NCBI RefSeq assembly: GCF_900115505.1
Contig: NZ_FOWQ01000005.1
Location: 248,001-312,000 of the forward strand
Direction: 5' to 3'
DNA from: Geodermatophilus dictyosporus
Lineage (GTDB): Bacteria; Actinomycetota; Actinomycetes; Mycobacteriales; Geodermatophilaceae
Length of the DNA stretch: 64,000 bases
The notes under the pieces were generated by a model. That model was not told the origin of the DNA and did no database searches. It saw only the letters and a list, made by a program, of their open reading frames with translations. The position numbers and the translations under genes were made by a program. Shown here in pieces: positions 1 to 64,000 of the stretch (its first letter is position 1; every line of letters begins with the position of its first letter).

Positions 1-1844
1 GTCGCCACGACCGGCTTGGCCGAGCCGACCGAGACCTCGCGCAGCGCCCGGCCGTACTCCTCGGGCGGCGTGCGCACCAGCGGCGGCAGGAACACCGCCA
101 CCACGGCGTCGACCCCGTCGTCGTCCACGGCCGACTGCAGCGCCGCGCGGAACTCCTCCGGGCTGCCGCCGGTGCCGATGTCGACCGGCGCCTCGTGCGC
201 CAGGGCGAGCCCCTGGTCGAGGACGGCGTCGGCGACCAGCACGCCCAGCGCCGTCGAGTTGCCGACGACGGCCACCCGGTCGCCGTCCGGCAGCGGCTGG
301 TGGGCCGCGAGCATGCCGACCTCGAACAGCTGCGCGACGGTGTCGACCCGGATGACGCCGGCCGAGGTGAAGAGGGCCGCCACCGACTGCTCGGGCACGG
401 CCACCGAGGTGCCGGCCAGGCCCGGCGCGAGGCCGCCGTGCCGGCCGCTCTTGACCGCCACCACCGGCTTGGTGCGGGCCACCGAGCGAGCCAGCCGGGC
501 GAACTTGCGCGGGTTGCCGAAGCTCTCCAGGTGCAGCAGCACGACCTCGGTGCCGGGGTCGGTGGCCCAGTACTGCAGCAGGTCGTTGCCGCTGACGTCG
601 GCGCGGTTGCCGGCCGAGACGAAGCTCGACAGGCCGATGTTGCGGCTGCGCGCCCGCTCCAGCAGCGCCACGCCCAGCGCACCGGACTGCGCGAAGAAGC
701 CGACCCGGCCCCGGCCCGGCACCTGCGGCGCGAGGCTGGCATCGAGCCGCACGGCCGGGTCGGTGTTGACGATGCCCAGGCAGTTGGGTCCGACCACGCG
801 CATGCCCGAGGCGCGGGCGGCGGCGACCAGCCGGCGCTCGGCGTCCCGGCCGGCCGGGCCGCTCTCGCCGAAGCCGCCCGAGATGACCACCAGGCCGCGC
901 ACCCGCTTGCGCCGGCAGCTCTCGACGACCCCGGCCACCTCGTCGGCCGGCACGGCGACGACGGCGAGGTCGACGTCGTCGGGGATGGCCTCGATGGAGG
1001 CGAAGGCCGGCACGCCGCGCACGTGCCGCACGTTCGGGTTGACCGGGTAGACCGGGCCGTCGAAGCCGTACTCGAGCAGGTTGCGCAGGACGGCGTTGCC
1101 GACCTTGCCCTCGTCGTTGCTGGCGCCGACCACCGCCACCGACGACGGGGTGAGCAGCCGCGCGATGGAGCGGGACTCGCTGCGCTGCTCGCGCTCGTGG
1201 CTGACCGCGAGCGAGTCGTCGGTGAGCGCGATCGGGAAGGTCAGGTGGACCACGCCGTCCTCGTAGGAGCGGCTGGCGTGGTACCCGGCGTCGAGGAAGA
1301 CCCGCACCATCCGCGCGTTCTGCGCCAGGACCTCGGCGACGAAGCGGGTGATGCCGCGCTCGCGGGCCGCGGCGGCGAGGTGCTCGAGCAGCACCGAGCC
1401 CAGCCCGCGGCCCTGGTGGGCGTCCTCGACGAGGAAGGCGATCTCGGCGTCGGTGGTCCCGGGCAGGCGGTCGTAGCGGCCGACGGCGATCAGCTGGTCG
1501 CCCAGCAGCACGACGAAGGCCACGCGGTCGGAGTGGTCGACGTGGGTGAACCGGTGCAGGTCGCGGTCCGACAGCCGCTTCATCGGCCCGAAGAACCGCA
1601 GGTAGCGGGTCTGGTCGGAGCTGCGCTCCATGAGACCGGTCAGCCCGTCGGCGTCCTCGGGGCAGATCGGGCGCAGGTGCACCGTGCCGCCGTCGGCGGC
1701 GATGATGTCGGCCTCCCAGTGCGCGGGCGGCCGCGGCGCCTCCTGCTCCCCCGGCGGGGTGGCGAGGTCCGCCGACGGCCCCCCTGCAGGGTCCCGCCGC
1801 GAGCTTGCGAGTGGTGGGGGGCAGGGGGGTCCTTGTTCAGTCAC
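1..1844 (-). CDS. PatA-type protein acetyltransferase: GNAT domain plus ADP-forming acyl-CoA synthetase-like domain (C-terminus outside window)
   Basis: Likely acetylates lysines of acetyl-CoA synthetase and other enzymes using acetyl-CoA. About 614 codons lie in the window; the 3' end is cut off. After a low-complexity start of about 40 residues comes a GNAT domain (VHLRPI, then acetyl-CoA loop QGRGLGS), then a CoA-binding Rossmann domain (SVAVVGAS) and the synthetase-like region (VVGPNCLG, FFAQSGALG). This GNAT-first order is the reverse of Salmonella Pat and matches the Streptomyces PatA type. The only usable start before the GNAT domain is GTG at 1844, which overlaps the acuC stop by 8 nt. 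The first residues (TEQGPPCPPPLASS) are encoded by a dispersed repeat. Writer and eraser of acetylation thus share an operon. Function is inferred from family; domain calls are read directly. Confidence 0.85.
   Translation of the reverse strand, partial: MTEQGPPCPPPLASSRRDPAGGPSADLATPPGEQEAPRPPAHWEADIIAADGGTVHLRPICPEDADGLTGLMERSSDQTRYLRFFGPMKRLSDRDLHRFTHVDHSDRVAFVVLLGDQLIAVGRYDRLPGTTDAEIAFLVEDAHQGRGLGSVLLEHLAAAARERGITRFVAEVLAQNARMVRVFLDAGYHASRSYEDGVVHLTFPIALTDDSLAVSHEREQRSESRSIARLLTPSSVAVVGASNDEGKVGNAVLRNLLEYGFDGPVYPVNPNVRHVRGVPAFASIEAIPDDVDLAVVAVPADEVAGVVESCRRKRVRGLVVISGGFGESGPAGRDAERRLVAAARASGMRVVGPNCLGIVNTDPAVRLDASLAPQVPGRGRVGFFAQSGALGVALLERARSRNIGLSSFVSAGNRADVSGNDLLQYWATDPGTEVVLLHLESFGNPRKFARLARSVARTKPVVAVKSGRHGGLAPGLAGTSVAVPEQSVAALFTSAGVIRVDTVAQLFEVGMLAAHQPLPDGDRVAVVGNSTALGVLVADAVLDQGLALAHEAPVDIGTGGSPEEFRAALQSAVDDDGVDAVVAVFLPPLVRTPPEEYGRALREVSVGSAKPVVA
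1777..1834. repeat. Dispersed palindromic repeat, copy 1, inside a coding start
   Basis: Outer arms GGCCCCCCTGC and GCAGGGGGGTCC flank an inner CGCGAGCTTGCG segment. The same unit recurs at 3921, 13379, 14380-14478 and 54460-54563. Here it lies directly after the GTG start of the acetyltransferase and is read through as codons 4-23, giving a Pro/Arg-rich leader. Other copies mostly sit after stop codons, so this is an unusual placement. Confidence 0.8.
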
Positions 1845-3018
1845 GGGGGTCGTCCGGGTCGAGGCCGAAGTAGGGGAAGGACGCCCGGCGGGTGCGGGCG
1901 ATCGCGCGGTCGACCCGCGACTCGGTGAACGGGTCCCACGCCGAGAAGCCGGTGTAGCCGCCCTCGGTCATGTGCGTGGGCGGCCGGACGCGCAGCCCCC
2001 GGGCGACGACGTCGTCGCGCCAGGACTGCGGGATCTCGGTCACCGGGTCCAGCCGCTCCCCCGACGCCTCGGCGATCAGGTGCGTCCAGGCCCTCGGCAC
2101 GCAGCGCACCAGCCCGTAGCCGCCGCCGCCCAGGGCGAGCCACCGGCCCTCGCACAGCTCGTGGGCGAGCTCGTGCACCGCCGCGTAGCCGGCGCGCTGG
2201 CCGTCGATGGTCAGGGCGAGGTCGGCCAGCGGGTCCTCGTGGTGGGCGTCGCAGCCGCACTGGGTGACCAGGATCTGCGGGCGGAAGGCCCGCAGCACGC
2301 TGGGGACGACGGCGTGGAAGGCGCGCAGCCAGCCGGAGTCGTCGGTGCCGTTGGGCAGCGCCAGGTTGACCGCGCTGCCCAGCGCCTTGTCCGGGTCGCC
2401 GGTCTCCTCGGGGAAGCCGGTGCCCGGGAACAGCGTCAGCGGCGTCTGGTGGACGCTCACGGTGAGCACCCGCGGGTCGTCGTAGAAGGCGGTCTGCACC
2501 CCGTCGCCGTGGTGGACGTCGAGGTCGACGTAGGCGATCCGCTCCCAGCCCTGGCGCAGCAGCCAGGCGATGGCGATCGAGGCGTCGTTGAAGACGCAGA
2601 ACCCCGACGCCCGGTCCTTCATCGCGTGGTGCAGGCCGCCGGAGATGTTGACCGCGTGCTGCGCCCGGCCGCGGTGCAGCAGGTCGGCGGCCAGCACGCT
2701 GCCGCCGGTGATCAGCGCGGCGGCGTCGTACATGCCCTCGAAGACGGGGTTGTCCGGGGTGTGCAGCCCGTGCCCGACCCCGGGGTCGGTGGGCGCCCGC
2801 CGGACGGCCTCGAGGTACTCGGGGTCGTGGCAGAGGGTGAGCAGGTCCGGCCCGGCCGGGGTCGGTGCGACGACCTCCAGCCGGTCGCTCGCCAGCACGC
2901 CGAGGCCCTCGGCCAGCCGCATCGTCAGGTCCAGCCGCACGGGGTGCAGCGGGTGGTCGCCGCCCATCGTGTAGCCGAGCAGCGCGTCGTCCCACACGAC
3001 GGCCACCGCGTCGCTCAC
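1837..3018 (-). CDS. acuC: AcuC-type zinc-dependent lysine deacetylase
   Basis: Class I HDAC-like enzyme of 393 aa, expected to remove acetyl groups from lysines, classically reactivating acetyl-CoA synthetase. The deacetylase fold markers are all present: tandem histidines in SGGLHHAM, zinc ligands in YVDLDVHHGDG, a further acidic ligand in CGCDAHHEDP and the active-site glycine loop LALGGGGYG. Start is GTG 3018, preceded by a strong AGGAGG six bases upstream. It is the first gene of an operon with the PatA-type acetyltransferase, whose start overlaps its stop. The divergent neighbour is ideR. Length fits the family (about 370-400 aa). The pairing of eraser and writer supports a role in acetate/propionate CoA-ligase control. 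Confidence 0.93.
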   Translation of the reverse strand: MSDAVAVVWDDALLGYTMGGDHPLHPVRLDLTMRLAEGLGVLASDRLEVVAPTPAGPDLLTLCHDPEYLEAVRRAPTDPGVGHGLHTPDNPVFEGMYDAAALITGGSVLAADLLHRGRAQHAVNISGGLHHAMKDRASGFCVFNDASIAIAWLLRQGWERIAYVDLDVHHGDGVQTAFYDDPRVLTVSVHQTPLTLFPGTGFPEETGDPDKALGSAVNLALPNGTDDSGWLRAFHAVVPSVLRAFRPQILVTQCGCDAHHEDPLADLALTIDGQRAGYAAVHELAHELCEGRWLALGGGGYGLVRCVPRAWTHLIAEASGERLDPVTEIPQSWRDDVVARGLRVRPPTHMTEGGYTGFSAWDPFTESRVDRAIARTRRASFPYFGLDPDDPRD

Positions 3019-3208
3019 GGGCTCCTCCTGTCGCCGCGCCCGCCGGCCGGGCCTCCTCGCCCGGCCGGCCGGGGACGCCGGTACGGCCGTTCCCCTGCGG
3101 CGGGACGCTACCGCCGCGACCCCGGTGGTGCCCTGCGTCCGGCTCCCGGCGTGACCCGGGCGGCACGACGACGGGCCGTAGGATCGGGCACGACACGGAG
3201 GAGTGCCA
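3019..3208. promoter_or_regulatory. Divergent promoter region between acuC and ideR
   Basis: This 190-bp gap separates two outward-facing genes. A TAGGAT hexamer at 3179-3184 is a plausible -10 box for ideR, placing transcription start near 3191. The Shine-Dalgarno GGAGGA at 3197-3202 then serves GTG 3209. On the other strand AGGAGG serves acuC. No iron box resembling TTAGGTTAGGCTAACCTAA is visible, so IdeR autoregulation is not supported here. Confidence 0.45.
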
Positions 3209-3916
3209 GTGAACGACCTCATCGACACCACCGAGATGTACCTCCGCACGATCTTCGAGCTGGAGGAAGAGGGCATCGTGCCGCTGCGGGCGCGGATCGC
3301 CGAGCGGCTGCACCAGAGCGGCCCGACGGTCAGCCAGACCGTCGCCCGCATGGAGCGCGACGGGCTGCTGACCGTGGAGGGCGACCGGCACCTGCAGCTG
3401 TCCGACCAGGGCCGCCACCTGGCCACCGCGGTCATGCGCAAGCACCGGCTGGCCGAGTGCCTGCTCGTCGACGTCATCGGCCTGGACTACGCCGACGTCC
3501 ACGAGGAGGCCTGCCGCTGGGAGCACGTGATGAGCGAGGCGGTCGAGCGCAAGCTGCTGACCCTCCTGGGCAACCCGACGGTCTCGCCGTTCGGCAACCC
3601 GATCCCGGGCCTGGACGCCCTGGGCGGGGAGACCTCCGCGGTGCTCGACCCGCTCACCCTGCTGTCCACCTCGGCCACCGCCGAGGGCCGCCGGGTGGTG
3701 ATCCGGCGGATCAGCGAGCAGCTGCAGGAGGACGCCGACCTGCTCCGGGCGCTGGCCGACCGCGGACTGCGCCCGGGCGCGACGGTGGTGGCGACGTCGA
3801 GCAACGGGACCATCAGCCTCGACGGCCAGGCGCTGCCGCACGGCGTCGCGCAACACGTCTTCGTCGCCGTCCTGGACGAGGAGCTCACCCCGGCCGAGGT
3901 CGCCGCCCAGCTCTGA
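3209..3916 (+). CDS. ideR: IdeR/DtxR-family iron-dependent transcriptional repressor
   Basis: Iron-sensing repressor of 235 aa with the N-terminal winged helix ([17 protein letters not shown]), a dimerisation/metal domain and a C-terminal SH3-like domain. Starting at GTG 3209 puts the metal ligands exactly at the positions known for mycobacterial IdeR: Met10, His79, Glu83, His98, Cys102, Glu105 and His106. An upstream GTG at 3203 is possible but has worse spacing from the GGAGGA at 3197. IdeR-type proteins repress siderophore and uptake genes and activate iron storage when Fe(II) is bound. It is monocistronic here, followed by a dispersed repeat. Confidence 0.95.
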
Positions 3917-3920
3917 GCGA

Positions 3921-3975
3921 GGCCCCCTCGCCCCCCGTCGCTCGCGAGCTCGCGGCGGGACCCGGGTGAGGGGCC
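3921..3975. repeat. Dispersed palindromic repeat, copy 2
   Basis: GGCCCCCTCG opens and GAGGGGCC closes a unit with inner CTCGCGAGCTCGCGG. It starts 4 bp after the ideR stop and lies before the promoter of the S9 peptidase. Its position and potential to fold fit a terminator role; no T-run follows. Confidence 0.7.
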
Positions 3976-4073
3976 ACCTCCCGGCGCCCGGGATCCGCTC
4001 CGGCGGTCCCGGGCGCCGCGGTGTCTACGGTGGTCCGCACCGATCGTGCGCCACCCACTCGCGAGGAGACCCG

Positions 4074-6161
4074 GTGAGCCAGCCCGACGCCCCGACCGGC
4101 CCACCGGCCACCCCCGCCGACGACCCGGGACACCCCTTCGCCCGGCTGGCCGACTTCGTCGCCGTGCCGCGCGTCGCCGGGCTGGCGCTCTCCCCCGACG
4201 GTCGCCGGCTGGCCATCGCGGTGCAGACCCTCGACGCCGAGCGCAAGAAGTGGCTGCCGGCGCTGTGGGAGGTCGACCCGGAGGGGCAGCACCCGGCGCG
4301 GCGGCTGACCCGCAGCGCGCCCGGCGAGTCCGCGCCGGTGTTCGCCGCCGACGGCAGCCTGCTGTTCCTCTCCGCCCGGCCCGACCCGGCGGCCACCGGC
4401 GGCGCCGAGCCGGAGTCGGCCCTGTGGGCCCTGCCGGCCGGCGGTGGGGAGTCCCGCCCGGTGGTCACCCGGCCCGGCGGCGTGGGCGGCTTCGCGGTGG
4501 CCGCCGACACCGGCGAGGTCGTCGTCGTGGCCGCGGCGATGCCGGGTGCCGCCGACGCCGCCGAGGACGAGCGGCGCCGCACCGCCCGCAAGGACGCCGG
4601 GGTGTCGGCGATCCTGCACGAGGCCTACCCGGTGCGGTACTGGGACAGCGACCTCGGCCCGGCCGTCCCGCACGTCTTCTGGGCCGGCGCGCTGCCCGCG
4701 GAGGGGACCGCCGGGCAGCCGCCCGAGCCGGTGGAGCTGCGCGACCTCACGCCCGACGCCGGCCCCCCCACCGGCGCCGGGGAGTCGGTCACCGTCTCCC
4801 CCGACGGCCGGCTGGTGCTGCGGGTGGACTCCGTCCCCGACGGCCCGGCCGGGCGCCGCGACCGGCTGGTGCTGGTCGAGACCGGCTCCGGGGACAGCCG
4901 GGTGCTGGCCGACGACCCGCTGGCCGACGTCCACTCCGCCCGCTTCTCCCCCGACGGCGCCGCGGTGGTCTGCGTCCGGGAGACGCTGACCACCTACGCC
5001 GAGCCGCCGGACTACACGCTGCTGGTCGTCGACGTCGCCACCGGGCAGGCCCGCGACCTCACGCCCGGCTTCGACCGCTGGCCGAGCGCGCCGCAGTTCA
5101 GCGCGGAGGGCGACGCCGTCTACTTCCTGGCCGACGACGACGGCCGGCACGCCCTCTTCCGGGTGGAGCTCTCCGGGTCCGACCCGGTGCGGCTGACCAC
5201 CGACGGCGCCTACAGCGACCTGCAGGTGGCCCGCGACGGCAGTGCGCTCTACGCGCTGCGCTCGGCGTACGACGAGCCGCCCGCCCCGGTGCGGCTGGAC
5301 CCGCGGGCCACCGGTCAGCACCCCGCCGCGCTGCCCAACCCGGGCACCCTCCCCCGCCTGCCGGGCACGCTGACCGAGGTGCAGGCCACCGCCGCCGACG
5401 GTGCCCGCGTGCAGTCGTGGCTGGTGCTGCCCGAGGGTGCGAGCGCGGCGGACCCGGCGCCGCTGGTGCTGTGGATCCACGGCGGTCCGCTGATGAGCTG
5501 GAACTCGTGGTCGTGGCGCTGGTGCCCGTGGGTGCTGGCCGCCCGCGGCTACGCCGTCCTGCTGCCCAACCCGGCGCTGTCGCAGGGCTTCGGGCAGGAC
5601 TTCGTGCGCCGCGGCTGGGGCGAGTGGGGCGGCGCCCCCTACACCGACCTCATGGCCGCCGTCGACGCCGCGCTCGAGCGGCCCGACCTCGACGCGGAGC
5701 GGACCGCGGCGATGGGCGGCTCCTTCGGCGGGTACATGGCCAACTGGGTGGCCACCCAGACCGGCCGGTTCCGGGCGATCGTCACGCACGCCAGCCTCTG
5801 GGACCTCGACTCGTTCGTGGGCACCACCGACGCGGCCTACTACTGGGAGAAGGAGTGGGGCGACCCGCTCGTCGAGCCGAAGCGCTACGAGCAGAACTCC
5901 CCGCACCGGTTCGCCGACGCCATCCGGACGCCGGTGCTGGTCATCCACGGCGACAAGGACTACCGCGTGCCCATCGGCGAGGGCCTGCGGCTCTGGTACG
6001 ACCTGCAGAAGCGCGGCGTCCCCTCGAAGTTCCTCTACTTCCCCGACGAGAACCACTGGGTGCTCACCCCCGGCAACGCCGCGGTCTGGTACGAGACGGT
6101 GCTCGCCTTCCTGGCCGAGCACGTCCTCGGGCAGGACTGGCAGCGGCCCGACCTGGTCTGA
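4074..6161 (+). CDS. S9-family (prolyl oligopeptidase-type) serine peptidase
   Basis: A 695-aa peptidase with an N-terminal seven-bladed propeller-like region (repeats such as LALSPDGRRLA, FSPDGAAV, FSAEGDAV) and a C-terminal alpha/beta hydrolase domain. The catalytic Ser is in GGSFGG (S550), the Asp in HGDKDYRVP (about D629) and the His in ENHW (H661). Such enzymes cleave short peptides in the cytoplasm; dipeptidyl or acylaminoacyl specificity cannot be told from sequence alone. GTG 4074 is preceded by GAGGAG and a TACGGT -10-like box at 4026, which argues against longer N-terminal extensions. No signal peptide is visible. It is monocistronic and convergent with the DUF4192 gene. Confidence 0.9.
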   Translation: MSQPDAPTGPPATPADDPGHPFARLADFVAVPRVAGLALSPDGRRLAIAVQTLDAERKKWLPALWEVDPEGQHPARRLTRSAPGESAPVFAADGSLLFLSARPDPAATGGAEPESALWALPAGGGESRPVVTRPGGVGGFAVAADTGEVVVVAAAMPGAADAAEDERRRTARKDAGVSAILHEAYPVRYWDSDLGPAVPHVFWAGALPAEGTAGQPPEPVELRDLTPDAGPPTGAGESVTVSPDGRLVLRVDSVPDGPAGRRDRLVLVETGSGDSRVLADDPLADVHSARFSPDGAAVVCVRETLTTYAEPPDYTLLVVDVATGQARDLTPGFDRWPSAPQFSAEGDAVYFLADDDGRHALFRVELSGSDPVRLTTDGAYSDLQVARDGSALYALRSAYDEPPAPVRLDPRATGQHPAALPNPGTLPRLPGTLTEVQATAADGARVQSWLVLPEGASAADPAPLVLWIHGGPLMSWNSWSWRWCPWVLAARGYAVLLPNPALSQGFGQDFVRRGWGEWGGAPYTDLMAAVDAALERPDLDAERTAAMGGSFGGYMANWVATQTGRFRAIVTHASLWDLDSFVGTTDAAYYWEKEWGDPLVEPKRYEQNSPHRFADAIRTPVLVIHGDKDYRVPIGEGLRLWYDLQKRGVPSKFLYFPDENHWVLTPGNAAVWYETVLAFLAEHVLGQDWQRPDLV

Positions 6162-6165
6162 CGGA

Positions 6166-6192
6166 GGACCCTCCTGCCCCTGCAGGAGGGCC
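6166..6192. terminator. Bidirectional hairpin between convergent genes
   Basis: CCCTCCTGC (6169-6177) pairs perfectly with GCAGGAGGG (6182-6190) across a 4-base loop. It sits between the stops of the S9 peptidase and the DUF4192 gene. The outer GGACC and GGGCC bases resemble the ends of the dispersed repeats, so it may be a shortened relative. Confidence 0.6.
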
Positions 6193-6203
6193 GTTCCAGC
6201 GCC

Positions 6204-7289
6204 TCACCGGGTGGACCCCAGGGAGTCGCTGATCAGCGCGCGCAGCTGCGCGGGGGGCAGGCAGGCGGCCAGCCCGTCGGCGAGCAGCCGGGGCAGCACG
6301 GCGCCGGGGTCGGCGGCCAGCGCGCGGTCGAGGGCGACGTTGGCCGTGGCGCCGTCGCCGCGCAGCCACGCGCTGATCGCCAGCAGGGTGGCCGGCACGC
6401 CGTCGAGCGGGACGGGGGCGCGGCGGGTGCACTCGGTCCACAGCACCTCGGCGGCCGCGGCGTCCTCGCCCAGTGCGGTGGCCAGCGCGCGGTCGCGCAC
6501 CTCGGTCAGGGTGAGCGCCCACAGCACCCGCGCCACCTGGGTGTCCGGCAGCCGGGTCCCGGCCGTGTCCGGGCCCGGCCGGCAGGCGGCCACGGCGCCG
6601 GCGACCGCGGCGTCGCACTCACCGGCGAGCACCGACCGCCCGGCCGTCCGCAGCCGGGCGGCGTGCTCGCGCCCGGCCCACAGGCACACGTCGGCCATCG
6701 CCGCGGCCCCGGCACCCCCCGCGGGCGGGGCGATGCGGGCGGCCAGCGCGTCGCGGTCGGCGGCGAGCACCGCGCCGCCGGCCACCGCCGCGGCGGCCAG
6801 CGGGCTGGCGCCCCCGGGCAGCGGGGTGCCGGCCCCGGGCTCGCAGCACGGGTACGGGCAGTCGTAGTCCCACCAGCGGCCGGCGCGCACGAGCAGCGCC
6901 TCGCGGACGGGCACGTCGACCGCGTCGAGGGCGAGCACCAGCTCGTGCACGAGGTCGCGGTGCGGCAGGTCGGCGTCCGGGCCGGGGCCGACGGGGCCGT
7001 GCAGCAGCGGCGTCCAGGGGCGGTCGGGCGCCTCGGACACGACCGCCAGCAGCACCGCGGCCGGGTCGTCGGTGACGAGCCTGGCGGCGAGCGTGCGGGC
7101 CAGGGCGGCGGCGTCGGCGGGGCGGGGGAGGTCGGCGCGCACGGTCAGGCCGACCCGGCTGCCGCCGGGTCCGCGCAGGCCCACCAGGACCACCGACTCG
7201 GTGGGCCGGAAGCCGAGCAGGTGGGGCAGGGCGGCGGCGACCTCGCCGGTGTCGCCGAGCCGGATGAGGGGCAGCGGGGGTTCGTCCAC
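6204..7289 (-). CDS. DUF4192 domain-containing protein
   Basis: A 361-aa protein whose N-terminus (LGDTGEVAAALPHLLGFRPTESVVLVGL) is the hallmark of DUF4192, a family common in actinobacteria with no known function. It then has a CPYPCC cysteine cluster within the motif WWDYDCPYPCCEP and an Ala-rich helical C-terminal half. GTG 7289 gives the start just before the conserved part. It is transcribed alone. No membrane segment or signal peptide is seen, so it is probably cytoplasmic. The cysteines may bind metal, but that is a guess. Confidence 0.85.
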   Translation of the reverse strand: MDEPPLPLIRLGDTGEVAAALPHLLGFRPTESVVLVGLRGPGGSRVGLTVRADLPRPADAAALARTLAARLVTDDPAAVLLAVVSEAPDRPWTPLLHGPVGPGPDADLPHRDLVHELVLALDAVDVPVREALLVRAGRWWDYDCPYPCCEPGAGTPLPGGASPLAAAAVAGGAVLAADRDALAARIAPPAGGAGAAAMADVCLWAGREHAARLRTAGRSVLAGECDAAVAGAVAACRPGPDTAGTRLPDTQVARVLWALTLTEVRDRALATALGEDAAAAEVLWTECTRRAPVPLDGVPATLLAISAWLRGDGATANVALDRALAADPGAVLPRLLADGLAACLPPAQLRALISDSLGSTR

Positions 7290-7405
7290 GCGGCCGACCC
7301 TGGAGCCGTCCGAGGCCCGCCGGAGCCGGCCGGCCGGGTCTGTGGACCGACCGCCGGGTGTGGACGGCCGACCCCCGGGACGTCGGTACCGGGAGGGGCC
7401 CTCCG

Positions 7406-8179
7406 TCAGTCGAGGTTCTCCGCCTGCGTCTCGTGGGCCTGCTGCAGCAGGGAGGTGAAGGCGGTGGGGTCCACGGCGCCGCCCTGGGTGTCGGTGCTCA
7501 GCAGGACCAGGGCGCGCTCGCCGTCCCGCACCACGCCGACCAGCGCCGGGACGACGAGCACCGCCTCCCCCGCCCCCGCGGTGGTGGTGGTGAAGGCGAT
7601 GCCGCCGGAGCCGTCGCCCAGGTCGGGGACCTCGAGCGGGCCGTAGTCGATGTCCACGGTGCCGACCTCGGGCGAGGTGACCCGCACCGACTCGCAGCCC
7701 GCCGGCGGTGCGCCGAGGCCGGCGAGCGCCTCCTCCGCCGGACCGCCGGAGACCAGCGCCTGCACGGTGGTCGTCGTCCCGACCACGGCGACCTGCGCGG
7801 CGACGTCCTCGTACTCGTCGAAGGACGGCTGGCTCTGCTGCACGAGGGTGGCGCACTCGGGCGGGTCCACCTGCAGGCCGGCGGCCGAGCCGCCGGCCAG
7901 CGCCGCGCCCTGGGCGAGCTGCTCCTCGGTCACCGGCGTCACCCGGGCGTCGGGGCCGAAGGCCTCGGCCGGCAGCAGCCCGGGCGCGAGCTCCGAACCG
8001 CCGGCCCCCGAGGAGGGCAACGCGGTGGAGGACGCGGAGGAGGACGCGGACGGGGAGGCCGACGACTGCCCCGACGCCGCCTGGCCGCCCTCGTCGCCGG
8101 TGCAGCCGGTGAGCAGCGCGGCGGCCACCAGCCCCGGAGCCGCGAGCCGGCCCGCGCGGTGGGTGCGGCGGGGACTCAC
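7406..8179 (-). CDS. Secreted lipoprotein of unknown function
   Basis: A 257-aa protein with a lipoprotein signal peptide: basic start, hydrophobic run and lipobox LLTGC at about residues 22-26, followed by a Ser/Ala-rich linker. The mature domain has the look of the sensor-type or LpqN-like small lipoproteins of actinobacteria, with a conserved-looking Cys pair (PPECAT and AGCESV). GTG 8179 overlaps the stop of the upstream Dabb gene by 4 nt, so the two are translationally coupled. Function is not recognised. Confidence 0.75.
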   Translation of the reverse strand: MSPRRTHRAGRLAAPGLVAAALLTGCTGDEGGQAASGQSSASPSASSSASSTALPSSGAGGSELAPGLLPAEAFGPDARVTPVTEEQLAQGAALAGGSAAGLQVDPPECATLVQQSQPSFDEYEDVAAQVAVVGTTTTVQALVSGGPAEEALAGLGAPPAGCESVRVTSPEVGTVDIDYGPLEVPDLGDGSGGIAFTTTTAGAGEAVLVVPALVGVVRDGERALVLLSTDTQGGAVDPTAFTSLLQQAHETQAENLD

Positions 8180-8469
8180 GGCTCGTACTGGACGGCGCTG
8201 CGGGCGGCCAGGATCGGGCGGACGTGCTCGGCGATGACGGCCTGGTGCGTCGGGTCGGTGGCGTAGGCGCGGAAGGTCTCCGCGTCGGGGAAGTCGGCGA
8301 CCAGGATGGTGTGCGCGTTGCCCTCGACCAGCCCGGCGTCGGAGGCCACGGTGAAGGCCAGCGAGCCGGGCACCTGCTCGGGCAGGCGGCGCAGCGCGGC
8401 CACCGTCTCGGCCCGGCGGGCCTCGTCGGCGGTGTCGGACCAGGTGAAGTGGACGACGTGTCGGATCAC
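8176..8469 (-). CDS. Dabb (stress-responsive alpha/beta barrel) family protein
   Basis: A 97-aa single-domain protein beginning MIRHVVHFTW, typical of the dimeric ferredoxin-like Dabb family, and ending with the usual DPxHQAV...HVRP motif. Family members include enzymes and stress proteins, so the reaction is unknown. The start GTG 8469 fits the conserved N-terminus. It is the first gene of a two-gene unit with the lipoprotein and diverges from the GT4 gene 72 bp away. Confidence 0.85.
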   Translation of the reverse strand: MIRHVVHFTWSDTADEARRAETVAALRRLPEQVPGSLAFTVASDAGLVEGNAHTILVADFPDAETFRAYATDPTHQAVIAEHVRPILAARSAVQYEP

Positions 8470-8541
8470 GCCCCCACCCTGGCAGGCACCGCCGGAGGCG
8501 GGCGAGCGGGCGGACGGTCCGGGGTCGTTAGAGTCCGGCGC

Positions 8542-9795
8542 ATGGGACGACGGCTGCGCATCGCCCTGCTGTCGTACCGGAGCAAGCCGCACAGCGGGGG
8601 CCAGGGCGTCTACGTCCGGGCGCTGTCGCGGGAGCTGGCCGCGCTCGGCCACGACGTCGAGGTGCTCAGCGGCCAGCCCTACCCCGAGCTCGACGACGGC
8701 GTCCCGCTCACCCGGCTGCCCAGCCTCGACCTCTACCGCGAGCCCGACCCGTTCCGCACGCCGCGGCCCTCGGAGTTCCGCGACCGGATCGACGTGCTGG
8801 AGTGGGCGGCGATGTGCACGGCCGGCTTCCCCGAGCCGCTGACCTTCAGCCTCCGCGCGGCCCGGGCCCTGCTCCCCCGCGCGCACGAGTTCGACGTCGT
8901 GCACGACAACCAGAGCCTCGGCTACGGGCTGCTGCGCCTGGTCCGCGCCGGCGTCCCGACCGTGGCCACCGTGCACCACCCGGTCGCCATCGACCGGCAG
9001 CTGGAGCTGGCCGCCGCGCCCACCCTGCGCCGTCGCCTGACGCTGACCCGCTGGTACGGGTTCACCGCGATGCAGGCCCGCGTCGCGCCCCGGCTGGACG
9101 CGGTGACCACCGTCTCGGAGAGCTCACGGCGCGACATCGAGACGCACCTGGGCGTGCCCGCCGCCGGCGTCGAGGTCGTCCCGGTCGGCATCGACCCGGA
9201 GGTCTTCACCCCGCCGCCGGCCGGCCGGTCCCGCGAGGGCGACTCGGTCGTGGTCACCACCAGCGCCGACGTCGCGCTCAAGGGGCTGGTGCACCTGCTC
9301 GAGGCGGTGGCCAAGCTGCGCACCGAGCGGCCGGTGCGGCTGACCGTCGTCGGCACCGCCCGCCCGGGCGGCCCGGCGGAGGCGGCGCTGGACCGCCTGG
9401 GCCTGCGCGACGCCGTCCGGTTCACCGGGCCGCTGCCCGAGGCCGACCTGGTGCGGCTGCTGCAGTCGGCGACCGTGGCCGCCATCCCGTCGCTGTACGA
9501 GGGGTTCTCGCTGCCCGCCGTCGAGGCGATGGCCTGCGGGACGCCGCTGGTGACCACCGACGCCGGGGCGCTGCCCGAGGTGGTGGGCACGCAGGCGGGG
9601 CTCCGGGTGCGCGCCGGGGACGTCGACGAGCTGACCGCGGCGCTGCGGCTGGTGCTGGAGAACCCCTCGCTGCAGGAGCAGCTGGGCCGCGCCGGGCGCC
9701 GGCGCGTGCTGGCCTCCTACACGTGGCGCTCGACCGCCGAGCGGACCGCGGACTGGTACCGCCGCGTGCTCGGCGAGAAGGGGCGCCCGTGCTGA
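8542..9795 (+). CDS. Glycosyltransferase family 4
   Basis: A 417-aa GT-B enzyme. The N-terminal acceptor domain carries the glycine-rich SGGQGVYVRALSREL motif. The C-terminal nucleotide-sugar domain has the FTGPLPEADL segment and the retaining GT4 signature PSLYEGFSLPAVEAMA (E-x7-E). It should transfer a sugar from an NDP-sugar with retention. The ATG at 8542 is preceded by TAGAGT at 8529-8534, only 7 bases away, suggesting leaderless transcription. First gene of a five-gene coupled cassette; it overlaps the methyltransferase by 7 nt. Cytoplasmic or peripheral at the membrane. Confidence 0.92.
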   Translation: MGRRLRIALLSYRSKPHSGGQGVYVRALSRELAALGHDVEVLSGQPYPELDDGVPLTRLPSLDLYREPDPFRTPRPSEFRDRIDVLEWAAMCTAGFPEPLTFSLRAARALLPRAHEFDVVHDNQSLGYGLLRLVRAGVPTVATVHHPVAIDRQLELAAAPTLRRRLTLTRWYGFTAMQARVAPRLDAVTTVSESSRRDIETHLGVPAAGVEVVPVGIDPEVFTPPPAGRSREGDSVVVTTSADVALKGLVHLLEAVAKLRTERPVRLTVVGTARPGGPAEAALDRLGLRDAVRFTGPLPEADLVRLLQSATVAAIPSLYEGFSLPAVEAMACGTPLVTTDAGALPEVVGTQAGLRVRAGDVDELTAALRLVLENPSLQEQLGRAGRRRVLASYTWRSTAERTADWYRRVLGEKGRPC

Positions 9796-10553
9796 CCGTC
9801 GACTACGACCTGCTCGACGTGCGACCCGGGACGACGGTCCTGGACCTGGGCTGCGGCGAGGGCCGGCACGCGTTCGAGGCCTACCGCCGCGGGGCGCACG
9901 TCGTCGCCGTCGACTGGGGCGAGTCCGAGGTGGCGACGACGAGGCAGTGGCTGGGCGCCATCGCGGCGGGCGGGGAGGCACCGGCGGGGGCCCGGTACGA
10001 GGTGGTGCGCGGCGACCTGCGGCACCTGCCCGTCCCCGACTCCAGCGTCGACCGGGTGATCGCCTCGGAGGTGCTCGAGCACATCCCCGACGACGCCCGC
10101 GCCATGGCCGAGATCGCCCGGGTGCTCAGGCCCGGCGGCACCGTCGCGGTGACCGTGCCGCGCTTCGGCCCCGAGCGGGTCTGCTGGGCGCTGTCGGACG
10201 CCTACCACGCCAACGAGGGCGGCCACGTCCGCATCTACCGCGGGGACGCGCTGCGCGCCCGGCTGTCGGCGGCCGGCCTGGTCCCGGGCAGGCAGCACCA
10301 CGCGCACGCCCTGCACGCGCCCTACTGGTGGCTCAAGTGCGCCCTCGGCGTCGACCGCGACGCGGCCGTCGTGCGGGCCTACCACCGGCTGCTGGTCTGG
10401 GACCTCACCCGGCGGCCGTGGGTCACCCGGGTGGCCGAGCGGGTGCTCGACCCGCTGATCGGCAAGAGCCTCGTCGTCTACGCGAGCAGGCCCGCCCTCC
10501 CGCCGGCCGAGGTCGTCCACCCGGAGCGGGAGCGGACCGCTGCCGCGCGCTGA
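9789..10553 (+). CDS. Class I SAM-dependent methyltransferase of the glycan cassette
   Basis: A 254-aa methyltransferase with motif I VLDLGCGEGRHAF, the acidic motif VVAVDWGESEV, and a motif IV/V region ASEVLEHIPDD followed by LRPGGTVAVTVP. The GTG start at 9789 overlaps the GT4 stop. Its C-terminal half is longer than in minimal methyltransferases and ends near-basic, with PYWWLKC and a helical tail. Its substrate is probably an intermediate made by the neighbouring glycosyltransferases, but this is inference from the operon only. Confidence 0.88.
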   Translation: MLTVDYDLLDVRPGTTVLDLGCGEGRHAFEAYRRGAHVVAVDWGESEVATTRQWLGAIAAGGEAPAGARYEVVRGDLRHLPVPDSSVDRVIASEVLEHIPDDARAMAEIARVLRPGGTVAVTVPRFGPERVCWALSDAYHANEGGHVRIYRGDALRARLSAAGLVPGRQHHAHALHAPYWWLKCALGVDRDAAVVRAYHRLLVWDLTRRPWVTRVAERVLDPLIGKSLVVYASRPALPPAEVVHPERERTAAAR

Positions 10554-10602
10554 GCTGCCCGAGCTCCCCGGGGTCCTCGACGGCGGGGCGGTCGGGCGCA
10601 CC

Positions 10603-11628
10603 GTGGCCGCGATCGCCGCCGAGCAGCACCCCGACGGCGCGCTGCCGTGGTCCCGCGGCGCGCAGCTGGACCCGTGGGACTCCGTCGAGGCGGCCATGGC
10701 CCTCGACGTCGGCGGCGAGCACGAGCGGGCGGCGGCGGCCTACCGGTGGCTGGCCGCGCGGCAGCGGCCCGACGGCTCCTGGGCCGCCGAGTACCGCGAC
10801 GGCGCCGCGACCTCCCCCGCCGTCGAGAGCAACCACGCCGGCTACCTCGCCGTCGGCGTCTGGCACTCGTGGCTGGCCAGCCGCGACGAGCGGCTGGTGC
10901 GCGAGCTCTGGCCGGCCGTGCGCCGCGGCCTGGACCTGGTGGTGCGCATGCAGCTGTCCTCGGGCGCGGTGAGCTGGGCGCTGCGCCCGGACGGCACCCC
11001 CGACGACACCGCGCTGCTGACCGGCAACGCCAGCCTCTTCCAGGCGCTGCGCTGCGGCGTGGCGCTGGCGGGGCTGGCCGGCGAGCCGCAGCCGGACTGG
11101 GAGCTGGCCGTCACCGACCTCGGGACGACGCTGCGCACCGACCCCGGCGCCTTCGCCGACCGGTCGCGCTACTCGATGGACTGGTACTACCCGGTGCTGG
11201 CCGGCGCGGTCACCGGCGAGGCGGCCCGCGCCCGGCTGGCCGGCGACTGGGACCGCTTCGTCGTCCCCGGCCTGGGGACGCGCTGCGTCGCCGACCGCCC
11301 GTGGGTGACCGGCGCGGAGACCTGCGAGCTGGCGCTGGCCCTGGTCGTCGCCGGGCAGCCCGACGCCGCCCGCGAGCAGGTGGCCGCCATGCAGCACCTG
11401 CGCCACGACGACGGCTCGTACTGGACCGGGCTGGTCTACGCCGACGACGCCCGGTGGCCGGTGGAGCGCCCCACCTGGACGGCGGCCGCGGTGGTGCTGG
11501 CCGTCGACGCGCTGGCGCGGGCCACCCCCGCGTCGGGGCTGTTCGCCGACCCGTCCGCCCTGCCGGCCCCCGGCACCGTGGACGTCCCCGGTTCGGCCGC
11601 GCCCCTGCCGGGCAGGGTCGAGTCGTGA
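10603..11628 (+). CDS. Alpha/alpha-barrel protein of the squalene-cyclase-like fold ('prenyltransferase' by family name)
   Basis: At least 341 aa with repeated QW-like units (QRPDGSW, HDDGSYW) and long helices, the pattern of an alpha-alpha6 toroid. Databases often call such proteins prenyltransferases, yet no isoprenoid DxDD motif is visible, so that label is weak. A glycan-acting enzyme or a binding protein is equally possible. GTG 10603 is the first standard start, but homologous-looking sequence (LPELPGVLDGG) lies upstream in frame with no ATG, GTG or TTG; a CTG at 10540 overlapping the methyltransferase end could be the true start. It overlaps the next GT2 by 4 nt. Confidence 0.75.
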   Translation: MAAIAAEQHPDGALPWSRGAQLDPWDSVEAAMALDVGGEHERAAAAYRWLAARQRPDGSWAAEYRDGAATSPAVESNHAGYLAVGVWHSWLASRDERLVRELWPAVRRGLDLVVRMQLSSGAVSWALRPDGTPDDTALLTGNASLFQALRCGVALAGLAGEPQPDWELAVTDLGTTLRTDPGAFADRSRYSMDWYYPVLAGAVTGEAARARLAGDWDRFVVPGLGTRCVADRPWVTGAETCELALALVVAGQPDAAREQVAAMQHLRHDDGSYWTGLVYADDARWPVERPTWTAAAVVLAVDALARATPASGLFADPSALPAPGTVDVPGSAAPLPGRVES

Positions 11629-12485
11629 CCGGCACGTCCGCACCCCCGGCGACCGACGGCGTGACCGTCGTCGTGATGAGCCGCGACCGCCGGGAGGACC
11701 TGCTGGCCACCCTCCCCCGCCACGAGGCACCGGTCGTCCTGGTCGACAACGGGTCGACCGACGGCACGGTCGAGGCCGTCCGCACCGCGCTGCCCGAGGT
11801 GACCGTCGTGCCGCTGGCGGGCAACGCCGGCGCCCGCGCCCGCACGATCGGCGCCGGCGTCGCGGGCACCGAGCTCGTGGCCTTCGCCGACGACGACTCG
11901 TGGTGGGCACCGGGCGACCTGGCCCGCGCCGCGGAGGTCGTGCGCGCCCACCCCCGGCTGGCGGTCCTCAACGCGCGCGTGCTGGTCGGCCCGGAGGAGC
12001 GGCTGGACCCGCTGTGCGCGGAGCTGGCGGTGAGCCCGCTGGGGACCCCGGCCCACCTGCCCGGTCCGCGGCTGCTCGGCTTCATCGGCTGTGCGGCGAT
12101 GGTGCGCACCGAGGCGTTCCTGGCCGTCGGCGGGTTCGACCCGGTGGTGCGCTTCCCCGGCGAGGAGGAGCGGCTCTCCCTCGACCTGGCCGCCGCCGGC
12201 TGGGACATCGCCTACGTCGACTCGGTCACCGTGCACCACCACCCCTCGACCCGCCGCCACGACCCCGCCGCCCGGCGCACGGCGGTGTGGCGGTCGAAGG
12301 TGCTCACCGCGGTCATGCGGCTGCCGCTGCGCGATGTCGCCGGCACGGTGGCGGCCGCCCTGCGCGCCGGGGGGCCCGAGCGGCGCGGGCTGTGGCGGGC
12401 GCTGCCGGACCTGCCGGCCGCGGTGCGCCGCCGCCGCCGGCTGCCGGCCCCGGTGCTGGCCGACCGCCGTCTGCTGGCCGGATGA
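11625..12485 (+). CDS. Glycosyltransferase family 2, first of a tandem pair
   Basis: A 286-aa GT-A enzyme with VVVMSRDR at the start, the nucleotide site VLVDNGSTDGT, and the metal motif FADDDSWW (DDD). A conserved FPGEEERLSLDL helix follows, as in the acceptor-binding ED motif. It should transfer a sugar with inversion. GTG 11625 overlaps the previous stop (GTGA). It resembles the next gene along its full length, so the two look like a tandem duplication that diverged. No membrane helices seen. Confidence 0.9.
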   Translation: MTGTSAPPATDGVTVVVMSRDRREDLLATLPRHEAPVVLVDNGSTDGTVEAVRTALPEVTVVPLAGNAGARARTIGAGVAGTELVAFADDDSWWAPGDLARAAEVVRAHPRLAVLNARVLVGPEERLDPLCAELAVSPLGTPAHLPGPRLLGFIGCAAMVRTEAFLAVGGFDPVVRFPGEEERLSLDLAAAGWDIAYVDSVTVHHHPSTRRHDPAARRTAVWRSKVLTAVMRLPLRDVAGTVAAALRAGGPERRGLWRALPDLPAAVRRRRRLPAPVLADRRLLAG

Positions 12486-13378
12486 CGGACGCCCGCACCG
12501 CCGTCGTCGTCATCACCCACCAGCGCCGCGAGGAGTTGCTGCTGGCGCTGTCCCGGCTGGTGGCGCTGCCGGAACGGCCGCACGTGGTGGTGGTCGACAA
12601 CGGCTCCACCGACGGGACGGCGGAGGCCGTCCGCGAGCGGTTCCCCGGGGTCGAGCTGGTCGCCAGCCCGGAGAACCTGGGAGCGGTCGGCCGCAACGTC
12701 GGCGTCGCCCGGGTGTCGACGCCCTACGTGGCCTTCTGCGACGACGACACCTGGTGGGACCCCGGCTCGCTGCGGCACGCCGCCGACGTGCTCGACGCCC
12801 ACCCCCGGCTGGCCGTGGTGACCGCGCGGATCGTCGTCGAGCCCGGAGCGCGGGAGGACCCGATCGTGCCGGAGCTGCGCGACTCCCCCGTCCGCGGCGC
12901 CCCCTGGCTGCCCGGGCCGGCGCTCGGGTCGTTCCTCGCGGGCGCCTCGGTGCTGCGGCGGGCGGCGTTCACCGAGGTCGGCGGCTTCTGCGACCGGCTG
13001 TGGCTCGGTGGCGAGGAGGAGCTCATGGCCGGTGACCTCGCGGCCGCGGGCTGGGAGCTGTGCTACCTGCCGTCGCTGACGGTGCACCACCAGGCGTCGA
13101 GGGTCCGCGACGCGCACCGCCGGCGCCGCGACGGCATCCGCAACACCCTCTGGACGACGTGGCTGCGCCGCCCGCTGCGCCCCGCGCTGCGCCGCACGGT
13201 GCACCTGCTGCGGACACTGCCCCGCGACCGGGTCACCGCGCAGGGGCTGTGGGCGGCGGTGCGCGGGGCGCCGTGGGTGCTGCGCGAGCGGCGGGTGCTG
13301 CCGGCGCACGCCGAGGCGCGGTTCGCAGCGCTCGACGCCGTCCAGCGCCGCTCGACCGCCCGCAGGTACGTCAGTTGA
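12482..13378 (+). CDS. Glycosyltransferase family 2, second of a tandem pair
   Basis: A 298-aa GT-A enzyme. Motifs: VVVITHQR, VVDNGSTDGT, the metal site FCDDDTWWDPG, and GGEEELMAGDL as acceptor/catalytic helix. Start ATG 12482 overlaps the first GT2 stop (ATGA). Last gene of the cassette; a dispersed repeat begins immediately after its stop. The Arg-rich tail may help it sit at the membrane surface. Product unknown. Confidence 0.9.
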   Translation: MTDARTAVVVITHQRREELLLALSRLVALPERPHVVVVDNGSTDGTAEAVRERFPGVELVASPENLGAVGRNVGVARVSTPYVAFCDDDTWWDPGSLRHAADVLDAHPRLAVVTARIVVEPGAREDPIVPELRDSPVRGAPWLPGPALGSFLAGASVLRRAAFTEVGGFCDRLWLGGEEELMAGDLAAAGWELCYLPSLTVHHQASRVRDAHRRRRDGIRNTLWTTWLRRPLRPALRRTVHLLRTLPRDRVTAQGLWAAVRGAPWVLRERRVLPAHAEARFAALDAVQRRSTARRYVS

Positions 13379-13435
13379 AGGACCCCCTCGCCCCCCACCG
13401 CTCGCGAGCTCGCGGCGGGCCCCTGCGAGGGGGCC
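13379..13435. repeat. Dispersed palindromic repeat, copy 3
   Basis: Begins AGGACCCCCTCG, has inner CTCGCGAGCTCGCGG and ends GCGAGGGGGCC. It fills the space between the convergent ends of the GT2 gene (stop 13378) and the DksA-like gene (stop 13446). Same orientation as copy 2. A bidirectional terminator role is plausible. Confidence 0.75.
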
Positions 13436-13445
13436 GACGACCGCG

Positions 13446-13775
13446 TCAGGTCGCGCAGGTGATGCAGGTGCGCGCGGTGGGCCGGGCGGCGAGGCGCTCG
13501 GGGGCGATCGCGCCGCCGCAGGACTCGCAGCGGCCGTAGGTGCCGCCCTCGACGGCCCGCACCGCCGCCTCGGCGTCGGCCAGCCGGCGGCGAGCGGCGG
13601 CCAGCAGCGCGGCCACCTGCTGGCGCTCGAAGGCGATCGTGGCGCCCTCGGGGTCGTGCTCGTCGTCGGCGTTGGAGGCCTGCGACGCGGCGACGATCTC
13701 GTCGAACTGGCGGGTGAGCGCGGCGATCTGGGCCTGGGCCGCCGCGCGCTCGGCCCCGAGCGCGTCAGCGCTCAC
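13446..13775 (-). CDS. DksA/TraR-type zinc-finger protein
   Basis: A 109-aa protein: a helical hairpin with coiled-coil character followed by a C4 zinc finger, Cys-x2-Cys-x17-Cys-x2-Cys (CESCGG ... CITC). Such proteins may act in the secondary channel of RNA polymerase, though actinobacterial versions are poorly studied. The GTG start at 13775 overlaps the end of the methyltransferase gene by 11 nt, so it is the last gene of a three-gene operon. The acidic tip residues of true DksA cannot be assigned confidently. Confidence 0.85.
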   Translation of the reverse strand: MSADALGAERAAAQAQIAALTRQFDEIVAASQASNADDEHDPEGATIAFERQQVAALLAAARRRLADAEAAVRAVEGGTYGRCESCGGAIAPERLAARPTARTCITCAT

Positions 13776-14505
13776 GGCGCAGCAGCCGGAGCGACCCGGT
13801 GCCCGGCAGCTCGGTGAACCCGCCCGAGTCCAGCACCCGCCGGTAGACGCCGAAGGGCGCCTGGCCGCCGTCCGCGGGGTCGGGGAAGACGTCGTGGATG
13901 GCCAGCGTGCCGCCGACGGCGAGCTTGGCCACCCAGGCGTCCTGGTCGCGGCGGGCGGACTCCTCGGTGTGCGAGCCGTCGAGGAACAGCAGCGCCAGCG
14001 GGGTCGACCACAGCGGGGCCAGGGTCTCCGACCGGGCGACGACGGCGACGACGACGTCCTCGGCACCGGCGTCGGCGATCGTGCGGCGGAACCGCGGCAG
14101 GGTGTCCACCCGCCCGACCGCGGGGTCGACCAGCGACGGGTCGTGGTACTCCCAGCCGGGCTGGTGCTCCTCGGAGCCGCGGTGGTGGTCGACGGTCACG
14201 ACCTGGCGGCCGGTCTCCCGGGCCGCGGCGGCCAGGTAGAGCGCCGACTTGCCCATCCAGGAGCCGATCTCCAGCAGCGGTCCGGGCACCGCCACCGACC
14301 GGGCGGCCTCGTAGAGGGCCTGCCCCTCGTTGGGGGGCATGAAGCCGGGGGCCGCCGCGGCGGCGGCGAGCAGTTGCAGGACCCCGTCCCCCTCCCGCCT
14401 CGCAGGCTCGGCGCCGAGCTCGGCCGCCTGCAGGGGCGCACTGCGAGCGTGCGAGCGGTGGGGGGCAGGTGGTCCTTGCTGGGGCCGGGAAGGACTCCTG
14501 CTCAT
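13765..14505 (-). CDS. Class I SAM-dependent methyltransferase with repeat-derived N-terminus
   Basis: A 246-aa protein. The conserved methyltransferase core starts near residue 45: LLEIGSWMGKSALYLAAAA (motif I), VVTVDHHRGSEEHQPG, and LLFLDGSHTEE, as in the Methyltransf_24 type that acts on small molecules or glycans. ATG 14505 overlaps the YibE/F stop as ATGA, which strongly supports this start. The first 45 residues (including QQGPPAPHRSHARS) are encoded by two head-to-head copies of the dispersed repeat. Family members normally begin close to the core, so the extension is unusual and probably unstructured. Confidence 0.85.
   Translation of the reverse strand: MSRSPSRPQQGPPAPHRSHARSAPLQAAELGAEPARREGDGVLQLLAAAAAAPGFMPPNEGQALYEAARSVAVPGPLLEIGSWMGKSALYLAAAARETGRQVVTVDHHRGSEEHQPGWEYHDPSLVDPAVGRVDTLPRFRRTIADAGAEDVVVAVVARSETLAPLWSTPLALLFLDGSHTEESARRDQDAWVAKLAVGGTLAIHDVFPDPADGGQAPFGVYRRVLDSGGFTELPGTGSLRLLRRER
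14380..14478. repeat. Two head-to-head diverged copies of the dispersed repeat inside a coding start
   Basis: The right copy (14427-14478) runs from CCTGCAGGGG to GGGGGGCAGGTGGTCCTTG. The left one (about 14380-14434) begins AGGACCCCGTCCCCC and is more degraded. Both are open in the methyltransferase reading frame. Compared with copy 1, the right copy lacks one C in the CCCCCC run, so the shared DNA is read in a different frame after the first few codons, and still contains no stop. Confidence 0.65.
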
Positions 14506-15785
14506 CGGGCGAACCTCGCACGCAGCGCCGAGATGCGCCGCTCGGGCGCCGCGCCGGCCGCGGTCCCGGCCGCGGTGGCGAAGAACGCGCCGGCCGCCGT
14601 CGTCACCGGGACGGCGAGCACCAGCGCGATCGCCCCGGCCAGCGTCCGCACGACCTCCTCGGCCACCACCGCACTGGTCAGGGTGACCCCGGCCGGCCGC
14701 GAGTAGAGCTCGAAGAGCAGGAGCAGCGGCAGCGCGGCCCCGGCGTAGGCGAAGACGATCGTGTAGACGGTCGAGGCGATGTGGTCGCGCCCCACGGCCA
14801 TGCCGCGGCGGTAGAGCTCCCGCCACCCCATCGCCGGGTCCACCTCGTGCAGCTGCCACATGGCCGAGGCCTGGGTGATCGTGACGTCGTTGAGCACGCC
14901 CAGCCCGGCGACGACGCACCCGGCGATCACCAGGCCCGAGAAGTCCAGGGTGGGGTCGTAGGTCGCCAGCTGGGTGGTCTCCTCGCTGGTCAGCCCGGTC
15001 AGCCGGGCCACCCCCACCGACACCGACCCGAGGAGGGTCACCAGCGCCAGGCCGAACAGGGTGCCGATCAGCGCGGTCGTCGTCCGGGCGGAGAGGCCGT
15101 GGGCCAGGTAGAGGACGACGAACATGATCGCCGCCGAGCCGACCAGGCTGACCATCGTCGGGGAGGCCCCGGTCAGCAGCGCGGGCATGACGAACTGCAG
15201 GAGCACGGAGAAGGCGAACGCCAGGCCGACCAGGGAGGCCAGCCCACGCAACCGGGCGACCACGCCGACGACGACGGCGAAGGCGACGGCGAGCACGACC
15301 AGCGGCGTGGTGCGCTCGAAGTCGAAGAACTGGTAGCTCAGGCCGCCGTCGGCCCCGGCGTCGCGGGTGAGCACGATGGTGTCGCCCTCGGCCACCCCGT
15401 TGGCGACGACGTCGGCCTGCAGGTCGACCTGCTGGTAGTCGCCGGCCCCCTCCCCCTCGAGGACCTCGACCACCGCGGTGGCGCAGGTGGCCTGCCCAGC
15501 GCCGGTGTCGCCGCACGGGAAGGTCTGCAGCGAGACGACCCGCGCGTCGGGGTAGGTCTGCCCCGGGGGCAGGTAGGTCTCGGCGACCTGCCGCGCCTGC
15601 GTGGGCCCGTCGCCGGGCCACAGCACGACCAGCCCGATGACGGTGGCCAGCCCGGCCGGCACCAGCACCACGAGCATCAGCCACACCGCGCGGCGGCGGC
15701 GGGCGAGCACCTCCGGGCTCGGGGGCGGGGCGTCCGGGTCCGGCCCGTGGGTGTGGGGGTGACCGTGCGAGGAGGAGGCGGGCAC
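14502..15785 (-). CDS. YibE/F-like multipass membrane protein
   Basis: A 427-aa protein with a His/Pro-rich cytoplasmic start, one membrane helix near residues 33-55, an extracytoplasmic domain of about 90 aa, and then roughly seven more helices (for example VVLAVAFAVVVGVVA, VSLVGSAAIMFVVLYLA). The motif GVLNDVTITQASAMWQL is characteristic of the YibE/F family, whose function is unknown (transport has been suggested). GTG 15785 starts the operon yibE/F, methyltransferase, DksA-like. Two Cys in the outer domain (FPCGD, ATCATA) could form a disulfide. Confidence 0.88.
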   Translation of the reverse strand: MPASSSHGHPHTHGPDPDAPPPSPEVLARRRRAVWLMLVVLVPAGLATVIGLVVLWPGDGPTQARQVAETYLPPGQTYPDARVVSLQTFPCGDTGAGQATCATAVVEVLEGEGAGDYQQVDLQADVVANGVAEGDTIVLTRDAGADGGLSYQFFDFERTTPLVVLAVAFAVVVGVVARLRGLASLVGLAFAFSVLLQFVMPALLTGASPTMVSLVGSAAIMFVVLYLAHGLSARTTTALIGTLFGLALVTLLGSVSVGVARLTGLTSEETTQLATYDPTLDFSGLVIAGCVVAGLGVLNDVTITQASAMWQLHEVDPAMGWRELYRRGMAVGRDHIASTVYTIVFAYAGAALPLLLLFELYSRPAGVTLTSAVVAEEVVRTLAGAIALVLAVPVTTAAGAFFATAAGTAAGAAPERRISALRARFAR

Positions 15786-15831
15786 CCGGCCAGGCTAGGA
15801 GCAGGCGGCGCCGGGTCCCGCCCGACACCCC

Positions 15832-16383
15832 TCAGGCGCTGCGGCCGCCCGGGCCGTCCGGCCGCGGCTGGGCACCGGAGGGCGGTGAGCCGCCCGCGCC
15901 GGCGGGGCCGTCGTCGTCGTCGACCACCTCGAAGCGCCGCCACAGGCCGGTCAACTGCAGGGGGCGGGCGACGGTGGGGGGCGGCTCGACCAGCGCCACG
16001 GTGACCGCGCGCGGCTGGGTCATCCGCTGCAGCTGCACCAGCACGGCCATCCCGGCGGAGTTCATGAAGGTGACCCCGGACAGCTGCAGCTCCAGGCGGT
16101 GCAGCGTCGGCGTGGACAGCAGCTGGTCGGTGACCGCGCGGACCAGCGGCCGGCGGGCGGCCTCGGTGAGCTCGCCGACGACGGTGACGGACGAGACGTT
16201 CCCGTCGAGCGTGGCGGTCACCTCCGGCTCGGCACCGTGCGAGGCGGCCGGGGCGGCGGCCGGGGAGGCATCCGGGTGGGCGTCCGGGTGGGCGTCCTGG
16301 GCAGCGTCCTGGGCAGCGGCCGGGTCGCCGGTGGGGGCGTGCTCGTCCATGCCGGGGATCTGCCCCGCCCCCACCGATCCCAT
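15832..16383 (-). CDS. STAS-domain protein, anti-sigma factor antagonist-like
   Basis: Up to 183 aa. A degenerate N-terminal stretch (QDAAQDAHPDAHPDA) precedes a STAS domain (TLDGNVSSVTVVGELTEAARRPL ... LELQLSGVTFMNSAGMAVL, split here by a variable loop) and a disordered acidic/Pro tail. In classical SpoIIAA-like antagonists the phosphorylation loop reads DSSG; here it is NSAG, so phospho-control may differ. ATG 16383 has no clear Shine-Dalgarno; ATG 16350 is an alternative. It diverges from hsp20 across a sigma-B-like promoter, which fits a general stress role. Confidence 0.75.
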   Translation of the reverse strand: MGSVGAGQIPGMDEHAPTGDPAAAQDAAQDAHPDAHPDASPAAAPAASHGAEPEVTATLDGNVSSVTVVGELTEAARRPLVRAVTDQLLSTPTLHRLELQLSGVTFMNSAGMAVLVQLQRMTQPRAVTVALVEPPPTVARPLQLTGLWRRFEVVDDDDGPAGAGGSPPSGAQPRPDGPGGRSA

Positions 16384-16414
16384 GCGCGCGACGGAACAAA
16401 GTCGTGCGGTGAAT

Positions 16415-16441
16415 GTTTACACGGGCGCACATTCGAGGTAT
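16415..16441 (+). promoter_or_regulatory. Sigma-B/F-like stress promoter upstream of hsp20
   Basis: GTTT at 16415-16418 and AGGTAT at 16436-16441 are separated by 17 bases. This matches the actinobacterial general-stress pattern GTTT-N15-17-GGGTA(T) apart from one base. Predicted start near 16449 leaves a 65-base leader before the AGGAGG of hsp20. A GGAACA at 16393 could also be read as a sigma-H -35 box with GTT at 16415; the two readings overlap and need mapping. Confidence 0.5.
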
Positions 16442-16513
16442 TCTCCAGTTGCCACTAGAGGTTCTGCCTCGGGCAGCGAACACACCCACCGGATCTCCCA
16501 GGAGGTTCACGAC

Positions 16514-17011
16514 ATGGTGCTCACCGCCTACGACCCGTTCGCCGCCACGTCCGCCGCCTTCCGCGCGCTGGACCAGCTCGCCGGCCGCACCGGCACCGCC
16601 CGGGCCCTGTCGGGCATGCCGATGGACGCCTACCGCGTCGGCGACAAGTTCGTCGCCCACTTCGACCTGCCGGGTGTCGACCCGGGCTCGATCGACCTGT
16701 CGGTCGAGGGCACGACCCTCACCGTCAGCGCCGAGCGCTCGGTACCCCAGCTGGAGAACGCGGAGTGGGCCGTCGCCGAGCGGCCCTACGGGGCCTACAC
16801 CCGGCAGCTGGTCCTGGGCCGCAGCCTCGACACCGACCGGCTCGAGGCGAGCTACCACGACGGCGTGCTCACCGTGAGCATCCCCGTGGCGGAGAAGGCC
16901 CGCGCCCGCAAGATCACCGTCACCCGCGCCGACGTGCCGACCCAGGTGGAGGGCCGGACCATCGAGCACGAGTCCGGCGACGAGAAGGAGCAGCGGGCCG
17001 TCGAGCGGTGA
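16514..17011 (+). CDS. hsp20: Hsp20/alpha-crystallin small heat-shock protein
   Basis: A 165-aa chaperone that would hold unfolding proteins in an ATP-independent way. The alpha-crystallin domain covers about residues 35-140 (AYRVGDKFVAHFDLPGVDPGSIDL ... split; GVLTVSIPV near its end carries the conserved G-V-L motif). The C-terminal tail is charged and lacks a clear I-x-I anchor. ATG 16514 follows AGGAGG at 16500-16505. It is transcribed alone, ending at a strong hairpin, next to a MerR-type regulator that may control it. Confidence 0.93.
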   Translation: MVLTAYDPFAATSAAFRALDQLAGRTGTARALSGMPMDAYRVGDKFVAHFDLPGVDPGSIDLSVEGTTLTVSAERSVPQLENAEWAVAERPYGAYTRQLVLGRSLDTDRLEASYHDGVLTVSIPVAEKARARKITVTRADVPTQVEGRTIEHESGDEKEQRAVER

Positions 17012-17046
17012 CCTGCGGGCCGACCCGCTGATCGGTCACCCGAACC

Positions 17047-17076
17047 GGGGGCCGGGCCAGTCGTGGCCCGGCCCCC
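17047..17076 (+). terminator. Strong GC hairpin after hsp20
   Basis: GGGGGCCGGGCCA (17047-17059) pairs perfectly with TGGCCCGGCCCCC (17064-17076) around a 4-base loop. It lies 35 bp after the hsp20 stop. No T-run follows, as is common in this type of genome. Confidence 0.75.
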
Positions 17077-17116
17077 GCGCCGTCTCCGGCACCGCCCACC
17101 CGACCGAGGAGGACCC

Positions 17117-17512
17117 GTGGCCACGGACAGCGCCCGCCGCCGGCCGGACGACGAGCCGGCCGGTCCCGCCGGCGACGCCGTCCGCCGGCTCGACGACCCC
17201 GACTTCCCCGCGCTGACGATGAGCCAGGCCGCGGCGCTGCTCGGCGTCCAGGCGGCCTTCCTGCGCAGCCTCGACGGCTCCGGCGTCCTCCAGCCGCACC
17301 GCTCCCCCGGCGGCCACCGCCGCTACTCCCGCCACCAGCTCGTCCTCGCCGCGCGGCTGCGCGGCCTGCTCGACGAGGGGCACACCCTGGCCTCGGCCGA
17401 GGTGATCCTGGGCCTGCAGGACGAGCTGGCCGAGTCGCGCGCCGCCACGCAGCGGCTGCGGGCCACCGTCGACCGCCTGCGCGCCGACCAGGACGACCCG
17501 GCCGCAAGGTGA
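17117..17512 (+). CDS. MerR-family (HspR-like placement) transcriptional regulator
   Basis: A 131-aa protein with a MerR winged helix-turn-helix: LTMSQAAALLGV, the wing HRSPGGHRRYS, and a dimerisation helix. The start GTG 17117 follows GAGGAGGA; the first 45 residues are charged and probably flexible. The position right after hsp20 recalls HspR, which represses heat-shock genes, but the ligand region is too short to be sure and no HAIR motif (CTTGAGT-N7-ACTCAAG) is seen here. The csoR operator begins one base after its stop, so its transcription may run into the copper operon. Confidence 0.8.
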   Translation: MATDSARRRPDDEPAGPAGDAVRRLDDPDFPALTMSQAAALLGVQAAFLRSLDGSGVLQPHRSPGGHRRYSRHQLVLAARLRGLLDEGHTLASAEVILGLQDELAESRAATQRLRATVDRLRADQDDPAAR

Positions 17513-17538
17513 ACCCCTGGGGGGTAGGGGTGTACAGT
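17513..17538 (+). promoter_or_regulatory. Putative CsoR operator and leaderless promoter of the copper operon
   Basis: ACCCC (17513-17517), TGGGGGGTA (17518-17526) and GGGGT (17527-17531) form a G/C-tract pseudo-palindrome like known CsoR sites. It abuts TACAGT (17533-17538), a -10-like box 7 bases before GTG 17546. Repressor binding here would block polymerase; copper would release it. Confidence 0.55.
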
Positions 17539-17545
17539 CGGTTCC

Positions 17546-17854
17546 GTGAGCGCCCCGGAGACCCCCGGCCACGTCCACGGCTACATCCACCGCAAGGACG
17601 ACCACCTCAAGCGGCTGCGCCGCATCGAGGGCCAGGCCCGCGGCCTGCAGCGCATGGTCGAGGACGAGAAGTACTGCATCGACGTCCTCACCCAGGTCTC
17701 GGCGATGACGTCGGCCCTGCAGTCCTTCGCGCTCGGCCTGCTCGAGGAGCACCTGTCGCACTGCGTCGCCGAGGCCGTCGCCCACGGGGGTCCCGAGGCC
17801 GACGCCAAGGTGCGCGAGGCCTCGGCCGCGATCGCCCGGCTCGTCCGTTCCTGA
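17546..17854 (+). CDS. csoR: CsoR copper-sensing repressor
   Basis: A 102-aa all-helical regulator of the CsoR/RcnR family. The Cu(I) site Cys44 (KYCIDV), His69 (LLEEH) and Cys73 (SHC) is complete, which separates it from formaldehyde- or nickel-type relatives. The N-terminal His-rich stretch (HVHGYIH) is an extra feature. There is no good Shine-Dalgarno before GTG 17546, consistent with a leaderless message. First gene of csoR-copZ-His-rich protein-copA, so it should repress the operon until copper rises. Confidence 0.92.
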   Translation: MSAPETPGHVHGYIHRKDDHLKRLRRIEGQARGLQRMVEDEKYCIDVLTQVSAMTSALQSFALGLLEEHLSHCVAEAVAHGGPEADAKVREASAAIARLVRS

Positions 17855-17873
17855 CTCCCGAGAGGACCACCCC

Positions 17874-18083
17874 GTGAGCACCGCCAGCTACACCGTCGTC
17901 GGCATGACCTGCGGCCACTGCGTCTCCGCGGTGACCGAGGAGGTCAGCGGCCTGCCCGGCGTCACCGACGTCGCGGTCGACCTCCCCAGCGGCGGCCTGA
18001 CCGTCACCAGCGACGCCCCGCTCGACGACGACGCCGTCCGCGCCGCCGTCGAGGAGGCCGGCTACGAGGTCGCCGGCCGCTAG
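17874..18083 (+). CDS. copZ: CopZ-like copper chaperone
   Basis: A 69-aa single heavy-metal-associated domain (ferredoxin-like fold) with the metal site GMTCGHC near the start and the usual EEAGYEV ending. It carries Cu(I) in the cytoplasm to the CopA pump encoded two genes downstream. GTG 17874 lies 19 bp after csoR. GAGAGGACC provides a ribosome site. Confidence 0.93.
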
Positions 18084-18109
18084 GCCGGCCCCGCGAGGAG
18101 GAGGACGCG

Positions 18110-18982
18110 ATGCGCACCGCCGCCCGGCTGGGCGCCACCGTCGTGGGCCTGGCCGCCGTGCTCGGCGCCGGCTGGGGCCTCGGCGCGCTCGTCGGTCCGG
18201 TCGGCACGCCCGCGTCCGCCGCGGAGCACGCCGGCGAGGACGACCACGCGGGCGGCGGCGGGCACGCAGCGCCCGCACCGGCCGGCTCCGACCTGCCCGC
18301 GGGCCTGGCCGTCTCGGCCGAGGGGCACACGCTCGACCTGGCCGCCGACGCCCTGCCCGCGGGCGACGCCGTCCCCCTGTCGTTCCGGCTGCTCGGCCCC
18401 GACGGCACCCCGGTCACCGCCTACGACACGGTGCACGAGCAGGACCTGCACCTCGTCGTCGTCCGCCGCGACCTCAGCGGCTACCAGCACCTGCACCCCG
18501 GGCTCGCGCCCGACGGCACCTGGACGACGGCGGTGGCGCTGCAGCCGGGCTCCTGGCGGGTGCTGGCCGACGCCACCCCGACCGCCCTCGGGCACGGCCT
18601 GGTGCTCGGCGCCGACCTCGCCGTCGGCGGCACGAGCGAGCCGGTGCCGCTGCCCGCGCCGTCGCCCACCGCCGAGGTGGACGGCTACACCGTCACCGTC
18701 GAGGGCGACCTGGTCGCCGGGCAGGAGTCCGAGGTGGTGCTGCGCGTCGCCCGCGACGGCGTCCCGGTGACCGACCTGCAGCCGTACCTGGGCGCGCGCG
18801 GCCACCTGGTCGCGCTGCGCGCCGGCGACCTCGGCTACCTGCACGTGCACCCGACCGGCGCGTCCGGCCGCGAGGTGCGCTTCGCCGTCCGGGTGCCCGC
18901 CGCGGGCGCGCACCGGCTGTTCCTCGACTTCCGGCACGGCGACGTCGTCCGGACCGCCGCGGTCACGGTGGACGCGCGGTGA
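18110..18982 (+). CDS. Exported or membrane-anchored His-rich protein of the copper operon
   Basis: A 290-aa protein with an N-terminal hydrophobic helix (about residues 9-30), then a His/Asp/Gly-rich stretch ([14 protein letters not shown]) and two beta-rich domains. Repeated His pairs (YQHLHP, YLHVHP, FRHGD) could bind copper in the extracytoplasmic space. The family occurs beside copZ/copA in actinobacteria but has no assigned role; metal buffering is my inference. It overlaps the copA start by 4 nt, so both are made together. Confidence 0.75.
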
Positions 18983-21246
18983 GCGGCCCCACGCAGATCG
19001 AGCTGTCGATCGGCGGGATGACCTGCGCGTCCTGCGCCGCCCGGGTGGAGAAGAAGCTGAACCGGATGGACGGCGTCACCGCGACGGTCAACTACGCCAC
19101 CGAGAAGGCGCGGGTGGTCTACGACGGCGAGGTCACGCCCGAGGACCTGATCGCCACCGTCGAGAGGACGGGCTACACCGCCGCGCTGCCCGCGCCGCCG
19201 GCGGAGGACGTCCCGGCGACCGACCCCGACGCCGGGCTGCGCACGCGACTGCTGGTGTCCGCGGTGCTCACGCTGCCGGTCGTCGCGCTCGGCATGGTCC
19301 CGGCGCTGCAGTTCACCTCCTGGCAGTGGCTCTCCCTCACCCTGGCCGCGCCGGTGGTCGTGTGGGGCGGGCTGCCGTTCCACCGGGCCGCCTGGACCAA
19401 CCTGCGGCACGGCGCGGCCACCATGGACACGCTGGTCTCCCTCGGCACGGGCGCGGCGTTCCTGTGGTCGCTGTACGCGCTGTTCCTCGGCACCGCCGGC
19501 GAGCCGGGCACGGTGCACGGCTTCTCCCTCGCCGTCACCCGCACCGACGGGTCCGGCGACGTCTACCTCGAGGCCGCCGCGGGGGTGACCACCTTCCTGC
19601 TGGCCGGCCGGTACGCGGAGGCGCGCGCCAAGCGGCGGGCGGGTTCGGCGCTGCGGGCGCTGCTGGAGATGGGCGCCCGCGAGGTCTCGGTGCTGCGCGG
19701 CGGGGTCGAGACGCGGGTGCCGGTGGAGGCACTCGGCGTCGGCGAGCTGTTCGTCGTCCGGCCCGGGGAGCGGGTGGCCACCGACGGCGAGGTCGCCGAG
19801 GGCTCCTCGGCAGTCGACGCGTCGATGCTCACCGGCGAGTCGGTGCCGGTGGAGGTCGGCCCCGGCGACGCCGTCGTGGGCGCCACCGTGAACGCCGGCG
19901 GGCGGCTGGTGGTGCGCGCGACCCGCGTCGGCGCCGACACCCAGCTGGCCCAGATGGCGCGGCTGGTCGAGGAGGCGCAGAACGGCAAGGCCGCCGTCCA
20001 GCGGCTGGCCGACCGCGTCTCGGGCGTCTTCGTCCCCGTCGTGCTGGCGCTGGCCGCGGCCACGCTCGGCTTCTGGATCGGCACGGGCGCCGGCCTGGCG
20101 GGGGCGTTCCCCGCCGCGGTGGCCGTGCTGATCATCGCCTGCCCCTGCGCGCTCGGGCTGGCCACGCCGACCGCGCTCATGGTGGGCACCGGCCGCGGCG
20201 CGCAGCTGGGCATCCTGGTGCGCGGGCCCGAGGTGCTGGAGTCCACCCGGCTGGTCGACACCGTGGTGCTCGACAAGACCGGCACCGTCACCACCGGCCG
20301 GATGGGCCTGGCCGACGTCGCGGCCGCCGACGGCGAGGACGCCGGCGAGGTGCTGCGCCGTGCCGGTGCGCTGGAGGACGCCTCCGAGCACCCGATCGCC
20401 GCCGCGGTGGCCACGGCCGCCCGCGAGCGCTGCGGGGAGCTGCCCGCCGTCACCGGCTTCCGCGCGGAGGCCGGGCTGGGCGTGCGCGGCACCGTCGAGG
20501 GCGTGCCGGTGGTCGTCGGCCGGCCGTCGCTGGTGGGCGCGCTGCCGCCCGAGCTGGCTGCGGCGGTGGCGGCCGCCGACGCCGCCGGGCGGACCGCCGT
20601 CGCGGTCGGCTGGGGGGGCGCCACCCGCGGGGTGCTGGTCGTCGCCGACACCGTCAGGCCGACGTCGGCCGCCGCGGTGCGCCAGCTGCGCGACCTGGGG
20701 CTGCGGCCGGTGCTGCTCACCGGCGACTCCGCGGCCGCGGCCCGGGCGGTCGCCGCCGAGGTCGGGATCGACGAGGTGGTGGCCGAGGTGCTGCCGCAGG
20801 AGAAGGTCGACGTCGTCCGGCGGCTGCAGGCCGGGGGGCGGACGGTGGCGATGGTCGGCGACGGCGTCAACGACGCGGCAGCGCTCGCCCAGGCCGACCT
20901 GGGGCTGGCGATGGGCACCGGCACCGACGTCGCCATCCAGGCCAGCGACCTGACCCTGGTGCGCGGCGACCTGCGCGCCGCCGCCGACGCCGTCCGGCTG
21001 GCCCGCCGCACGCTGTCGACGATCAAGGGCAACCTGTTCTGGGCCTTCGCCTACAACGTCGCGGCGATCCCGCTGGCGATGGCCGGGCTGCTCAACCCGA
21101 TGGTGGCCGGCGCGGCGATGGCGCTGAGCTCGGTGTTCGTGGTGACCAACAGCCTGCGGCTGCGGCGGTTCCGGCCGCTGCCGGGCAACGCCGAGGCGGC
21201 GTCGGCCCTGCCCGCGGGCCGCGTCCGGGAGCCCGCCGGGCGCTGA
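18979..21246 (+). CDS. copA: Copper-translocating P1B-type ATPase CopA
   Basis: A 755-aa Cu(I) exporter. One N-terminal metal-binding domain ([11 protein letters not shown]), eight membrane helices including the channel motif [13 protein letters not shown], the phosphorylation site DKTGTVTTG, the nucleotide-binding HP motif (SEHPIAAA), the hinge [10 protein letters not shown], and the last-helix motif [15 protein letters not shown] typical of Cu(I) pumps. GTG 18979 overlaps the previous stop (GTGA). It would use ATP to expel copper delivered by CopZ. A 14-bp palindrome at 21284-21297 after the gene could help end transcription. Confidence 0.95.
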
Positions 21247-21688
21247 CGGGGCGCCGGGCAGGAGTCCCGCACGCTGTCACCCACCGCCCCGGGGCGGCTG
21301 CAGGAGTCCCGGCTCCCCCGCCTGCCGTGCACGAGGCTGCCGGCTGCACTCGCGTCGCCTACCGACGGCCTCCGGACGGGATCCCGAGGACCACCGCTGC
21401 CCGCAGAGGGAGACGCGGCAGTCCGCCCCGGTCGGCGCCGTCTCGGTGGACACTGTCCCCCCGTGCTGGCGTCCTGCCAGGAGAGCGTCATGACGAGCAC
21501 GTGCAGCGGTCCGCGATGCGCCTCCCACCCCGGTTCGTCCGGAGCCTCCAGACGCACGTCCGCGGACATCGGCCCTCCGACGCCTCACGCTCTCGAGACG
21601 GCTGCCGGCGACGGTGATCGACACGGCTCTGGTCCCCGCGTTCGTGGGCCGTCTGCTCCCGGACGCATCGCAGACGGAGGAGGGAAGC
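21247..21688. other. 442-bp gap after copA without a convincing gene
   Basis: CCGCCCCGGGGCGG (21284-21297) is a perfect palindrome. CAGGAGTCCCG occurs twice, at 21259-21269 and 21301-21311. Open frames crossing the gap lack a ribosome site and family resemblance, and the codon pattern is not that of neighbouring genes. GGAGGAGG near 21676 belongs to the next gene. It probably holds the copA terminator and the promoter of the SRPBCC gene, and perhaps remnants of lost DNA. Confidence 0.5.
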
Positions 21689-22141
21689 ATGCGATCGGTC
21701 GACGCGTCCGCGGTGTTCCCGCTGAGCCCTGACGAGACCTGGGACCTGCTCTTCGGGAACCGGCTGCGCCACATCGTCCAGTTCTCCCCGACGGTCGCAG
21801 CGGTCGAGGACTACGAGATGCGCGCGGACGGGACGCCCCGCTACACGATGGTCAACAAGCTCGGACCGCTGCACAAGCGAAGCACCTCCGACTACTACAC
21901 GTTCGAACGCCCGACCCACACCGCCAACCGCGTTCTCGGCCTCCCGCTGGGTGGCACCTTCCACGTGACGTTCCGGCCTGTTCCCGGAGGGACCCGGGTG
22001 AGCGGGCACTGGGAGGTGGAGGCACGGAGCCGGCTGGGCGGCGTGCTGCTGCGCACGGTGCACCCGCTGCTGACCTGGTACCTGCACCGCGAGCTGGGCG
22101 CGTGGGCTCGGGGGGTCGCAACCCGGGACACGAGTGCCTGA
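21689..22141 (+). CDS. SRPBCC (START/Bet v1-like) family protein
   Basis: A 150-aa protein with the alpha/beta helix-grip pattern: SVDASAVFPLSPDETWDLLF at the start, a central beta sheet and the long C-terminal helix LRTVHPLLTWYLHRELGAWA. Such folds bind hydrophobic ligands and include cyclases and carriers. ATG 21689 follows GGAGGAGG. It precedes a UbiG-like methyltransferase by 78 bp and may share its pathway. GC looks somewhat lower than in neighbouring operons. Ligand unknown. Confidence 0.8.
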   Translation: MRSVDASAVFPLSPDETWDLLFGNRLRHIVQFSPTVAAVEDYEMRADGTPRYTMVNKLGPLHKRSTSDYYTFERPTHTANRVLGLPLGGTFHVTFRPVPGGTRVSGHWEVEARSRLGGVLLRTVHPLLTWYLHRELGAWARGVATRDTSA

Positions 22142-22219
22142 CCCCGGGATGCCGGCTCCGCCCGACACCCACCAGGCACGACACCCACGCGTCGCTGACC
22201 GGATCACGAGGAGGTTCCA

Positions 22220-23002
22220 GTGCCCATCGACAACGACGTCTACAACAGGCATGCCGCCAGGTGGTGGGACGAGGACGAACCGCTCAACCTGCTGCACGGC
22301 AGCGTCACGCCGGCGCGCTTCGGCTACTTCGTCGCCGTCCTGCACCGTCTCGGGCGGGACCCGTCCGGGCTCCACGCCCTGGACATCGGCTGCGGAGGTG
22401 GGTTCCTCGCGGAGGAGTTCACCCGGGTGGGGTGTCGAGTCGTGGGCGTCGATCCGTCCGCGCCCTCCCTCGAGACCGCCCGCCGGCACGCAGCCGAAGC
22501 CGGACTGGAGATCGACTACCGCGTCGGTTCCGGCGAGGCCCTGCCGGTGCGGGACGCCGAGTTCGACCTCGTCTACTGCTGCGACGTCCTCGAGCACGTC
22601 GCCGACCTCGATGCAGTGATGCGCGAGACCGCTCGTGCGCTGAGGCCTGGCGGGATCTACCTGTTCGACACGGTCAACCGCACGATGGCCAGCAAGCTCC
22701 TGGCCATCAAGGTCATGCAGGACTGGCGCCTGACCCGCGCGTTCGACACTCCGGTGCACGAGTACGACATGTTCATCAAGCCGAAGGACCTCGGCGCCAC
22801 GATGGCTCGCCACGGACTGCGCCTGCACGAGACGGTGGGCCTGGGACCGCGAGCCAAGAACCCGGCGAGCGCCGTCCTCGGCTTCGTGCGAGCCCAGCGG
22901 GGACAGATGTCTTACGGGGAACTGAGCCGCAGACTCGCCTTCGGCCAGACGCGGTCTCGGGCGGTGTCCTACATGGGCTACGCGACACGGGACGTGCGGT
23001 GA
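22220..23002 (+). CDS. UbiG-like O-methyltransferase
   Basis: A 260-aa SAM-dependent methyltransferase close in pattern to UbiG: YNRHAARWWDEDEPLNLLH at the start (substrate cap), motif I ALDIGCGGGFLAEEF, VVGVDPSAPSL, and CCDVLEHVADLD. UbiG methylates ubiquinone precursors, yet actinobacteria use menaquinone, so the true substrate is probably another phenol or catechol. GTG 22220 follows GAGGAGG. It forms a likely operon with the SRPBCC gene. The 250 bp after it hold no recognisable gene. Confidence 0.85.
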   Translation: MPIDNDVYNRHAARWWDEDEPLNLLHGSVTPARFGYFVAVLHRLGRDPSGLHALDIGCGGGFLAEEFTRVGCRVVGVDPSAPSLETARRHAAEAGLEIDYRVGSGEALPVRDAEFDLVYCCDVLEHVADLDAVMRETARALRPGGIYLFDTVNRTMASKLLAIKVMQDWRLTRAFDTPVHEYDMFIKPKDLGATMARHGLRLHETVGLGPRAKNPASAVLGFVRAQRGQMSYGELSRRLAFGQTRSRAVSYMGYATRDVR

Positions 23003-23254
23003 GGACGACGGCCACCCCGCCGAGTCATCGAGCCCCCGCATCCGCGTCCCGCTGACCTCCTCACCCCGTGCACTCGCGACGTCCGGGCCATCGGCCGCGG
23101 GTCGTCGACACCGGCCGCTCGTCCGCGACCTCTCCTGCTCGGCCGGGGCCTGCGGCCTCTCCGCGTCGCTCCATCGACGGCCGGGATCTCCTCCGGCCGG
23201 CCTGCGGACCCGCCACCGCGTCGTCCCGGGACCGGGTGGCGCAGCGCCGTCCCG

Positions 23255-23926
23255 TCACGGAGGGCGCGTGCGACCGGGGGCGTCCACGCCGAGGCCGGCG
23301 TCGCGGGCGAGGATCATGGCCTGCGCCCGGTCGGTGACCTGGAGCTTGGCGAAGATCCGCGAGAGGTTGTTGCGGACGGTCTTGGGGGCCAGTGACAACC
23401 GGTGCCCGATCGCGTTGTTGCCCAGCCCCTGGCCGAGCAGCTCGAGGATGTCCCGCTCCCGGTCGGTCAGCTCCGGGAACGGGGTCTCGGCCGGCACCGG
23501 TCGGGGCGCTGCCCAGTACTGCACGAGCCGCTGCGCGATGGCCGGGCTGAAGATCGCCTCGCCGTGGCGGACGGCGGCGACGGCCCGGCCGAGCTCGTCA
23601 CGGCCGGCCCCCTTGAGCAGGTAGCCGCGTGCGCCGGCCCGCACGGCGGCGAGGACCGACTCGTCGTCCTCGAGCATCGTCAGCACCAGGACGGCGATGT
23701 GCGGACTGGTCTCCCGCACCCGTCGGGTGGCCTCGATGCCGTTGAGGCCGGGCATCCACAGGTCCATCAGCACCACGTCCGGCTGCAGGCTGTCGGCCAG
23801 TTGCACCGCCTCGTGGCCGTTCACGGCCATCCCGACGCACTCGACGTCCGGGAGGAGCCGCACCAGCCGGCGCAGCCCCTCCCGGAAGGGCCGGTGGTCG
23901 TCAGCGATCAGCAGGCGGGTCGTCAC
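23255..23926 (-). CDS. NarL/LuxR-family response regulator
   Basis: A 223-aa DNA-binding regulator. Receiver domain residues 4-118 with acidic pocket D9-D10, phosphorylation site D55 (VVLMDLWMP) and switch Lys (LLKG). A C-terminal LuxR-type helix-turn-helix (LTDRERDILELLGQG ... KTVRNNLSRIFAKL) follows. It overlaps the end of the upstream histidine kinase gene by 26 nt, so the pair is co-translated. Target genes are unknown; nearby candidates are the membrane protein at 26131. Confidence 0.92.
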   Translation of the reverse strand: MTTRLLIADDHRPFREGLRRLVRLLPDVECVGMAVNGHEAVQLADSLQPDVVLMDLWMPGLNGIEATRRVRETSPHIAVLVLTMLEDDESVLAAVRAGARGYLLKGAGRDELGRAVAAVRHGEAIFSPAIAQRLVQYWAAPRPVPAETPFPELTDRERDILELLGQGLGNNAIGHRLSLAPKTVRNNLSRIFAKLQVTDRAQAMILARDAGLGVDAPGRTRPP

Positions 23927-26054
23927 GGTCGTCCTCGGGAAGCGGCAGTCGCGCCAGCACGCGGGTCCCGCTGGGCGACGCGGGCGTGATCGTGAAGGTC
24001 CCGCCGAGCTCCTGCGCCCGTTCCCGCATCGCGGACACCCCGACCCCGGCCGGGACGCTGTCGGACAGCCCGCCGCCGTCGTCGGCGACCTCGACGTCCA
24101 GCCACCCGCCGCCGCAGGTCAGGGACAGCCGACAGCACCGTGCCCGTGCGTGCCGCTGCACGTTGGTCACCGCCTCCACGGCGATGAGGTACGCGGCGAC
24201 CTCGGTGGCCGCAGTCAGGGAGGGGAGCCGCTCGGGCACGTGCAGTTCGAGCGCCACGCCGTCGCGCTGCAGCAGGCTGCGCGCCTTCTCGCGCACGGCG
24301 GCCGACAGGCCCAGCTCGTCCAGCACCGGCGGGTACAGGCCGTAGGCCAGGCTGCGGACCAGCGCGATCGTCTGCTGCGCCTCGTCGCGCACGTCGCCGA
24401 CCAGTTCGCGGCCCTGCGCCGGGTCCTCGGCGATCACCTCGGCAGCCACGTCGAGCTCCATCGTCAAGGTCGCCAGCATCGGCCCCAGCTCGTCGTGCAG
24501 TTGCCGCCGCAGCCGGCGGCGCTCCTCGTGACCGGCCGTGACCAGTCGCCCGTGGGCCCGCTGCAGGTCCGCCGCGGCGCGTACCCCGTACACCGCCGTC
24601 GCCGCGTGCCGGGCCAGCTCGTCGAGCAGGTGCCGGTCCCGGGGGCTGAAGGGCTCCCCCGGCGCCCGGGGCGCCACCGTCAGCCAGCCGACCGGCTCCT
24701 GGCGGCACACCAGCCGGAGCCGGACCGCGTCGCCCCCCGGCGGGACGGCGTCCGGAGGGTCGGTGACGGCGGTGCCCCGCCGCCCGTCCGCCCCGACCGG
24801 CTCGACGACGACGGACGGGACGCGCAGCGCCTCCCGGGCCGTCCGGGCGACCGTCCCCAACACCCCCCGCAGGTCCTGCGCGTCCTCCAGCCGGCGGGCC
24901 AGCCGCCGGACGGCGGCGTCTGGTTCCTCCCGCTCCCCGTGGACGAGTCGGCCGGCTCCACGCTGCAACCGTCGCCGCACCGGGTCGAAGAGCACTGCGA
25001 CCGTCCCGGCCGCGATCAGGGAGAACAGCACGTTGTCGGGGCTGCGGAACGCCGCGCCGAGGACGCCGGCGACCCCGACGTACACGCCACCGATCAGCAG
25101 GACCAGCGCGCCGTAGACCAACGTCCGGGTGAGGAGGGGATCGACGTCCCACAGCCGCAGGCGCAGCACCGACAGGGCCACCGCGACCGGGACGAGCAGG
25201 GTCAGCAGAGCCAACCAGAGACCACTGACCAGGTGGAACCGCAACCCGGCGACACCGGGACCGGTCACCTCCGGCAGGAACCACGAGGTCACGGCGACGG
25301 GGACCGTCCCGAGCACCAGCAGCACGATGCTCAGCGCCACCCACTTGGTCTGCTGCCGCTGCACCGCGGTCGACACCGTGCGGTAGCGGTGGACCTGCGC
25401 GTACAGCGGGATCGCGAGGCCGAGTGCGACGTCGAGGGTCAGGGCGAGGGGCGCGGGCCAGGTGCCGGGATCGAGGGCTCCCTCCAGTCCGGACAGCGGG
25501 GTGAGCAGGACGACCGCGAGTGCCGGCCACCGGGTCCACCGCGGCCGGAACGTCCCGTCGGGGAACACGTAGAGCAGCAGGGTGAGACAGCCGAAGGTGG
25601 TCACTCCCAGGACGCGCCAGGCGGTGTGCCACTGCGGGTGCACCTCGGCCAGCACCAGGTGCGTGCCGGCGACACCCCACGCGAAGCCGGCCAGCAGGGC
25701 CGACGTCGTCAACGCGGCCCGGTCCCCCGGTCGTCGCCACACCGTGACCCCCGCGACCGCGAAGGAGACGGCCGCCACGAGCACCGACGAGCCGTAGACG
25801 AGCTGGCCGAACGAGCCGTCGGACAGGCCCAGGCGCTCCAGCGCGCCGTGTAGGTCCCGCAGGGTCCAGCGCTCGTCGGGCAGGTGCAGCGGCGTGAGGG
25901 TGGCGTTGAGCCGGAAGCCCGAGGGGACCGAGGCGAGGAAGCTGGCCAGCGACACCGTGTAGAGGACGGCCCAGCCCCCCTGTGCGGCGCGGAGCCGACC
26001 GGGGGGCCGGGTCGTGGGGGCGGACGCGGCCCGGGTGCTCGTCGCGGAGCTCAT
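23901..26054 (-). CDS. Membrane histidine kinase of the NarL-partner (HisKA_3) class
   Basis: A 717-aa sensor kinase. About eight N-terminal membrane helices (to about residue 345) are followed by a GAF-like region (around 380-490) and the HisKA_3 core with phosphoacceptor His in RRLRRQLHDELGP, then an HATPase domain with N-box EAVTNVQRHARA and G-box VADDGGGLSD. It should phosphorylate the regulator encoded by the overlapping next gene. ATG 26054 has a GGAGG upstream. The membrane signal is unknown. Confidence 0.92.
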   Translation of the reverse strand: MSSATSTRAASAPTTRPPGRLRAAQGGWAVLYTVSLASFLASVPSGFRLNATLTPLHLPDERWTLRDLHGALERLGLSDGSFGQLVYGSSVLVAAVSFAVAGVTVWRRPGDRAALTTSALLAGFAWGVAGTHLVLAEVHPQWHTAWRVLGVTTFGCLTLLLYVFPDGTFRPRWTRWPALAVVLLTPLSGLEGALDPGTWPAPLALTLDVALGLAIPLYAQVHRYRTVSTAVQRQQTKWVALSIVLLVLGTVPVAVTSWFLPEVTGPGVAGLRFHLVSGLWLALLTLLVPVAVALSVLRLRLWDVDPLLTRTLVYGALVLLIGGVYVGVAGVLGAAFRSPDNVLFSLIAAGTVAVLFDPVRRRLQRGAGRLVHGEREEPDAAVRRLARRLEDAQDLRGVLGTVARTAREALRVPSVVVEPVGADGRRGTAVTDPPDAVPPGGDAVRLRLVCRQEPVGWLTVAPRAPGEPFSPRDRHLLDELARHAATAVYGVRAAADLQRAHGRLVTAGHEERRRLRRQLHDELGPMLATLTMELDVAAEVIAEDPAQGRELVGDVRDEAQQTIALVRSLAYGLYPPVLDELGLSAAVREKARSLLQRDGVALELHVPERLPSLTAATEVAAYLIAVEAVTNVQRHARARCCRLSLTCGGGWLDVEVADDGGGLSDSVPAGVGVSAMRERAQELGGTFTITPASPSGTRVLARLPLPEDDRDDPPADR

Positions 26055-26130
26055 GGTGCTGTCCGCCTCCCGGTGGAGAGGTCCCGGAGCGTAGGCAGGC
26101 CGCTGCAGCGGGACAAGCGAGTCGGTCCCG

Positions 26131-26829
26131 TCAGGTGGCCGGTGCGCCCGCCCCCACGGGCGCGGGGCCGTCCGTCACCGGCGCGGCCGTCGCGGCCGGA
26201 CGCAGCAGCCGGAACGCCAGCCAGGCGCTCGGCAGCAGCAGGCACACCGAGGGGACGACGGCGGCCACCGCGTCCGACATCGGGATCAGGGTCGTGAGCA
26301 GCGCGGCGACGAACGCGGCCGGCACGACTCCCCGCACCAGGCCGGTCCGCCACAGGGCGAGCGCCGCGCAGAAGAGCGTCAGCAGGAGGGCCACGATGCC
26401 CACGCCGAGCAGCCACCCGAAGAGCGGCCAGTCGTTGATCGCCAGCGCCAGGGCCACGTCCGCCGGCGGATCGGTCCCCTCCGCGACGACGAAGGCCTGG
26501 GTGAGCTCGACGCCCAGGACGAGGAGCAGGGCGCCGGCGCCGACGACACCGGTGGAGGCGGCGAGACCGCCGGGCACCCGACCCCGACGGCGGGCCGTCA
26601 CCACGGCCAGCACACCGACTGCGGCCAGGACGAGGCAGAGGGCGCCCGCGGCCTGGACGAACATCCCGCCGTACTCGGCCGGGCCGCCGGCGAGCGCGGT
26701 GAACTGCTCCTGGGCCGAGGCGTGGTCGCCCGCGGACGTCAGCAGCGGCGGCAGGACGAGCACCAGCAGCGGGGCGCCGACGAGCCCGACGGCGGCCAGC
26801 GGACGGAAGACCCGGTCGGTCTGGGACAT
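26131..26829 (-). CDS. Hydrophobic membrane protein of unknown function
   Basis: A 232-aa protein with about six membrane helices (for example PLAAVGLVGAPLLVLVLPPL, LFGWLLGVGIVALLLTLFCA) and a short outer loop between helix 1 and 2. No family motif is recognised. ATG 26829 follows AGGAGG. It lies upstream of the two-component system on the same strand with a 76-bp gap, so it may belong to the same unit. A perfect inverted repeat sits 82 bp before its start. Confidence 0.7.
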   Translation of the reverse strand: MSQTDRVFRPLAAVGLVGAPLLVLVLPPLLTSAGDHASAQEQFTALAGGPAEYGGMFVQAAGALCLVLAAVGVLAVVTARRRGRVPGGLAASTGVVGAGALLLVLGVELTQAFVVAEGTDPPADVALALAINDWPLFGWLLGVGIVALLLTLFCAALALWRTGLVRGVVPAAFVAALLTTLIPMSDAVAAVVPSVCLLLPSAWLAFRLLRPAATAAPVTDGPAPVGAGAPAT

Positions 26830-26910
26830 GACAGCCTCCTCAGGAGCGGCGGCCCGGTCGGCCGCGTGCCGGCAACGTAGGAAGGGCGCTGTCCCGCGGG
26901 CATCGGCCAG

Positions 26911-26931
26911 CTGTCCCCGCCTCGGGGACAG
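26911..26931. promoter_or_regulatory. Inverted repeat upstream of the membrane protein gene
   Basis: CTGTCCCCG and CGGGGACAG are perfect 9-bp arms separated by 3 bases. Weaker flanking matches (GCCAG on the left, CTGGC on the right) extend the symmetry. A minus-strand TACGTT at about 26875 could be the -10 box, which would put this site just upstream as an operator for an activator or repressor. Confidence 0.45.
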
Positions 26932-27111
26932 GTGTCCTGGCCGGCTGCCCGCGTCTGCGCGCGGGAGCGCTCCTGACCGCTCCGGGTCACGCGGCCATCG
27001 CGACGGGACGGTGGCAGGGACCCCGGTCGACGGCGTCGCCGCCGGATCCGGACGAGCCCGTCCGGACGTGCAGCCGGCCACGACGGGCCCACCCGTTCCT
27101 ACGCTCCCCGG

Positions 27112-27455
27112 GTGGTGAGCCGGGAGCGCGAGGACGAGGTCGGGTCGGTCCTGCGGTACCTCACGTCCTGGCCGCGGCGGCGATCGGACGTCCGTGCGCT
27201 CGCGATCGTCGGGTCGTGGGCCCGCGGCACGCCGCGTCAGGACTCCGACGTCGACGTCCTGCTGCTCACGGACTCGCCCGGTCACCACACCACCACGACG
27301 GCTGGCTGCCCGAGTGAGGCGGCGTCCGCCTGGTCAGGACGCGGACCCGGGGTGCCGTCACGGAGCGGCGCTTCGTGCTGCCGAGCGGCCTGGAGGGCGA
27401 GCTCGGGGTGGGGTCACCGCGACCTCCCCGATTCCGTCCCATGTCGTTCCGCTGA
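27112..27455 (+). pseudogene. Decayed nucleotidyltransferase-domain gene
   Basis: The first frame from GTG 27112 encodes a standard nucleotidyltransferase start: AIVGSWARGTPRQDSDVDV, with the G-S-x10-D-x-D metal motif. Near 27290 the match jumps to another frame (DGWLPE), meets a TGA, and continues in that same new frame as GGVRLVRTRTRGAVTERRF and LPSGLEGELGVGSP until TGA 27453-27455. One frameshift and one nonsense change thus break a gene of about 115 codons. A TACGCT box 6 bases before the start suggests it was once leaderless. Such small transferases can be antitoxin-like partners, but no partner is visible. Confidence 0.7.
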
Positions 27456-27559
27456 CGCACAGCGATGACGCGCCCAGGTGTGCTTGCCACCGGCGTCCCG
27501 GCCCCGTTGTCTGCTGGGACCGGCGCCGGGCGGCGGTGCCGCAGGAGGGGGAGCGCGGG

Positions 27560-27790
27560 ATGCCGATCTGGACGGTGCAGAGCACGAGCGGCGAGGACGA
27601 GGAGATCGAGGCCGGGCTGCTGGCCACGGAGAGCGGCGCCCTGGTCGCGCTGTCGCACGACGGCCTGCTCACCCGCGCCTGGGCACCGGGCCAGTGGCGG
27701 ACGGTCCGGCAGGTCACCCACGTGGAGGGCCACCCGGTGAGCCCGGTGGACGAGGAGGACGCGCTCCTCATCGGGCTGCCCCGCGGCTGA
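27560..27790 (+). CDS. Small hypothetical protein
   Basis: A 76-aa acidic protein with a beta-rich pattern (WTVQSTSGEDEEIEAGLL ... GQWRTVRQVTHVEG). ATG 27560 follows AGGAGGGGG at a good distance, and codon use at third positions is GC as in real genes. No family recognised. It stands between the broken nucleotidyltransferase and the TetR gene. Confidence 0.55.
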   Translation: MPIWTVQSTSGEDEEIEAGLLATESGALVALSHDGLLTRAWAPGQWRTVRQVTHVEGHPVSPVDEEDALLIGLPRG

Positions 27791-27866
27791 CGCGGGGCGC
27801 GGGGACAGGGCCGGCGCGACCTGCAGCTGTCCGTCGCACCGGTGCTGCCCGGCACGCGAGCGGAGG

Positions 27867-28469
27867 CTAGGCGGACGACCCGACGGTCAGGCTGCTCAGC
27901 ACCTGCTCGCAGACCGCCCGCATGCGCTCGAGGGTCATGCTGCGCGACCCGAGGAGCACCTGGAGGGCGAGGCCGTCGATCATGCCGATCAGCGCGTTGG
28001 CGACCACGACGGGGTCCTCGTCGCGGAACAGGCCGGCGTCCTGGCCGTCGCGGACGATGCTCGCCATCAGCCGCCGCCACTCGCCGTAGACCTGCTCGTT
28101 GAGCTCCTGCAGGTCGCGGTCGTGCAGCGCCTCGACCCAGAGCTCGGCCCACACGTGCCAGGCGCGCACGGTCTCGGGGTCACCGGGCAGGTAGGAGTCG
28201 ACGAAGGCGCGCAGCCGCTGCCGCGGGTCCGCGTGCTCCTGGAGCAGGTCGCGGCGGCGGTCCAGCGACCGAGCGAAGTTCCACTCGAACGCCGCGCGCA
28301 TGAGGGCCGTCTTGGTGTCGAAGTAGTAGTGGACCGTGCCGCTGCTGGTGCCGGCCCGGCGGGCGACGTCGGCGATGCGCAGCGACTTAAAGCCGAGCTC
28401 GGACACCACCTCGCAGGCGGCCGAGAGGATCTGCTCCCGCCGCTCCGCCTCCACGCTGGGCCTGGGCAC
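27867..28469 (-). CDS. TetR/AcrR-family repressor (BetI-like) of the methylarginine cluster
   Basis: A 200-aa regulator. N-terminal helix-turn-helix (LRIADVARRAGTSSGTVHYYFDTKTALM) and a BetI/TetR_C ligand domain (YLPGDPETVRAWHVWAELW). It faces the ABC-transporter/dimethylargininase run. Two near-identical palindromes lie in the divergent region: one just after its own -10 box (TAGGTT, minus strand, 28525-28520) and one 17 bp before the transporter start. This geometry supports repression of itself and of the whole catabolic run, released by a substrate. GTG 28469. Confidence 0.9.
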   Translation of the reverse strand: MPRPSVEAERREQILSAACEVVSELGFKSLRIADVARRAGTSSGTVHYYFDTKTALMRAAFEWNFARSLDRRRDLLQEHADPRQRLRAFVDSYLPGDPETVRAWHVWAELWVEALHDRDLQELNEQVYGEWRRLMASIVRDGQDAGLFRDEDPVVVANALIGMIDGLALQVLLGSRSMTLERMRAVCEQVLSSLTVGSSA

Positions 28470-28506
28470 GTCCCCTCCTCCCCCGCGTCGACGCCCGGTT
28501 CTGAAC

Positions 28507-28520
28507 TGACTGGCCAGTCA
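28507..28520. promoter_or_regulatory. TetR-type operator 1
   Basis: TGACTGGCCAGTCA is a perfect 14-bp palindrome, 38 bp before the tetR start and directly downstream of its likely -10 box. Same TGAC...GTCA frame as operator 2. Confidence 0.7.
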
Positions 28521-28624
28521 ACCTAGAGCAGCGGATCCGTGCAGCGCAACGCCCTGACCCGGTCCGACGGGTCCCCTTGACAGCCGCTCGTGATCCAGGC
28601 CACGCTCTCGGCCGCATTGATAAC

Positions 28625-28638
28625 TGACGGGTCCGTCA
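28625..28638. promoter_or_regulatory. TetR-type operator 2
   Basis: TGACGGGTCCGTCA has 6-bp arms around a central GT and lies 17 bp before the start of the substrate-binding protein gene. It shares TGACnG/CnGTCA with operator 1. Occupancy would block the operon promoter or its start region. Confidence 0.65.
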
Positions 28639-28654
28639 ACCATCGGAGGGCAAC

Positions 28655-29554
28655 GTGCCGACTGCCAACAGAGCGCTCCTCGCGTCCCTGACCACACTGA
28701 CCGCCGTCCTCGTCGCCGGGTGCTCCGGTGGCTCCGGCGGCAGCGAGGCCAGCGCCGGCACCGACGGCGGCGGTGGTGGTGGCGGCTTCGGCGAGTGCGA
28801 GCTCTACGGCGAGGCCGGCTCCATCGAGCTCGAGCCGGTGACCGACGGCGTGTTCACCGTGCAGACCAACCTCCCCTCCCCCGGCTGGTGGAAGGGCGAG
28901 ACGCCGGAGTCGATCACCGGCGGCTACGAGTACTGCCTCGCCGCGAACGTCGCCCACCGGGCCGGCCTGGACTCCCTCCAGGTCGACAACGTGTCCTTCG
29001 ACGCGCTGGTCGCCGGGCAGACCCAGGACTTCGACATGGCGATGGCCCAGATCTCGGTCACCCCCGAGCGCGAGGAGGTCGTCACCTTCTCGGCGCCGTA
29101 CTTCGACTCCAACATCGGTGTCCTGGCGCCGCCCGACGCCGGCACCAGCGAGGAGAACCTGGCCAGCAGGAGGATCGGCGTCCAGCTCGGGACGACGGCC
29201 GTCGAGTTCGCCCAGAACGAGCTCGCGCCGGAGCAGGAGGTCCAGGTCTTCCCGGACACCACCGCACTGGTGACCGCCGTCAGCTCCGGCGTCATCGACG
29301 CGGCGGTCATGGACACCGCGATCCTGCTCGCGTTCGCGGAGAACTCCGGCGGCACGCTCGAGGTCGTCGGCCAGTACGAGAGCGGCGAGTCCTACGCGGC
29401 GATCTACCCCAAGGACTCGCCGAACGGCGACGCCATCAGCGGCGCCATCGAGGCCATGCGCGAGGACGGCACGCTCGACGAGCTGTCGGCGACCTGGCTC
29501 GGCCCCGAGCTGGGCGGTGACCCGGCCGCCGTCCCGGTCTGGGCCGTGCAGTGA
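28655..29554 (+). CDS. Amino-acid ABC transporter substrate-binding lipoprotein
   Basis: A 299-aa binding protein anchored outside the membrane. Lipobox VAGC at residues 20-23, a Gly/Ser linker, then an SBP_bac_3 domain: ISVTPEREEVVTFSAPYFDS, LASRRIGVQLGTTAVEF, and YAAIYPKDSP near the end. This family binds polar or basic amino acids such as arginine or glutamine. The co-encoded dimethylargininase suggests arginine or a methylated arginine as ligand (inference). GTG 28655. Overlaps the permease gene by 4 nt. Confidence 0.9.
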   Translation: MPTANRALLASLTTLTAVLVAGCSGGSGGSEASAGTDGGGGGGGFGECELYGEAGSIELEPVTDGVFTVQTNLPSPGWWKGETPESITGGYEYCLAANVAHRAGLDSLQVDNVSFDALVAGQTQDFDMAMAQISVTPEREEVVTFSAPYFDSNIGVLAPPDAGTSEENLASRRIGVQLGTTAVEFAQNELAPEQEVQVFPDTTALVTAVSSGVIDAAVMDTAILLAFAENSGGTLEVVGQYESGESYAAIYPKDSPNGDAISGAIEAMREDGTLDELSATWLGPELGGDPAAVPVWAVQ

Positions 29555-30654
29555 GCAGCAGCACCGTGACCAGCGGCGCGCAGACCGAGGAGGTCGCGGC
29601 CCGGCCGACGCCTCCCCAGCGGGTCCTGCCGACCGCGGTCGTGGCGCTGCTGGTCGCGGTGCTGTGCGCCCTGGCGGCCGGGCTCGCGCTGTGGTCGCTG
29701 CACCGCATGCTCGAGCCCCCGGCCGGGGTGGACGCGCTGCTCGTCGCGCTCGCCCTGGTCGCGCTCCTGCCGCTGGTGCCGGCCGTGCGCGCCTTCGGCG
29801 ACGACCGCAGGCGCGCCCGGCACCTCGCCGCCGGCCGGCTCGCCCCGGCGCGGCACGAGGCGGCCTCCGGCCGGGAGCACGCGCACACCGCGATGGGCTA
29901 CGCGCTCGCCGTCCTGGTCTGCGCCGGCCTGGTGTGGTTCACCACCGCCAACGACGGCGCGATCACCACGACGTTCCTGCGGTGGGAGTTCCTCCGGTCG
30001 AGCTTCGCCAACGTCCTCGACGCCTTCTGGATCAACGTCGAGGTCGCCGTCGGCGCCCAGCTGCTGGTCCTCGTGGTCGGGCTGGTGGTCGCGGTGATGC
30101 GGCTGCTGCCCGGCCGCGCCGGCCGCCCGCTGCGGTGGCTGGCGATCGCCTACGTCGACACCTTCCGCGCCATCCCCAGCATCATCACGCTCTACCTGGT
30201 CGGCTTCGGCCTGAAGCTCGCCCAGGTGCCGTTCTTCAAGGACCTCTCGCCGGTGTGGCTGGCGATCATCGCCCTGACGCTGACGTACTCCAGCTACGTC
30301 GCCGAGGTCTACCGGGCCGGCATCGAGTCGATCCACCCCAGCCAGTGGGCGGCGTCCCGCTCGCTGGGCCTGTCCTACGGGATGACGCTGCGCACGGTGA
30401 TCGTCCCCCAGGCGGTGCGGCGGATCGTCCCGCCGCTGCTGAACGACTTCATCGGCCTGCAGAAGGACACCGCGCTCATCGGCGTCATGGGCGTCACCGA
30501 CGCCTTCGCGCAGTCACGGCTGACGGCCTCGAACGTCTTCAACCTCACGCCGGTCATCGTGGTCGCCGTCCTGTTCGTGCTCATCACGATCCCGCAGGCG
30601 CGCTACGTCGACCGGCTCCTGGCCAAGGAGCAGATCCGGACGGGGCGGTCATGA
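29551..30654 (+). CDS. Amino-acid ABC transporter permease
   Basis: A 367-aa HisM-type permease. An N-terminal extension with two extra membrane helices (about residues 30-85) precedes a hydrophilic segment and the canonical transmembrane domain. The ATPase-contact (EAA) loop reads EVYRAGIESIHPSQWAAS, a close match to polar amino-acid permeases. GTG 29551 overlaps the preceding stop, and its own stop overlaps the ATPase start. A single permease gene suggests a homodimeric channel. Confidence 0.92.
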   Translation: MSSSTVTSGAQTEEVAARPTPPQRVLPTAVVALLVAVLCALAAGLALWSLHRMLEPPAGVDALLVALALVALLPLVPAVRAFGDDRRRARHLAAGRLAPARHEAASGREHAHTAMGYALAVLVCAGLVWFTTANDGAITTTFLRWEFLRSSFANVLDAFWINVEVAVGAQLLVLVVGLVVAVMRLLPGRAGRPLRWLAIAYVDTFRAIPSIITLYLVGFGLKLAQVPFFKDLSPVWLAIIALTLTYSSYVAEVYRAGIESIHPSQWAASRSLGLSYGMTLRTVIVPQAVRRIVPPLLNDFIGLQKDTALIGVMGVTDAFAQSRLTASNVFNLTPVIVVAVLFVLITIPQARYVDRLLAKEQIRTGRS

Positions 30655-31394
30655 CGTTCCTCGAGATCCACGACGTCCACAAGAGCTACGGCGAGCACGA
30701 GGTCCTGCGCGGGGTCAGCCTGGAGGTGGCCAAGCACGAGGTCGTCTGCCTCATCGGCGCCTCCGGCTCGGGCAAGTCCACCCTGCTGCGCTGCATCAAC
30801 GCCCTCGAGCCGATCCAGTCCGGCGAGATCCGGGTGGCCGGCGACGTGGTCAGCGGCCTCGGGGTGGACGTCAACCGGCTGCGCCGCAACGTCGGCATGG
30901 TCTTCCAGTCCTACAACCTGTTCCCGCACATGAGCGTGCTGCGCAACGTCACCCTGGCCCCGGTCCGGGTCGGCGGCCGGTCGCGCGCCGAAGCCGAGGA
31001 GCAGGCGCTCGCGCTGCTCGACCGGGTGGGCATGAAGGACAAGGCCGGCGCCTATCCCGACGCGCTGTCCGGCGGGCAGCAGCAGCGGGTGGCCATCGTC
31101 CGCGCGCTGGCCTCCGACCCGCAGGTGCTGCTCCTCGACGAGATCACCGCGGCCCTGGACCCGGAGCTGGTGGGCGACGTGCTGGCCATCGTCCGCGAGC
31201 TGGCCCAGGACGGCCTGACCATGCTGCTGGCCACCCACGAGATGGGGTTCGCCCGGGACGTCGCCTCGCAGGTGTGCTTCCTGCACGAGGGCCGCATCCT
31301 CGAGCGCGGCACCCCCGCGCAGATCTTCGAGGACCCGCAGGAGGACCGGACCCGCCAGTTCCTCGCCCGGGTCCTCGCCTCGGGGCGGCTGTGA
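30651..31394 (+). CDS. Amino-acid ABC transporter ATPase
   Basis: A 247-aa ATPase of the GlnQ/HisP type: Walker A GASGSGKST, Q-loop VFQSYNLFPHMSV, signature LSGGQQQRVAIVRAL, Walker B VLLLDEITAALDPE, and H-loop ATHEMGFARD. The Walker B Ile in DEITAALD replaces the common Pro, as in several amino-acid importers. ATG 30651 overlaps the permease stop (ATGA). Drives uptake with the two preceding proteins. Confidence 0.95.
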   Translation: MTFLEIHDVHKSYGEHEVLRGVSLEVAKHEVVCLIGASGSGKSTLLRCINALEPIQSGEIRVAGDVVSGLGVDVNRLRRNVGMVFQSYNLFPHMSVLRNVTLAPVRVGGRSRAEAEEQALALLDRVGMKDKAGAYPDALSGGQQQRVAIVRALASDPQVLLLDEITAALDPELVGDVLAIVRELAQDGLTMLLATHEMGFARDVASQVCFLHEGRILERGTPAQIFEDPQEDRTRQFLARVLASGRL

Positions 31395-32200
31395 CGGCCG
31401 GCCGCGGGGAGGCCGTGGTGACCGCGCCGGGCACCGCGCTGGTCCGCCGTCCCACCGCCGACCTGGCCGAGGGCATCGTCACCCACCTCGAGCGGGTGCC
31501 GGTCGACGCCGACCTCGCCGCCGAGCAGCACGCCGGCTACCGGGCGGCCCTGGCCGGCGCCGGCTGGGACGTCCGTGAGGTGCAGCCCGCGCCCGGCTGC
31601 CCGGACGCCACCTTCGTCGAGGACTCGGTCGTCGTCGTCGGCGGCCGGGCGGTGCTCACCCGCAGCGGCGCCCCGGCGCGCCGGGCCGAGGTCGCCGGCA
31701 CCGAGGCCGCGGTGCGCGAACTCGGCCTCGACGTCGTCCGCATCGACGGCGAGGGCACGCTCGACGGCGGCGACGTCCTGCAGGTCGGCCGCACCGTCTA
31801 CGTGGGCCGCGGCGGGCGCACCAACGCCGAGGGCATCCGGCAGCTGCGCGCCCACGTCGCGCCGCTGGGCCGCACCGTCGTCCCGATCGGGCTGCGGGCG
31901 GTGCTGCACCTGAAGTCGGCCGTGACCGCGCTGCCCGACGGCACCTTCCTGGCGCTGCCGGAGCTGCTGGAACCCGGCGTCCTGCCCACCGCGCGGCCGG
32001 TCGACGAGGAGCCGGGCTGCCACGTGGTCCCCCTCGGCGGGGACCGGGTCCTGATGAGCGCGGCGGCCCCGCGGACGGCCGACCGGCTCGCCGACCTCGG
32101 GTTCACGCCCGTGCTCGTCGACATCGGCGAGTTCGAGAAGCTCGAGGGCTGCGTGACGTGCCTCAGCGTCCTCGTCCCGGCGACGTCGTCCGGCGCCTGA
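31391..32200 (+). CDS. ddaH: Dimethylargininase (N-omega,N-omega-dimethylarginine dimethylaminohydrolase)
   Basis: A 269-aa amidinotransferase-fold hydrolase converting asymmetric dimethyl- or monomethyl-arginine to citrulline plus di- or methylamine. The pattern FVEDS (D78), GTLDGGDVL, GLRAVLHLKS (catalytic His173) and EGCVTCLS (catalytic Cys257) matches bacterial DDAH (Pseudomonas: FVEDP, GTVEAGD, LHLKT, GVSCMS). The longer arginine deiminase motifs are absent. GTG 31391 overlaps the transporter ATPase stop, tying methylarginine hydrolysis to import. It is followed after 89 bp by the catabolic genes. Confidence 0.88.
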   Translation: MTAGRGEAVVTAPGTALVRRPTADLAEGIVTHLERVPVDADLAAEQHAGYRAALAGAGWDVREVQPAPGCPDATFVEDSVVVVGGRAVLTRSGAPARRAEVAGTEAAVRELGLDVVRIDGEGTLDGGDVLQVGRTVYVGRGGRTNAEGIRQLRAHVAPLGRTVVPIGLRAVLHLKSAVTALPDGTFLALPELLEPGVLPTARPVDEEPGCHVVPLGGDRVLMSAAAPRTADRLADLGFTPVLVDIGEFEKLEGCVTCLSVLVPATSSGA

Positions 32201-32289
32201 CCCCTGCCGCGCACTCCACTCGCCGGCGTCCGCGACGACGCCCGGCCGTCCCACCGTGACCCGCGTCCACCGTGAACCGAGGAGACCGC

Positions 32290-33459
32290 ATGACCCGCCC
32301 CATCCGTGACGGACTCGAGCTCACCGAGGAGCAGCGGGAGTTCGTCGCGCTGGCCCGCGACTTCGCCGCGCGGGAGATCCGCCCGCGCGCCCGCGCGGTG
32401 GACGAGGCCGACACCGAGTCGCCGCTGGACCTGTGGGACGAGGCCGCGCAGGTGGGCCTGGCCTCCTACATGCTCCCCGCCGAGTACGGCGGCGGCGGGG
32501 TCACCGACCTGGTCACGCAGTGCCTCGTGCAGCAGGAGCTGTGCTACGGCGACATCGGCATCGGCAACTTCCTCACCTCGAGCGCCTTCTTCGCCGAGCC
32601 GGTCCTGGCCCTCGGCAGCGAGGAGCAGAGGAAGCGCTGGATCACCCCGCTCACCGGCCCGCGGCCGCCGGTCACCGCGGTCGCGGTCACCGAGCCGGGG
32701 GTGGGCTCGGACGCGGCGAGCCTGCAGACGTCGGCGGTGCGCGACGGGGACGGGTACGTGCTCAACGGGCAGAAGACCTGGATCTCCAACGCGCCCTACG
32801 CCGAGTCCTTCGTCGTCTTCGCCACGGTGGACCCCGCGCTGCGCTCCCGCGGCGTCACCGCCTTCGTCGTCGACCGCTCGACGCCCGGGGTCACGGTGGG
32901 CCGGCCGATGCGCAAGATGGGCCAGCGCGGCATCGTCAACGCCGAGGTGTTCCTCAGCGACGTCCGCGTGCCGGTGGAGAACCGGCTCGGCGAGGAGGGC
33001 CACGGCTTCTACGGCCTCATGCGCACCTTCGACGGGTCGCGCATCCTCATCGGCGCCGGCGCGACCGGGCTGTCGCGGGCCGCGCTGGACGCGACGGTCG
33101 CCTACGCGCGGGAGCGCACCCAGTTCGGCCGGCCGATCATCGAGCACCAGGCCGTCGCCTTCCGGCTGGCCGACATGGCCGCCCGCACCGACGTCTCCCA
33201 CCTGGTCACCCTCCGCGCGGCGCGGCTGTACGACGCCGGCATCCCGTGCGCGGCCGAGTCGGCCATCGCCAAGGTGACCGCCAGCGAGAACACCACCTGG
33301 GTGACCGACGCGGCGCTGCAGACGCACGGCGGCTGGGGCTACAGCCGCGAGTACCTGCCGGAGAAGTGGCTGCGCGACGCCAAGCTCGAGGAGCTCGAGG
33401 AGGGCACCTCCGACATCCAGCGGCTGATCATCTCCCGGTCGCTCACGGGCACGCCGTGA
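32290..33459 (+). CDS. Acyl-CoA dehydrogenase
   Basis: A 389-aa flavoenzyme that should desaturate an acyl-CoA at alpha,beta. N-terminal helical domain, middle beta domain (VAVTEPGVGSDAASL, GQKTWISNA) and C-terminal domain (RTQFGRPIIEHQAV; HGGWGYSREYLPEKWLRDAKL split by position; LEEGTSDIQRLIISR with the likely catalytic Glu). ATG 32290 follows GAGGAG. It overlaps the acyl-CoA ligase gene by 4 nt. In this cluster it may oxidise a guanidino- or ureido-butyryl-CoA; the substrate is inferred from context only. Confidence 0.92.
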   Translation: MTRPIRDGLELTEEQREFVALARDFAAREIRPRARAVDEADTESPLDLWDEAAQVGLASYMLPAEYGGGGVTDLVTQCLVQQELCYGDIGIGNFLTSSAFFAEPVLALGSEEQRKRWITPLTGPRPPVTAVAVTEPGVGSDAASLQTSAVRDGDGYVLNGQKTWISNAPYAESFVVFATVDPALRSRGVTAFVVDRSTPGVTVGRPMRKMGQRGIVNAEVFLSDVRVPVENRLGEEGHGFYGLMRTFDGSRILIGAGATGLSRAALDATVAYARERTQFGRPIIEHQAVAFRLADMAARTDVSHLVTLRAARLYDAGIPCAAESAIAKVTASENTTWVTDAALQTHGGWGYSREYLPEKWLRDAKLEELEEGTSDIQRLIISRSLTGTP

Positions 33460-35516
33460 CCGGCGACCTGTCGGTCTTCGGTGACCCGCGGTCGGTCGCC
33501 GTCGTCGGGGCCTCCCCCGACCCGGCCAAGTGGGGGTACTGGCTGGCCCGCGGCGCGCTGCAGGGCGCCGGCCGGCGGCCGGTGCACCTGGTCAACGCGC
33601 GCGGGGCGGTCGTCGAGGGCACCCCGTCCGTGCCCTCGCTGCGCGACCTGCCCGGGGCGCCCGACCTCGTCGTGCTCTGCACACCCGCCGCCTCGGTGCC
33701 GAGCCTGGTCGACGAGGCGCTCGACCTCGGCGCCCGGGGCCTGCTCGCCATCACCGCGGGGATCGACCTCGCCCACGGCGAGCCCGGCCTGGAGCGGCGG
33801 CTCGCCGACCGGGTGCGGGCCGCCGGCGCCCGCCTGGTCGGCCCCAACTGCCTGGGCGTGTACGACGCGGCCACCGACCTGGAGCTGGCCTGGGGCACCT
33901 TCACAGCCGGCCACCTGGCGATCGTGTCCCAGTCGGGGCAGCTCGGCCTCGAGCTCGCCGGGCTGGCCGCGCACGCCGGCCTGGGCGTCTCGCGGTTCGT
34001 CTCGATCGGCAACCAGGTCGACGTCACCGCGGTGGAGGTGCTCGACGACCTGGTCGCCCACGAGGCCACCCGGGCGGTGGTCCTCTACCTCGAGGGCTTC
34101 GCCGACGGCCGCGCGCTGCTGGGCGCGATGACCCGGCTGCGCGCCGCGGGCAAGCCGGTCGTCGTCCTCACCGTGGGCGCCAGCGACGCCAGCCGGGCGG
34201 CCGCGCGCTCGCACACCGGGGCGCTGACCGCGGCCACCGAGGTGGTGGCCGCGGCGTGCCGGGCCGCCGGGTCGGTGCTGGTCGACACCCCCGCGCAGGC
34301 CGTCGAGCTGGCGCACCTGCTGCTGGGCAGCCCGCTGCCGCCCGGGCGGCGCGTCGCGGTCGTGAGCGACAGCGGCGGGCAGGGGGCGCTGGCCGCCGAC
34401 ACCCTCGCCCGCGAGGGCCTGGTCGTGCCCCGGCTCGGTGCCGCGACCGCGGAGGCGCTGGCGCGCGCGCTGCCGCCGACCGCCGCCGTCGGCAACCCCG
34501 TCGACCTCGCGGGCGCCGGCGAGCAGGACCTCGACAGCTACGCCCGCGTGGTGGAGACGCTGCTCGACAGCGGCGAGGTCGACGCCGTCGTCCTCACCGG
34601 CTACTTCGGCTGCTACGGCGCCGACACCCCGCAGCTGGTGCACCGCGAGCTCGAGGTGGTCAAGACCCTCGCCGACGCCGTCCGCGTGCACCGCCGGCCG
34701 GTCGTCGTGCACTCGATGAGCCCGGACTCCGAGGCCGTGCGGACGCTGCGCGCCTCCGCCGTCCCGACGCTGCACACCGTCGACGCCGCGGCCCGGTCCC
34801 TCGCGCTGGCCGCCCGGCTGGCCGCCGGCAGCGGCGGCCCGGTGCCCCACGCGGCCCCCGGCGCGGGGACCGGCCGGGCGCTGCCCTACCTGGCGGCGCG
34901 CGCCCGGGTGGCGGCGTCCGGGGTGGCCTACCCGGGAGCCGAGCCGGTGCGGACGGCGGACGACGTCCGCGCCGCCGCCGGCCGGCTGGCCGCGCCCTAC
35001 GTGCTCAAGGCCGGCTGGATCGAGCACCGCAGCGACGTCGGCGGCGTGGTCGCCGGGCTCGCCGACGCCGAGGCCGCGGTCGCTGCGCTGCGGGACCTCA
35101 CCGCCCGCCTCGGGGAGGGTGGGTACGTGCTGGAGGAGATGGACACCCGTCCCGGCGTCGTGGAGCTCATCGTGGGCGCCCGCCGCGACCCGGCGTTCGG
35201 CCCGGTGGTGCTCGTCGGGCTCGGCGGCGTGCAGGCCGAGGTGTACCGCGACGTGCAGGTGGCCCTCGCCCCGGTCACCGCGGAGCAGGCCCGCGAGCTG
35301 CTCGGCCGGCTGCGCGGCGCGGCGCTGCTCACCGGCTGGCGCGGCGCCCCCGCCGTCGACCTCGACGCGGCCGCCGAGGTGGCCGCCGCGGTCTCCCGGC
35401 TGGTCGCCGGGCAGGGCGACGTGGCCGAGGCCGAGGTCAACCCGCTGCGCGTGGGGCCCGCCGGCGCCGTCGCGGTCGACGCCCTCGTGGCGGTCGGCGA
35501 GGAGGGGCCGCGGTGA
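33456..35516 (+). CDS. ADP-forming acyl-CoA ligase (fused alpha and beta subunits)
   Basis: A 686-aa NDP-forming acyl-CoA synthetase. Alpha part: CoA-binding SVAVVGASPDPAKWG, VGPNCLGVYD, IVSQSGQLGLE, and the phospho-His motif RSHTGALTA. Beta part: ATP-grasp domain starting near residue 470 with YVLKAGWIEHRSDVGGV, and EAEVNPLRV at the end. It would form an acyl-CoA and ADP from a carboxylate, or run backwards for ATP. Cluster context suggests a C4 guanidino or ureido acid. It overlaps genes on both sides by 4 nt. Distinct from the PatA-type gene at 1-1844, which adds a GNAT domain. Confidence 0.9.
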   Translation: MTGDLSVFGDPRSVAVVGASPDPAKWGYWLARGALQGAGRRPVHLVNARGAVVEGTPSVPSLRDLPGAPDLVVLCTPAASVPSLVDEALDLGARGLLAITAGIDLAHGEPGLERRLADRVRAAGARLVGPNCLGVYDAATDLELAWGTFTAGHLAIVSQSGQLGLELAGLAAHAGLGVSRFVSIGNQVDVTAVEVLDDLVAHEATRAVVLYLEGFADGRALLGAMTRLRAAGKPVVVLTVGASDASRAAARSHTGALTAATEVVAAACRAAGSVLVDTPAQAVELAHLLLGSPLPPGRRVAVVSDSGGQGALAADTLAREGLVVPRLGAATAEALARALPPTAAVGNPVDLAGAGEQDLDSYARVVETLLDSGEVDAVVLTGYFGCYGADTPQLVHRELEVVKTLADAVRVHRRPVVVHSMSPDSEAVRTLRASAVPTLHTVDAAARSLALAARLAAGSGGPVPHAAPGAGTGRALPYLAARARVAASGVAYPGAEPVRTADDVRAAAGRLAAPYVLKAGWIEHRSDVGGVVAGLADAEAAVAALRDLTARLGEGGYVLEEMDTRPGVVELIVGARRDPAFGPVVLVGLGGVQAEVYRDVQVALAPVTAEQARELLGRLRGAALLTGWRGAPAVDLDAAAEVAAAVSRLVAGQGDVAEAEVNPLRVGPAGAVAVDALVAVGEEGPR

Positions 35517-37126
35517 CCGAGGTCAGCGGCGGGCAGGCGCTGGTGGCGGCCCTGGTCGCGCACGGCGTCGACACCGTCTTCGGCATCCCGGGCACGCACA
35601 ACCTGGAGATCTACCGGCACCTGGCCCTCGCCGGCGTCCGGCACGTCAGCCCCCGGCACGAGCAGGGCGCCGGCTACGCCGCCGACGGGTACGCCCGCAC
35701 CAGCGGCCGGCCCGGCGTCGCCGTCGTCACCAGCGGGCCGGCGCTGCTCAACGCGGCCGCCGCGGTCGGTCAGGCGTGGTCGGACTCGGTGCCCGTGCTG
35801 GTCGTCTCCCCCGGCCTGCCGCTGCGCCACCCGGGCCTGGGCAACGGCCTGCTGCACGAGACGCGGGACCAGGGCGCGGCGATGGCCGCGGTCGCCGCGG
35901 CGAGCATCCGGGCCACCAGCGTCGCGGAGATCCCGGTGGCGGTCGCGCAGGCCTTCGCGCTGATGACCGCCGGCCGGCCGCGCCCGGTGCACCTGGAGGT
36001 CCCCCTCGACGTGCTGCTCGAGACCGGCCCGGCGGTCGCGACCCGCGCGGCCACCCCGGCGCCGGCCGTCCCCGCCGGGGTCGACCTCGCCGCGGCCGCC
36101 GCGCGCCTGGCGGGGGCCGCCCGGCCGGTGCTCGTCGTCGGCGGCGGCGCCCGCGGTGCCGCCGGGCAGGTGCGGCGGGTCGCCGAGCGGCTCGGCGCCC
36201 CGACCGTCACCACGACCAACGGCAAGGGCGTGCTGCCCGAGGACCACCCGCTGTCGCTGGGCGCGGGCCTGCAGCTGCCCGCCGTCCGCGACCTGGTGGC
36301 CGACGCCGACGCCGTCCTGGCCGTGGGCACCGAGCTGGCGCCCTCGGACCTCTGGTACGGCCCGCTGCCGCTGGAGGGCCGGCTGGTCCGCGTCGACGTC
36401 GACCCCGTCGGGTGCGTCGTCAACGCCGTCCCGGCCGTGGCCCTCGTCGGCGACGCCGCCGCGACGCTCGACGCCCTGCTCGCCGCGCTGCCGGACGGCG
36501 GGCCGCCCGGACCCGCGGCCGCCGAGCGGGCGGCCGGGTGGCGTGCGCGGAAGGACGCCGACGCGCGGGCCGAGGGGGCGGAGTGGCTGCCGCTGCTCGG
36601 CCGACTGGCCGAGGCGCTGCCGCGCGACGCGGTCGTCGGCGCCGACAACGCGATGGTCTGCTACTACGGCGCCCTGGCCAACCTGGCCACCCACCGCCCG
36701 GGCTCGTTCCTCTTCCCCACCGGCTTCGGCACCCTCGGCTACGGCCTGCCCGCGGCCGTCGGCGCGAAGGTGGCCGACCCCGGCGCCCCGGTCGTGGCCC
36801 TGCTCGGCGACGGCGGGGTCATGTTCACCCTCCCCGAGCTGGCCATGGCCGCCGACCTGCGGCTGCCGCTGCCGGTCGTGGTCGTCGACAACGCCGGCTA
36901 CGGCGAGATCCGCAACGAGATGCGCGACCGCGACGACCCGGTGCACGCCGTCGACCTGCCCTCCCCCGACCTCGCCGCGGTCGGCCGGGCGCTCGGCTGC
37001 CACGGCGTGACCCTCGACGGCCCCGACGGGCTGGCCGACGCCGTCCGCCGCGCGCTGGCCGCCGACCGGCCGACCGTCGTGCACGTCCGCCACTCCCCTC
37101 CGACCGGCGAAGGAGCTGCCCGATGA
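35513..37126 (+). CDS. aruI: TPP-dependent 2-oxoacid decarboxylase, AruI-like (5-guanidino-2-oxopentanoate decarboxylase)
   Basis: A 537-aa acetolactate-synthase-fold enzyme. N-terminal Glu50 in PRHEQGAGYAADGYAR activates TPP; the C-terminal TPP/Mg site is GDGGVMFT ... DNAGYGE. The stretch GLLHETRDQGA mirrors the AruI signature LHETQDQ, and ERPRPVHI-type wording appears as GRPRPVHLEVPLDVL. AruI decarboxylates the 2-oxo acid of arginine to 4-guanidinobutanal. Placement beside an amino-acid dehydrogenase and dimethylargininase supports action on the 2-oxo acids of arginine or citrulline. A plain acetolactate synthase is less likely, with no small subunit gene nearby. Confidence 0.82.
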   Translation: MTEVSGGQALVAALVAHGVDTVFGIPGTHNLEIYRHLALAGVRHVSPRHEQGAGYAADGYARTSGRPGVAVVTSGPALLNAAAAVGQAWSDSVPVLVVSPGLPLRHPGLGNGLLHETRDQGAAMAAVAAASIRATSVAEIPVAVAQAFALMTAGRPRPVHLEVPLDVLLETGPAVATRAATPAPAVPAGVDLAAAAARLAGAARPVLVVGGGARGAAGQVRRVAERLGAPTVTTTNGKGVLPEDHPLSLGAGLQLPAVRDLVADADAVLAVGTELAPSDLWYGPLPLEGRLVRVDVDPVGCVVNAVPAVALVGDAAATLDALLAALPDGGPPGPAAAERAAGWRARKDADARAEGAEWLPLLGRLAEALPRDAVVGADNAMVCYYGALANLATHRPGSFLFPTGFGTLGYGLPAAVGAKVADPGAPVVALLGDGGVMFTLPELAMAADLRLPLPVVVVDNAGYGEIRNEMRDRDDPVHAVDLPSPDLAAVGRALGCHGVTLDGPDGLADAVRRALAADRPTVVHVRHSPPTGEGAAR

Positions 37127-38340
37127 GCGCCCCCCTGCTCGAGACCACCTGGACCGACCCGGTCACCGGCGTGCGGGGCTACCTGGTCCTCGACACCCTG
37201 GTGCGCGGGCTGGCCAGCGGCGGCCTGCGGATCCGGGAGGGCTGCACGCTCGAGGAGGTGCGCGGCCTGGCCCGGGGGATGACCCGCAAGGAGGCGCTGG
37301 TCTACGACCCGGCCGACCGCTACCTGCCCCTCGGCGGCGGCAAGGGCGGCATCGACCTCGACCCGGCCGACCCGCGCGCGGTCGACGTGCTCCGCCGGTT
37401 CCTCGCGGCCGTGCTGCCGGTGGTGCGCAGCCAGTGGAACACCGGCGAGGACTTCGGGCTGCGCCAGGAGACGATCGACCGGGTGGCCGCCGAGCTGGGC
37501 CTGGCCAGCACGGTCGAGGCGGTCTTCGCCACGCTGGAGGACGCCGCGGCGGCGCGCGGCCGGCTGGCGCGGGCCTTCGCCGTCGACGTCGACGGCGTCT
37601 CCCTCGGCGACCTGGTCGGCGGCTACGGGGTGGCCCGCACCGGCGTGGTGCACCTGGAGCGCACCGGCGTGCCGGTCGCGGGGGCGACGGCGGTGGTGCA
37701 GGGGTTCGGCTCCATCGGCGGGGCCGCGGCGCGGTACCTGGCCCGGTCCGGGGTGTCGGTGGTCGCCGTGGCCGACCGGGCGGGGCTGATCCGCAACGAC
37801 GGCGGCCTCGACGTGGAGGCGCTGCTCGCCGCCCGCGACCCGCTCGGCGTCGTCGACCGCTCGGCGCTGCGGCCCTCGGACACCACCGCCCCGAACGACG
37901 GGTGGCTCGACGTCCCCTGCGACCTGCTGGTGCCCGCCGCGATGTCCTACGTGGTCACCGCCGGCGACGTCCCGCGGATCCGCGCCCGGGCCGTCGTCGA
38001 GGGGGCGAACATGCCCACGCTGCCCGACGCCGAGGCGCTGCTGCACGCCGCCGGGGTCCCGGTGCTGCCGGACTTCCTGGCCAACGTCATGACCAACGCC
38101 TGGTGGTGGTGGACGGTCTTCGGCGACGTCGAGCCCACGGCGGAGTCGTCGTTCGCCAAGATCGACGCGGTGGTGCGGCGGCTGGTGGGCACGGTGTCCG
38201 ACGACGCGGCGGCCCGGGGGTGCACGCTGCGCGAGGCGGCGCTCGCCCTGGCCCGCCGCAACGCCGAGGCCGTGCAGGCGGCGGTCGGCGTCACCGGCGC
38301 CGGCACTCCGGCGGAGGAGGCGGCGTTGGTCCGGGCATGA
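37123..38340 (+). CDS. Glu/Leu/Phe/Val-family amino-acid dehydrogenase
   Basis: A 405-aa NAD(P)-dependent dehydrogenase. Catalytic domain with LPLGGGKGGIDLDP (substrate and catalytic Lys region), QWNTGEDFGL, then a Rossmann domain with VVQGFGSIGGAAARYL. It removes the alpha-amino group oxidatively, giving a 2-oxo acid and ammonia. In Pseudomonas the matching arginine step uses the transaminase AruH; here a dehydrogenase appears to take its place. ATG 37123 overlaps the aruI-like stop. The amino-acid specificity cannot be read from sequence; it could be arginine, citrulline or another. Confidence 0.87.
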   Translation: MSAPLLETTWTDPVTGVRGYLVLDTLVRGLASGGLRIREGCTLEEVRGLARGMTRKEALVYDPADRYLPLGGGKGGIDLDPADPRAVDVLRRFLAAVLPVVRSQWNTGEDFGLRQETIDRVAAELGLASTVEAVFATLEDAAAARGRLARAFAVDVDGVSLGDLVGGYGVARTGVVHLERTGVPVAGATAVVQGFGSIGGAAARYLARSGVSVVAVADRAGLIRNDGGLDVEALLAARDPLGVVDRSALRPSDTTAPNDGWLDVPCDLLVPAAMSYVVTAGDVPRIRARAVVEGANMPTLPDAEALLHAAGVPVLPDFLANVMTNAWWWWTVFGDVEPTAESSFAKIDAVVRRLVGTVSDDAAARGCTLREAALALARRNAEAVQAAVGVTGAGTPAEEAALVRA

Positions 38341-39233
38341 CGATCCGCTGGACTCCCGCCGACATCCCCGACCAGACCGGCCGCACCGTCGTCGTCACCG
38401 GCGCCACGAGCGGGCTCGGGCTGGCCACCGGGCGGGCGCTGGCCGCGGCCGGTGCCCGCGTGGTGCTCGCCGTCCGCGACCCCGCCCGCGGCGACGCCGC
38501 GGCCGCCGGGCTGCCCGGTGAGGTCGAGGTGCGCCGGCTGGACCTGGCCGACCTCGCCTCGGTGCGCGCCTTCGCCGACGGCTGGCACGGCCCGCTGGAC
38601 GTCCTGGTGAACAACGCCGGGATCATGATGGTGCCGCAGGGCCGCACCGCCGACGGCTTCGAGCTGCAGTTCGGCACCAACCACCTCGGGCACTTCGCGC
38701 TGACCAACCTGCTGCTGCCGCACGTCACCGACCGGGTGGTCACCGTGTCCTCGACGGCGCACCGGGCGGGCCGCATCGACCTCGCCGACCTCAACTGGGA
38801 GCGGCGGCGCTACTCGGCCGAGCGCGCCTACGGCCAGTCCAAGCTGGCCAACCTGCTGTTCACCCTCGAGCTGCAGCGCCGGCTCACCGCGGCCGGGTCA
38901 CCGGTGCGCGCGATGGCCGCCCACCCGGGCTGGTCGGCGACCAACCTGCAGGGCCGCACCGAGAACCGGGTGAAGGACGTGGCCATGGCGCTGGGCAACC
39001 GGGTGGTCGCGCAGTCGGCCGAGCAGGGCGCGCTGCCCACGCTGTTCGTGGCCACCGCCGACCTGCCCGGCGGCAGCTACGCCGGCCCCGACGGCCCGGC
39101 CGAGGTGCGCGGGTACCCGACGCTGGTCGGGCGCACCGCCGCGGCCAGCGACCTGCGGACGGCGGCCGCGCTGTGGACGGCGTCGGCCGAGCTCACCGGC
39201 GTCGACCTCCCCGCGGCCCTCCCCACCCGCTGA
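38337..39233 (+). CDS. Short-chain dehydrogenase/reductase
   Basis: A 298-aa SDR with cofactor motif TGATSGLGLATGRAL, the structural NNAG motif, and catalytic Ser in TVSSTAHRAG plus YGQSK (Tyr-x3-Lys). The type resembles retinol dehydrogenase-like SDRs. ATG 38337 overlaps the previous stop (ATGA), so it is the last gene of the run. It might reduce or oxidise the aldehyde from decarboxylation, but SDRs often ride along in operons, so this is weak. It ends 8 bp from the convergent M56 gene. Confidence 0.87.
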   Translation: MTIRWTPADIPDQTGRTVVVTGATSGLGLATGRALAAAGARVVLAVRDPARGDAAAAGLPGEVEVRRLDLADLASVRAFADGWHGPLDVLVNNAGIMMVPQGRTADGFELQFGTNHLGHFALTNLLLPHVTDRVVTVSSTAHRAGRIDLADLNWERRRYSAERAYGQSKLANLLFTLELQRRLTAAGSPVRAMAAHPGWSATNLQGRTENRVKDVAMALGNRVVAQSAEQGALPTLFVATADLPGGSYAGPDGPAEVRGYPTLVGRTAAASDLRTAAALWTASAELTGVDLPAALPTR

Positions 39234-39241
39234 ACCGGCCC

Positions 39242-40171
39242 TCACACCGCGGGGAGCAGGAGCAGGACGGTCGGGGCGAGCAGGAGCAGCCCGGCGGCGA
39301 GGAGCGCGGCGGCGCGGGCGGCGGGGGGCAGCGGCGGCGGCGGGGTGACCAGCCGGACGACGCGGGCGACCACCGCGCTGCCGGCCACCGCCAGCGCGCC
39401 GTCGGGCACCCCGCCGCCCGCTCCCCCGGCCGCCACCACGATCGCCTGGGCCAGCGTGCGCCGCGGGTCGGGCCCGCCGAGGGTGGCCAGCGCCCGGTCG
39501 TCGGCGCGCATCTCCACCAGCTCCCGGACGGCGGCGTGCGCGCGGGCGGCCGCGGGCAGCACCGGCAGCGCCGCCTCCCACGCCACGAACGGCAGCAGGT
39601 AGAGGTGGTGGTGCTCGGCCAGGTGCGCCCGCTCGTGCGCGACGACGGCGGCCAGCTGGTCGTCGTCGAGCTCGGCGACCATGCCCGAGGAGAGCACCAG
39701 CAGCGGGCGGGCGCCGGGGATGCAGAACGCCACCGGCGCCGGGTGCTCGAGCAGCCGGGCGTCGGGCGCGGCCGGCGAGGGTTGCACCACCAGCTCGAGC
39801 AGCTCGCGGTGCCGGCGGCGGGTGCGCGCGGTGCGCGCCCACGACAGCGCCAGGACGCCGAGCAGCTCCACGGTCAGGACGGCGGCCAGCGTGAGCGCTC
39901 CCCAGTGGTCGCCCCGGACCGGATCGGCCGCCGACCGCCCGGTGAGCACCGCCCAGCCGGCCTCCGGCAGGGAGTGCCCCCACGGCGCCAGGCCGTGCAC
40001 GAGCAGGGCGCCGACGATCGACAGGCCGCCGGCCAGGCCGACCGCCTGCCAGCAGACCAGCGCCACGAGCGGGTCGCGGCGCGGCCAGCGCACCCGGCCG
40101 AGCCACGCGGGCACCGGCCAGGCGAGCAGCGCGGCGAGGACCGCGAGCGCCGCGGCGGTCGCGGGCAGCAC
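39242..40171 (-). CDS. M56-family membrane metallopeptidase (BlaR1-like)
   Basis: A 309-aa membrane protein with about four helices and the zinc-peptidase motif HERAH inside VVAHERAHLAEHHH. Such proteins pair with BlaI repressors and cleave or trigger cleavage of them; unlike BlaR1 there is no penicillin-binding sensor domain here, as is normal for actinobacterial forms. GTG 40171 starts one base after the blaI stop (TGAcGTG). The signal sensed is unknown, but the operators shared with cydA suggest a respiratory cue. Confidence 0.88.
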   Translation of the reverse strand: MLPATAAALAVLAALLAWPVPAWLGRVRWPRRDPLVALVCWQAVGLAGGLSIVGALLVHGLAPWGHSLPEAGWAVLTGRSAADPVRGDHWGALTLAAVLTVELLGVLALSWARTARTRRRHRELLELVVQPSPAAPDARLLEHPAPVAFCIPGARPLLVLSSGMVAELDDDQLAAVVAHERAHLAEHHHLYLLPFVAWEAALPVLPAAARAHAAVRELVEMRADDRALATLGGPDPRRTLAQAIVVAAGGAGGGVPDGALAVAGSAVVARVVRLVTPPPPLPPAARAAALLAAGLLLLAPTVLLLLPAV

Positions 40172-40172
40172 G

Positions 40173-40532
40173 TCAGCGGGCGTCCGGCGCCGTCTCCTCG
40201 AGCAGCTGCCGCAGCAGCCGCGCCTCCTCGGGGTCCACGCCGCCGACGAAGCGGGCCAGCACGGCCTGCCGGTCACCGGAGCGGCCGAGCACCTCGTGCA
40301 TGAGCTCGGCGGCGTGCTGCTCGCGGGTCGCCGTCGGCCGGAACCGGCGCGGCCGGGCGTCGTCGTGCTCGACGAAGCCCTTGGCCTCCAGCCGGGAGAG
40401 CACGGTGTGCACGGTGGTCAGCGCCAGCCCGCGCTCGGCCAGCGCGTCGCGCAGCCCGGCCGCCGCGACCGGCCCGTCGGCGGCCCACAGCCGGTCCATG
40501 ACGGTGCGCTCCAGGTCGCCCAGCGAGGCCAC
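40173..40532 (-). CDS. BlaI/MecI/CopY-family repressor
   Basis: A 119-aa winged-helix repressor: LGDLERTVMDRLWAADGPV, then the recognition helix TTVHTVLSRLEAKGFV, and a short helical dimerisation tail. GTG 40532. Three boxes of the form GTTCTAC-N5-GTAGAAC lie between it and cydA: one 19 bp before its own start and two before cydA. This supports joint repression of the blaI-M56 unit and the cytochrome bd operon, which would make it a respiratory rather than beta-lactam regulator. Confidence 0.92.
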   Translation of the reverse strand: MASLGDLERTVMDRLWAADGPVAAAGLRDALAERGLALTTVHTVLSRLEAKGFVEHDDARPRRFRPTATREQHAAELMHEVLGRSGDRQAVLARFVGGVDPEEARLLRQLLEETAPDAR

Positions 40533-40550
40533 GGTTCCTCCAGTCGGTCG

Positions 40551-40569
40551 GTTCTACCCAGCGTAGAAC
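40551..40569. promoter_or_regulatory. BlaI-type operator A
   Basis: GTTCTACCCAGCGTAGAAC: perfect 7-bp arms with a 5-bp centre, 19 bp before the blaI start. Best-conserved of three copies. Confidence 0.75.
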
Positions 40570-40618
40570 GGGAGCCGGCCCCGGCGCACGGACCGTGTCG
40601 CGCAGCTCACCCCGACCC

Positions 40619-40637
40619 GTTCTACGAGACGTAGAGA
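40619..40637. promoter_or_regulatory. BlaI-type operator B
   Basis: GTTCTAC-GAGAC-GTAGAGA: left arm identical to operator A, right arm with two changes. Lies 67 bp before the cydA start and only 4 bp from operator C, allowing cooperative binding. Confidence 0.7.
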
Positions 40638-40641
40638 AGTG

Positions 40642-40660
40642 GTTCTACGAGGCGTAGAAA
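40642..40660. promoter_or_regulatory. BlaI-type operator C
   Basis: GTTCTAC-GAGGC-GTAGAAA: left arm identical, right arm with one change. The 23-bp spacing from operator B is about two helical turns, so two dimers would bind the same face. It is 43 bp before GTG 40704. Confidence 0.72.
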
Positions 40661-40703
40661 GGAGTCGTCGGGGGCGGCTCCCGGCAGGTGAGGAGCAGGT
40701 GGC

Positions 40704-42269
40704 GTGGACGTCCTGGACATCGCCCGCTGGCAGTTCGGCATCACGACCGTCTATCACTTCCTGATGGTCCCGCTGACCATCGGGCTGGGGATCCTGGTCG
40801 CGGTCATGCACACGATGTGGGTGCGCACCGGCAAGCCCGAGTGGCTCCGGATGACGCGTTTCTGGGGCAAGGTGTACCTGGTCAACTTCGTGCTCGGCGT
40901 GGCCACCGGCCTGGTGCAGGAGTTCCAGTTCGGCCTGGCCTGGAGCGAGTACTCGCGCTTCGTCGGCGACGTCTTCGGCTCGCTGCTGGCGCTCGAGGCG
41001 CTGCTGGCCTTCTTCCTCGAGTCGACCTTCCTGGGGCTGTGGATCTTCGGCTGGGGCCGGATCCCGAAGAAGCTGCACCTCGCGGCGCTGTGGGCCGCCG
41101 TCGTCGGCTCGATCGTCAGCGCGTACTTCATCATCGCGGCCAACTCGTGGATGCAGCACCCGGTCGGCGTCGCCGTCGGCGAGGACGGCCGCCCGGTGCA
41201 GGTCGACTTCCTCGCCGTGCTGACGAACAACACGGCGCTGGCCGCCTTCAGCCACGCCGTCGTCGCCGCGCTCGTGGTCGCCGGCGCCCTGCTCGTCGGC
41301 ATCGGCCTGTGGCACCTGCGCAAGCGGAAGCTGGCCGGTGCGCCGACCACGGACGTCGACCACTCCGTCTGGCGCCGCTCGGTGCGGGTCGGCGGGTTGG
41401 TCTCGCTGGCCGCCTTCGTGCTCGTCGCCGTCACCGGTGACTGGCAGGGCAAGCTGATGTACCACCAGCAGCCGCTGAAGATGAGCTCCGCCGAGGCGCT
41501 CTGCGAGACCGAGGCGCCGGCGCCGTTCTCCGTGTTCGCCTGGGCCAAGCTCGGCAGCAACGAGTGCGACGACGTGCACAGCTACACCATCCCGGGCCTG
41601 CTGTCCTTCCTCGCGCACAACGACTTCTCCTCCCCCGTCCCGGGCATCGAGGAGCTGCAGGAGGAGTACGCCGTCGTCTACGGCGCGACCTACCCCGACG
41701 ACCCGTCCTTCGGAGACCGGGCCGGTGACCCGATCGACTACACCCCGGTGCTCGCGGCCACCTACTGGAGCTTCCGGCTCATGATCGGCATGGGCGGCGT
41801 CTCGGCCGGCGTGGCGGCCTACGCCCTGTGGGCCACCCGCCGCGGCCGGGTGCCGACGTCGCGGGTCGGCGTCTACGGGTCGCTGCTGGCCGTCGGCGCG
41901 CCGTTCGTGGCCAACGCGGCCGGGTGGGTGTTCACCGAGATCGGCCGCCAGCCCTTCGTCGTGTACCCGAACCCGGACGTGCCGGTCGACGAGCAGGTGT
42001 GGTTCTTCACCGCCCAGGCCGTCTCCCCCGGCGTCACCGCCGCCGAGGTGTGGACCTCGCTGGTCAGCCTCGCCCTGCTCTACGGCGCCCTCGCCGTCGT
42101 CGAGCTGTTCCTCATCACCCGGCTGGTCCGCGGCGGCGTCACCACGGGCGACACCACCGCCACGCCGCCGGCCGTGGCGTCCTCCCGGCGGGACGACGAC
42201 GAGCGTCCCGACGGCGACCGCGCGGACGACGACCGTGCCGACGACGACGTCCTCTCCTTCGCGTACTGA
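40704..42269 (+). CDS. cydA: Cytochrome bd ubiquinol/menaquinol oxidase subunit I
   Basis: A 521-aa membrane oxidase subunit carrying haems b558, b595 and d. It oxidises quinol and reduces oxygen with high affinity. Conserved haem ligands appear in VYHFLMVPLTIGLG (His19), AAFSHAVVAAL (haem b558 His) and FRLMIGMGG (Met). The Q-loop is short. An Asp-rich tail (RRDDDERPDGDRADDDR) is unusual. GTG 40704 has GAGGAGCAGG upstream. First gene of cydA-cydB-cydDC under two BlaI-type boxes. Confidence 0.95.
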   Translation: MDVLDIARWQFGITTVYHFLMVPLTIGLGILVAVMHTMWVRTGKPEWLRMTRFWGKVYLVNFVLGVATGLVQEFQFGLAWSEYSRFVGDVFGSLLALEALLAFFLESTFLGLWIFGWGRIPKKLHLAALWAAVVGSIVSAYFIIAANSWMQHPVGVAVGEDGRPVQVDFLAVLTNNTALAAFSHAVVAALVVAGALLVGIGLWHLRKRKLAGAPTTDVDHSVWRRSVRVGGLVSLAAFVLVAVTGDWQGKLMYHQQPLKMSSAEALCETEAPAPFSVFAWAKLGSNECDDVHSYTIPGLLSFLAHNDFSSPVPGIEELQEEYAVVYGATYPDDPSFGDRAGDPIDYTPVLAATYWSFRLMIGMGGVSAGVAAYALWATRRGRVPTSRVGVYGSLLAVGAPFVANAAGWVFTEIGRQPFVVYPNPDVPVDEQVWFFTAQAVSPGVTAAEVWTSLVSLALLYGALAVVELFLITRLVRGGVTTGDTTATPPAVASSRRDDDERPDGDRADDDRADDDVLSFAY

Positions 42270-42283
42270 CCGGAGTGCCTGAC

Positions 42284-43303
42284 ATGGACCTGCAGACCCT
42301 GTGGTTCGCCGCCGTCGCGGTGCTGTGGACCGGCTTCCTGCTGCTGGAGGGCTTCGACTTCGGCGTCGCGGCGCTGCTGCCGGTGCTCGGCCGGCGCGGT
42401 CGGCAGGGCAGGGCGGACCGCCACCTGATGCTGCGCACCATCGGCCCGGTGTGGGACGGCAACGAGGTCTGGCTGATCACCGCCACCGGCGCGGTGTTCG
42501 CCGCCTTCCCCGGCTGGTACGCCACCTGGCTGCCGGCGCTGTACCTGCCCTTCGTCGTGGTGCTGCTCGGCCTGATCGTGCGGGCGGTGGCCTTCGAGTG
42601 GCGGCACTCGTCGCACGACCCGCGCTGGGACGCCGCCTGGACCCGCGTCATCACCGGCGGCTCGCTGGTCGCGGCGCTGGGCATCGGCGCGGCGCTGGGC
42701 GCCACCACCCTCGGCCTGCCGATCGACGGCGACGGCACCCGGGTGGGCGGGGCGTTCGTCGGGCTGGGCTGGTCGTCGCTGCTGGGCGCGCTCGCCGTCG
42801 TCGGCTGGTCGCTGGTGCACGGCGCGCTGTTCCTCGCGCTGAAGACCGACGGGCCGGTGCGCCTGCGGGCGCGGGCCTTCGCGCTGCGCTGGTCGCCGGT
42901 GGCCGCGCTGCCGCTGCTGGCCTGGGCCGGGCTGGTGCACCTGCGCTCGGGCACGCTCGTCACCGGCGTGCTGTGGCTGGTGGCGGCGCTGGCGGTCGTG
43001 CTCACCCGGACCCGCGTGCGGCTCGACCGCGAGGGGCAGGCCTTCGCCGGCTGGGCCGCGGTGCTGCTGGCCTCGGCGGCGACGCTGTTCGGCGCGGCCT
43101 ACCCGGTGGTGGTGCCCTCGACCATCGACCCGGCGTTCGACGTCACGATCGCCGAGGCCTCGGTCAGCGACTACACGCTCACCGTGATGACCTGGGTGGC
43201 CGCCGTCGGCCTGCCCGTGGTGCTGGCCTACCAGGCCTGGACCTACTGGGTGTTCCGCAAGCGGCTCACCGCCGAGCCGGAGTCCGAGACGGTGGCGGCA
43301 TGA
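42284..43303 (+). CDS. cydB: Cytochrome bd oxidase subunit II
   Basis: A 339-aa integral membrane subunit of about eight to nine helices, partner of CydA. Hallmarks: LLLEGFDFGVAALLPVLG at the start and RTIGPVWDGNEVWLI. ATG 42284 follows the cydA stop by 14 bp, and its stop overlaps the cydDC start by 4 nt. Confidence 0.95.
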   Translation: MDLQTLWFAAVAVLWTGFLLLEGFDFGVAALLPVLGRRGRQGRADRHLMLRTIGPVWDGNEVWLITATGAVFAAFPGWYATWLPALYLPFVVVLLGLIVRAVAFEWRHSSHDPRWDAAWTRVITGGSLVAALGIGAALGATTLGLPIDGDGTRVGGAFVGLGWSSLLGALAVVGWSLVHGALFLALKTDGPVRLRARAFALRWSPVAALPLLAWAGLVHLRSGTLVTGVLWLVAALAVVLTRTRVRLDREGQAFAGWAAVLLASAATLFGAAYPVVVPSTIDPAFDVTIAEASVSDYTLTVMTWVAAVGLPVVLAYQAWTYWVFRKRLTAEPESETVAA

Positions 43304-46300
43304 CCTCCCGGGGTCCGCTGGCGCCGCTGGCCGGCGTCCCCGGCCTGCCCGGCGCCCTGGCCCGGGCGGCGCTGGCCGCCCTCGGCCAGACCGCCGGGCT
43401 GGTGCTGCTCGCCGCCGGGCTCGCGCACGCGGTCGCCCGGGCCGCCGGGACGGCGGACGGCGCGCTGCTGCCCCCGCTGGCCCTCGCCGCCGGCGGTGCC
43501 GCGCTGCGAGCGCTGGCCGGCACCCTCGGCGAGCTCGCGGCCACCCGCGACGCCCGCCGCGCCGAGGACGCGCTGCGCCGCGCGCTGCTCGGCCGGCTGG
43601 CCGCCTCCCCCGCCGCCGTCACCGCGGCCGGCGGCCCCGCGCCCGCCGCGGTGCTGGCCACCACCCGGCTGGCCGACCTCGCGCCGGGCCTGGCCACCTA
43701 CCTGCCCGCGCTGGCGCAGACGCTCGTCGTCCCGCCGGTGCTGCTGGTCGTCCTGGCCGCCACCGACCTGCTCTCGGCCGGCCTGGTCGCGGTCACCCTC
43801 CCCCTGGTGCCGGTGTTCCTGGCGCTGGTGGGCCTGGCCACGCGCGACGGCACCGCCGACGCCGCCCGCGCCCTGGACCGGCTGGCCGCGCACGTGGCCG
43901 AGCTGGTGCGGGGCCTGCCGGTGCTCGTGGGACTGGGCCGCGCCGCCGACCAGGTGGCCGCGCTCGCCGAGCTCGGCGAGGTCTCCCGCCGGCGCACCCT
44001 GGCCACGCTGCGGCTGGCGTTCGTCTCGGCGCTGGTGCTCGAGCTGGTGGCCACGCTGTCGGTGGCGCTGGTCGCGGTCACCGTGGGCCTGCGGCTGGTG
44101 CACGGTGACCTCGCGCTGGCCACCGGCCTGACCGCGCTGCTGCTCGCGCCCGAGGCGTTCGCCCCACTGCGCGCCCTGGGTGCGGCGCACCACGCGAGCG
44201 AGGCCGCCACCCTGGCCGCGGCCGAGGCGCGCGCGGTGCTCGCCGCCTCCGGCGGCCGCTCCCCGGTGGCCGCCGCCTCCCCGGCGACGGACGACGACCC
44301 GCGCGGCGCCGGCGTCGTCGTCACCGGGCTGACCGTCCGCCACCCCGGCCGGGCGCTGCCCGCGCTGCCGCCGGTGGACCTGGCGCTGCGGCCCGGCGAG
44401 CTCGTCGTGCTGCGGGGCGCCAGCGGCTCGGGCAAGTCGACGCTGCTGGCCGCGCTCACCGGCGCGCTCGACCCGGCCGCCGAGGTCGCCGGCACCGTCA
44501 CCGGTGTCCCCGCCGGCGGGGTCGCGCTGGTGGCGCAGCACCCGCGGACGACCGCCCCCACCGTCGCCGACGAGCTGCGCCGGCACGCCGCGCCCGAGCC
44601 GGGCACCGACGCCGTCGTCGCCGAGGCGTTCGTCGTCGAGGCGCTGGCGCGGGTGGACGCCGCCGGCCTCGCCGGGCGCGACTGCGCCGCCCTCTCCCCC
44701 GGCGAGCTGCAGCGGGTGGCGGTGGCGCGGGCGCTGGTACGGGTCCGCCGCGGCGCCCGGCTGCTGCTGCTCGACGAGCCGACCGCGCACCTCGACGCGG
44801 CCTCGGCCGCCCGCGTCGCCGCCGTCCTCGCCGGGCTGCGGGGCACGGTCACCGTCCTGCTGGTCACCCACGACCCGGCGCTGGCCGCGCTCGCCGACCG
44901 CACCGTCGTGCTCCCCGGCGCCCCCGCCGTCCCCGCGAGATCTGCACAGTGGTCGTCATCAGCGCCTGATGACCGCCACTGTGCAGATCTCGCGGTCACC
45001 GGCGGGACGACCGCGGGCCCGACGACGACTCCGGCGGCTCCCGCGACGGCGACGGGTGCGCTGGGCTGGCCGCGGCGGGCGCTGGTCCGCGCCGTCGCGG
45101 CGGGCACCGCCTCCGCGGGCGCCGGTGTCGCGCTCACCGCCGTCTCCGGCTGGCTGATCGTGCGGGCCGCGGAGATGCCGCCGGTGCTCACCCTGCTGGT
45201 CGCGATCGTCGGCGTGCGGGCGTTCGGGCTGGGGCGGGCCGGGCTGCGGTGGGTGGAGCGGCTCGCCGCCCACGACGCCGCCCTGCGCGCAGCCGCCGAC
45301 CTGCGGGTGCGGGTCTGGCGCGCGCTGGCCGCCCAGGGCGTGGCCGCCGACCGGACGCCAGGCAGCGCGCTGGCCCGGGTGGTGGGCGACGTCGGACTGG
45401 TGCAGGACCTCTCGGTGCGGGTGGTCCCGCCGGCGCTGGTGGCGGCCACCGTCCCGGTGCTCGCCGTCGGCGCGCTCGCGCTGCTGCACCCGGCCGCCGC
45501 GGGCGCGGTCGCCCTGGTGCTGGCCGCCACGGTCCTCGGCGTGCTGCTGGTGCACCGGCGGGTCGACGCCGGCGCGGCCCGCGAGGAGGGGGCGCTCCGG
45601 GTGGGGGCGCTGCGCGACGTCACCACCGCGCTCGAGGGCGCGGCCGACCTGCGGGCGCACGGCCTGGCTGCCGCCACCGCCGCCGACCTCGCGGCCGTCG
45701 CCGGCCGGCGCGCCGGGGCGGCCGCGACCGGCGCCCGGGCCGGCGCGCTCGGCACCGGGCTGGTCGTGCTGGGCACCGGACTGGCCGCGGTGCTGGCCAC
45801 CGCGGCCGGCGCGGCCGGCGGCCTGGCCGGCCCGGAGGTCGCCGTCCTCGGCCTGGCCCCGCTCGCCCTGGCCGAGCCGCTCACCGGCCTCGTCTCCGCC
45901 CTGCAGCGGCGGGGCGCGCTGGCCGACGCCCGCGCCCGCCTCGACGCCGTCCTCACCGCGCCGGTCCCGGCCGATCCCGCCGGCCCGCTGCCCGCGCCCG
46001 CCCCGGTGCGCGAGGTCGCCGTCACCGGCCTGGTCGCGGGCTGGCCCGGCGGCCCCGACGTGCTGCGCGGGCTGTCCGCGCAGGCACGGGCGGACGGCGG
46101 CTGGCTGGTCGTCCGCGGGCCGTCGGGCGCCGGCAAGTCGACGCTGCTGTCCGTGCTGCTGGCGGCGCTGCGCCCGCGCGCGGGCCGGTACACCCTCGAC
46201 GGCGCCGACACCGCCCGGCTGACCGGCGACGCCGTCCGGTCGCGGACGGCGTGGCTGCCGCAGGACGCCCACGTGTTCGCCTCGACCATCCGCGCCAACC

Positions 46301-46689
46301 TGGCGCTGGCCGCGCCGCGCGGCGCGCTGGCCGGCCCGGACGGCGAGGCGCGCACGACCGCGGCGCTGGCCGCCGCCGGCCTGGGCCCGCTGCTCGCCGG
46401 CCTCCCCCAGGGCCTGGACACCCCGGTCGGCGCCGGCGGCACCGCGCTGTCCGGCGGCGAGCGGCGGCGGCTGGCCGCCGCCCGCGCGCTGCTGGCCGAC
46501 CGCGACGTCGTGCTGCTCGACGAGCCCACCGCGCACCTCGACCCGCCCACCGCCGCGGCGCTGGTGCGCGACCTGCGCCGGGCCCTGGCCGGCCGGGTGG
46601 TCGTCTGCGTGACCCACGACGACGCGCTCGAGCAGCCCGGCGACGCCGTCGTCCGGCTCGGTGCGGAGTCGGCCGCGCTGGCCGCCTAG
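43300..46689 (+). CDS. cydDC: Fused CydD-CydC ABC exporter for cytochrome bd assembly
   Basis: An 1129-aa protein joining two half transporters that export reduced thiols (glutathione or cysteine in E. coli) needed for bd oxidase assembly. Half 1: transmembrane domain to about residue 340; NBD with GASGSGKST, LSPGELQRVAVARAL (Pro for the usual Gly in LSGG) and LLLLDEPTAHLD. Half 2: transmembrane domain from about 590; NBD with GPSGAGKST, LSGGERRRLAAARAL and VVLLDEPTAHLD. Residues 545-565 in the linker are encoded by a 63-bp palindrome. ATG 43300 overlaps cydB. Its stop overlaps the convergent gene's stop. Confidence 0.93.
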   Translation: MTSRGPLAPLAGVPGLPGALARAALAALGQTAGLVLLAAGLAHAVARAAGTADGALLPPLALAAGGAALRALAGTLGELAATRDARRAEDALRRALLGRLAASPAAVTAAGGPAPAAVLATTRLADLAPGLATYLPALAQTLVVPPVLLVVLAATDLLSAGLVAVTLPLVPVFLALVGLATRDGTADAARALDRLAAHVAELVRGLPVLVGLGRAADQVAALAELGEVSRRRTLATLRLAFVSALVLELVATLSVALVAVTVGLRLVHGDLALATGLTALLLAPEAFAPLRALGAAHHASEAATLAAAEARAVLAASGGRSPVAAASPATDDDPRGAGVVVTGLTVRHPGRALPALPPVDLALRPGELVVLRGASGSGKSTLLAALTGALDPAAEVAGTVTGVPAGGVALVAQHPRTTAPTVADELRRHAAPEPGTDAVVAEAFVVEALARVDAAGLAGRDCAALSPGELQRVAVARALVRVRRGARLLLLDEPTAHLDAASAARVAAVLAGLRGTVTVLLVTHDPALAALADRTVVLPGAPAVPARSAQWSSSAPDDRHCADLAVTGGTTAGPTTTPAAPATATGALGWPRRALVRAVAAGTASAGAGVALTAVSGWLIVRAAEMPPVLTLLVAIVGVRAFGLGRAGLRWVERLAAHDAALRAAADLRVRVWRALAAQGVAADRTPGSALARVVGDVGLVQDLSVRVVPPALVAATVPVLAVGALALLHPAAAGAVALVLAATVLGVLLVHRRVDAGAAREEGALRVGALRDVTTALEGAADLRAHGLAAATAADLAAVAGRRAGAAATGARAGALGTGLVVLGTGLAAVLATAAGAAGGLAGPEVAVLGLAPLALAEPLTGLVSALQRRGALADARARLDAVLTAPVPADPAGPLPAPAPVREVAVTGLVAGWPGGPDVLRGLSAQARADGGWLVVRGPSGAGKSTLLSVLLAALRPRAGRYTLDGADTARLTGDAVRSRTAWLPQDAHVFASTIRANLALAAPRGALAGPDGEARTTAALAAAGLGPLLAGLPQGLDTPVGAGGTALSGGERRRLAAARALLADRDVVLLDEPTAHLDPPTAAALVRDLRRALAGRVVVCVTHDDALEQPGDAVVRLGAESAALAA
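44933..44995. repeat. 63-bp palindrome embedded in frame in cydDC
   Basis: Left arm 44933-44952 pairs perfectly (20 of 20) with 44976-44995; inner arms GTCATCAG (44955-44962) and CTGATGAC (44966-44973) add 8 more pairs around a CGC loop. Its AGATCTGCACAGTGG core is far less GC-rich than the surrounding gene. The length is exactly 21 codons, and no stop arises. It looks like an inserted repeat element tolerated in the flexible linker between the two halves. Confidence 0.85.
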
Positions 46690-46964
46690 CGCGGGGCGAC
46701 CCGCCGGACCTCGAAGCCGGGGCTGCGCGGCAGGAGCGGGTCGACCACCAGCGGCACCCCGGCCGGCTCCCCGAGCAGCCACTGCCCGTCCGGGCCGGGC
46801 TCCCCGCCGAGCCGCCCGGCCAGCTCCGGCCGCACGCGGACCTCCCGGGGCGGCGCGGCGCCGGGCTCCCAGGCGACGGCCAGCAGGTCACGGGCGAGGG
46901 CCGGCATCGGGCGGCGCGCGACCGAGGGAGGGGTGTGGATCGTGGCGAGCGTGGCGGTGGCCAT
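46686..46964 (-). CDS. Small hypothetical protein
   Basis: A 92-aa protein without recognised family, Pro-rich and with mixed charge (REVRVRPELAGRLGG, GQWLLGEPAGVPLVVDPLL). ATG 46964 follows AGGAGG. Its TAG stop overlaps the cydDC TAG on the other strand. Third-codon GC is high, consistent with coding. No membrane segment. Confidence 0.6.
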   Translation of the reverse strand: MATATLATIHTPPSVARRPMPALARDLLAVAWEPGAAPPREVRVRPELAGRLGGEPGPDGQWLLGEPAGVPLVVDPLLPRSPGFEVRRVAPR

Positions 46965-47036
46965 GACGAGCCTCCTGGGCGGATCCCCGTGCTCTGTACA
47001 GACCGTCCTACTCCGCGGTACTGACCGTTCCGGGCG

Positions 47037-47675
47037 TCAGCCGGCGGGCACGTCCACCGGGATCTCGTCGCCCAGGGTGGCGCCCTGCAGCAGCGGCAGG
47101 TCGTCGCCGGACCAGAAGCTGCCCGGGTCGTACCAGTTGCGCGGCCGGTCGGGCGGGAGCAGGCCCATCGCGGCGTAGGTCGTGGCGACCAGCTCGGCGC
47201 AGAACACCGTCTCGGCCGCCGTGCCACGGCGCAGCCGGCCGCTCAGCCAGCCGCGCGCGAGACCGCGGGTGGTCGGGAACGGTCGGCCGTCGTAGCGCGC
47301 AACGGTGCGCAGCACGGCGTCCTCGATCTCCCGGGTGACCCCGCCGTCGTCGGCCGGGCCCACGAGCTGCCGCAGCCAGGCGCGCTGCCCGTAGCGCTGC
47401 CGCCAGATGACGACGGCGTCGCGCAGGTCGTGCAGCTGGACGCCGCGCTGGTGCCGGCCGGTCCACGCGTCGGGCAGCGAGCGGCCGAGCTCGGCGTGCC
47501 AGAGCAGCGGCGGGAGGTCCTCCAGGACGACGGCCATGCCGACGTGGTTGACCGGCGCGTTGGTCACCGCCCGGATCGCCAGGTCGGCGAGCGAGGCGCC
47601 GCGGAACACCCAGACGTCGCCGGTGCGGGTGAGCTCGACCGCCTCCTCGAGCGGCAGCGCGCGGGGCGGGGTCAC
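47037..47675 (-). CDS. NlpC/P60-like (YiiX-type) papain-fold protein
   Basis: A 212-aa protein with the layout of permuted NlpC/P60 hydrolases: His in APVNHVGMAVV, then TVFCAELVATTYAAMGLLP with the likely nucleophile Cys, about 100 residues later. Such enzymes cut peptide or lipid amide bonds. GTG 47675 stands only 19 bp from the divergent start at 47695, leaving room for a shared leaderless promoter only. Catalytic roles are inferred from motif order; the family match is moderate. Confidence 0.65.
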   Translation of the reverse strand: MTPPRALPLEEAVELTRTGDVWVFRGASLADLAIRAVTNAPVNHVGMAVVLEDLPPLLWHAELGRSLPDAWTGRHQRGVQLHDLRDAVVIWRQRYGQRAWLRQLVGPADDGGVTREIEDAVLRTVARYDGRPFPTTRGLARGWLSGRLRRGTAAETVFCAELVATTYAAMGLLPPDRPRNWYDPGSFWSGDDLPLLQGATLGDEIPVDVPAG

Positions 47676-47694
47676 GCGGCTACGGTAGGCGACC
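47676..47694. promoter_or_regulatory. 19-bp divergent intergenic region with back-to-back -10 boxes
   Basis: CTACGGTAG at 47680-47688 gives TACGGT on the plus strand and TACCGT on the minus strand. Each is about 5-8 bases before a GTG start (47695 and 47675), the distance expected for leaderless transcripts. Polymerase should be able to bind in only one direction at a time. Confidence 0.5.
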
Positions 47695-47955
47695 GTGCGG
47701 CTGCCGAAGAACGCGTGGAAGCTGCTCGGCCTGGCCGGTGTCGCCGGGGTCGCGGCCACCGGCGCGGTGCTGGTGCGCGGGGAGCGGCAGCGCCGCGCGT
47801 ACACGCCCGACGACGTCCGCGCCCGGCTGCACGAGCGGCACGCCGCCGCCTCGACCGCGGCGACGACCTCCGCAGGGAAGCCCGGCGACGGGCCACCCGG
47901 TCCGGTGCCGGTGCCCGCCCGCCGCTGGTGGCGCCCGTCCCGCCGCCGGCGCTGA
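47695..47955 (+). CDS. Small single-pass membrane protein
   Basis: An 86-aa protein: short basic start, one hydrophobic helix (LLGLAGVAGVAATGAVLV), then a charged tail with RRAYTPDDVRARLHERHAA and a Pro/Arg-rich end. GTG 47695. No known function; the type is common in actinobacteria. Topology probably N-out or N-in with cytoplasmic tail by the positive-inside rule. Confidence 0.65.
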   Translation: MRLPKNAWKLLGLAGVAGVAATGAVLVRGERQRRAYTPDDVRARLHERHAAASTAATTSAGKPGDGPPGPVPVPARRWWRPSRRRR

Positions 47956-47966
47956 GGACCCCGGTC

Positions 47967-48455
47967 CTACGCGTCCGTCCCCGGGGCGGACGGGAGCACG
48001 ACGACCCCGTCGCGGTCGGCGCACAGCCACTCGCCCTCGCGGAACACCACGCCGGCGAAGACGACCGGCAGCCCCGCCTGGCCCGAGTGCAGGCCCTTGA
48101 CACTGCGCCGCGGGTGGGTGGCCAGCGCCCGGACGCCGATCGGCTGGGCGTCGATCTCGTCGGCGTCGCGCACCGCGCCGTTGACCACCACGCCGGCCCA
48201 GCCGTTCTCCGCGGCCGCGACGGCGAGGTTGCCGCCCAGCAGCGCACAGCGCAGCGACCCGCCGCCGTCGACGACGAGCACCCGGCCCTCCCCCGGCTGC
48301 CCGACCGCGTCGCGGACCAGGGTGTTGTCCTCGAACACCTTGAGCGTGCTGATCGTCCCGCTGAACGCCGGGCGGCCGCCGAAGGCGGCGAGGCCCGCGT
48401 CGCACACCTGCGCCTCCGGGTGCTCGTCGCAGATGTCGGTCGTCGCCCGGCTCAT
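47967..48455 (-). CDS. rraA: RraA-family protein (HMG/CHA aldolase-like)
   Basis: A 162-aa trimeric-fold protein with GGSLRCALLGGNLAV and the metal/substrate motif NGAVRDADEI (G-x-x-R-D). Family members either inhibit RNase E or, when Arg and Asp are kept as here, act as class II pyruvate aldolases or oxaloacetate decarboxylases. A metabolic role fits the neighbouring catabolic genes better. ATG 48455 overlaps the stop of the monooxygenase-like gene (ATGA). Confidence 0.85.
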   Translation of the reverse strand: MSRATTDICDEHPEAQVCDAGLAAFGGRPAFSGTISTLKVFEDNTLVRDAVGQPGEGRVLVVDGGGSLRCALLGGNLAVAAAENGWAGVVVNGAVRDADEIDAQPIGVRALATHPRRSVKGLHSGQAGLPVVFAGVVFREGEWLCADRDGVVVLPSAPGTDA

Positions 48456-48811
48456 CGCTCCTCCTCCTCGTCCCGGTGCGCTCCCGGGAGCGCCTCCGCC
48501 CATCCCCCGACACAGTGGCCGACCAGCACCCGGCCGGCCATGTCCACCTCGGTGCCGGGCACCACGGTCCGCTCGGAGACCTGCCGCCAGGCGGCGGCGT
48601 GCGGGGTCCGCCCGTGCGCGGCGTACGCGGCGTCGTCGGCGTAGAGCCCCGAGACCACGAAGGCGTCGGGGTCGCCGGCCACCTCGCAGACCTCGACGCG
48701 CAGGCACCCCGGCTCGTCGCGAACCGCCGCCTCCGCGGTGGCCGTGACGCCGGCGAGGAACTCCTCCCGGCGCCCGGGCCGGACGCGGACCTGCACCACC
48801 TGACTGAACAC
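48452..48811 (-). CDS. YgiN/ABM-family small monooxygenase-like protein, copy 1
   Basis: A 119-aa dimeric ferredoxin-like fold (VRPGRREEFLAGVTATAE, DEPGCLRVEVCE, LYADDAAYAAHGRTPH). ABM proteins include cofactor-free oxygenases and tautomerase-like enzymes. It is clearly paralogous to the gene at 52317-52628. GTG 48811. It leads the rraA unit and diverges from a GntR gene across 107 bp. Confidence 0.85.
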   Translation of the reverse strand: MFSQVVQVRVRPGRREEFLAGVTATAEAAVRDEPGCLRVEVCEVAGDPDAFVVSGLYADDAAYAAHGRTPHAAAWRQVSERTVVPGTEVDMAGRVLVGHCVGGWAEALPGAHRDEEEER

Positions 48812-48918
48812 GGCCTCCCCCTCCGGATCGGCCCGAGGTTATAAGCTGATGAGCACTAGGCGCCAGTCCTCCCTGAAGGTGGAGGCCAGGCGCACGTCGT
48901 CGTTGCAAGGGAGTCACC

Positions 48919-49623
48919 GTGACAGCCGCCGAGGAGGGGGCCGCGACCAAGAGCCAGCGCACGCACGCGCGGGTGCGGGAGATGGTGCTGTCCGGGGAGC
49001 TGGCGCCGGGGTCGGTCATCAACCAGGCGGTCCTCGCCCGCCGGCTGGGTGTGAGCACCACCCCCCTGCGCGAGGCGTTGCGCCTGCTCAAGCAGGAGGG
49101 CCTGGTGGAGCTCGACGCCCACCGCGACGCGCGGGTCACCCCGCTCGACGCCGCGGAGGCGCGTGACCTGCTGGAGCTGCGCCAGAGCCTGGACCCGCTG
49201 GCCGCCGGCCTGGCCGCGCAGCGCCGGACCGCCGAGGACCTCGCACGGATGCGGGCGGCGCTGGGCTCGCTCACCTCGCTGCGGCCCGACGCCTCACCCG
49301 CCCAGCTCGACGGCCACCGCGCGTTCCACGCGGCGGTCTACCGGGCCTCGCACAACGCGCTGCTGGTCGAGGCGCTCGACGGGCTGTGGGACAAGACCGA
49401 CCGCTACCGCCGGCACGCGCTCGCGGCCGGGCGCAGCGACGAGGAGGTCGAGCAGCGCGCCGCCGAGCACCGCGCGCTGCTGGACGCGGTGTCCGACCGC
49501 GACGCCGAGGCGGCCGAGGCGCTCATGCGCACGCACGTCGAGACCAGCCTGGGCGCCCGCTCGGCCGACCGGCTCGCCGCCGAGCAGCACGGGCAGGCCG
49601 CCCGCGGCGGGGGACGGCGGTGA
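48919..49623 (+). CDS. GntR/FadR-type (FCD) regulator 1
   Basis: A 234-aa regulator. N-terminal winged helix (VLARRLGVSTTPLREALRLLKQEGLV) and helical FCD ligand domain with metal-binding His positions (HRAFHAAVYRASHN, EHRAL). FCD regulators sense carboxylic acids. GTG 48919 follows AAGGGAG. The divergent region holds TTATAAG near 48839. It overlaps the MFS gene by 4 nt. Confidence 0.9.
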   Translation: MTAAEEGAATKSQRTHARVREMVLSGELAPGSVINQAVLARRLGVSTTPLREALRLLKQEGLVELDAHRDARVTPLDAAEARDLLELRQSLDPLAAGLAAQRRTAEDLARMRAALGSLTSLRPDASPAQLDGHRAFHAAVYRASHNALLVEALDGLWDKTDRYRRHALAAGRSDEEVEQRAAEHRALLDAVSDRDAEAAEALMRTHVETSLGARSADRLAAEQHGQAARGGGRR

Positions 49624-50795
49624 CCGCCGGGGGCCGCCGCGCGCTGGCGGTGCTGCTCGCGCACTCGGCGCTCACCCAGGTGGTGACCTTCGTGCTCCGG
49701 CCGGCCTCGGCCTACCGCGCCCTCGAGCTCGACGTCCCGGCGGCCTGGCTCGGGGCGCTGACCGCCTCCTTCGCCGTCGTGCCGCTGCTGCTGGCCGTGC
49801 CCTCGGGACAGGCGACCGACCGCTTCGGCGAGCGGCGGGTGCTGCTCGCCGGCGCGGTCCTCGTGCTGGCGTCCGCGCTGCTGTTCGCCACCGGGCGCGG
49901 CGGTGCGGCCGGGCTCGTCGCGGCCAGCGTGGTGCTCGGCACCGGGCACCTGCTGTCGGTGGTCGGCCAGCAGGCCGCGGTGGCCAACGCCGCGGGCCCC
50001 GGCCGCTTCGACACCGCCTTCGGCCACTACACCTTCGCCGCCTCCCTCGGCCAGGCGCTGGGACCGGCGCTGATCACGGTCGTCGGCGGCTCGGGCACCC
50101 TGCCCGACACCCGGCCGGTGTTCCTCGTCGCGGTCGGGGTGGCCGTCGCGCTGCTGGCCTGCACCGCGGTCCTCCGGCTCCCGGCGCGCGCCGCCGTCGC
50201 GGGCGCGGCCGAGCGCGGCGGCATGGGCACCCTGCTGCGCCTGCCCGGGCTGCTCCGGGCGCTGACGGTGAGCTGCATCGTGCTGGCCGCCGTCGACGTC
50301 ACGCTGGTCTACCTGCCCGCGCTGGGCGCCGACCGCGGGCTGGCCGCGGGGTTCGTCGGCCTGCTGCTCACCCTGCGCGCGGTCGCCTCGATGACGTCGC
50401 GGTTCTTCCTCGGCCGGCTCGTGGCGCTGCTGGGCCGCCGGCGGCTGATGCTGACCAGCGTGCTGCTGTCGGCCGTGTCGATGGCGGCCGTCGCGGCGCC
50501 GCTGCCCCCGGCCGCGCTGGTGGTCCTGGTCGTCCTGCTGGGCCTGGGCCTGGGCGTCGGCCAGCCGCTGACCATGTCCTGGCTGGCCGAGGTCGCGCCC
50601 GCGGGACTGCGCGGCCGCGCCATGTCGCTGCGGCTCACCGGCAACCGGCTGGGTCAGGTCCTCCTGCCCAGCACGGTCGGGCTCCTGGCCGCCGGCGTCG
50701 GCTCGGCCGGGGTGCTGTGGGCGACCGCCGGGGCGCTCGCCCTGGCCGGGGCCGCCGCCCGCCGGCTGGCGGTGGACGGCGGCCCCGGCGCCTAG
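49620..50795 (+). CDS. Major facilitator superfamily transporter
   Basis: A 391-aa permease with about 12 helices and the A-like loop SGQATDRFGERRVLLAG after helix 2. No signature fixes the substrate; co-expression with an FCD regulator suggests an organic acid or its breakdown product. GTG 49620 overlaps the regulator stop (GTGA). Convergent with the dehydrogenase gene; stops overlap by 4 bp. Confidence 0.88.
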   Translation: MTAGGRRALAVLLAHSALTQVVTFVLRPASAYRALELDVPAAWLGALTASFAVVPLLLAVPSGQATDRFGERRVLLAGAVLVLASALLFATGRGGAAGLVAASVVLGTGHLLSVVGQQAAVANAAGPGRFDTAFGHYTFAASLGQALGPALITVVGGSGTLPDTRPVFLVAVGVAVALLACTAVLRLPARAAVAGAAERGGMGTLLRLPGLLRALTVSCIVLAAVDVTLVYLPALGADRGLAAGFVGLLLTLRAVASMTSRFFLGRLVALLGRRRLMLTSVLLSAVSMAAVAAPLPPAALVVLVVLLGLGLGVGQPLTMSWLAEVAPAGLRGRAMSLRLTGNRLGQVLLPSTVGLLAAGVGSAGVLWATAGALALAGAAARRLAVDGGPGA

Positions 50796-51892
50796 CGTCC
50801 GGCGACCCGCTCCACCACGGCCGCGGTGAACTCCCCGGTCCAGGCGGTGCCGCCCAGGTCGCGGGTGCACACCCCGTCGCGGACGGCGGCGCGGACGCCC
50901 TCCTCGACGCGCAGTGCGGCGTCGAGGGCCCGTTCGTCGCCGTGCCGCCGGCCCAGCCAGTCGAGCAGCATGCCCGCCGACAGGATCATCGCGACCGGGT
51001 TGGCCAGTCCCCGTCCGGCGATGTCGGGCGCGGACCCGTGCGCGGCCTGCGCCATGCAGCGGTCGTCGGAGGCGTTGACCGACGGGGCGGTGCCGAGCGA
51101 GCCCGCGAGTTCCCCGGCCAGGTCGGACAGGATGTCGCCGAACATGTTCTCCGCGACGACGACGTCGAAGTCCGACGCGCGGCGCAGCAGGTGCACCGTC
51201 ATCGCGTCGATGTGGACGTCGTCGACCTCGACGTCGGGGTGGCGCTGCGCCACCTCCAGGCAGACCCGCTTGAACAGCCCCGAGCTCAGCTGCAGCACGT
51301 TGGCCTTGTGGACGATCGTCACCCTGCGGCGGCGGCGCCGGGCCAGCTCGAAGGCCGCCCGCGCGATCCGCTCGACCGCCCGCCGGGTGAACACGCCCAT
51401 CGCGACGGCCACGTCGGGTGACGGCATGAACTCGCCGGTGCCGGCGTGGGTGTTGCGGTCGGCGTAGAAGCCCTCGGTGTTCTCCCGGACCACCACCAGG
51501 TCGGTGTCGGGCGCGATCGCCGTCCCGCCGCCGAGACCGCGGGCCGGGCGGACGTTGGCGTACAGGTCGAAGTGCTTGCGGATGGCCCCGCTCGGGTTCA
51601 GCTGCGACCGGAAGGGCTCCGGGTAGGCGGCGCTGTCGTGCGGGCCGAGCAGCCAGCCGTCCAGCCCGGCCAGGGCCTCCAGCGTCGCGGGCGGGATCGC
51701 GCTGCCGTGCTCCTCGATGGCCGAGGCGCCCAGGGGCAGCTCCCGCCAGTCGGCCGGCGCGGCGCCGGCGGCGGCCAGGGCGGCGTCGACCACGCGCACG
51801 GAGGCGGGGACGATCTCCGGGCCGATGCCGTCGCCGAGCATCACGCCGAGTCGGTAGGAGTGCGGCGGCGCGGACGGCGCAGGGCTGCTCAT
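50792..51892 (-). CDS. Isocitrate/isopropylmalate-family dehydrogenase (tartrate/malate dehydrogenase candidate)
   Basis: A 366-aa beta-decarboxylating dehydrogenase: LGDGIGPEI at the start, catalytic Tyr in VVRENTEGFYADRN, Lys in VHKANVLQ, metal Asp residues in HIDAM and MFGDILSDLAGEL, and cofactor loop HGSAPDIAGRGLANP. Members act on isopropylmalate, isocitrate, D-malate or tartrate. It is not beside leu genes and is coupled to a cupin and ABM gene, so a hydroxy-acid role is favoured. ATG 51892 overlaps the cupin stop (ATGA). Confidence 0.85.
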   Translation of the reverse strand: MSSPAPSAPPHSYRLGVMLGDGIGPEIVPASVRVVDAALAAAGAAPADWRELPLGASAIEEHGSAIPPATLEALAGLDGWLLGPHDSAAYPEPFRSQLNPSGAIRKHFDLYANVRPARGLGGGTAIAPDTDLVVVRENTEGFYADRNTHAGTGEFMPSPDVAVAMGVFTRRAVERIARAAFELARRRRRRVTIVHKANVLQLSSGLFKRVCLEVAQRHPDVEVDDVHIDAMTVHLLRRASDFDVVVAENMFGDILSDLAGELAGSLGTAPSVNASDDRCMAQAAHGSAPDIAGRGLANPVAMILSAGMLLDWLGRRHGDERALDAALRVEEGVRAAVRDGVCTRDLGGTAWTGEFTAAVVERVAGR

Positions 51893-52320
51893 GCCCTGCT
51901 GGCCCCGCGGTCGCTGTCGGACAGGTGCTCGAACGTCTCACCGGTGGCGGTGATGGTCCGCGTGACGTCGCGACCGCCGTAGACCCAGTAGATGGTCATG
52001 GTGCCCTCCCCGCGGTTGCGGAAGCAGTGCGGCACCCCGGCCGGCACCCAGGTCGCCTGACCCGTGACGAGGTCGAACTCGTCGTCGCCGACGACCACGG
52101 TCGCCTCACCCTGGTGGACCAGCACGGTCTCCTCGACGTTGTGCGAGTGCAGGGGGATGCCGGTGCCGGGTGAGAACACGGTCATGCCGGTGGTCACCCT
52201 GTTCGCCTCGCAGTTCCACCTCCCCACGAACGGGATGGTGACGACGCCGTTGCCGCGGTCGAAGCGCTCGATCTCCTCCGGGCGCAGGACCATCGACGGC
52301 GGCTCTGGCTGGGTGTTCAC
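51889..52320 (-). CDS. Cupin-domain protein
   Basis: A 143-aa single cupin. First motif GIPLHSHNVEETVLVHQGE (two His, one Glu as metal ligands), second motif PAGVPHCFRNRGEG with the last His. Metal-binding cupins include dioxygenases, isomerases and decarboxylases. GTG 52320 overlaps the ABM copy 2 stop; its own stop overlaps the dehydrogenase start. Reaction unknown. Confidence 0.87.
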   Translation of the reverse strand: MNTQPEPPSMVLRPEEIERFDRGNGVVTIPFVGRWNCEANRVTTGMTVFSPGTGIPLHSHNVEETVLVHQGEATVVVGDDEFDLVTGQATWVPAGVPHCFRNRGEGTMTIYWVYGGRDVTRTITATGETFEHLSDSDRGASRA

Positions 52321-52628
52321 GCGGACTCCTCGGCGGTGTGGGTGACCAGCAGCGACCCGGGAGTGGTGACCTGGCTCGCGACGACCTGCTCGGCGACGGT
52401 GCGCCACCGCGCGAAGTGCGGCGACGCCTTGTGCGCGGCGAACGCCCCGGCATCGGCGTAGAGCTCGTAGAGGAGGAAGCGGTTCTCGTCGCCGTCCACG
52501 GAGCAGACGTCGAACCGGAGGCAGCCCGGCTCGTCCCGCACCGAGGACTCGGCGTTGGCCGCCATGCCCGCGAGGAACTCCTCGCGCCGACCGGGCCGGA
52601 CCTCCATCTGCACCACCAGGCTGAACAC
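52317..52628 (-). CDS. YgiN/ABM-family small monooxygenase-like protein, copy 2
   Basis: A 103-aa ABM-fold protein paralogous to copy 1: both share VRPGRREEFLAG, RDEPGCLR, LYAD and a PH motif (KASPHFARW here). GTG 52628. First gene of a three-gene unit with the cupin and dehydrogenase. It faces the Ldh-type oxidoreductase gene across 76 bp containing an AT-rich operator-like site. Confidence 0.85.
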   Translation of the reverse strand: MFSLVVQMEVRPGRREEFLAGMAANAESSVRDEPGCLRFDVCSVDGDENRFLLYELYADAGAFAAHKASPHFARWRTVAEQVVASQVTTPGSLLVTHTAEESA

Positions 52629-52650
52629 GCGCCGTCCTTCCGTCGTCCGA

Positions 52651-52676
52651 GCAAGTATGCAACCCTGTATACAAGA
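52651..52676. promoter_or_regulatory. AT-rich operator/promoter between divergent units
   Basis: GCAAGTATGCAACCCTG and TGTATACAAG make an AT-rich island in GC-rich DNA. TGTATACA (52666-52673) is a perfect 8-bp palindrome; GTATGCA and GTATACA form a direct repeat. TATACA could be the -10 of the oxidoreductase gene, and CATACT on the minus strand that of the ABM unit. A binding site for the FCD regulator 2 is plausible. Confidence 0.5.
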
Positions 52677-52704
52677 CCCGCCGACCGAGGGGAAGGGGAA
52701 CGCG

Positions 52705-53766
52705 ATGACCGAGGAGCGGTACGCGCCGGACGCGCTGCGGACCTTCGCCGGCCGGGTGCTCGAGACCCTCGGCGTGCCGGCCGCGGACGCCGCGCTCGTG
52801 GCCGACAGCCTCGTCCAGGCCGACCTGTGGGGGCACGGTTCGCACGGCCTGCTGCGGCTGCCCTGGTACGCCGCCCGGCTGCGCAGCGGCGCGATGACGG
52901 CGGTCACCGCCCCCGCGGTCCTGGTCGACACCGGCCCGCTGGTGCTGCTCGACGGCCGCGACGGCGTCGGCCAGGTCCTCACCGAGCGGGCCCGTGTGCT
53001 GGCGGTCGAGCGGGCCCGGACCCACGGCATCGGCGCGGTCGGCGTCCGGAACTCCAACCACTTCGGGACGGCGATGTGGTTCACCCGCCGCGCCGCGCAC
53101 GACGGCGTCGTCGCCGTCCTGACCACCAACGCCAGCCCGGCCATGGCCCCGTGGGGTGGGCGGGAGAAGCGGCTGGGTACCAATCCCTGGTCGATCGCGG
53201 CACCGGCTCCGGGCGGCCGGGTGGTCGCCGTCGACATCGCGAACACCGCGGTGGCCCGCGGCAAGATCCACCTGGCCAGGAACCGCGGCGAGCCGATCCC
53301 GGGCAGCTGGGCGCTCAGTGCCGACGGCGCCCCGACCACCGATCCCGCGCAAGCGCTGCTCGGCGTCGTCCTGCCCATGGCCGGGCACAAGGGTTACGCG
53401 ATCACGTTCCTCGTGGACGTGCTCTCCGGCGCGCTCACCGGCAGCGGTGTGGGCACCGAGGTGCACGGACCGTACGAGCCGGAGGCGCGCAGCCGCGCCG
53501 GGCACCTGTTCCTCGCGATCGACCCGTCGGCCCTCGGCGACCGGGCAGACTACGAGGCCCGGGTCCAGCGACTGATCGACGAGGTCAAGGACGTGCCACT
53601 GGCGCAGGGGTTCGACGAGGTGTTCTACCCCGGCGAGGTCGAGGACCGGGCCGAGGCGGCGAACCTGGCTGCCGGCGGCGTGCGGCTGGCGACCGAGTCG
53701 CTGGCCGACCTGCGTCGGCTGGGTGCCGACACCGGCGTGCCCTTCGACGCCGAGGGTGTGCGGTGA
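52705..53766 (+). CDS. Ldh2-family (malate/L-lactate-type) NAD(P) oxidoreductase
   Basis: A 353-aa enzyme of the Ldh2/MDH2 family, oxidising a 2-hydroxy acid such as malate, lactate, ureidoglycolate or 2,3-diketogulonate. Motifs: WGHGSHGLLRLPWYAARL, the catalytic His in VRNSNHFGTAMWF, and PMAGHKGYAI near the cofactor site. ATG 52705 follows GGGGAAGGGGAA. It overlaps GntR 2 by 4 nt, implying control by that regulator. Confidence 0.92.
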   Translation: MTEERYAPDALRTFAGRVLETLGVPAADAALVADSLVQADLWGHGSHGLLRLPWYAARLRSGAMTAVTAPAVLVDTGPLVLLDGRDGVGQVLTERARVLAVERARTHGIGAVGVRNSNHFGTAMWFTRRAAHDGVVAVLTTNASPAMAPWGGREKRLGTNPWSIAAPAPGGRVVAVDIANTAVARGKIHLARNRGEPIPGSWALSADGAPTTDPAQALLGVVLPMAGHKGYAITFLVDVLSGALTGSGVGTEVHGPYEPEARSRAGHLFLAIDPSALGDRADYEARVQRLIDEVKDVPLAQGFDEVFYPGEVEDRAEAANLAAGGVRLATESLADLRRLGADTGVPFDAEGVR

Positions 53767-54458
53767 CCGACCTGGCCCCCAGCAAGGCCGAGCAGGTCCA
53801 CGCCCGGCTCAAGGAGGAGATCGAGCTGGGTGAGCTGGCACCGGGGGCGTCCCTGTCGGAGCTGTGGCTGGTCGAGCGCACCGGCGCCTCGCGGACCCCC
53901 GTCCGGGAGGCGCTGCGCCGGCTGGCCGCCGAGGGCCTGGTCGACCTGGTGCCACGCCAGGGCGCTCGCGTCTCGCGGGTCTCGGCCCGCAGCGTCCGCG
54001 ACCTCTTCGAGTTCCGCACGCTGCTCGAACCGGCCGCCGTCCGGCAGGCCACCGAGGCGGCGGGCGCCGATCCCGGCCTGCACCGGGAGTTCGCCGCGAT
54101 GCGGGACGCGTTCGCGGGCACGCTGGACCAGGCGCCGTCGACGGCGCGGTCCCGGTCGTTCTACGAGCTGGCCGACCGCTTCGACTGGGCGGTCATCCGC
54201 GCGGCCCGCAACGAGCACCTGCGGCGCACCATCGCCGAGCTGCGGCCGCACACCGCCCGGCTGCGCAACCTCTCGCACCTGGACCCGCAGCGCGTCGAGG
54301 TGTCCGTCGGCGAGCACCTGGCGGTCTGCGACGCGCTGCTCGCCGGGGACGCCGACGGCGCCGCCGCCGCCCTCGTCGAGCACCTGCAGAGGAGTGTGGA
54401 GACCATCTTCCGCAACCTGGCCGGGAGCCCCTGGGAGGACCTCGACCTGCTGGGCTAG
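53763..54458 (+). CDS. GntR/FadR-type (FCD) regulator 2
   Basis: A 231-aa regulator: winged helix LVERTGASRTPVREALRRLAAEGLV, then FCD domain (FEFRTLLEPAAVRQATE, GEHLAVCDALL). GTG 53763 overlaps the preceding stop. It likely binds the site at 52651-52676 in response to a carboxylate. Followed by the tandem dispersed repeats. Confidence 0.9.
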   Translation: MTDLAPSKAEQVHARLKEEIELGELAPGASLSELWLVERTGASRTPVREALRRLAAEGLVDLVPRQGARVSRVSARSVRDLFEFRTLLEPAAVRQATEAAGADPGLHREFAAMRDAFAGTLDQAPSTARSRSFYELADRFDWAVIRAARNEHLRRTIAELRPHTARLRNLSHLDPQRVEVSVGEHLAVCDALLAGDADGAAAALVEHLQRSVETIFRNLAGSPWEDLDLLG

Positions 54459-54459
54459 C

Positions 54460-54484
54460 GGCCCCCGTGCAGGGTCCCGCCGCG
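54460..54484. repeat. Partial dispersed repeat, copy 5a
   Basis: GGCCCCCGTGCAGGGTCCC followed by GCCGCG is the first half of the repeat; the rest is missing. It is followed 22 bp later by a complete copy in the same orientation, suggesting a partial tandem duplication. Confidence 0.65.
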
Positions 54485-54505
54485 CGCGTGGTGACGTGCT
54501 GGAAC

Positions 54506-54563
54506 GGCCCCCGTGCAGGGTCCCGCCGCGAGCCTGCGAGTGGCGGGGGGCACGGGGGTCCTT
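54506..54563. repeat. Dispersed palindromic repeat, copy 5b
   Basis: Complete unit: GGCCCCCGTGCAGGG at the left, inner CGCGAGCCTGCG, and GGGGGGCACGGGGGTCCTT at the right. It ends one base before the TAG stop of the convergent universal stress gene, so it lies exactly between two gene ends. Confidence 0.75.
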
Positions 54564-54959
54564 CTAGTACGCGGCCTTGACCGCCAGGACCGGGCACGGG
54601 GCGTCGAGCAGGATCCGCTGCGCGGAGCTGCCGGTGATCAGCTTCCCGGTGGCCGTGCGGCGGCGCAGGCCGATGACCAGGAGGCTGGCCTTGAGCCGCT
54701 CGGCGGCGTCGACCACCTCCTCGGCGGCCTCGCGGCCGCGCACCTGCTGCTCGACCTCGTAGCGCACGCCGGCGGCGTCGAGCCGCTCGCGGACGGCCCG
54801 CAGGTCCGCCTCGCCGGCGAAGCGGCGGTCGACCAGGCTGTCCCCGCGGGAGGTGTTGACCACGTGCAGCGGCTCCCCCCGGCGCTCGGCCTCGACGACG
54901 GCCGCGGTGAGGGCGGCCTCGCCCTCCGGGGTCGGGACGTAACCAACGACGACGGTCAT
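54564..54959 (-). CDS. Universal stress protein (UspA family)
   Basis: A 131-aa single Usp domain. The ATP-binding motif G-x2-G-x9-G-S is visible as GLRRRTATGKLITGSSAQRIL (written here in part: TGKLITGSSAQ), ending PCPVLAVK. ATG 54959 matches the family N-terminus (TVVVGYVPTPEGEAAL). Role in stress adaptation; binding partner unknown. Monocistronic. Confidence 0.9.
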   Translation of the reverse strand: MTVVVGYVPTPEGEAALTAAVVEAERRGEPLHVVNTSRGDSLVDRRFAGEADLRAVRERLDAAGVRYEVEQQVRGREAAEEVVDAAERLKASLLVIGLRRRTATGKLITGSSAQRILLDAPCPVLAVKAAY

Positions 54960-55040
54960 GCGCGGCAGCCTGCGGCAGCGCGTGGCCGGGGTCACGCTTG
55001 CGGCCCTAGTGGAGCTATCGGTCGTTGTGGTCCGGGCCGG

Positions 55041-55742
55041 TCAGCGGGACACCGGCCGTCCCGACCGCACGCTGAACCGCCGTTCGGGCCGGCCCGCCGT
55101 CCCGTAGCGCTGCCGGACGTCGGCCTCCTGCTGGGCCACCAGCTGCTCGAGGTAGCGGCGGGCGCTGACCCGGGCCAGCCCGGTCCGCTCGCTGGCCTCG
55201 GTCGCGGACAGACCCTGCGGCCCGGCCTCGGCCAGCGCCCGCCGGACCAGCTCCAGGGTCTCCGGGCTGATGCCCTTGGGCGTGCTCACCGGCCGCGGGG
55301 CGGCCGTGCCGCCGGGCCGGCCGAAGACCCGGTCGAGGTCGTCCTGGGCCAGCTCGGTGCCGCGGCGGAACTCGGCGGACAGGGTGCGGTAGTCGGCCAG
55401 CCAGCGCTGCAGCGTGGACCGGTCGAAGGGCTTGACCAGGTAGTGCAGGACGCCGCCGTGCAGCGCGCTGCGGATGCTCTCGACGTCGCGCGCCGCGCTG
55501 ATGACGACGACGTCGACCGCCGAGCCCGAGGCCCGCAGCCGCTGCAGCACCTCCAGCCCGGTCATGTCGGGCAGGTAGACGTCGAGCAGCACCAGGTCCG
55601 GCCGCAGCCGCTCGACCTCCGCGAGCGCCGCCGCGCCGGTCGCCGCGGTGCCGGCCACCTCGTAGCCGTCGGCCGCCGCGACGAAGCCGGCGTGCACCCG
55701 GGCGACCATGAAGTCGTCGTCGACGATGAGGACCCGGATCAC
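55041..55742 (-). CDS. CitB/DctR-type response regulator
   Basis: A 233-aa regulator: receiver with D9-D10 and D54 (LVLLDVYLP), Lys in LVKPFDR, and a C-terminal helix-turn-helix (GLSATEASERTGLARVSARRYLEQL) of the CitB kind. GTG 55742 overlaps the kinase gene end by 4 nt. It diverges, through the kinase, from tctCBA, its likely target for tricarboxylate or related uptake. Confidence 0.92.
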   Translation of the reverse strand: MIRVLIVDDDFMVARVHAGFVAAADGYEVAGTAATGAAALAEVERLRPDLVLLDVYLPDMTGLEVLQRLRASGSAVDVVVISAARDVESIRSALHGGVLHYLVKPFDRSTLQRWLADYRTLSAEFRRGTELAQDDLDRVFGRPGGTAAPRPVSTPKGISPETLELVRRALAEAGPQGLSATEASERTGLARVSARRYLEQLVAQQEADVRQRYGTAGRPERRFSVRSGRPVSR

Positions 55743-57322
55743 GCGCCCACCAGCTCGGGGTCGGCCGGCAGGCGGGCGGTGAACACCGAGCCGCCGTCGG
55801 AGGAGGCCACCACCTCGCCGCCGCGGCGCGTGCAGACCAGGTGCACCAGCGACAGCCCGATGCCGCGCTCACCGCCGCCCGCGGGGTCCTTGGTGGTCAC
55901 GCCCTTGCGGAACACCTCGCGCTCCAGGCCCGGGGGCACGCCGGCGCCGGAGTCGCGGACGACGACGTCGACCTCGCCGTCGACCAGGCCGAGGGACACC
56001 TCCACCCACCGCTCCGGGGCGGCGGCCGCGGCGTCGAGCGCGTTGTCGACCAGGTTGCCCACCACGGTGGCGACGTCGGTGGACAGCTCGTCCCCGAGCG
56101 GCGGCAGTGCGGAGTCCGGCGCGAAGCGCAGGTCCACCCCCAGCTCGGCGGCCTGGCTGGCCTTGGCGATGAGCAGCGCGGCGATGGCGGGGTCCTGCAC
56201 CGCACCGGTCACCTCGGCACCCAGCTGCGAGCGGCCGGCGCTGACCCGGTGCACGAAGCGCACCGCCTCCTCGGCCTGGCCCAGCTCGATCAGCCCGGCG
56301 ATGGTGTGCAGCCGGTTGCTGAACTCGTGCGCCTGGGCGCGCAGCGTGTCGGTGACGTGCCGGGTCAGCTGCAGCTCCCGGCGCAGCTCCAGCAGCTCGG
56401 TGCGGTCGCGCAGGGTCGTCACCGAGCCGAGGGTCCGGCCCCGGCTGCTGATCGGCAGCCGGTTGACGACGACGACGCGGCCGGCGGTGGCCACCGCGCG
56501 GTCGCGCTCCTCCTCGCCGCACAGCAGCGCCTCGCGCAGCTCCTCCCCCACGCCCAGCTCGGCGAGGTCGCGGCCCACCGCGTCGCCCGGGATGCCGAGC
56601 AGCCGGATGGCCTCGTCGTTGACCAGCGTGACCCGGCCGCGCAGGTCCAGCCCGACCACGCCCTCGCGGATGCCGTGCAGCATCGCCCGCTGGTGCTCGA
56701 CCAGGCCGGTGATCTCGGCCGGCTCCAAGCCGAGGGTCTGGCGCTTGACCCGGCGCGCCACCAGCAGCGAGCCGCCCAGGCCCAGCACGCTGGCCACGCC
56801 GAGGTAGGTGAGCAGGTTGGGGGCGGCCTCGGCCAGGCCGTCGAGGACGCCGGGGTAGCGGCGCTCCACCGCGACGAAGCCGAGCTGGTCGCGGCCGGTG
56901 AGCACCGGCACCATCGCGACGGCGTACCGGCCGCGCCCGTCGGTCCGCTCCCCCACCCAGGCCCGGCCGTCGAGCACCGTGCTGTCACCCACGGGGAACG
57001 CCGTCCCGAGCTCGGCGGGGTCGGCGCTGGCGAGGACGGTGCCCCCGGCGTCGGCCACGACGACCGACGCGGAGTCCGAGACGGTGCGCGCGCTCTCCGC
57101 GGCGATGCGGACGTAGCGGACGAGGTCCTCGTCCATCGCCGAGCGCAGCGAGACGGAGTTGGCCAGCGTCTCGGCCACCGACAGCGCGCGGCGGCCCTCC
57201 GAGTCCTGGGCCCGCTGGATGGTCTGGGCGACCGAGACGGCGGCCACGCCGACCAGCACCAGCAGGATGATCACCACCTGCAGCGCCAGCAGCTGGCCGG
57301 CCAGCGACAGTCGCCGGAGCAC
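55739..57322 (-). CDS. CitA/DcuS-type sensor histidine kinase
   Basis: A 527-aa sensor: helix 1 (about 10-33), extracytoplasmic PAS-like ligand domain (about 35-165), helix 2 (about 168-190), cytoplasmic PAS (LHGIREGVVGLDLRGRV), then the Spo0B-like core with phosphoacceptor His in RAQAHEFSNRLHTIAGL and an HATPase (VDNALDAAA, DSGAGVPP). The family senses citrate, fumarate, malate or tartrate outside the cell. GTG 57322; 175 bp before divergent tctC. Confidence 0.93.
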   Translation of the reverse strand: MLRRLSLAGQLLALQVVIILLVLVGVAAVSVAQTIQRAQDSEGRRALSVAETLANSVSLRSAMDEDLVRYVRIAAESARTVSDSASVVVADAGGTVLASADPAELGTAFPVGDSTVLDGRAWVGERTDGRGRYAVAMVPVLTGRDQLGFVAVERRYPGVLDGLAEAAPNLLTYLGVASVLGLGGSLLVARRVKRQTLGLEPAEITGLVEHQRAMLHGIREGVVGLDLRGRVTLVNDEAIRLLGIPGDAVGRDLAELGVGEELREALLCGEEERDRAVATAGRVVVVNRLPISSRGRTLGSVTTLRDRTELLELRRELQLTRHVTDTLRAQAHEFSNRLHTIAGLIELGQAEEAVRFVHRVSAGRSQLGAEVTGAVQDPAIAALLIAKASQAAELGVDLRFAPDSALPPLGDELSTDVATVVGNLVDNALDAAAAAPERWVEVSLGLVDGEVDVVVRDSGAGVPPGLEREVFRKGVTTKDPAGGGERGIGLSLVHLVCTRRGGEVVASSDGGSVFTARLPADPELVGA

Positions 57323-57497
57323 GCGCGCCTCCCGGGGCTAGGGGAACGCCTGACAGTGCACCACGCCACCGTCGTCCTGTGACCGTGAACACAAGGACCG
57401 CAAGGCGCAATGCGTCCGCAACGGTGACACCCCACCGGCCGGTTGCCAGCCTTCCTCCGACGCGGCACGGGAGCCGCCCCCACACCTGGAGGAACGC
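57323..57497. promoter_or_regulatory. Divergent region between the CitA-type kinase and tctC
   Basis: Contains GCAA three times at 57400, 57407 and 57418, with near-repeats ACCGCAAGGCG and TCCGCAACGGT 18 bp apart. These could be response-regulator sites arranged as direct repeats. GGAGGAACG before GTG/ATG at 57498 is the ribosome site. No strong hairpin or riboswitch is visible. Confidence 0.35.
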
Positions 57498-58505
57498 ATG
57501 CGCAACGCCCACCTGCGGAGGCTGGCCGTCGGCACCGTGGCCGCCGGCCTCGTGCTCACCGGCTGCGGTACGACGGCGGAGGGCGGCTCGGCCTCCGGCG
57601 GCGGCGGCGGCGACGAGGCGATCAGCGGCCTGCGGGTCCTGGTCCCGAACTCGCCCGGCAGCGGCTACGACACCACCGCCCGCGCCTGGGCGCAGATCCT
57701 CGACGACGAGGGGCTGGCGTCGGGCACCGAGGTGTTCAACGTCGAGGGCGCCGGCGGCACCGTCGGCCTGCAGCGCCTCGTCAACGAGGAGGGCAACGCC
57801 GAGATGCTCATGCAGATGGGCCTCGGCGTGGTCGGCGCCCAGTTCAGCAACCAGTCCGAGGCCACCCTCGACCAGACCACGCCGATCGCCCGCCTGATCG
57901 AGGAGGCCGAGGCGATCGTCGTCCCGGCCGACTCCCCCTACCAGGACCTGGACGCGCTGGTCGAGGCGTGGAAGGCCGACCCGGGCAACACCCCGGTCGG
58001 CGGCGCGTCGAACCCCGGCGGTCCCGACCACCTGACGCCGATGCTGCTGGCGCAGGAGGTCGAGGTCGACCCCACCGCCGTCAACTACGTGCCCTACGAC
58101 GGCGGCGGCGAGCTGCTGGCCGGCATCCTCGGCGGGGACGTCGCCTTCGCCGCGACCGGCGTCGGCGAGGTGGCCGAGTCCGCCGCCGGCGGCGACGTCC
58201 GCATCCTCGCGGTCACCAGCGAGGAGCCCGTGGAGGGCGTCGACGCGCCGACCCTGACCGAGGCCGGCGTCGACCTCACCTTCACCAACTGGCGGGGCGT
58301 CGTGGCCGCTCCCGGCATCTCGGAGGAGGACACGCAGCGCTTCGTCGACGCGATCACCGAGATGCACGGCAGCGAGGCCTGGCAGCAGGCCCTCGAGGAC
58401 AACGGCTGGACCGACGCCTTCGCCACCGGCGAGGAGTTCTCCTCCTTCCTCGACGAGGAGAGCCAGCGGGTCGAGTCCGTCCTGGGTCAGCTGGGGCTGG
58501 CGTGA
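57498..58505 (+). CDS. tctC: Tripartite tricarboxylate transporter substrate-binding lipoprotein
   Basis: A 335-aa binding protein. Lipoprotein signal with lipobox VLTGC at about residues 20-24, Gly/Ser linker, then the TctC/Bug fold with VLVPNSPGSGYDTTAR and NVEGAGGTVGLQRL, the classic ligand loops. It captures a carboxylate outside the membrane and hands it to TctAB. The presence of a lipobox fits a Gram-positive envelope. Overlaps tctB by 4 nt. Probably induced by the divergent CitAB-type system. Confidence 0.92.
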   Translation: MRNAHLRRLAVGTVAAGLVLTGCGTTAEGGSASGGGGGDEAISGLRVLVPNSPGSGYDTTARAWAQILDDEGLASGTEVFNVEGAGGTVGLQRLVNEEGNAEMLMQMGLGVVGAQFSNQSEATLDQTTPIARLIEEAEAIVVPADSPYQDLDALVEAWKADPGNTPVGGASNPGGPDHLTPMLLAQEVEVDPTAVNYVPYDGGGELLAGILGGDVAFAATGVGEVAESAAGGDVRILAVTSEEPVEGVDAPTLTEAGVDLTFTNWRGVVAAPGISEEDTQRFVDAITEMHGSEAWQQALEDNGWTDAFATGEEFSSFLDEESQRVESVLGQLGLA

Positions 58506-59020
58506 CCTCCGCCCAGCGGAGCCCTGCGCAGGAGCAGGAGCAGGGCCGCTCCGAGTACGGGGTGGCCCTGTTCCTGGGGGCGCTCGGCGTCCTCCTCGTC
58601 GTCTCGGCGCTGCTGCTGCCGGAGAGCCGGATCACCCGGGGACCGGTCGGCCCGGGTGCCGTGCCCCTCGTCGTCGGCGGCCTGCTGGTCGTCGTCGCGG
58701 CCTTCCTCGCCCTCGACGTCGCCCGTGGCGGCCGCGGCGAGCCGGAGGCCGGCGAGGACGTCGAGCTCGGCGCGGGCAGCGACTGGAGGACCATCCTCCT
58801 GCTCGCGGCGTCGTTCGCCGCCAACGCCCTGCTCATCGAGTCACTCGGCTGGGTCTTCTCCGGCGCCATCCTCTTCTGGGGATCGGCCTTCGCCCTCGGC
58901 AGCCGCCACTACGTGCGCGACGCGGTCATCGCGTTCGGGCTGTCGATCGGCTCCTTCTACCTGTTCGCCCTCGGGCTCGGCACCGTGCTGCCCCCGGGGG
59001 TCCTGAGGGGGATCCTGTAG
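58502..59020 (+). CDS. tctB: Tripartite tricarboxylate transporter small membrane subunit
   Basis: A 172-aa protein with four helices (YGVALFLGALGVLLVVSALL, AVPLVVGGLLVVVAAFLAL, and two in the C-terminal half), the TctB pattern. GTG 58502 overlaps tctC; its stop is immediately followed by the tctA ATG with no gap. Confidence 0.9.
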   Translation: MTSAQRSPAQEQEQGRSEYGVALFLGALGVLLVVSALLLPESRITRGPVGPGAVPLVVGGLLVVVAAFLALDVARGGRGEPEAGEDVELGAGSDWRTILLLAASFAANALLIESLGWVFSGAILFWGSAFALGSRHYVRDAVIAFGLSIGSFYLFALGLGTVLPPGVLRGIL

Positions 59021-60697
59021 ATGGACGCGTTCGGCTCCCTCGTCGAGGGCTTCGGCACCGCGCTGACGCCGACGAACCTGGCGTTCGCCCTGCTCGGGGT
59101 GCTGCTGGGCACCGCCATCGGCGTGCTGCCCGGCATCGGCCCGGCCATGGCGGTGGCCCTGCTGCTGCCGCTGACCCGCGGCCTCGACGTCACCACCGCG
59201 CTGATCATGTTCGCCGGCATCTACTACGGCGGCATGTACGGCGGGTCGACGACGTCGATCCTGCTCAACACCCCCGGCGAGAGCGCCTCGGTGGTCACCG
59301 CCGTCGAGGGCAACAAGATGGCGCGGGCCGGACGGGCCGCGCAGGCGCTGGCGACCGCGGCGATCGGCTCGTTCGTCGCCGGCACCATCGCCACGCTGCT
59401 GCTGGCGGTGCTGGCCCCGACCGTCGCCGAGCTCGCGATCGAGGTCTCCCCGGCCGACATGTTCGCCGTCATGGCGCTGGCCTTCATCGCCGTCACCTCG
59501 GTGCTCGGCAGCTCGCGGATCCGCGGCCTGGCCTCCCTGGGGCTGGGCCTGACCATCGGGCTGATCGGCATCGACGCCACCTCCGGCCAGCAGCGGCTGA
59601 CCTTCGGCGTCCCCGAGCTGGCCGACGGGATCGACGTCGTCGTCGTCGCGATCGGCCTGTTCGCCGTCGGCGAGGCGCTGTGGACCGCCGCGCACCTGCG
59701 GCGGCGGCCGGTCGACGTCATCCCCGTCGGCAGTCCCCGGATGAGCCGGTCGGACTGGCGCCGGTCGTGGAAGCCGTGGCTGCGGGGCACGGCGATCGGG
59801 TTCCCGTTCGGCGCGGTCCCGGCCGGCGGCGCGGAGATCCCGACGTTCCTCTCCTACGTCACCGAGAAGCGGCTGTCCGCGCACCCCGAGGAGTTCGGCA
59901 AGGGCGCGATCGAGGGCGTCGCCGGGCCGGAGGCGACGAACAACGCCTCGGCCGCCGGCGGCCTGGTCCCGCTGCTGACCCTGGGCATCCCGACGACGGC
60001 GACCGCGGCGGTCATGCTCGCGGCGATCCAGAGCTACGGCATCGAGCCCGGGCCGCAGCTGTTCGACAACGAGCCCGAGCTCGTGTGGGGCCTGATCGCC
60101 AGCCTGTTCATCGGCAACGCGGCGCTGCTGGTGCTCAACCTGCCGCTGGCCCCGCTGTGGGCCCGGCTGCTGCGGATCCCGCGCAGCTACCTCTACGCGG
60201 GCATCCTCTTCTTCGCCAGCCTCGGCGCCTACGCGGCCAACGCCAACACCTTCGACCTGTTCCTGCTGCTGGTCATCGGGGCGCTCGGCATGATGATGCG
60301 GCGCTACGGCCTGCCGTTGCTGCCGGCGATCATCGGCGTGATCCTCGGCCCCTACGCCGAGGCGGAGCTGCGGCAGGCGCTGCAGATCAGCAACGGCGAC
60401 CTCGGCGGGCTCATCGACCCGATGTCGGTCGTGGTCTACGCGATCATCGCGCTGGTCCTGCTGTTCCCGATCGTCCGGCGGCTGCTGCCGCGGAAGGTGC
60501 ACGTGCCGGTGCTCGACGAGGCGGTGCACGAGCTCGAGGAGGCGCACGCGCACCACGGGGCGACGACGGCGGTCGCCGTCGAGCGCCACGTCGGCGAGCG
60601 GCACGGCGACGGGTACGGCGACGGGCGCGCCGCAGGCGAGGGCCCTGCCGGCGAGCGCCGGGACCGGGCACCGGGGGACCCGCCGCCCGGGTCCTGA
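59021..60697 (+). CDS. tctA: Tripartite tricarboxylate transporter large membrane subunit
   Basis: A 558-aa permease with about 11-12 helices. TctA signatures: [37 protein letters not shown], and the second repeat [19 protein letters not shown] with [12 protein letters not shown]. It uses an ion gradient to import the carboxylate bound by TctC. The last 50 residues are a His/Gly-rich charged tail beyond the usual family end. A 15-bp-stem hairpin follows. Confidence 0.94.
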
Positions 60698-60708
60698 CAC
60701 CACGGACC

Positions 60709-60748
60709 CACGGAGGGGAGGGACGCCGCGAGCTCCCTCCCCTCCGTG
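60709..60748 (+). terminator. Hairpin after tctA
   Basis: CACGGAGGGGAGGGA (60709-60723) pairs perfectly with TCCCTCCCCTCCGTG (60734-60748) around a 10-base loop. It starts 11 bp after the tctA stop. No T-run. Confidence 0.8.
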
Positions 60749-60854
60749 CGCGTCGGGGGCCCGGATGAGAACTCCGCGCCGGGCCGGTGAGCCGCCGGTG
60801 AGAACGCTCTCACCGAACTCGCTGGAGCCGCTCCACCGTTCCTAGCGTGGCTGC

Positions 60855-62348
60855 GTGCCGCACCCCACCGTCCTCGAGCTGTCCAGCCGGACGACACCCG
60901 CCGGACACCGGCTGGTGGCCTCCCGGCCGGCGCCGACGCCCCCTCCGGGCCCGCGCCGGCCGGCCTGGGCGGCGGCCGCGGTCCGGCCGGTGGCCGCGGT
61001 CGTGGCCGTCGGGGTCGGCGTCCTGCTGCTCCCGGCCGACCTGCCCGGGGAGGCCAAGGGCGCGCTGTTCGCCTTCGCGCTGGCCATCGTGCTGTGGTCG
61101 ACGACCGGCCTGCCCGCGGCGTGGGTGGCGCTGCTCGCGGTCCTCGTGCTCGTGGCCCTCGGCGGCGCCGGCCAGGACGCGCTCTTCGAGTCGCTGGCCT
61201 CCGACGTCGTCTGGCTCATGGTCGGCGCGTTCGTGCTCGGCGGCGCCATCACCACCACCGGACTGGCCGGGCGGCTGACCGGGCTGGTGGCCCGCCGGGC
61301 ACGCACCGTGGGCGGCGTCCTGTGGTCGGTGAGCGTGCTGCTGCTGCCGCTGGCGCTGCTCATCCCGTCGACGTCGGGCCGCGCCGCGGTGGTGCTGCCG
61401 GTGTATCGCAGCCTGTCCCGGGCCGCCGGGGACCGGTCGGTGTCGCGGGCGCTGGCACTGCTGGTGCCCTCGGTCATCCTGGTGACGACGGTGAGCACGC
61501 TGGTCGGCGCCGGCTCGCACCTGATCGCCAACGACCTGCTCGCGGGGGTCGCCGGCGAGCGCATCTCCTTCGCCGAGTGGGCGCTCTACGGCGTCCCGTT
61601 CGGCCTGGCCGCGGCGCTGGTCACCTGCCTGGCGGTCTCCCGCCTGTTCCTCACCCGGGCCACCCGGGCGCTGCCGCTGGTCGTGCCCACCGGCCCGCGC
61701 GCCGGCTGGAGCCGGCCGGAACGGCGCACCGTCGCGGTCACGCTCGCGATGGTCGGGCTGTGGGTCAGCGAGTCGGTGCACGGCATCGAGGTGGCCACCG
61801 TCGCCGTCGCCGGGGCGGTCGCGCTCACCGCGCCGGGCATCGGCGTGCTGCCGTGGAAGGCCGGCGTCAAGGCCGTCGAGTGGAACCTCGTCGTGTTCGT
61901 GGGCGCCGCGCTGGTGCTCGGCGAGGCGCTCATCGACACCGGCGCCGCCGAGTGGATCGTGCAGCGGCTGTTCGCGGTCTCGGGCATCGCCGAGGCGGGC
62001 TCGGAGCTGTTCGTGCTCGTCGTCCTCACCGTCCTGACCCTGACCTCGCACGTCTACATGACCTCGCACGCCGCCCGCGCCGCCGCGCTGGTGCCGGCGC
62101 TGCTGTACCTGGGCTCCTCGCTCGGCCTGGACCCGGTGGCGGTGGTGTTCATCGGCACCGTCGGCATGGACTACTGCCTGACCTTCCCGGTCAGCAGCAA
62201 GGCGCTGCTGCTCTACGCCGAGCTCGACGAGGACACCTTCGAGCCGCCGGACCTGCTGCGGCTGTCGGCGCTGCTGCTGCCCGCGCACGTCGCGCTGGTC
62301 GTGCTCTTCGCCCTCACCTACTGGCCGCTCGTGGGGCTGACGCTGTGA
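60855..62348 (+). CDS. DASS/SLC13-family anion transporter
   Basis: A 497-aa carrier with about 12 helices for di- or tricarboxylates or sulfate. The first sodium/substrate-motif region is TTVSTLVGAGSHLIANDLL, the second TLTSHVYMTSHAARAAALVP. A Pro-rich start of about 35 residues precedes helix 1. GTG 60855. It overlaps the next kinase-like gene by 4 nt, so transport and sensing look linked, as with the tct unit just upstream. Confidence 0.85.
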   Translation: MPHPTVLELSSRTTPAGHRLVASRPAPTPPPGPRRPAWAAAAVRPVAAVVAVGVGVLLLPADLPGEAKGALFAFALAIVLWSTTGLPAAWVALLAVLVLVALGGAGQDALFESLASDVVWLMVGAFVLGGAITTTGLAGRLTGLVARRARTVGGVLWSVSVLLLPLALLIPSTSGRAAVVLPVYRSLSRAAGDRSVSRALALLVPSVILVTTVSTLVGAGSHLIANDLLAGVAGERISFAEWALYGVPFGLAAALVTCLAVSRLFLTRATRALPLVVPTGPRAGWSRPERRTVAVTLAMVGLWVSESVHGIEVATVAVAGAVALTAPGIGVLPWKAGVKAVEWNLVVFVGAALVLGEALIDTGAAEWIVQRLFAVSGIAEAGSELFVLVVLTVLTLTSHVYMTSHAARAAALVPALLYLGSSLGLDPVAVVFIGTVGMDYCLTFPVSSKALLLYAELDEDTFEPPDLLRLSALLLPAHVALVVLFALTYWPLVGLTL

Positions 62349-63793
62349 CCGACACCCGCACCCGCCCGCTGCAGCGCCGGCTGCTGCGCACCTTCGCCGC
62401 GCTCGGCCTGCTCGGCCTGCTCGTCGTCGGCGTCACCGGCTACACGCTCGTGCAGTGGCAGGCGACCGAGGACACGCTGTCCCGCCACTACCTGCGCAGC
62501 CTGCGGCTGCAGGAGGTGCGGGCGCTGGCCTTCGACTCCCTCACCCAGGTGCCGGCGGCCGTCCGCGGCGAGCCCGACGCCACCGCCGAGTACGACGAGA
62601 GCCGGGCCCCGCTCGGCCGGGCGTTCGCGGAGTGGGCCGACCTGGCCGAGGACGACGGCGAGCGCGCCGAGGTGGCCGCGGTCCGCGACGCCGCCACCCG
62701 GCTCGACGAGGGCGCCCGCCGGGTGCTCGACCTGGTCGCCACCGGGGAGGCCGAGCAGGCCACGACCGCGCTCGCCGAGGTCGAGGCCACCCTCGTCGAG
62801 CCGTTCGAGAGCCTCACCGCGGCCGCCGTCGAGACCGACCGGGAGAAGCGCCGGGAGCTGCGCGCCGACGCCGACGCCGCCCGCCGCACCGCCACGCTGA
62901 CCCTCGCCCTCGCCGGCGCCGGGGTGGTCTCGCTGCTGCTGCTCGTGGGCGCCTACCTCAGCGGCGGGGTGTTCGCGCCGGTCCGCCGGCTGCACGACGC
63001 GCTGCGCGGCCTCGACCGCGGCGAGACCGGCACCCGGCTGCCCGTGGACGGCGACGACGAGATCGCCGAGGTCAACCGCGCGTTCAACGCCCTCGCCGAG
63101 CGGCTGGCCACCGAGCACTCCCCCGCGCAGCGGGTGCCCGGCACGCCGCAGGAGGACGCCACGCTCCTGCTGCGGCGGATGATCGCCGCCCTGCGCACGG
63201 ACACCACCGCGCTCGCCGACGGGGCGGCGCCGGCGCTGCTGGCCCGCATCGACGCCGTCGAGGCCACCCTCGACCGGCTCGGCAGCCTGGCCTACCCGGT
63301 CGACCTGCGGCCGGTGCCGGTCGAGCCCGCGGCGCTGCTGCACGAGGTGCTCGACCGCGTCGCCGACGAGGTGGTCCGCCGCTCGGTGAGCACCGACGTC
63401 GAGGTCGACCCCGACGCCGGCCCGCTGCCGCTGGACCGCGCCCGCGTGCGCGAGGCCGTCGGCGAGCTCGTCCGCAACGCCCTGGACGCGCTGCCCGGGC
63501 GCGGCGGCCGGCTGCGGCTGCGCGCCGTCCGCGCCGACGACGAGCCGGGCACCGTCGCGCTCGAGGTGGAGGACGACGGCGCCGGGCTGTCCGAGGACGA
63601 CGTCGCCTGGCTCTACGACGGCGGCCCGCGGCCGTCGGCCTCCCGCGGCACCGGCCTGCGGCTGGTGGCCTCGGTCGTCGAGCAGCACGGCGGCCGGCTG
63701 CAGCTGCGCACCGTGCCCGGCGGCGGCACCACCGCCCGCCTCCTGCTCCCCCGCACCACTCCCGTCCCCCCACTCCCCGAGGAGACCCGATGA
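62345..63793 (+). CDS. Histidine-kinase-like membrane protein lacking a visible phosphoacceptor His
   Basis: A 482-aa protein: helix 1 (about 16-34), a helical extracytoplasmic domain (about 35-175), helix 2 (about 180-200), HAMP (FAPVRRLHDALRGLDRGE), a helical segment, and an HATPase with N-box ELVRNALDAL, G1 VEDDGAGLSED and G2 SRGTGLRLVASVV. In the dimerisation helix (RRMIAALRTDTTALADG) no H-E or H-D pair is found. It may act on another protein's His, or be a non-phosphorylating sensor. No response regulator follows; it overlaps the glycerate kinase by 4 nt. Confidence 0.8.
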   Translation: MTDTRTRPLQRRLLRTFAALGLLGLLVVGVTGYTLVQWQATEDTLSRHYLRSLRLQEVRALAFDSLTQVPAAVRGEPDATAEYDESRAPLGRAFAEWADLAEDDGERAEVAAVRDAATRLDEGARRVLDLVATGEAEQATTALAEVEATLVEPFESLTAAAVETDREKRRELRADADAARRTATLTLALAGAGVVSLLLLVGAYLSGGVFAPVRRLHDALRGLDRGETGTRLPVDGDDEIAEVNRAFNALAERLATEHSPAQRVPGTPQEDATLLLRRMIAALRTDTTALADGAAPALLARIDAVEATLDRLGSLAYPVDLRPVPVEPAALLHEVLDRVADEVVRRSVSTDVEVDPDAGPLPLDRARVREAVGELVRNALDALPGRGGRLRLRAVRADDEPGTVALEVEDDGAGLSEDDVAWLYDGGPRPSASRGTGLRLVASVVEQHGGRLQLRTVPGGGTTARLLLPRTTPVPPLPEETR

Positions 63794-64000
63794 GACTGCG
63801 TGTGCTGATCGCCCCGTCCGGCTTCAAGGAGAGCCTCGGCGCCGACGAGGTCGCCGACTGCATCGCCTCCGGCGTCCGCCGCGCCGTGCCGGACGCGCTG
63901 ATCCACAAGGCGCCCGTCCCCGACGGCGGCGAGGGCTTCGCCCAGGCCCTGGTGCGCACCGTCGGCGGCACGCTGCACGACGTGACCGTCACCGGCCCGG
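63790..64000 (+). CDS. Glycerate kinase, 5' part (runs off the window)
   Basis: The first 70 codons encode VLIAPSGFKESLGADEVADC and PVPDGGEGFAQALV, the N-terminal signature of the GlxK/GarK type glycerate kinase, which makes 2- or 3-phosphoglycerate from glycerate and ATP. ATG 63790 overlaps the kinase-like gene stop (ATGA). It suggests that the substrate brought in by the adjacent transporter is turned into glycerate. Confidence 0.88.
   Translation, partial: MRLRVLIAPSGFKESLGADEVADCIASGVRRAVPDALIHKAPVPDGGEGFAQALVRTVGGTLHDVTVTGP

Follow-up and report, generated by a model that had tools for sequence, protein, structure and literature searches.

A hairpin family that flanks cognate DUF559 nuclease genes in Geodermatophilaceae, with an in-frame copy in a cydDC fusion gene

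Introduction

The closest described systems to the one analysed here are those of the REP/REPIN-RAYT type. In the parts of the literature available to us they form REPtrons, in which the enzyme gene is flanked by cognate copies and different enzymes go with different repeats (PMC3116915, PMC8049555, PMC6006769), and a second REP super-family carries, according to the available part of its description, a CGTC tetranucleotide tag (PMC3733652). Vsr REase domains of the MTES_1575 type are described, in the accessible portion of the report, as part of giant HEPN, defence-like proteins, with an example from Microbacterium (PMC3710099). As far as the text of the open-access literature, with few subscription journals, was accessible, no report linking DUF559 or Vsr to palindromic repeats was found.

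We analysed a stretch of 64,000 nucleotides from Geodermatophilus dictyosporus (the window), for which a preliminary description had claimed a 63-bp near-perfect palindrome in frame in the linker of a cydDC fusion gene. This palindrome is almost certainly a copy of a nuclease-associated hairpin family. Like REP/REPIN-RAYT repeats, as the accessible parts of their descriptions present them, the family has inverted short palindromic arms that form a hairpin, lies mostly outside genes and includes tandem arrays. The enzyme here is a DUF559/Vsr-like nuclease, whereas REPtrons hold a Y1 HuH (TnpA-REP) transposase. The Y1 family PF01797, which alone among transposases was searched as a family, was found in 0 of 35 genomes, the same search being positive in 5 of 14 well-known control genomes, and a Y1/RAYT mobiliser of the palindromes was ruled out on this ground. 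The GTAG tag of REPs was likewise missing: none of the 139 listed copies of the window's palindrome type (T1) has GTAG or CTAC in the 9 nt beside either end. Because of these two results we conclude that the family works like REP/REPIN-RAYT but is not a member of it. The raw count of copies with CGTC or GACG no farther than 9 nt from an end was 76 of 139; in some lineages the word belongs to a longer palindrome, CGACGA..TCGTCG.

Results

The palindrome CCGCGAGATCTGCACAGTGGTCGTCATCAGCGCCTGATGACCGCCACTGTGCAGATCTCGCGG (63 nt) occupies 44933-44995, and the longest inverted repeat listed by a scan of the window is centred on it. Its left half has 31 positions, 28 of which pair with the right half (unpaired: 21, 22 and 31), giving 20 outer and 8 inner pairs round a 3-nt loop, a count identical to that of the preliminary description. 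The DNA fold reached -34.3 kcal/mol (z -10.8) and the RNA fold -55.4 kcal/mol (z -11.4), each equalled by 0 of 200 shuffles. The palindrome is translated in frame (...ARSAQWSSSAPDDRHCADLAV...) between the CydD and CydC halves of a 1127-residue fusion with two ABC domains, where the best hairpin score of the linker was 33, against a maximum of 11 across 40 codon shuffles. With a GC content of 63% vs 82% for the cydDC gene, it is poorer in GC than its host, as had been claimed, and the in-frame, near-perfect palindrome of the preliminary description was confirmed by its pairing and by the shuffles. The features are as follows, the start of cydDC having been picked by eye at 43306 within a longer open frame (42301-46689).

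43306..46689, + strand: cydDC fusion gene hosting the palindrome (frame and domain reading)
44933..44995, no strand: the complete 63-nt palindrome (hairpin), in frame in the linker of cydDC (window scan, folding, pairing)
44936..44992, no strand: 57-nt family core CGAGATC...GATCTCG, type T1 (copy comparison)
44936..44952, + strand: left outer arm CGAGATCTGCACAGTGG, the portion that varies with nuclease type (arm comparison)
44953..44975, no strand: central core and 3-nt loop, CATCAG/CTGATG stem top (copy comparison)
44976..44992, - strand: right outer arm, the inverted left arm, arm centres 40 bp apart (arm comparison)

The arm GAGATCTGCACAGTGG was found as paired inverted arms with the same spacing at nine places of the window's own genome (G000) when up to three mismatches were accepted, and the exact T1 pattern GATCTGCACA-N18..46-TGTGCAGATC has 8 copies there. 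This exact pattern occurred in 26 of 146 genomes (own genome included), all of one taxonomic family; with 1 to 17 copies per genome the copies are few, unlike those of REP-RAYT systems. The preliminary description had held that a palindrome found nowhere else in related genomes would speak against a mobile element, and the 8 exact copies at home and up to 17 in relatives show that it does occur elsewhere. Genomes of other families gave no exact match (0 of 60), nor did a reversed-pattern control in the same genome search. Among the matches listed by a wider scan for the arm pattern, most came from Blastococcus and Geodermatophilus; the others were a related repeat of more complex build in Microbacterium and single matches here and there. 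The outer arms fall into several types, T1 (GATCTGCACA), T2 (GATCGGCG[A/G]TCTCG), T3 (GATCnCGTGATCTCG) and T7 (CGAACTCGTGG), and others exist.

From the matches listed, with Microbacterium-type and stray loci left out, 136 distinct T1 copies were taken. Their inner length was 51 or 52 (one 53), though 38-66 was permitted, and the family core spanned 57-58 nt in 135 of the 136; the inner length was 51-52 with one 53 in T2 and 53-54 in T3. Covariation was detected at some inner positions of the T1 hairpin, such as position 15, where 96 of 135 copies had Watson-Crick pairs (shuffled mean 51, maximum 68), and was absent from position 18 (67 pairs, shuffled mean 72). Overlapping T3 palindromes about 41 nt apart (L358, L363, G004:C11:5512-5606) formed regularly spaced three-arm arrays, like BIME arrays.

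For the placement of T1 copies, 103 were considered, and 21 too near a locus end and one without a neighbour were left out. Nine of the 81 classed copies lay inside called genes, several of them probably with mis-called starts, and the 72 intergenic copies were in tandem (38), convergent (25) or divergent (9) gaps, the background set of 314 gaps containing 57 convergent ones. The nearest stop codon lay a median of 10 nt away (n=63). The cydDC copy is thus an unusual, intragenic member of the family, since the family lies mostly outside genes, at gene 3' ends. Rickettsia palindromic elements (RPE) are palindromes inserted in frame in protein genes, and by that description the window palindrome resembles them; it differs from them in that its family is mostly extragenic, tied to a nuclease and found in another phylum. 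A second intragenic T1 copy was seen in a glycosyltransferase-like open frame in G000 (L012 1501-1560, G000:C7:225244) and G006, and a site with matching flanks is occupied in G. siccatus (further loci of this set: L054, L064 and L077).

Five palindrome pairs about 1 kb apart were read in Geodermatophilaceae. Four of them (L001, L097, L123 and L435) each enclose a single gene, about 290 codons long, whose C-terminal domain is DUF559, and the fifth (L434, two T1 palindromes, G050:C2:889916-890855, the second palindrome at 890804) encloses a gene resembling a metallo-beta-lactamase-fold hydrolase. A transposase was visible in none of the five, and the wider pairs L105 and L082 enclosed no DUF559 gene. 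In the window genome the nuclease gene (G000:C8:37068-37949) lies between two copies of the window's palindrome type. A search of 90 genomes gave an orthologous group of the DUF559 query (group A) comprising 34 genes in 30 genomes, with 44-81% identity and E <1e-60, followed after a gap by paralogues at E 3e-41 and weaker with identity of 44% or less.

The flanks of these genes were scanned for hairpins over 150 nt per side, a score of at least 12 being taken as strong. As in a REPtron, the enzyme gene is bordered by copies of the dispersed palindrome: of the 34 group-A genes, 28 have strong hairpins on both sides, and every one has at least one such flank. Group-B DUF559 paralogues were dropped as a negative control, having palindromes of their own (both sides 7 of 20, at least one side 16 of 20), and real genes of the same genera were therefore used as controls. 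After removal of 74 with a T1 palindrome within 150 nt, 202 of 276 such genes remained, 1 with hairpins on both sides and 42 with a hairpin on at least one (Fisher, p 2e-29 for both flanks and 3e-20 for at least one). By eye, a palindrome stands on both sides of all 30 first-listed group-A genes, the pair in G052 differing strongly in sequence. The G052 gene (L204, draft genome) is the most divergent of group A and is bordered at both ends by an unrelated palindrome richer in AT (TTGGTGATCTTGACCTTA...). In B. endophyticus a second DUF559 gene (L061) has just one palindromic flank, which is T7-like.

In 27 of 34 group-A genes the gene strand carries a TGTGGAC box 40-51 nt ahead of the matched region. 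Group-B genes, of which 18 of 20 could be oriented, have the box upstream in 13 of the 18 (in 16 when both strands are counted), compared with 4 of 352 control genes. The box, which we take to resemble a DnaA box, is possibly a DnaA-box-like or promoter element. An extended form, CTGTGGAC(G/A)(G/A)CG, was noticed upstream of group-A genes (L175-L204, L273-L276). In Geodermatophilus the group-A gene often lies, as read by eye, beside a purS-like gene (L184, L176, L183 and others), and because of this neighbour it seems for the most part to be passed on at one locus, with changes of type in the palindromes around it.

The gene product is predicted to be a nuclease of the DUF559/Vsr fold. Pfam DUF559 (PF04480) matched above its cut-off in three scanned nuclease proteins. 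In the accessible portion of their description the MTES_1575-type domains are likewise Vsr-type nuclease domains with winged helices, and the MTES_1575 REase Pfam match in the nuclease fell below its own cut-off; those domains, however, sit in giant defence-like proteins, and palindromes go unmentioned in that portion. The AlphaFold model was weak, with a mean pLDDT of 54 (four sequences); ten-residue blocks from residue 191 on scored 66-87, but 42-44 over 241-260, where the DG..H motif sits. The top PDB match of this weak model was the catalytic domain of I-Bth0305I (3r3p; probability 0.91, E 0.19), and the sole phmmer match was an endonuclease-like protein (E 0.48). Residues E196, D229, E240, D242 and H246, which we take to be catalytic by the Vsr fold, are retained in 33-34 of 34 group-A rows and form a putative active site. 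I-Bth0305I belongs to the EDxHD group of Vsr-related homing endonucleases. Although these enzymes provide the nearest solved fold to the model, the gene here is free-standing between palindromes, with no intron seen and with dispersed hairpin copies.

The outer arm of the palindrome differs between nuclease clades, and dispersed copies were counted for T1, T2, T3 and T7 only, in 54 genomes. The type of each nuclease was assigned by a half-arm match within 200 nt, by which G004 was also counted as T2 and G049 as T7, and G013, T2-like by eye, as non-cognate. Genomes with the cognate gene contained dispersed copies in 8 of 8 (T1), 9 of 9 (T2), 4 of 4 (T3, forward strand only, G009 having 1 forward and 4 reverse copies) and 7 of 8 (T7) cases, and genomes without it in 9 of 46, 8 of 45, 2 of 50 and 7 of 46, respectively. 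As in REPtrons, dispersed copies thus match the clade of the resident enzyme: across the 30 group-A genomes 137 of 203 copies were cognate, compared with 51.9 +- 15.5 after permutation (maximum 115 in 20,000 permutations), a comparison from which relatedness was not removed. The non-cognate copies numbered 66 of 203 and included 11 T1 copies in G035, whose gene is of type T2; G025, outside the 30 genomes, holds 14 T1 copies and no group-A gene. Four genomes (G003, G011, G044 and G050) carry two group-A genes each, and the two genes of a genome differ in palindrome type. A second nuclease tree, of 32 sequences, was built without G015 (mistranslated) and G052 (long branch) and with types labelled by eye; on it all palindrome types taken together needed 6 changes, the minimum possible, against a shuffled mean of 19.5 uncorrected for descent; T2 alone was scattered, with 3 changes.

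Using those 121 of the known copies that had usable loci, and setting aside 53 pairs with a single matching flank, we found 25 orthologous sites at which both flanks matched between species. The type differed by species in 11 of the 25, including the cydDC linker, and such shared sites with switched types are a further difference from REP-RAYT systems. At site 1, a convergent gene pair, G000 has T1, G017 and G001 have T2, and G009, G004 and G019 have T3, the palindromes of all six species matching their own nuclease type; G010 has a 35-nt spacer without the palindrome, and the second flank was not found in G002 and G006. At site 3, T1 was present in the window genome only, of 22 species read. 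The similarity of T3 cores, compared as a test of whole-element replacement, was 0.66 at orthologous sites vs 0.59 at other sites. At a site that looks by eye like a paa operon (L305 vs L280, L286 and others), several species hold a G-rich hairpin of another kind at the position of the T1 palindrome of G000, which would look like the replacement of one hairpin by an unrelated one.

Copies within one genome share irregularities. Among the 25 B. endophyticus copies in the matches listed, an A.C mispair was common to 14 and a C.C mispair to 16, and both copies flanking the nuclease gene of this species (L097) carry the two mispairs. These shared mispairs point to descent by copying, as selection for pairing or for symmetric binding would not yield them. 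The copying does not seem very recent, since the inner 31 nt have no exact duplicate among the 25 listed copies. No insertion event was caught at the sites compared, with neither a target duplication nor a strain-level polymorphism seen; the flanks differed too much for exact insertion boundaries to be read, and each species was represented by one genome.

The cydDC gene was sought in 29 genomes; an orthologue was found in 25, and 22 linkers could be parsed. A hairpin score of at least 12 was reached in 17 of the 22, and in 12 the score was above all 40 codon shuffles; the five with scores below 12 were G003, G013, G017, G019 and G026, and among unparsed linkers that of G004 has a hairpin and those of G018 and G035 have none. 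Related in-frame hairpins thus occur in further Geodermatophilus species, and their outer arms differ, with T1 in G000 and G002, T2 in G004 and G016, and T7 in G012. The linker type is often that of the resident nuclease (exceptions: G002, G004 and G016). The linkers of G013 (L234), G003 (L237) and G007 (L241) contain a direct repeat of GTGCACACACCG-like words, read as RAHTA in the protein, with no clear palindrome.

The linker palindromes encode similar residues across species, SWPSAPDRHE-like and in one frame, and because of this likeness a single old in-frame insertion whose arms changed later would be the simplest history. A recent single capture was ruled out by the related in-frame palindromes at the same spot in many species. 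Accordingly, what remains of the proposal that a small mobile palindrome was captured at a domain border is a dispersed family and a tolerant inter-domain linker; the idea of a fresh capture falls, the same spot being filled in many Geodermatophilus species. The preliminary description had also held that conservation of the palindrome at this site in distant cydDC genes would speak against capture, and the orthologues bear this out by half: the place is shared, the outer arms are not. The window palindrome is best read as an old copy that is non-autonomous and that the linker tolerates.

Dispersal of one group-B palindrome type was sought and not found: the type occurred in 4 of 51 genomes, all listed places being beside a DUF559 gene (G080 included). 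In Microbacterium azadirachtae (L063 6677-7740), of a distant genus, a DUF559 gene is bordered by two palindromes that read alike and lie in direct orientation; they are complex and have the TGTGCAGATC word of the window's family as their building block. Among 30 DUF559 loci across the phylum, which are the best-scoring ones, some ended by contig ends and with gene ends set by a rough rule, 3 had a common 8-14 nt palindrome word on both sides, one of them that of the window genome. The nuclease-palindrome system is therefore well supported in Geodermatophilaceae and patchy beyond; a universal association of DUF559 with palindromes found no support in these 30 loci beyond Geodermatophilaceae and Microbacterium.

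Discussion

By analogy, we lean slightly towards a REPIN/RAYT-like system built on a Vsr/DUF559 nuclease, which would copy or overwrite cognate hairpins at long-lived addresses. In such a system the nuclease would recognise its cognate palindrome by the outer arms, an inverted pair of 17-18 bp each, spaced by about 41 bp with the hairpin core between them, and would cut or nick there. Cognate palindromes would thereby be copied both to new places and to places where a palindrome already stands; we infer both that the nuclease performs the copying and the manner in which it does so. When the specificity of the nuclease changed in a lineage, palindromes at old addresses might be overwritten with the new type, and copies would persist at the 3' ends of genes and, in rare cases, within the reading frame of a tolerant linker like that of cydDC. 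Several results weigh against this reading: no insertion event was caught, 66 of 203 copies are non-cognate and G025 holds T1 copies with no group-A gene, some palindrome pairs enclose other genes, L061 is flanked on a single side, the group-B type keeps to the neighbourhood of its gene, 3 of 30 loci across the phylum share a word on both sides, and the fold model is weak. A variant to which we give somewhat less than an even chance is a selfish or domesticated element unrelated to RAYTs, in which a shift in the specificity of the Vsr/DUF559 nuclease would be followed by the conversion, in concert and to its own cognate sequence, of all fixed-address palindromes, the one in cydDC included. If that were true, Actinomycetota would hold, in the paralogous DUF559 genes with their own palindromes, a large family of "address-keeping" hairpin replicators that has gone unnoticed.

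Among explanations without copying, the best is that the palindromes are sites of a host regulator, 3'-end hairpins or binding sites to which the DUF559 protein binds and with which it co-evolves in place, in the manner of operator and repressor. The low copy number, the strict arm spacing near four helical turns and the conserved box upstream of the nuclease gene would all suit it, and so would the addresses preserved across species (25 clusters) with types changing in place. A regulator site would, however, be expected upstream of genes, whereas the copies lie near stop codons (median 10 nt, n=63), and palindromes stand mostly on both sides of the nuclease gene; moreover, the copies of one genome have in common mispairs outside the outer arms that do not pair, and some sites are filled in few species, site 3 in the window genome only of 22. 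We regard this explanation as unlikely.

It is improbable that the palindromes are ordinary bidirectional terminators or mRNA-stabilising hairpins whose likeness within a genome is incidental. Such elements would have no need for shared 12-nt arms, for a match to the nuclease clade or for copies flanking a nuclease gene; the cydDC copy lies within a gene, and no obvious T run was seen by eye in the printed T1 flanks. The position at gene 3' ends does fit, with 25 of 72 intergenic copies in convergent gaps vs 57 of 314 background gaps, as does site 3, where several species have an unrelated G-rich hairpin in the place of the T1 of G000. Dispersed, palindromic, extragenic elements are often MITEs or REPs, and the close pair at G050:C2 and two wider pairs do enclose something other than DUF559; but non-autonomous remnants (MITEs) of an overlooked classical insertion sequence or RAYT are highly improbable, given PF01797 in 0 of 35 genomes (controls 5 of 14) and a DUF559 gene in 4 of 5 pairs of about 1 kb, compared with a visible transposase in 0 of 5. 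Repeated independent capture, at hot spots of insertion that include the cydDC linker, of mobile palindromes unrelated to one another is the preliminary description's view repeated and is likewise highly improbable: convergent gene ends and linkers do tolerate inserts, but 11 of 25 sites common to different types and similar cydDC residues in one frame would require many coincidences.

The findings place DUF559, a domain of unknown function present in 49 of 119 sampled genomes of the window's phylum, in a function-shaped context, and they suggest that intragenomic replicators like REPs could have evolved repeatedly, using different enzymes. The switching of types from site to site is a natural experiment on how the nuclease and its scattered targets are kept matched, and it suggests a way for an in-frame palindrome to be maintained within a protein linker.

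Near-matches to the arm were also seen at what appear to be the ends of a 23S rRNA gene (GAGAACTGCACAGTGG and CAGAACCGCACAGTGG, at L008 1501-1516 (G000:C3:1930) and G000:C3:5225); these are probably a processing stem, the likeness to the arm being likely due to chance.
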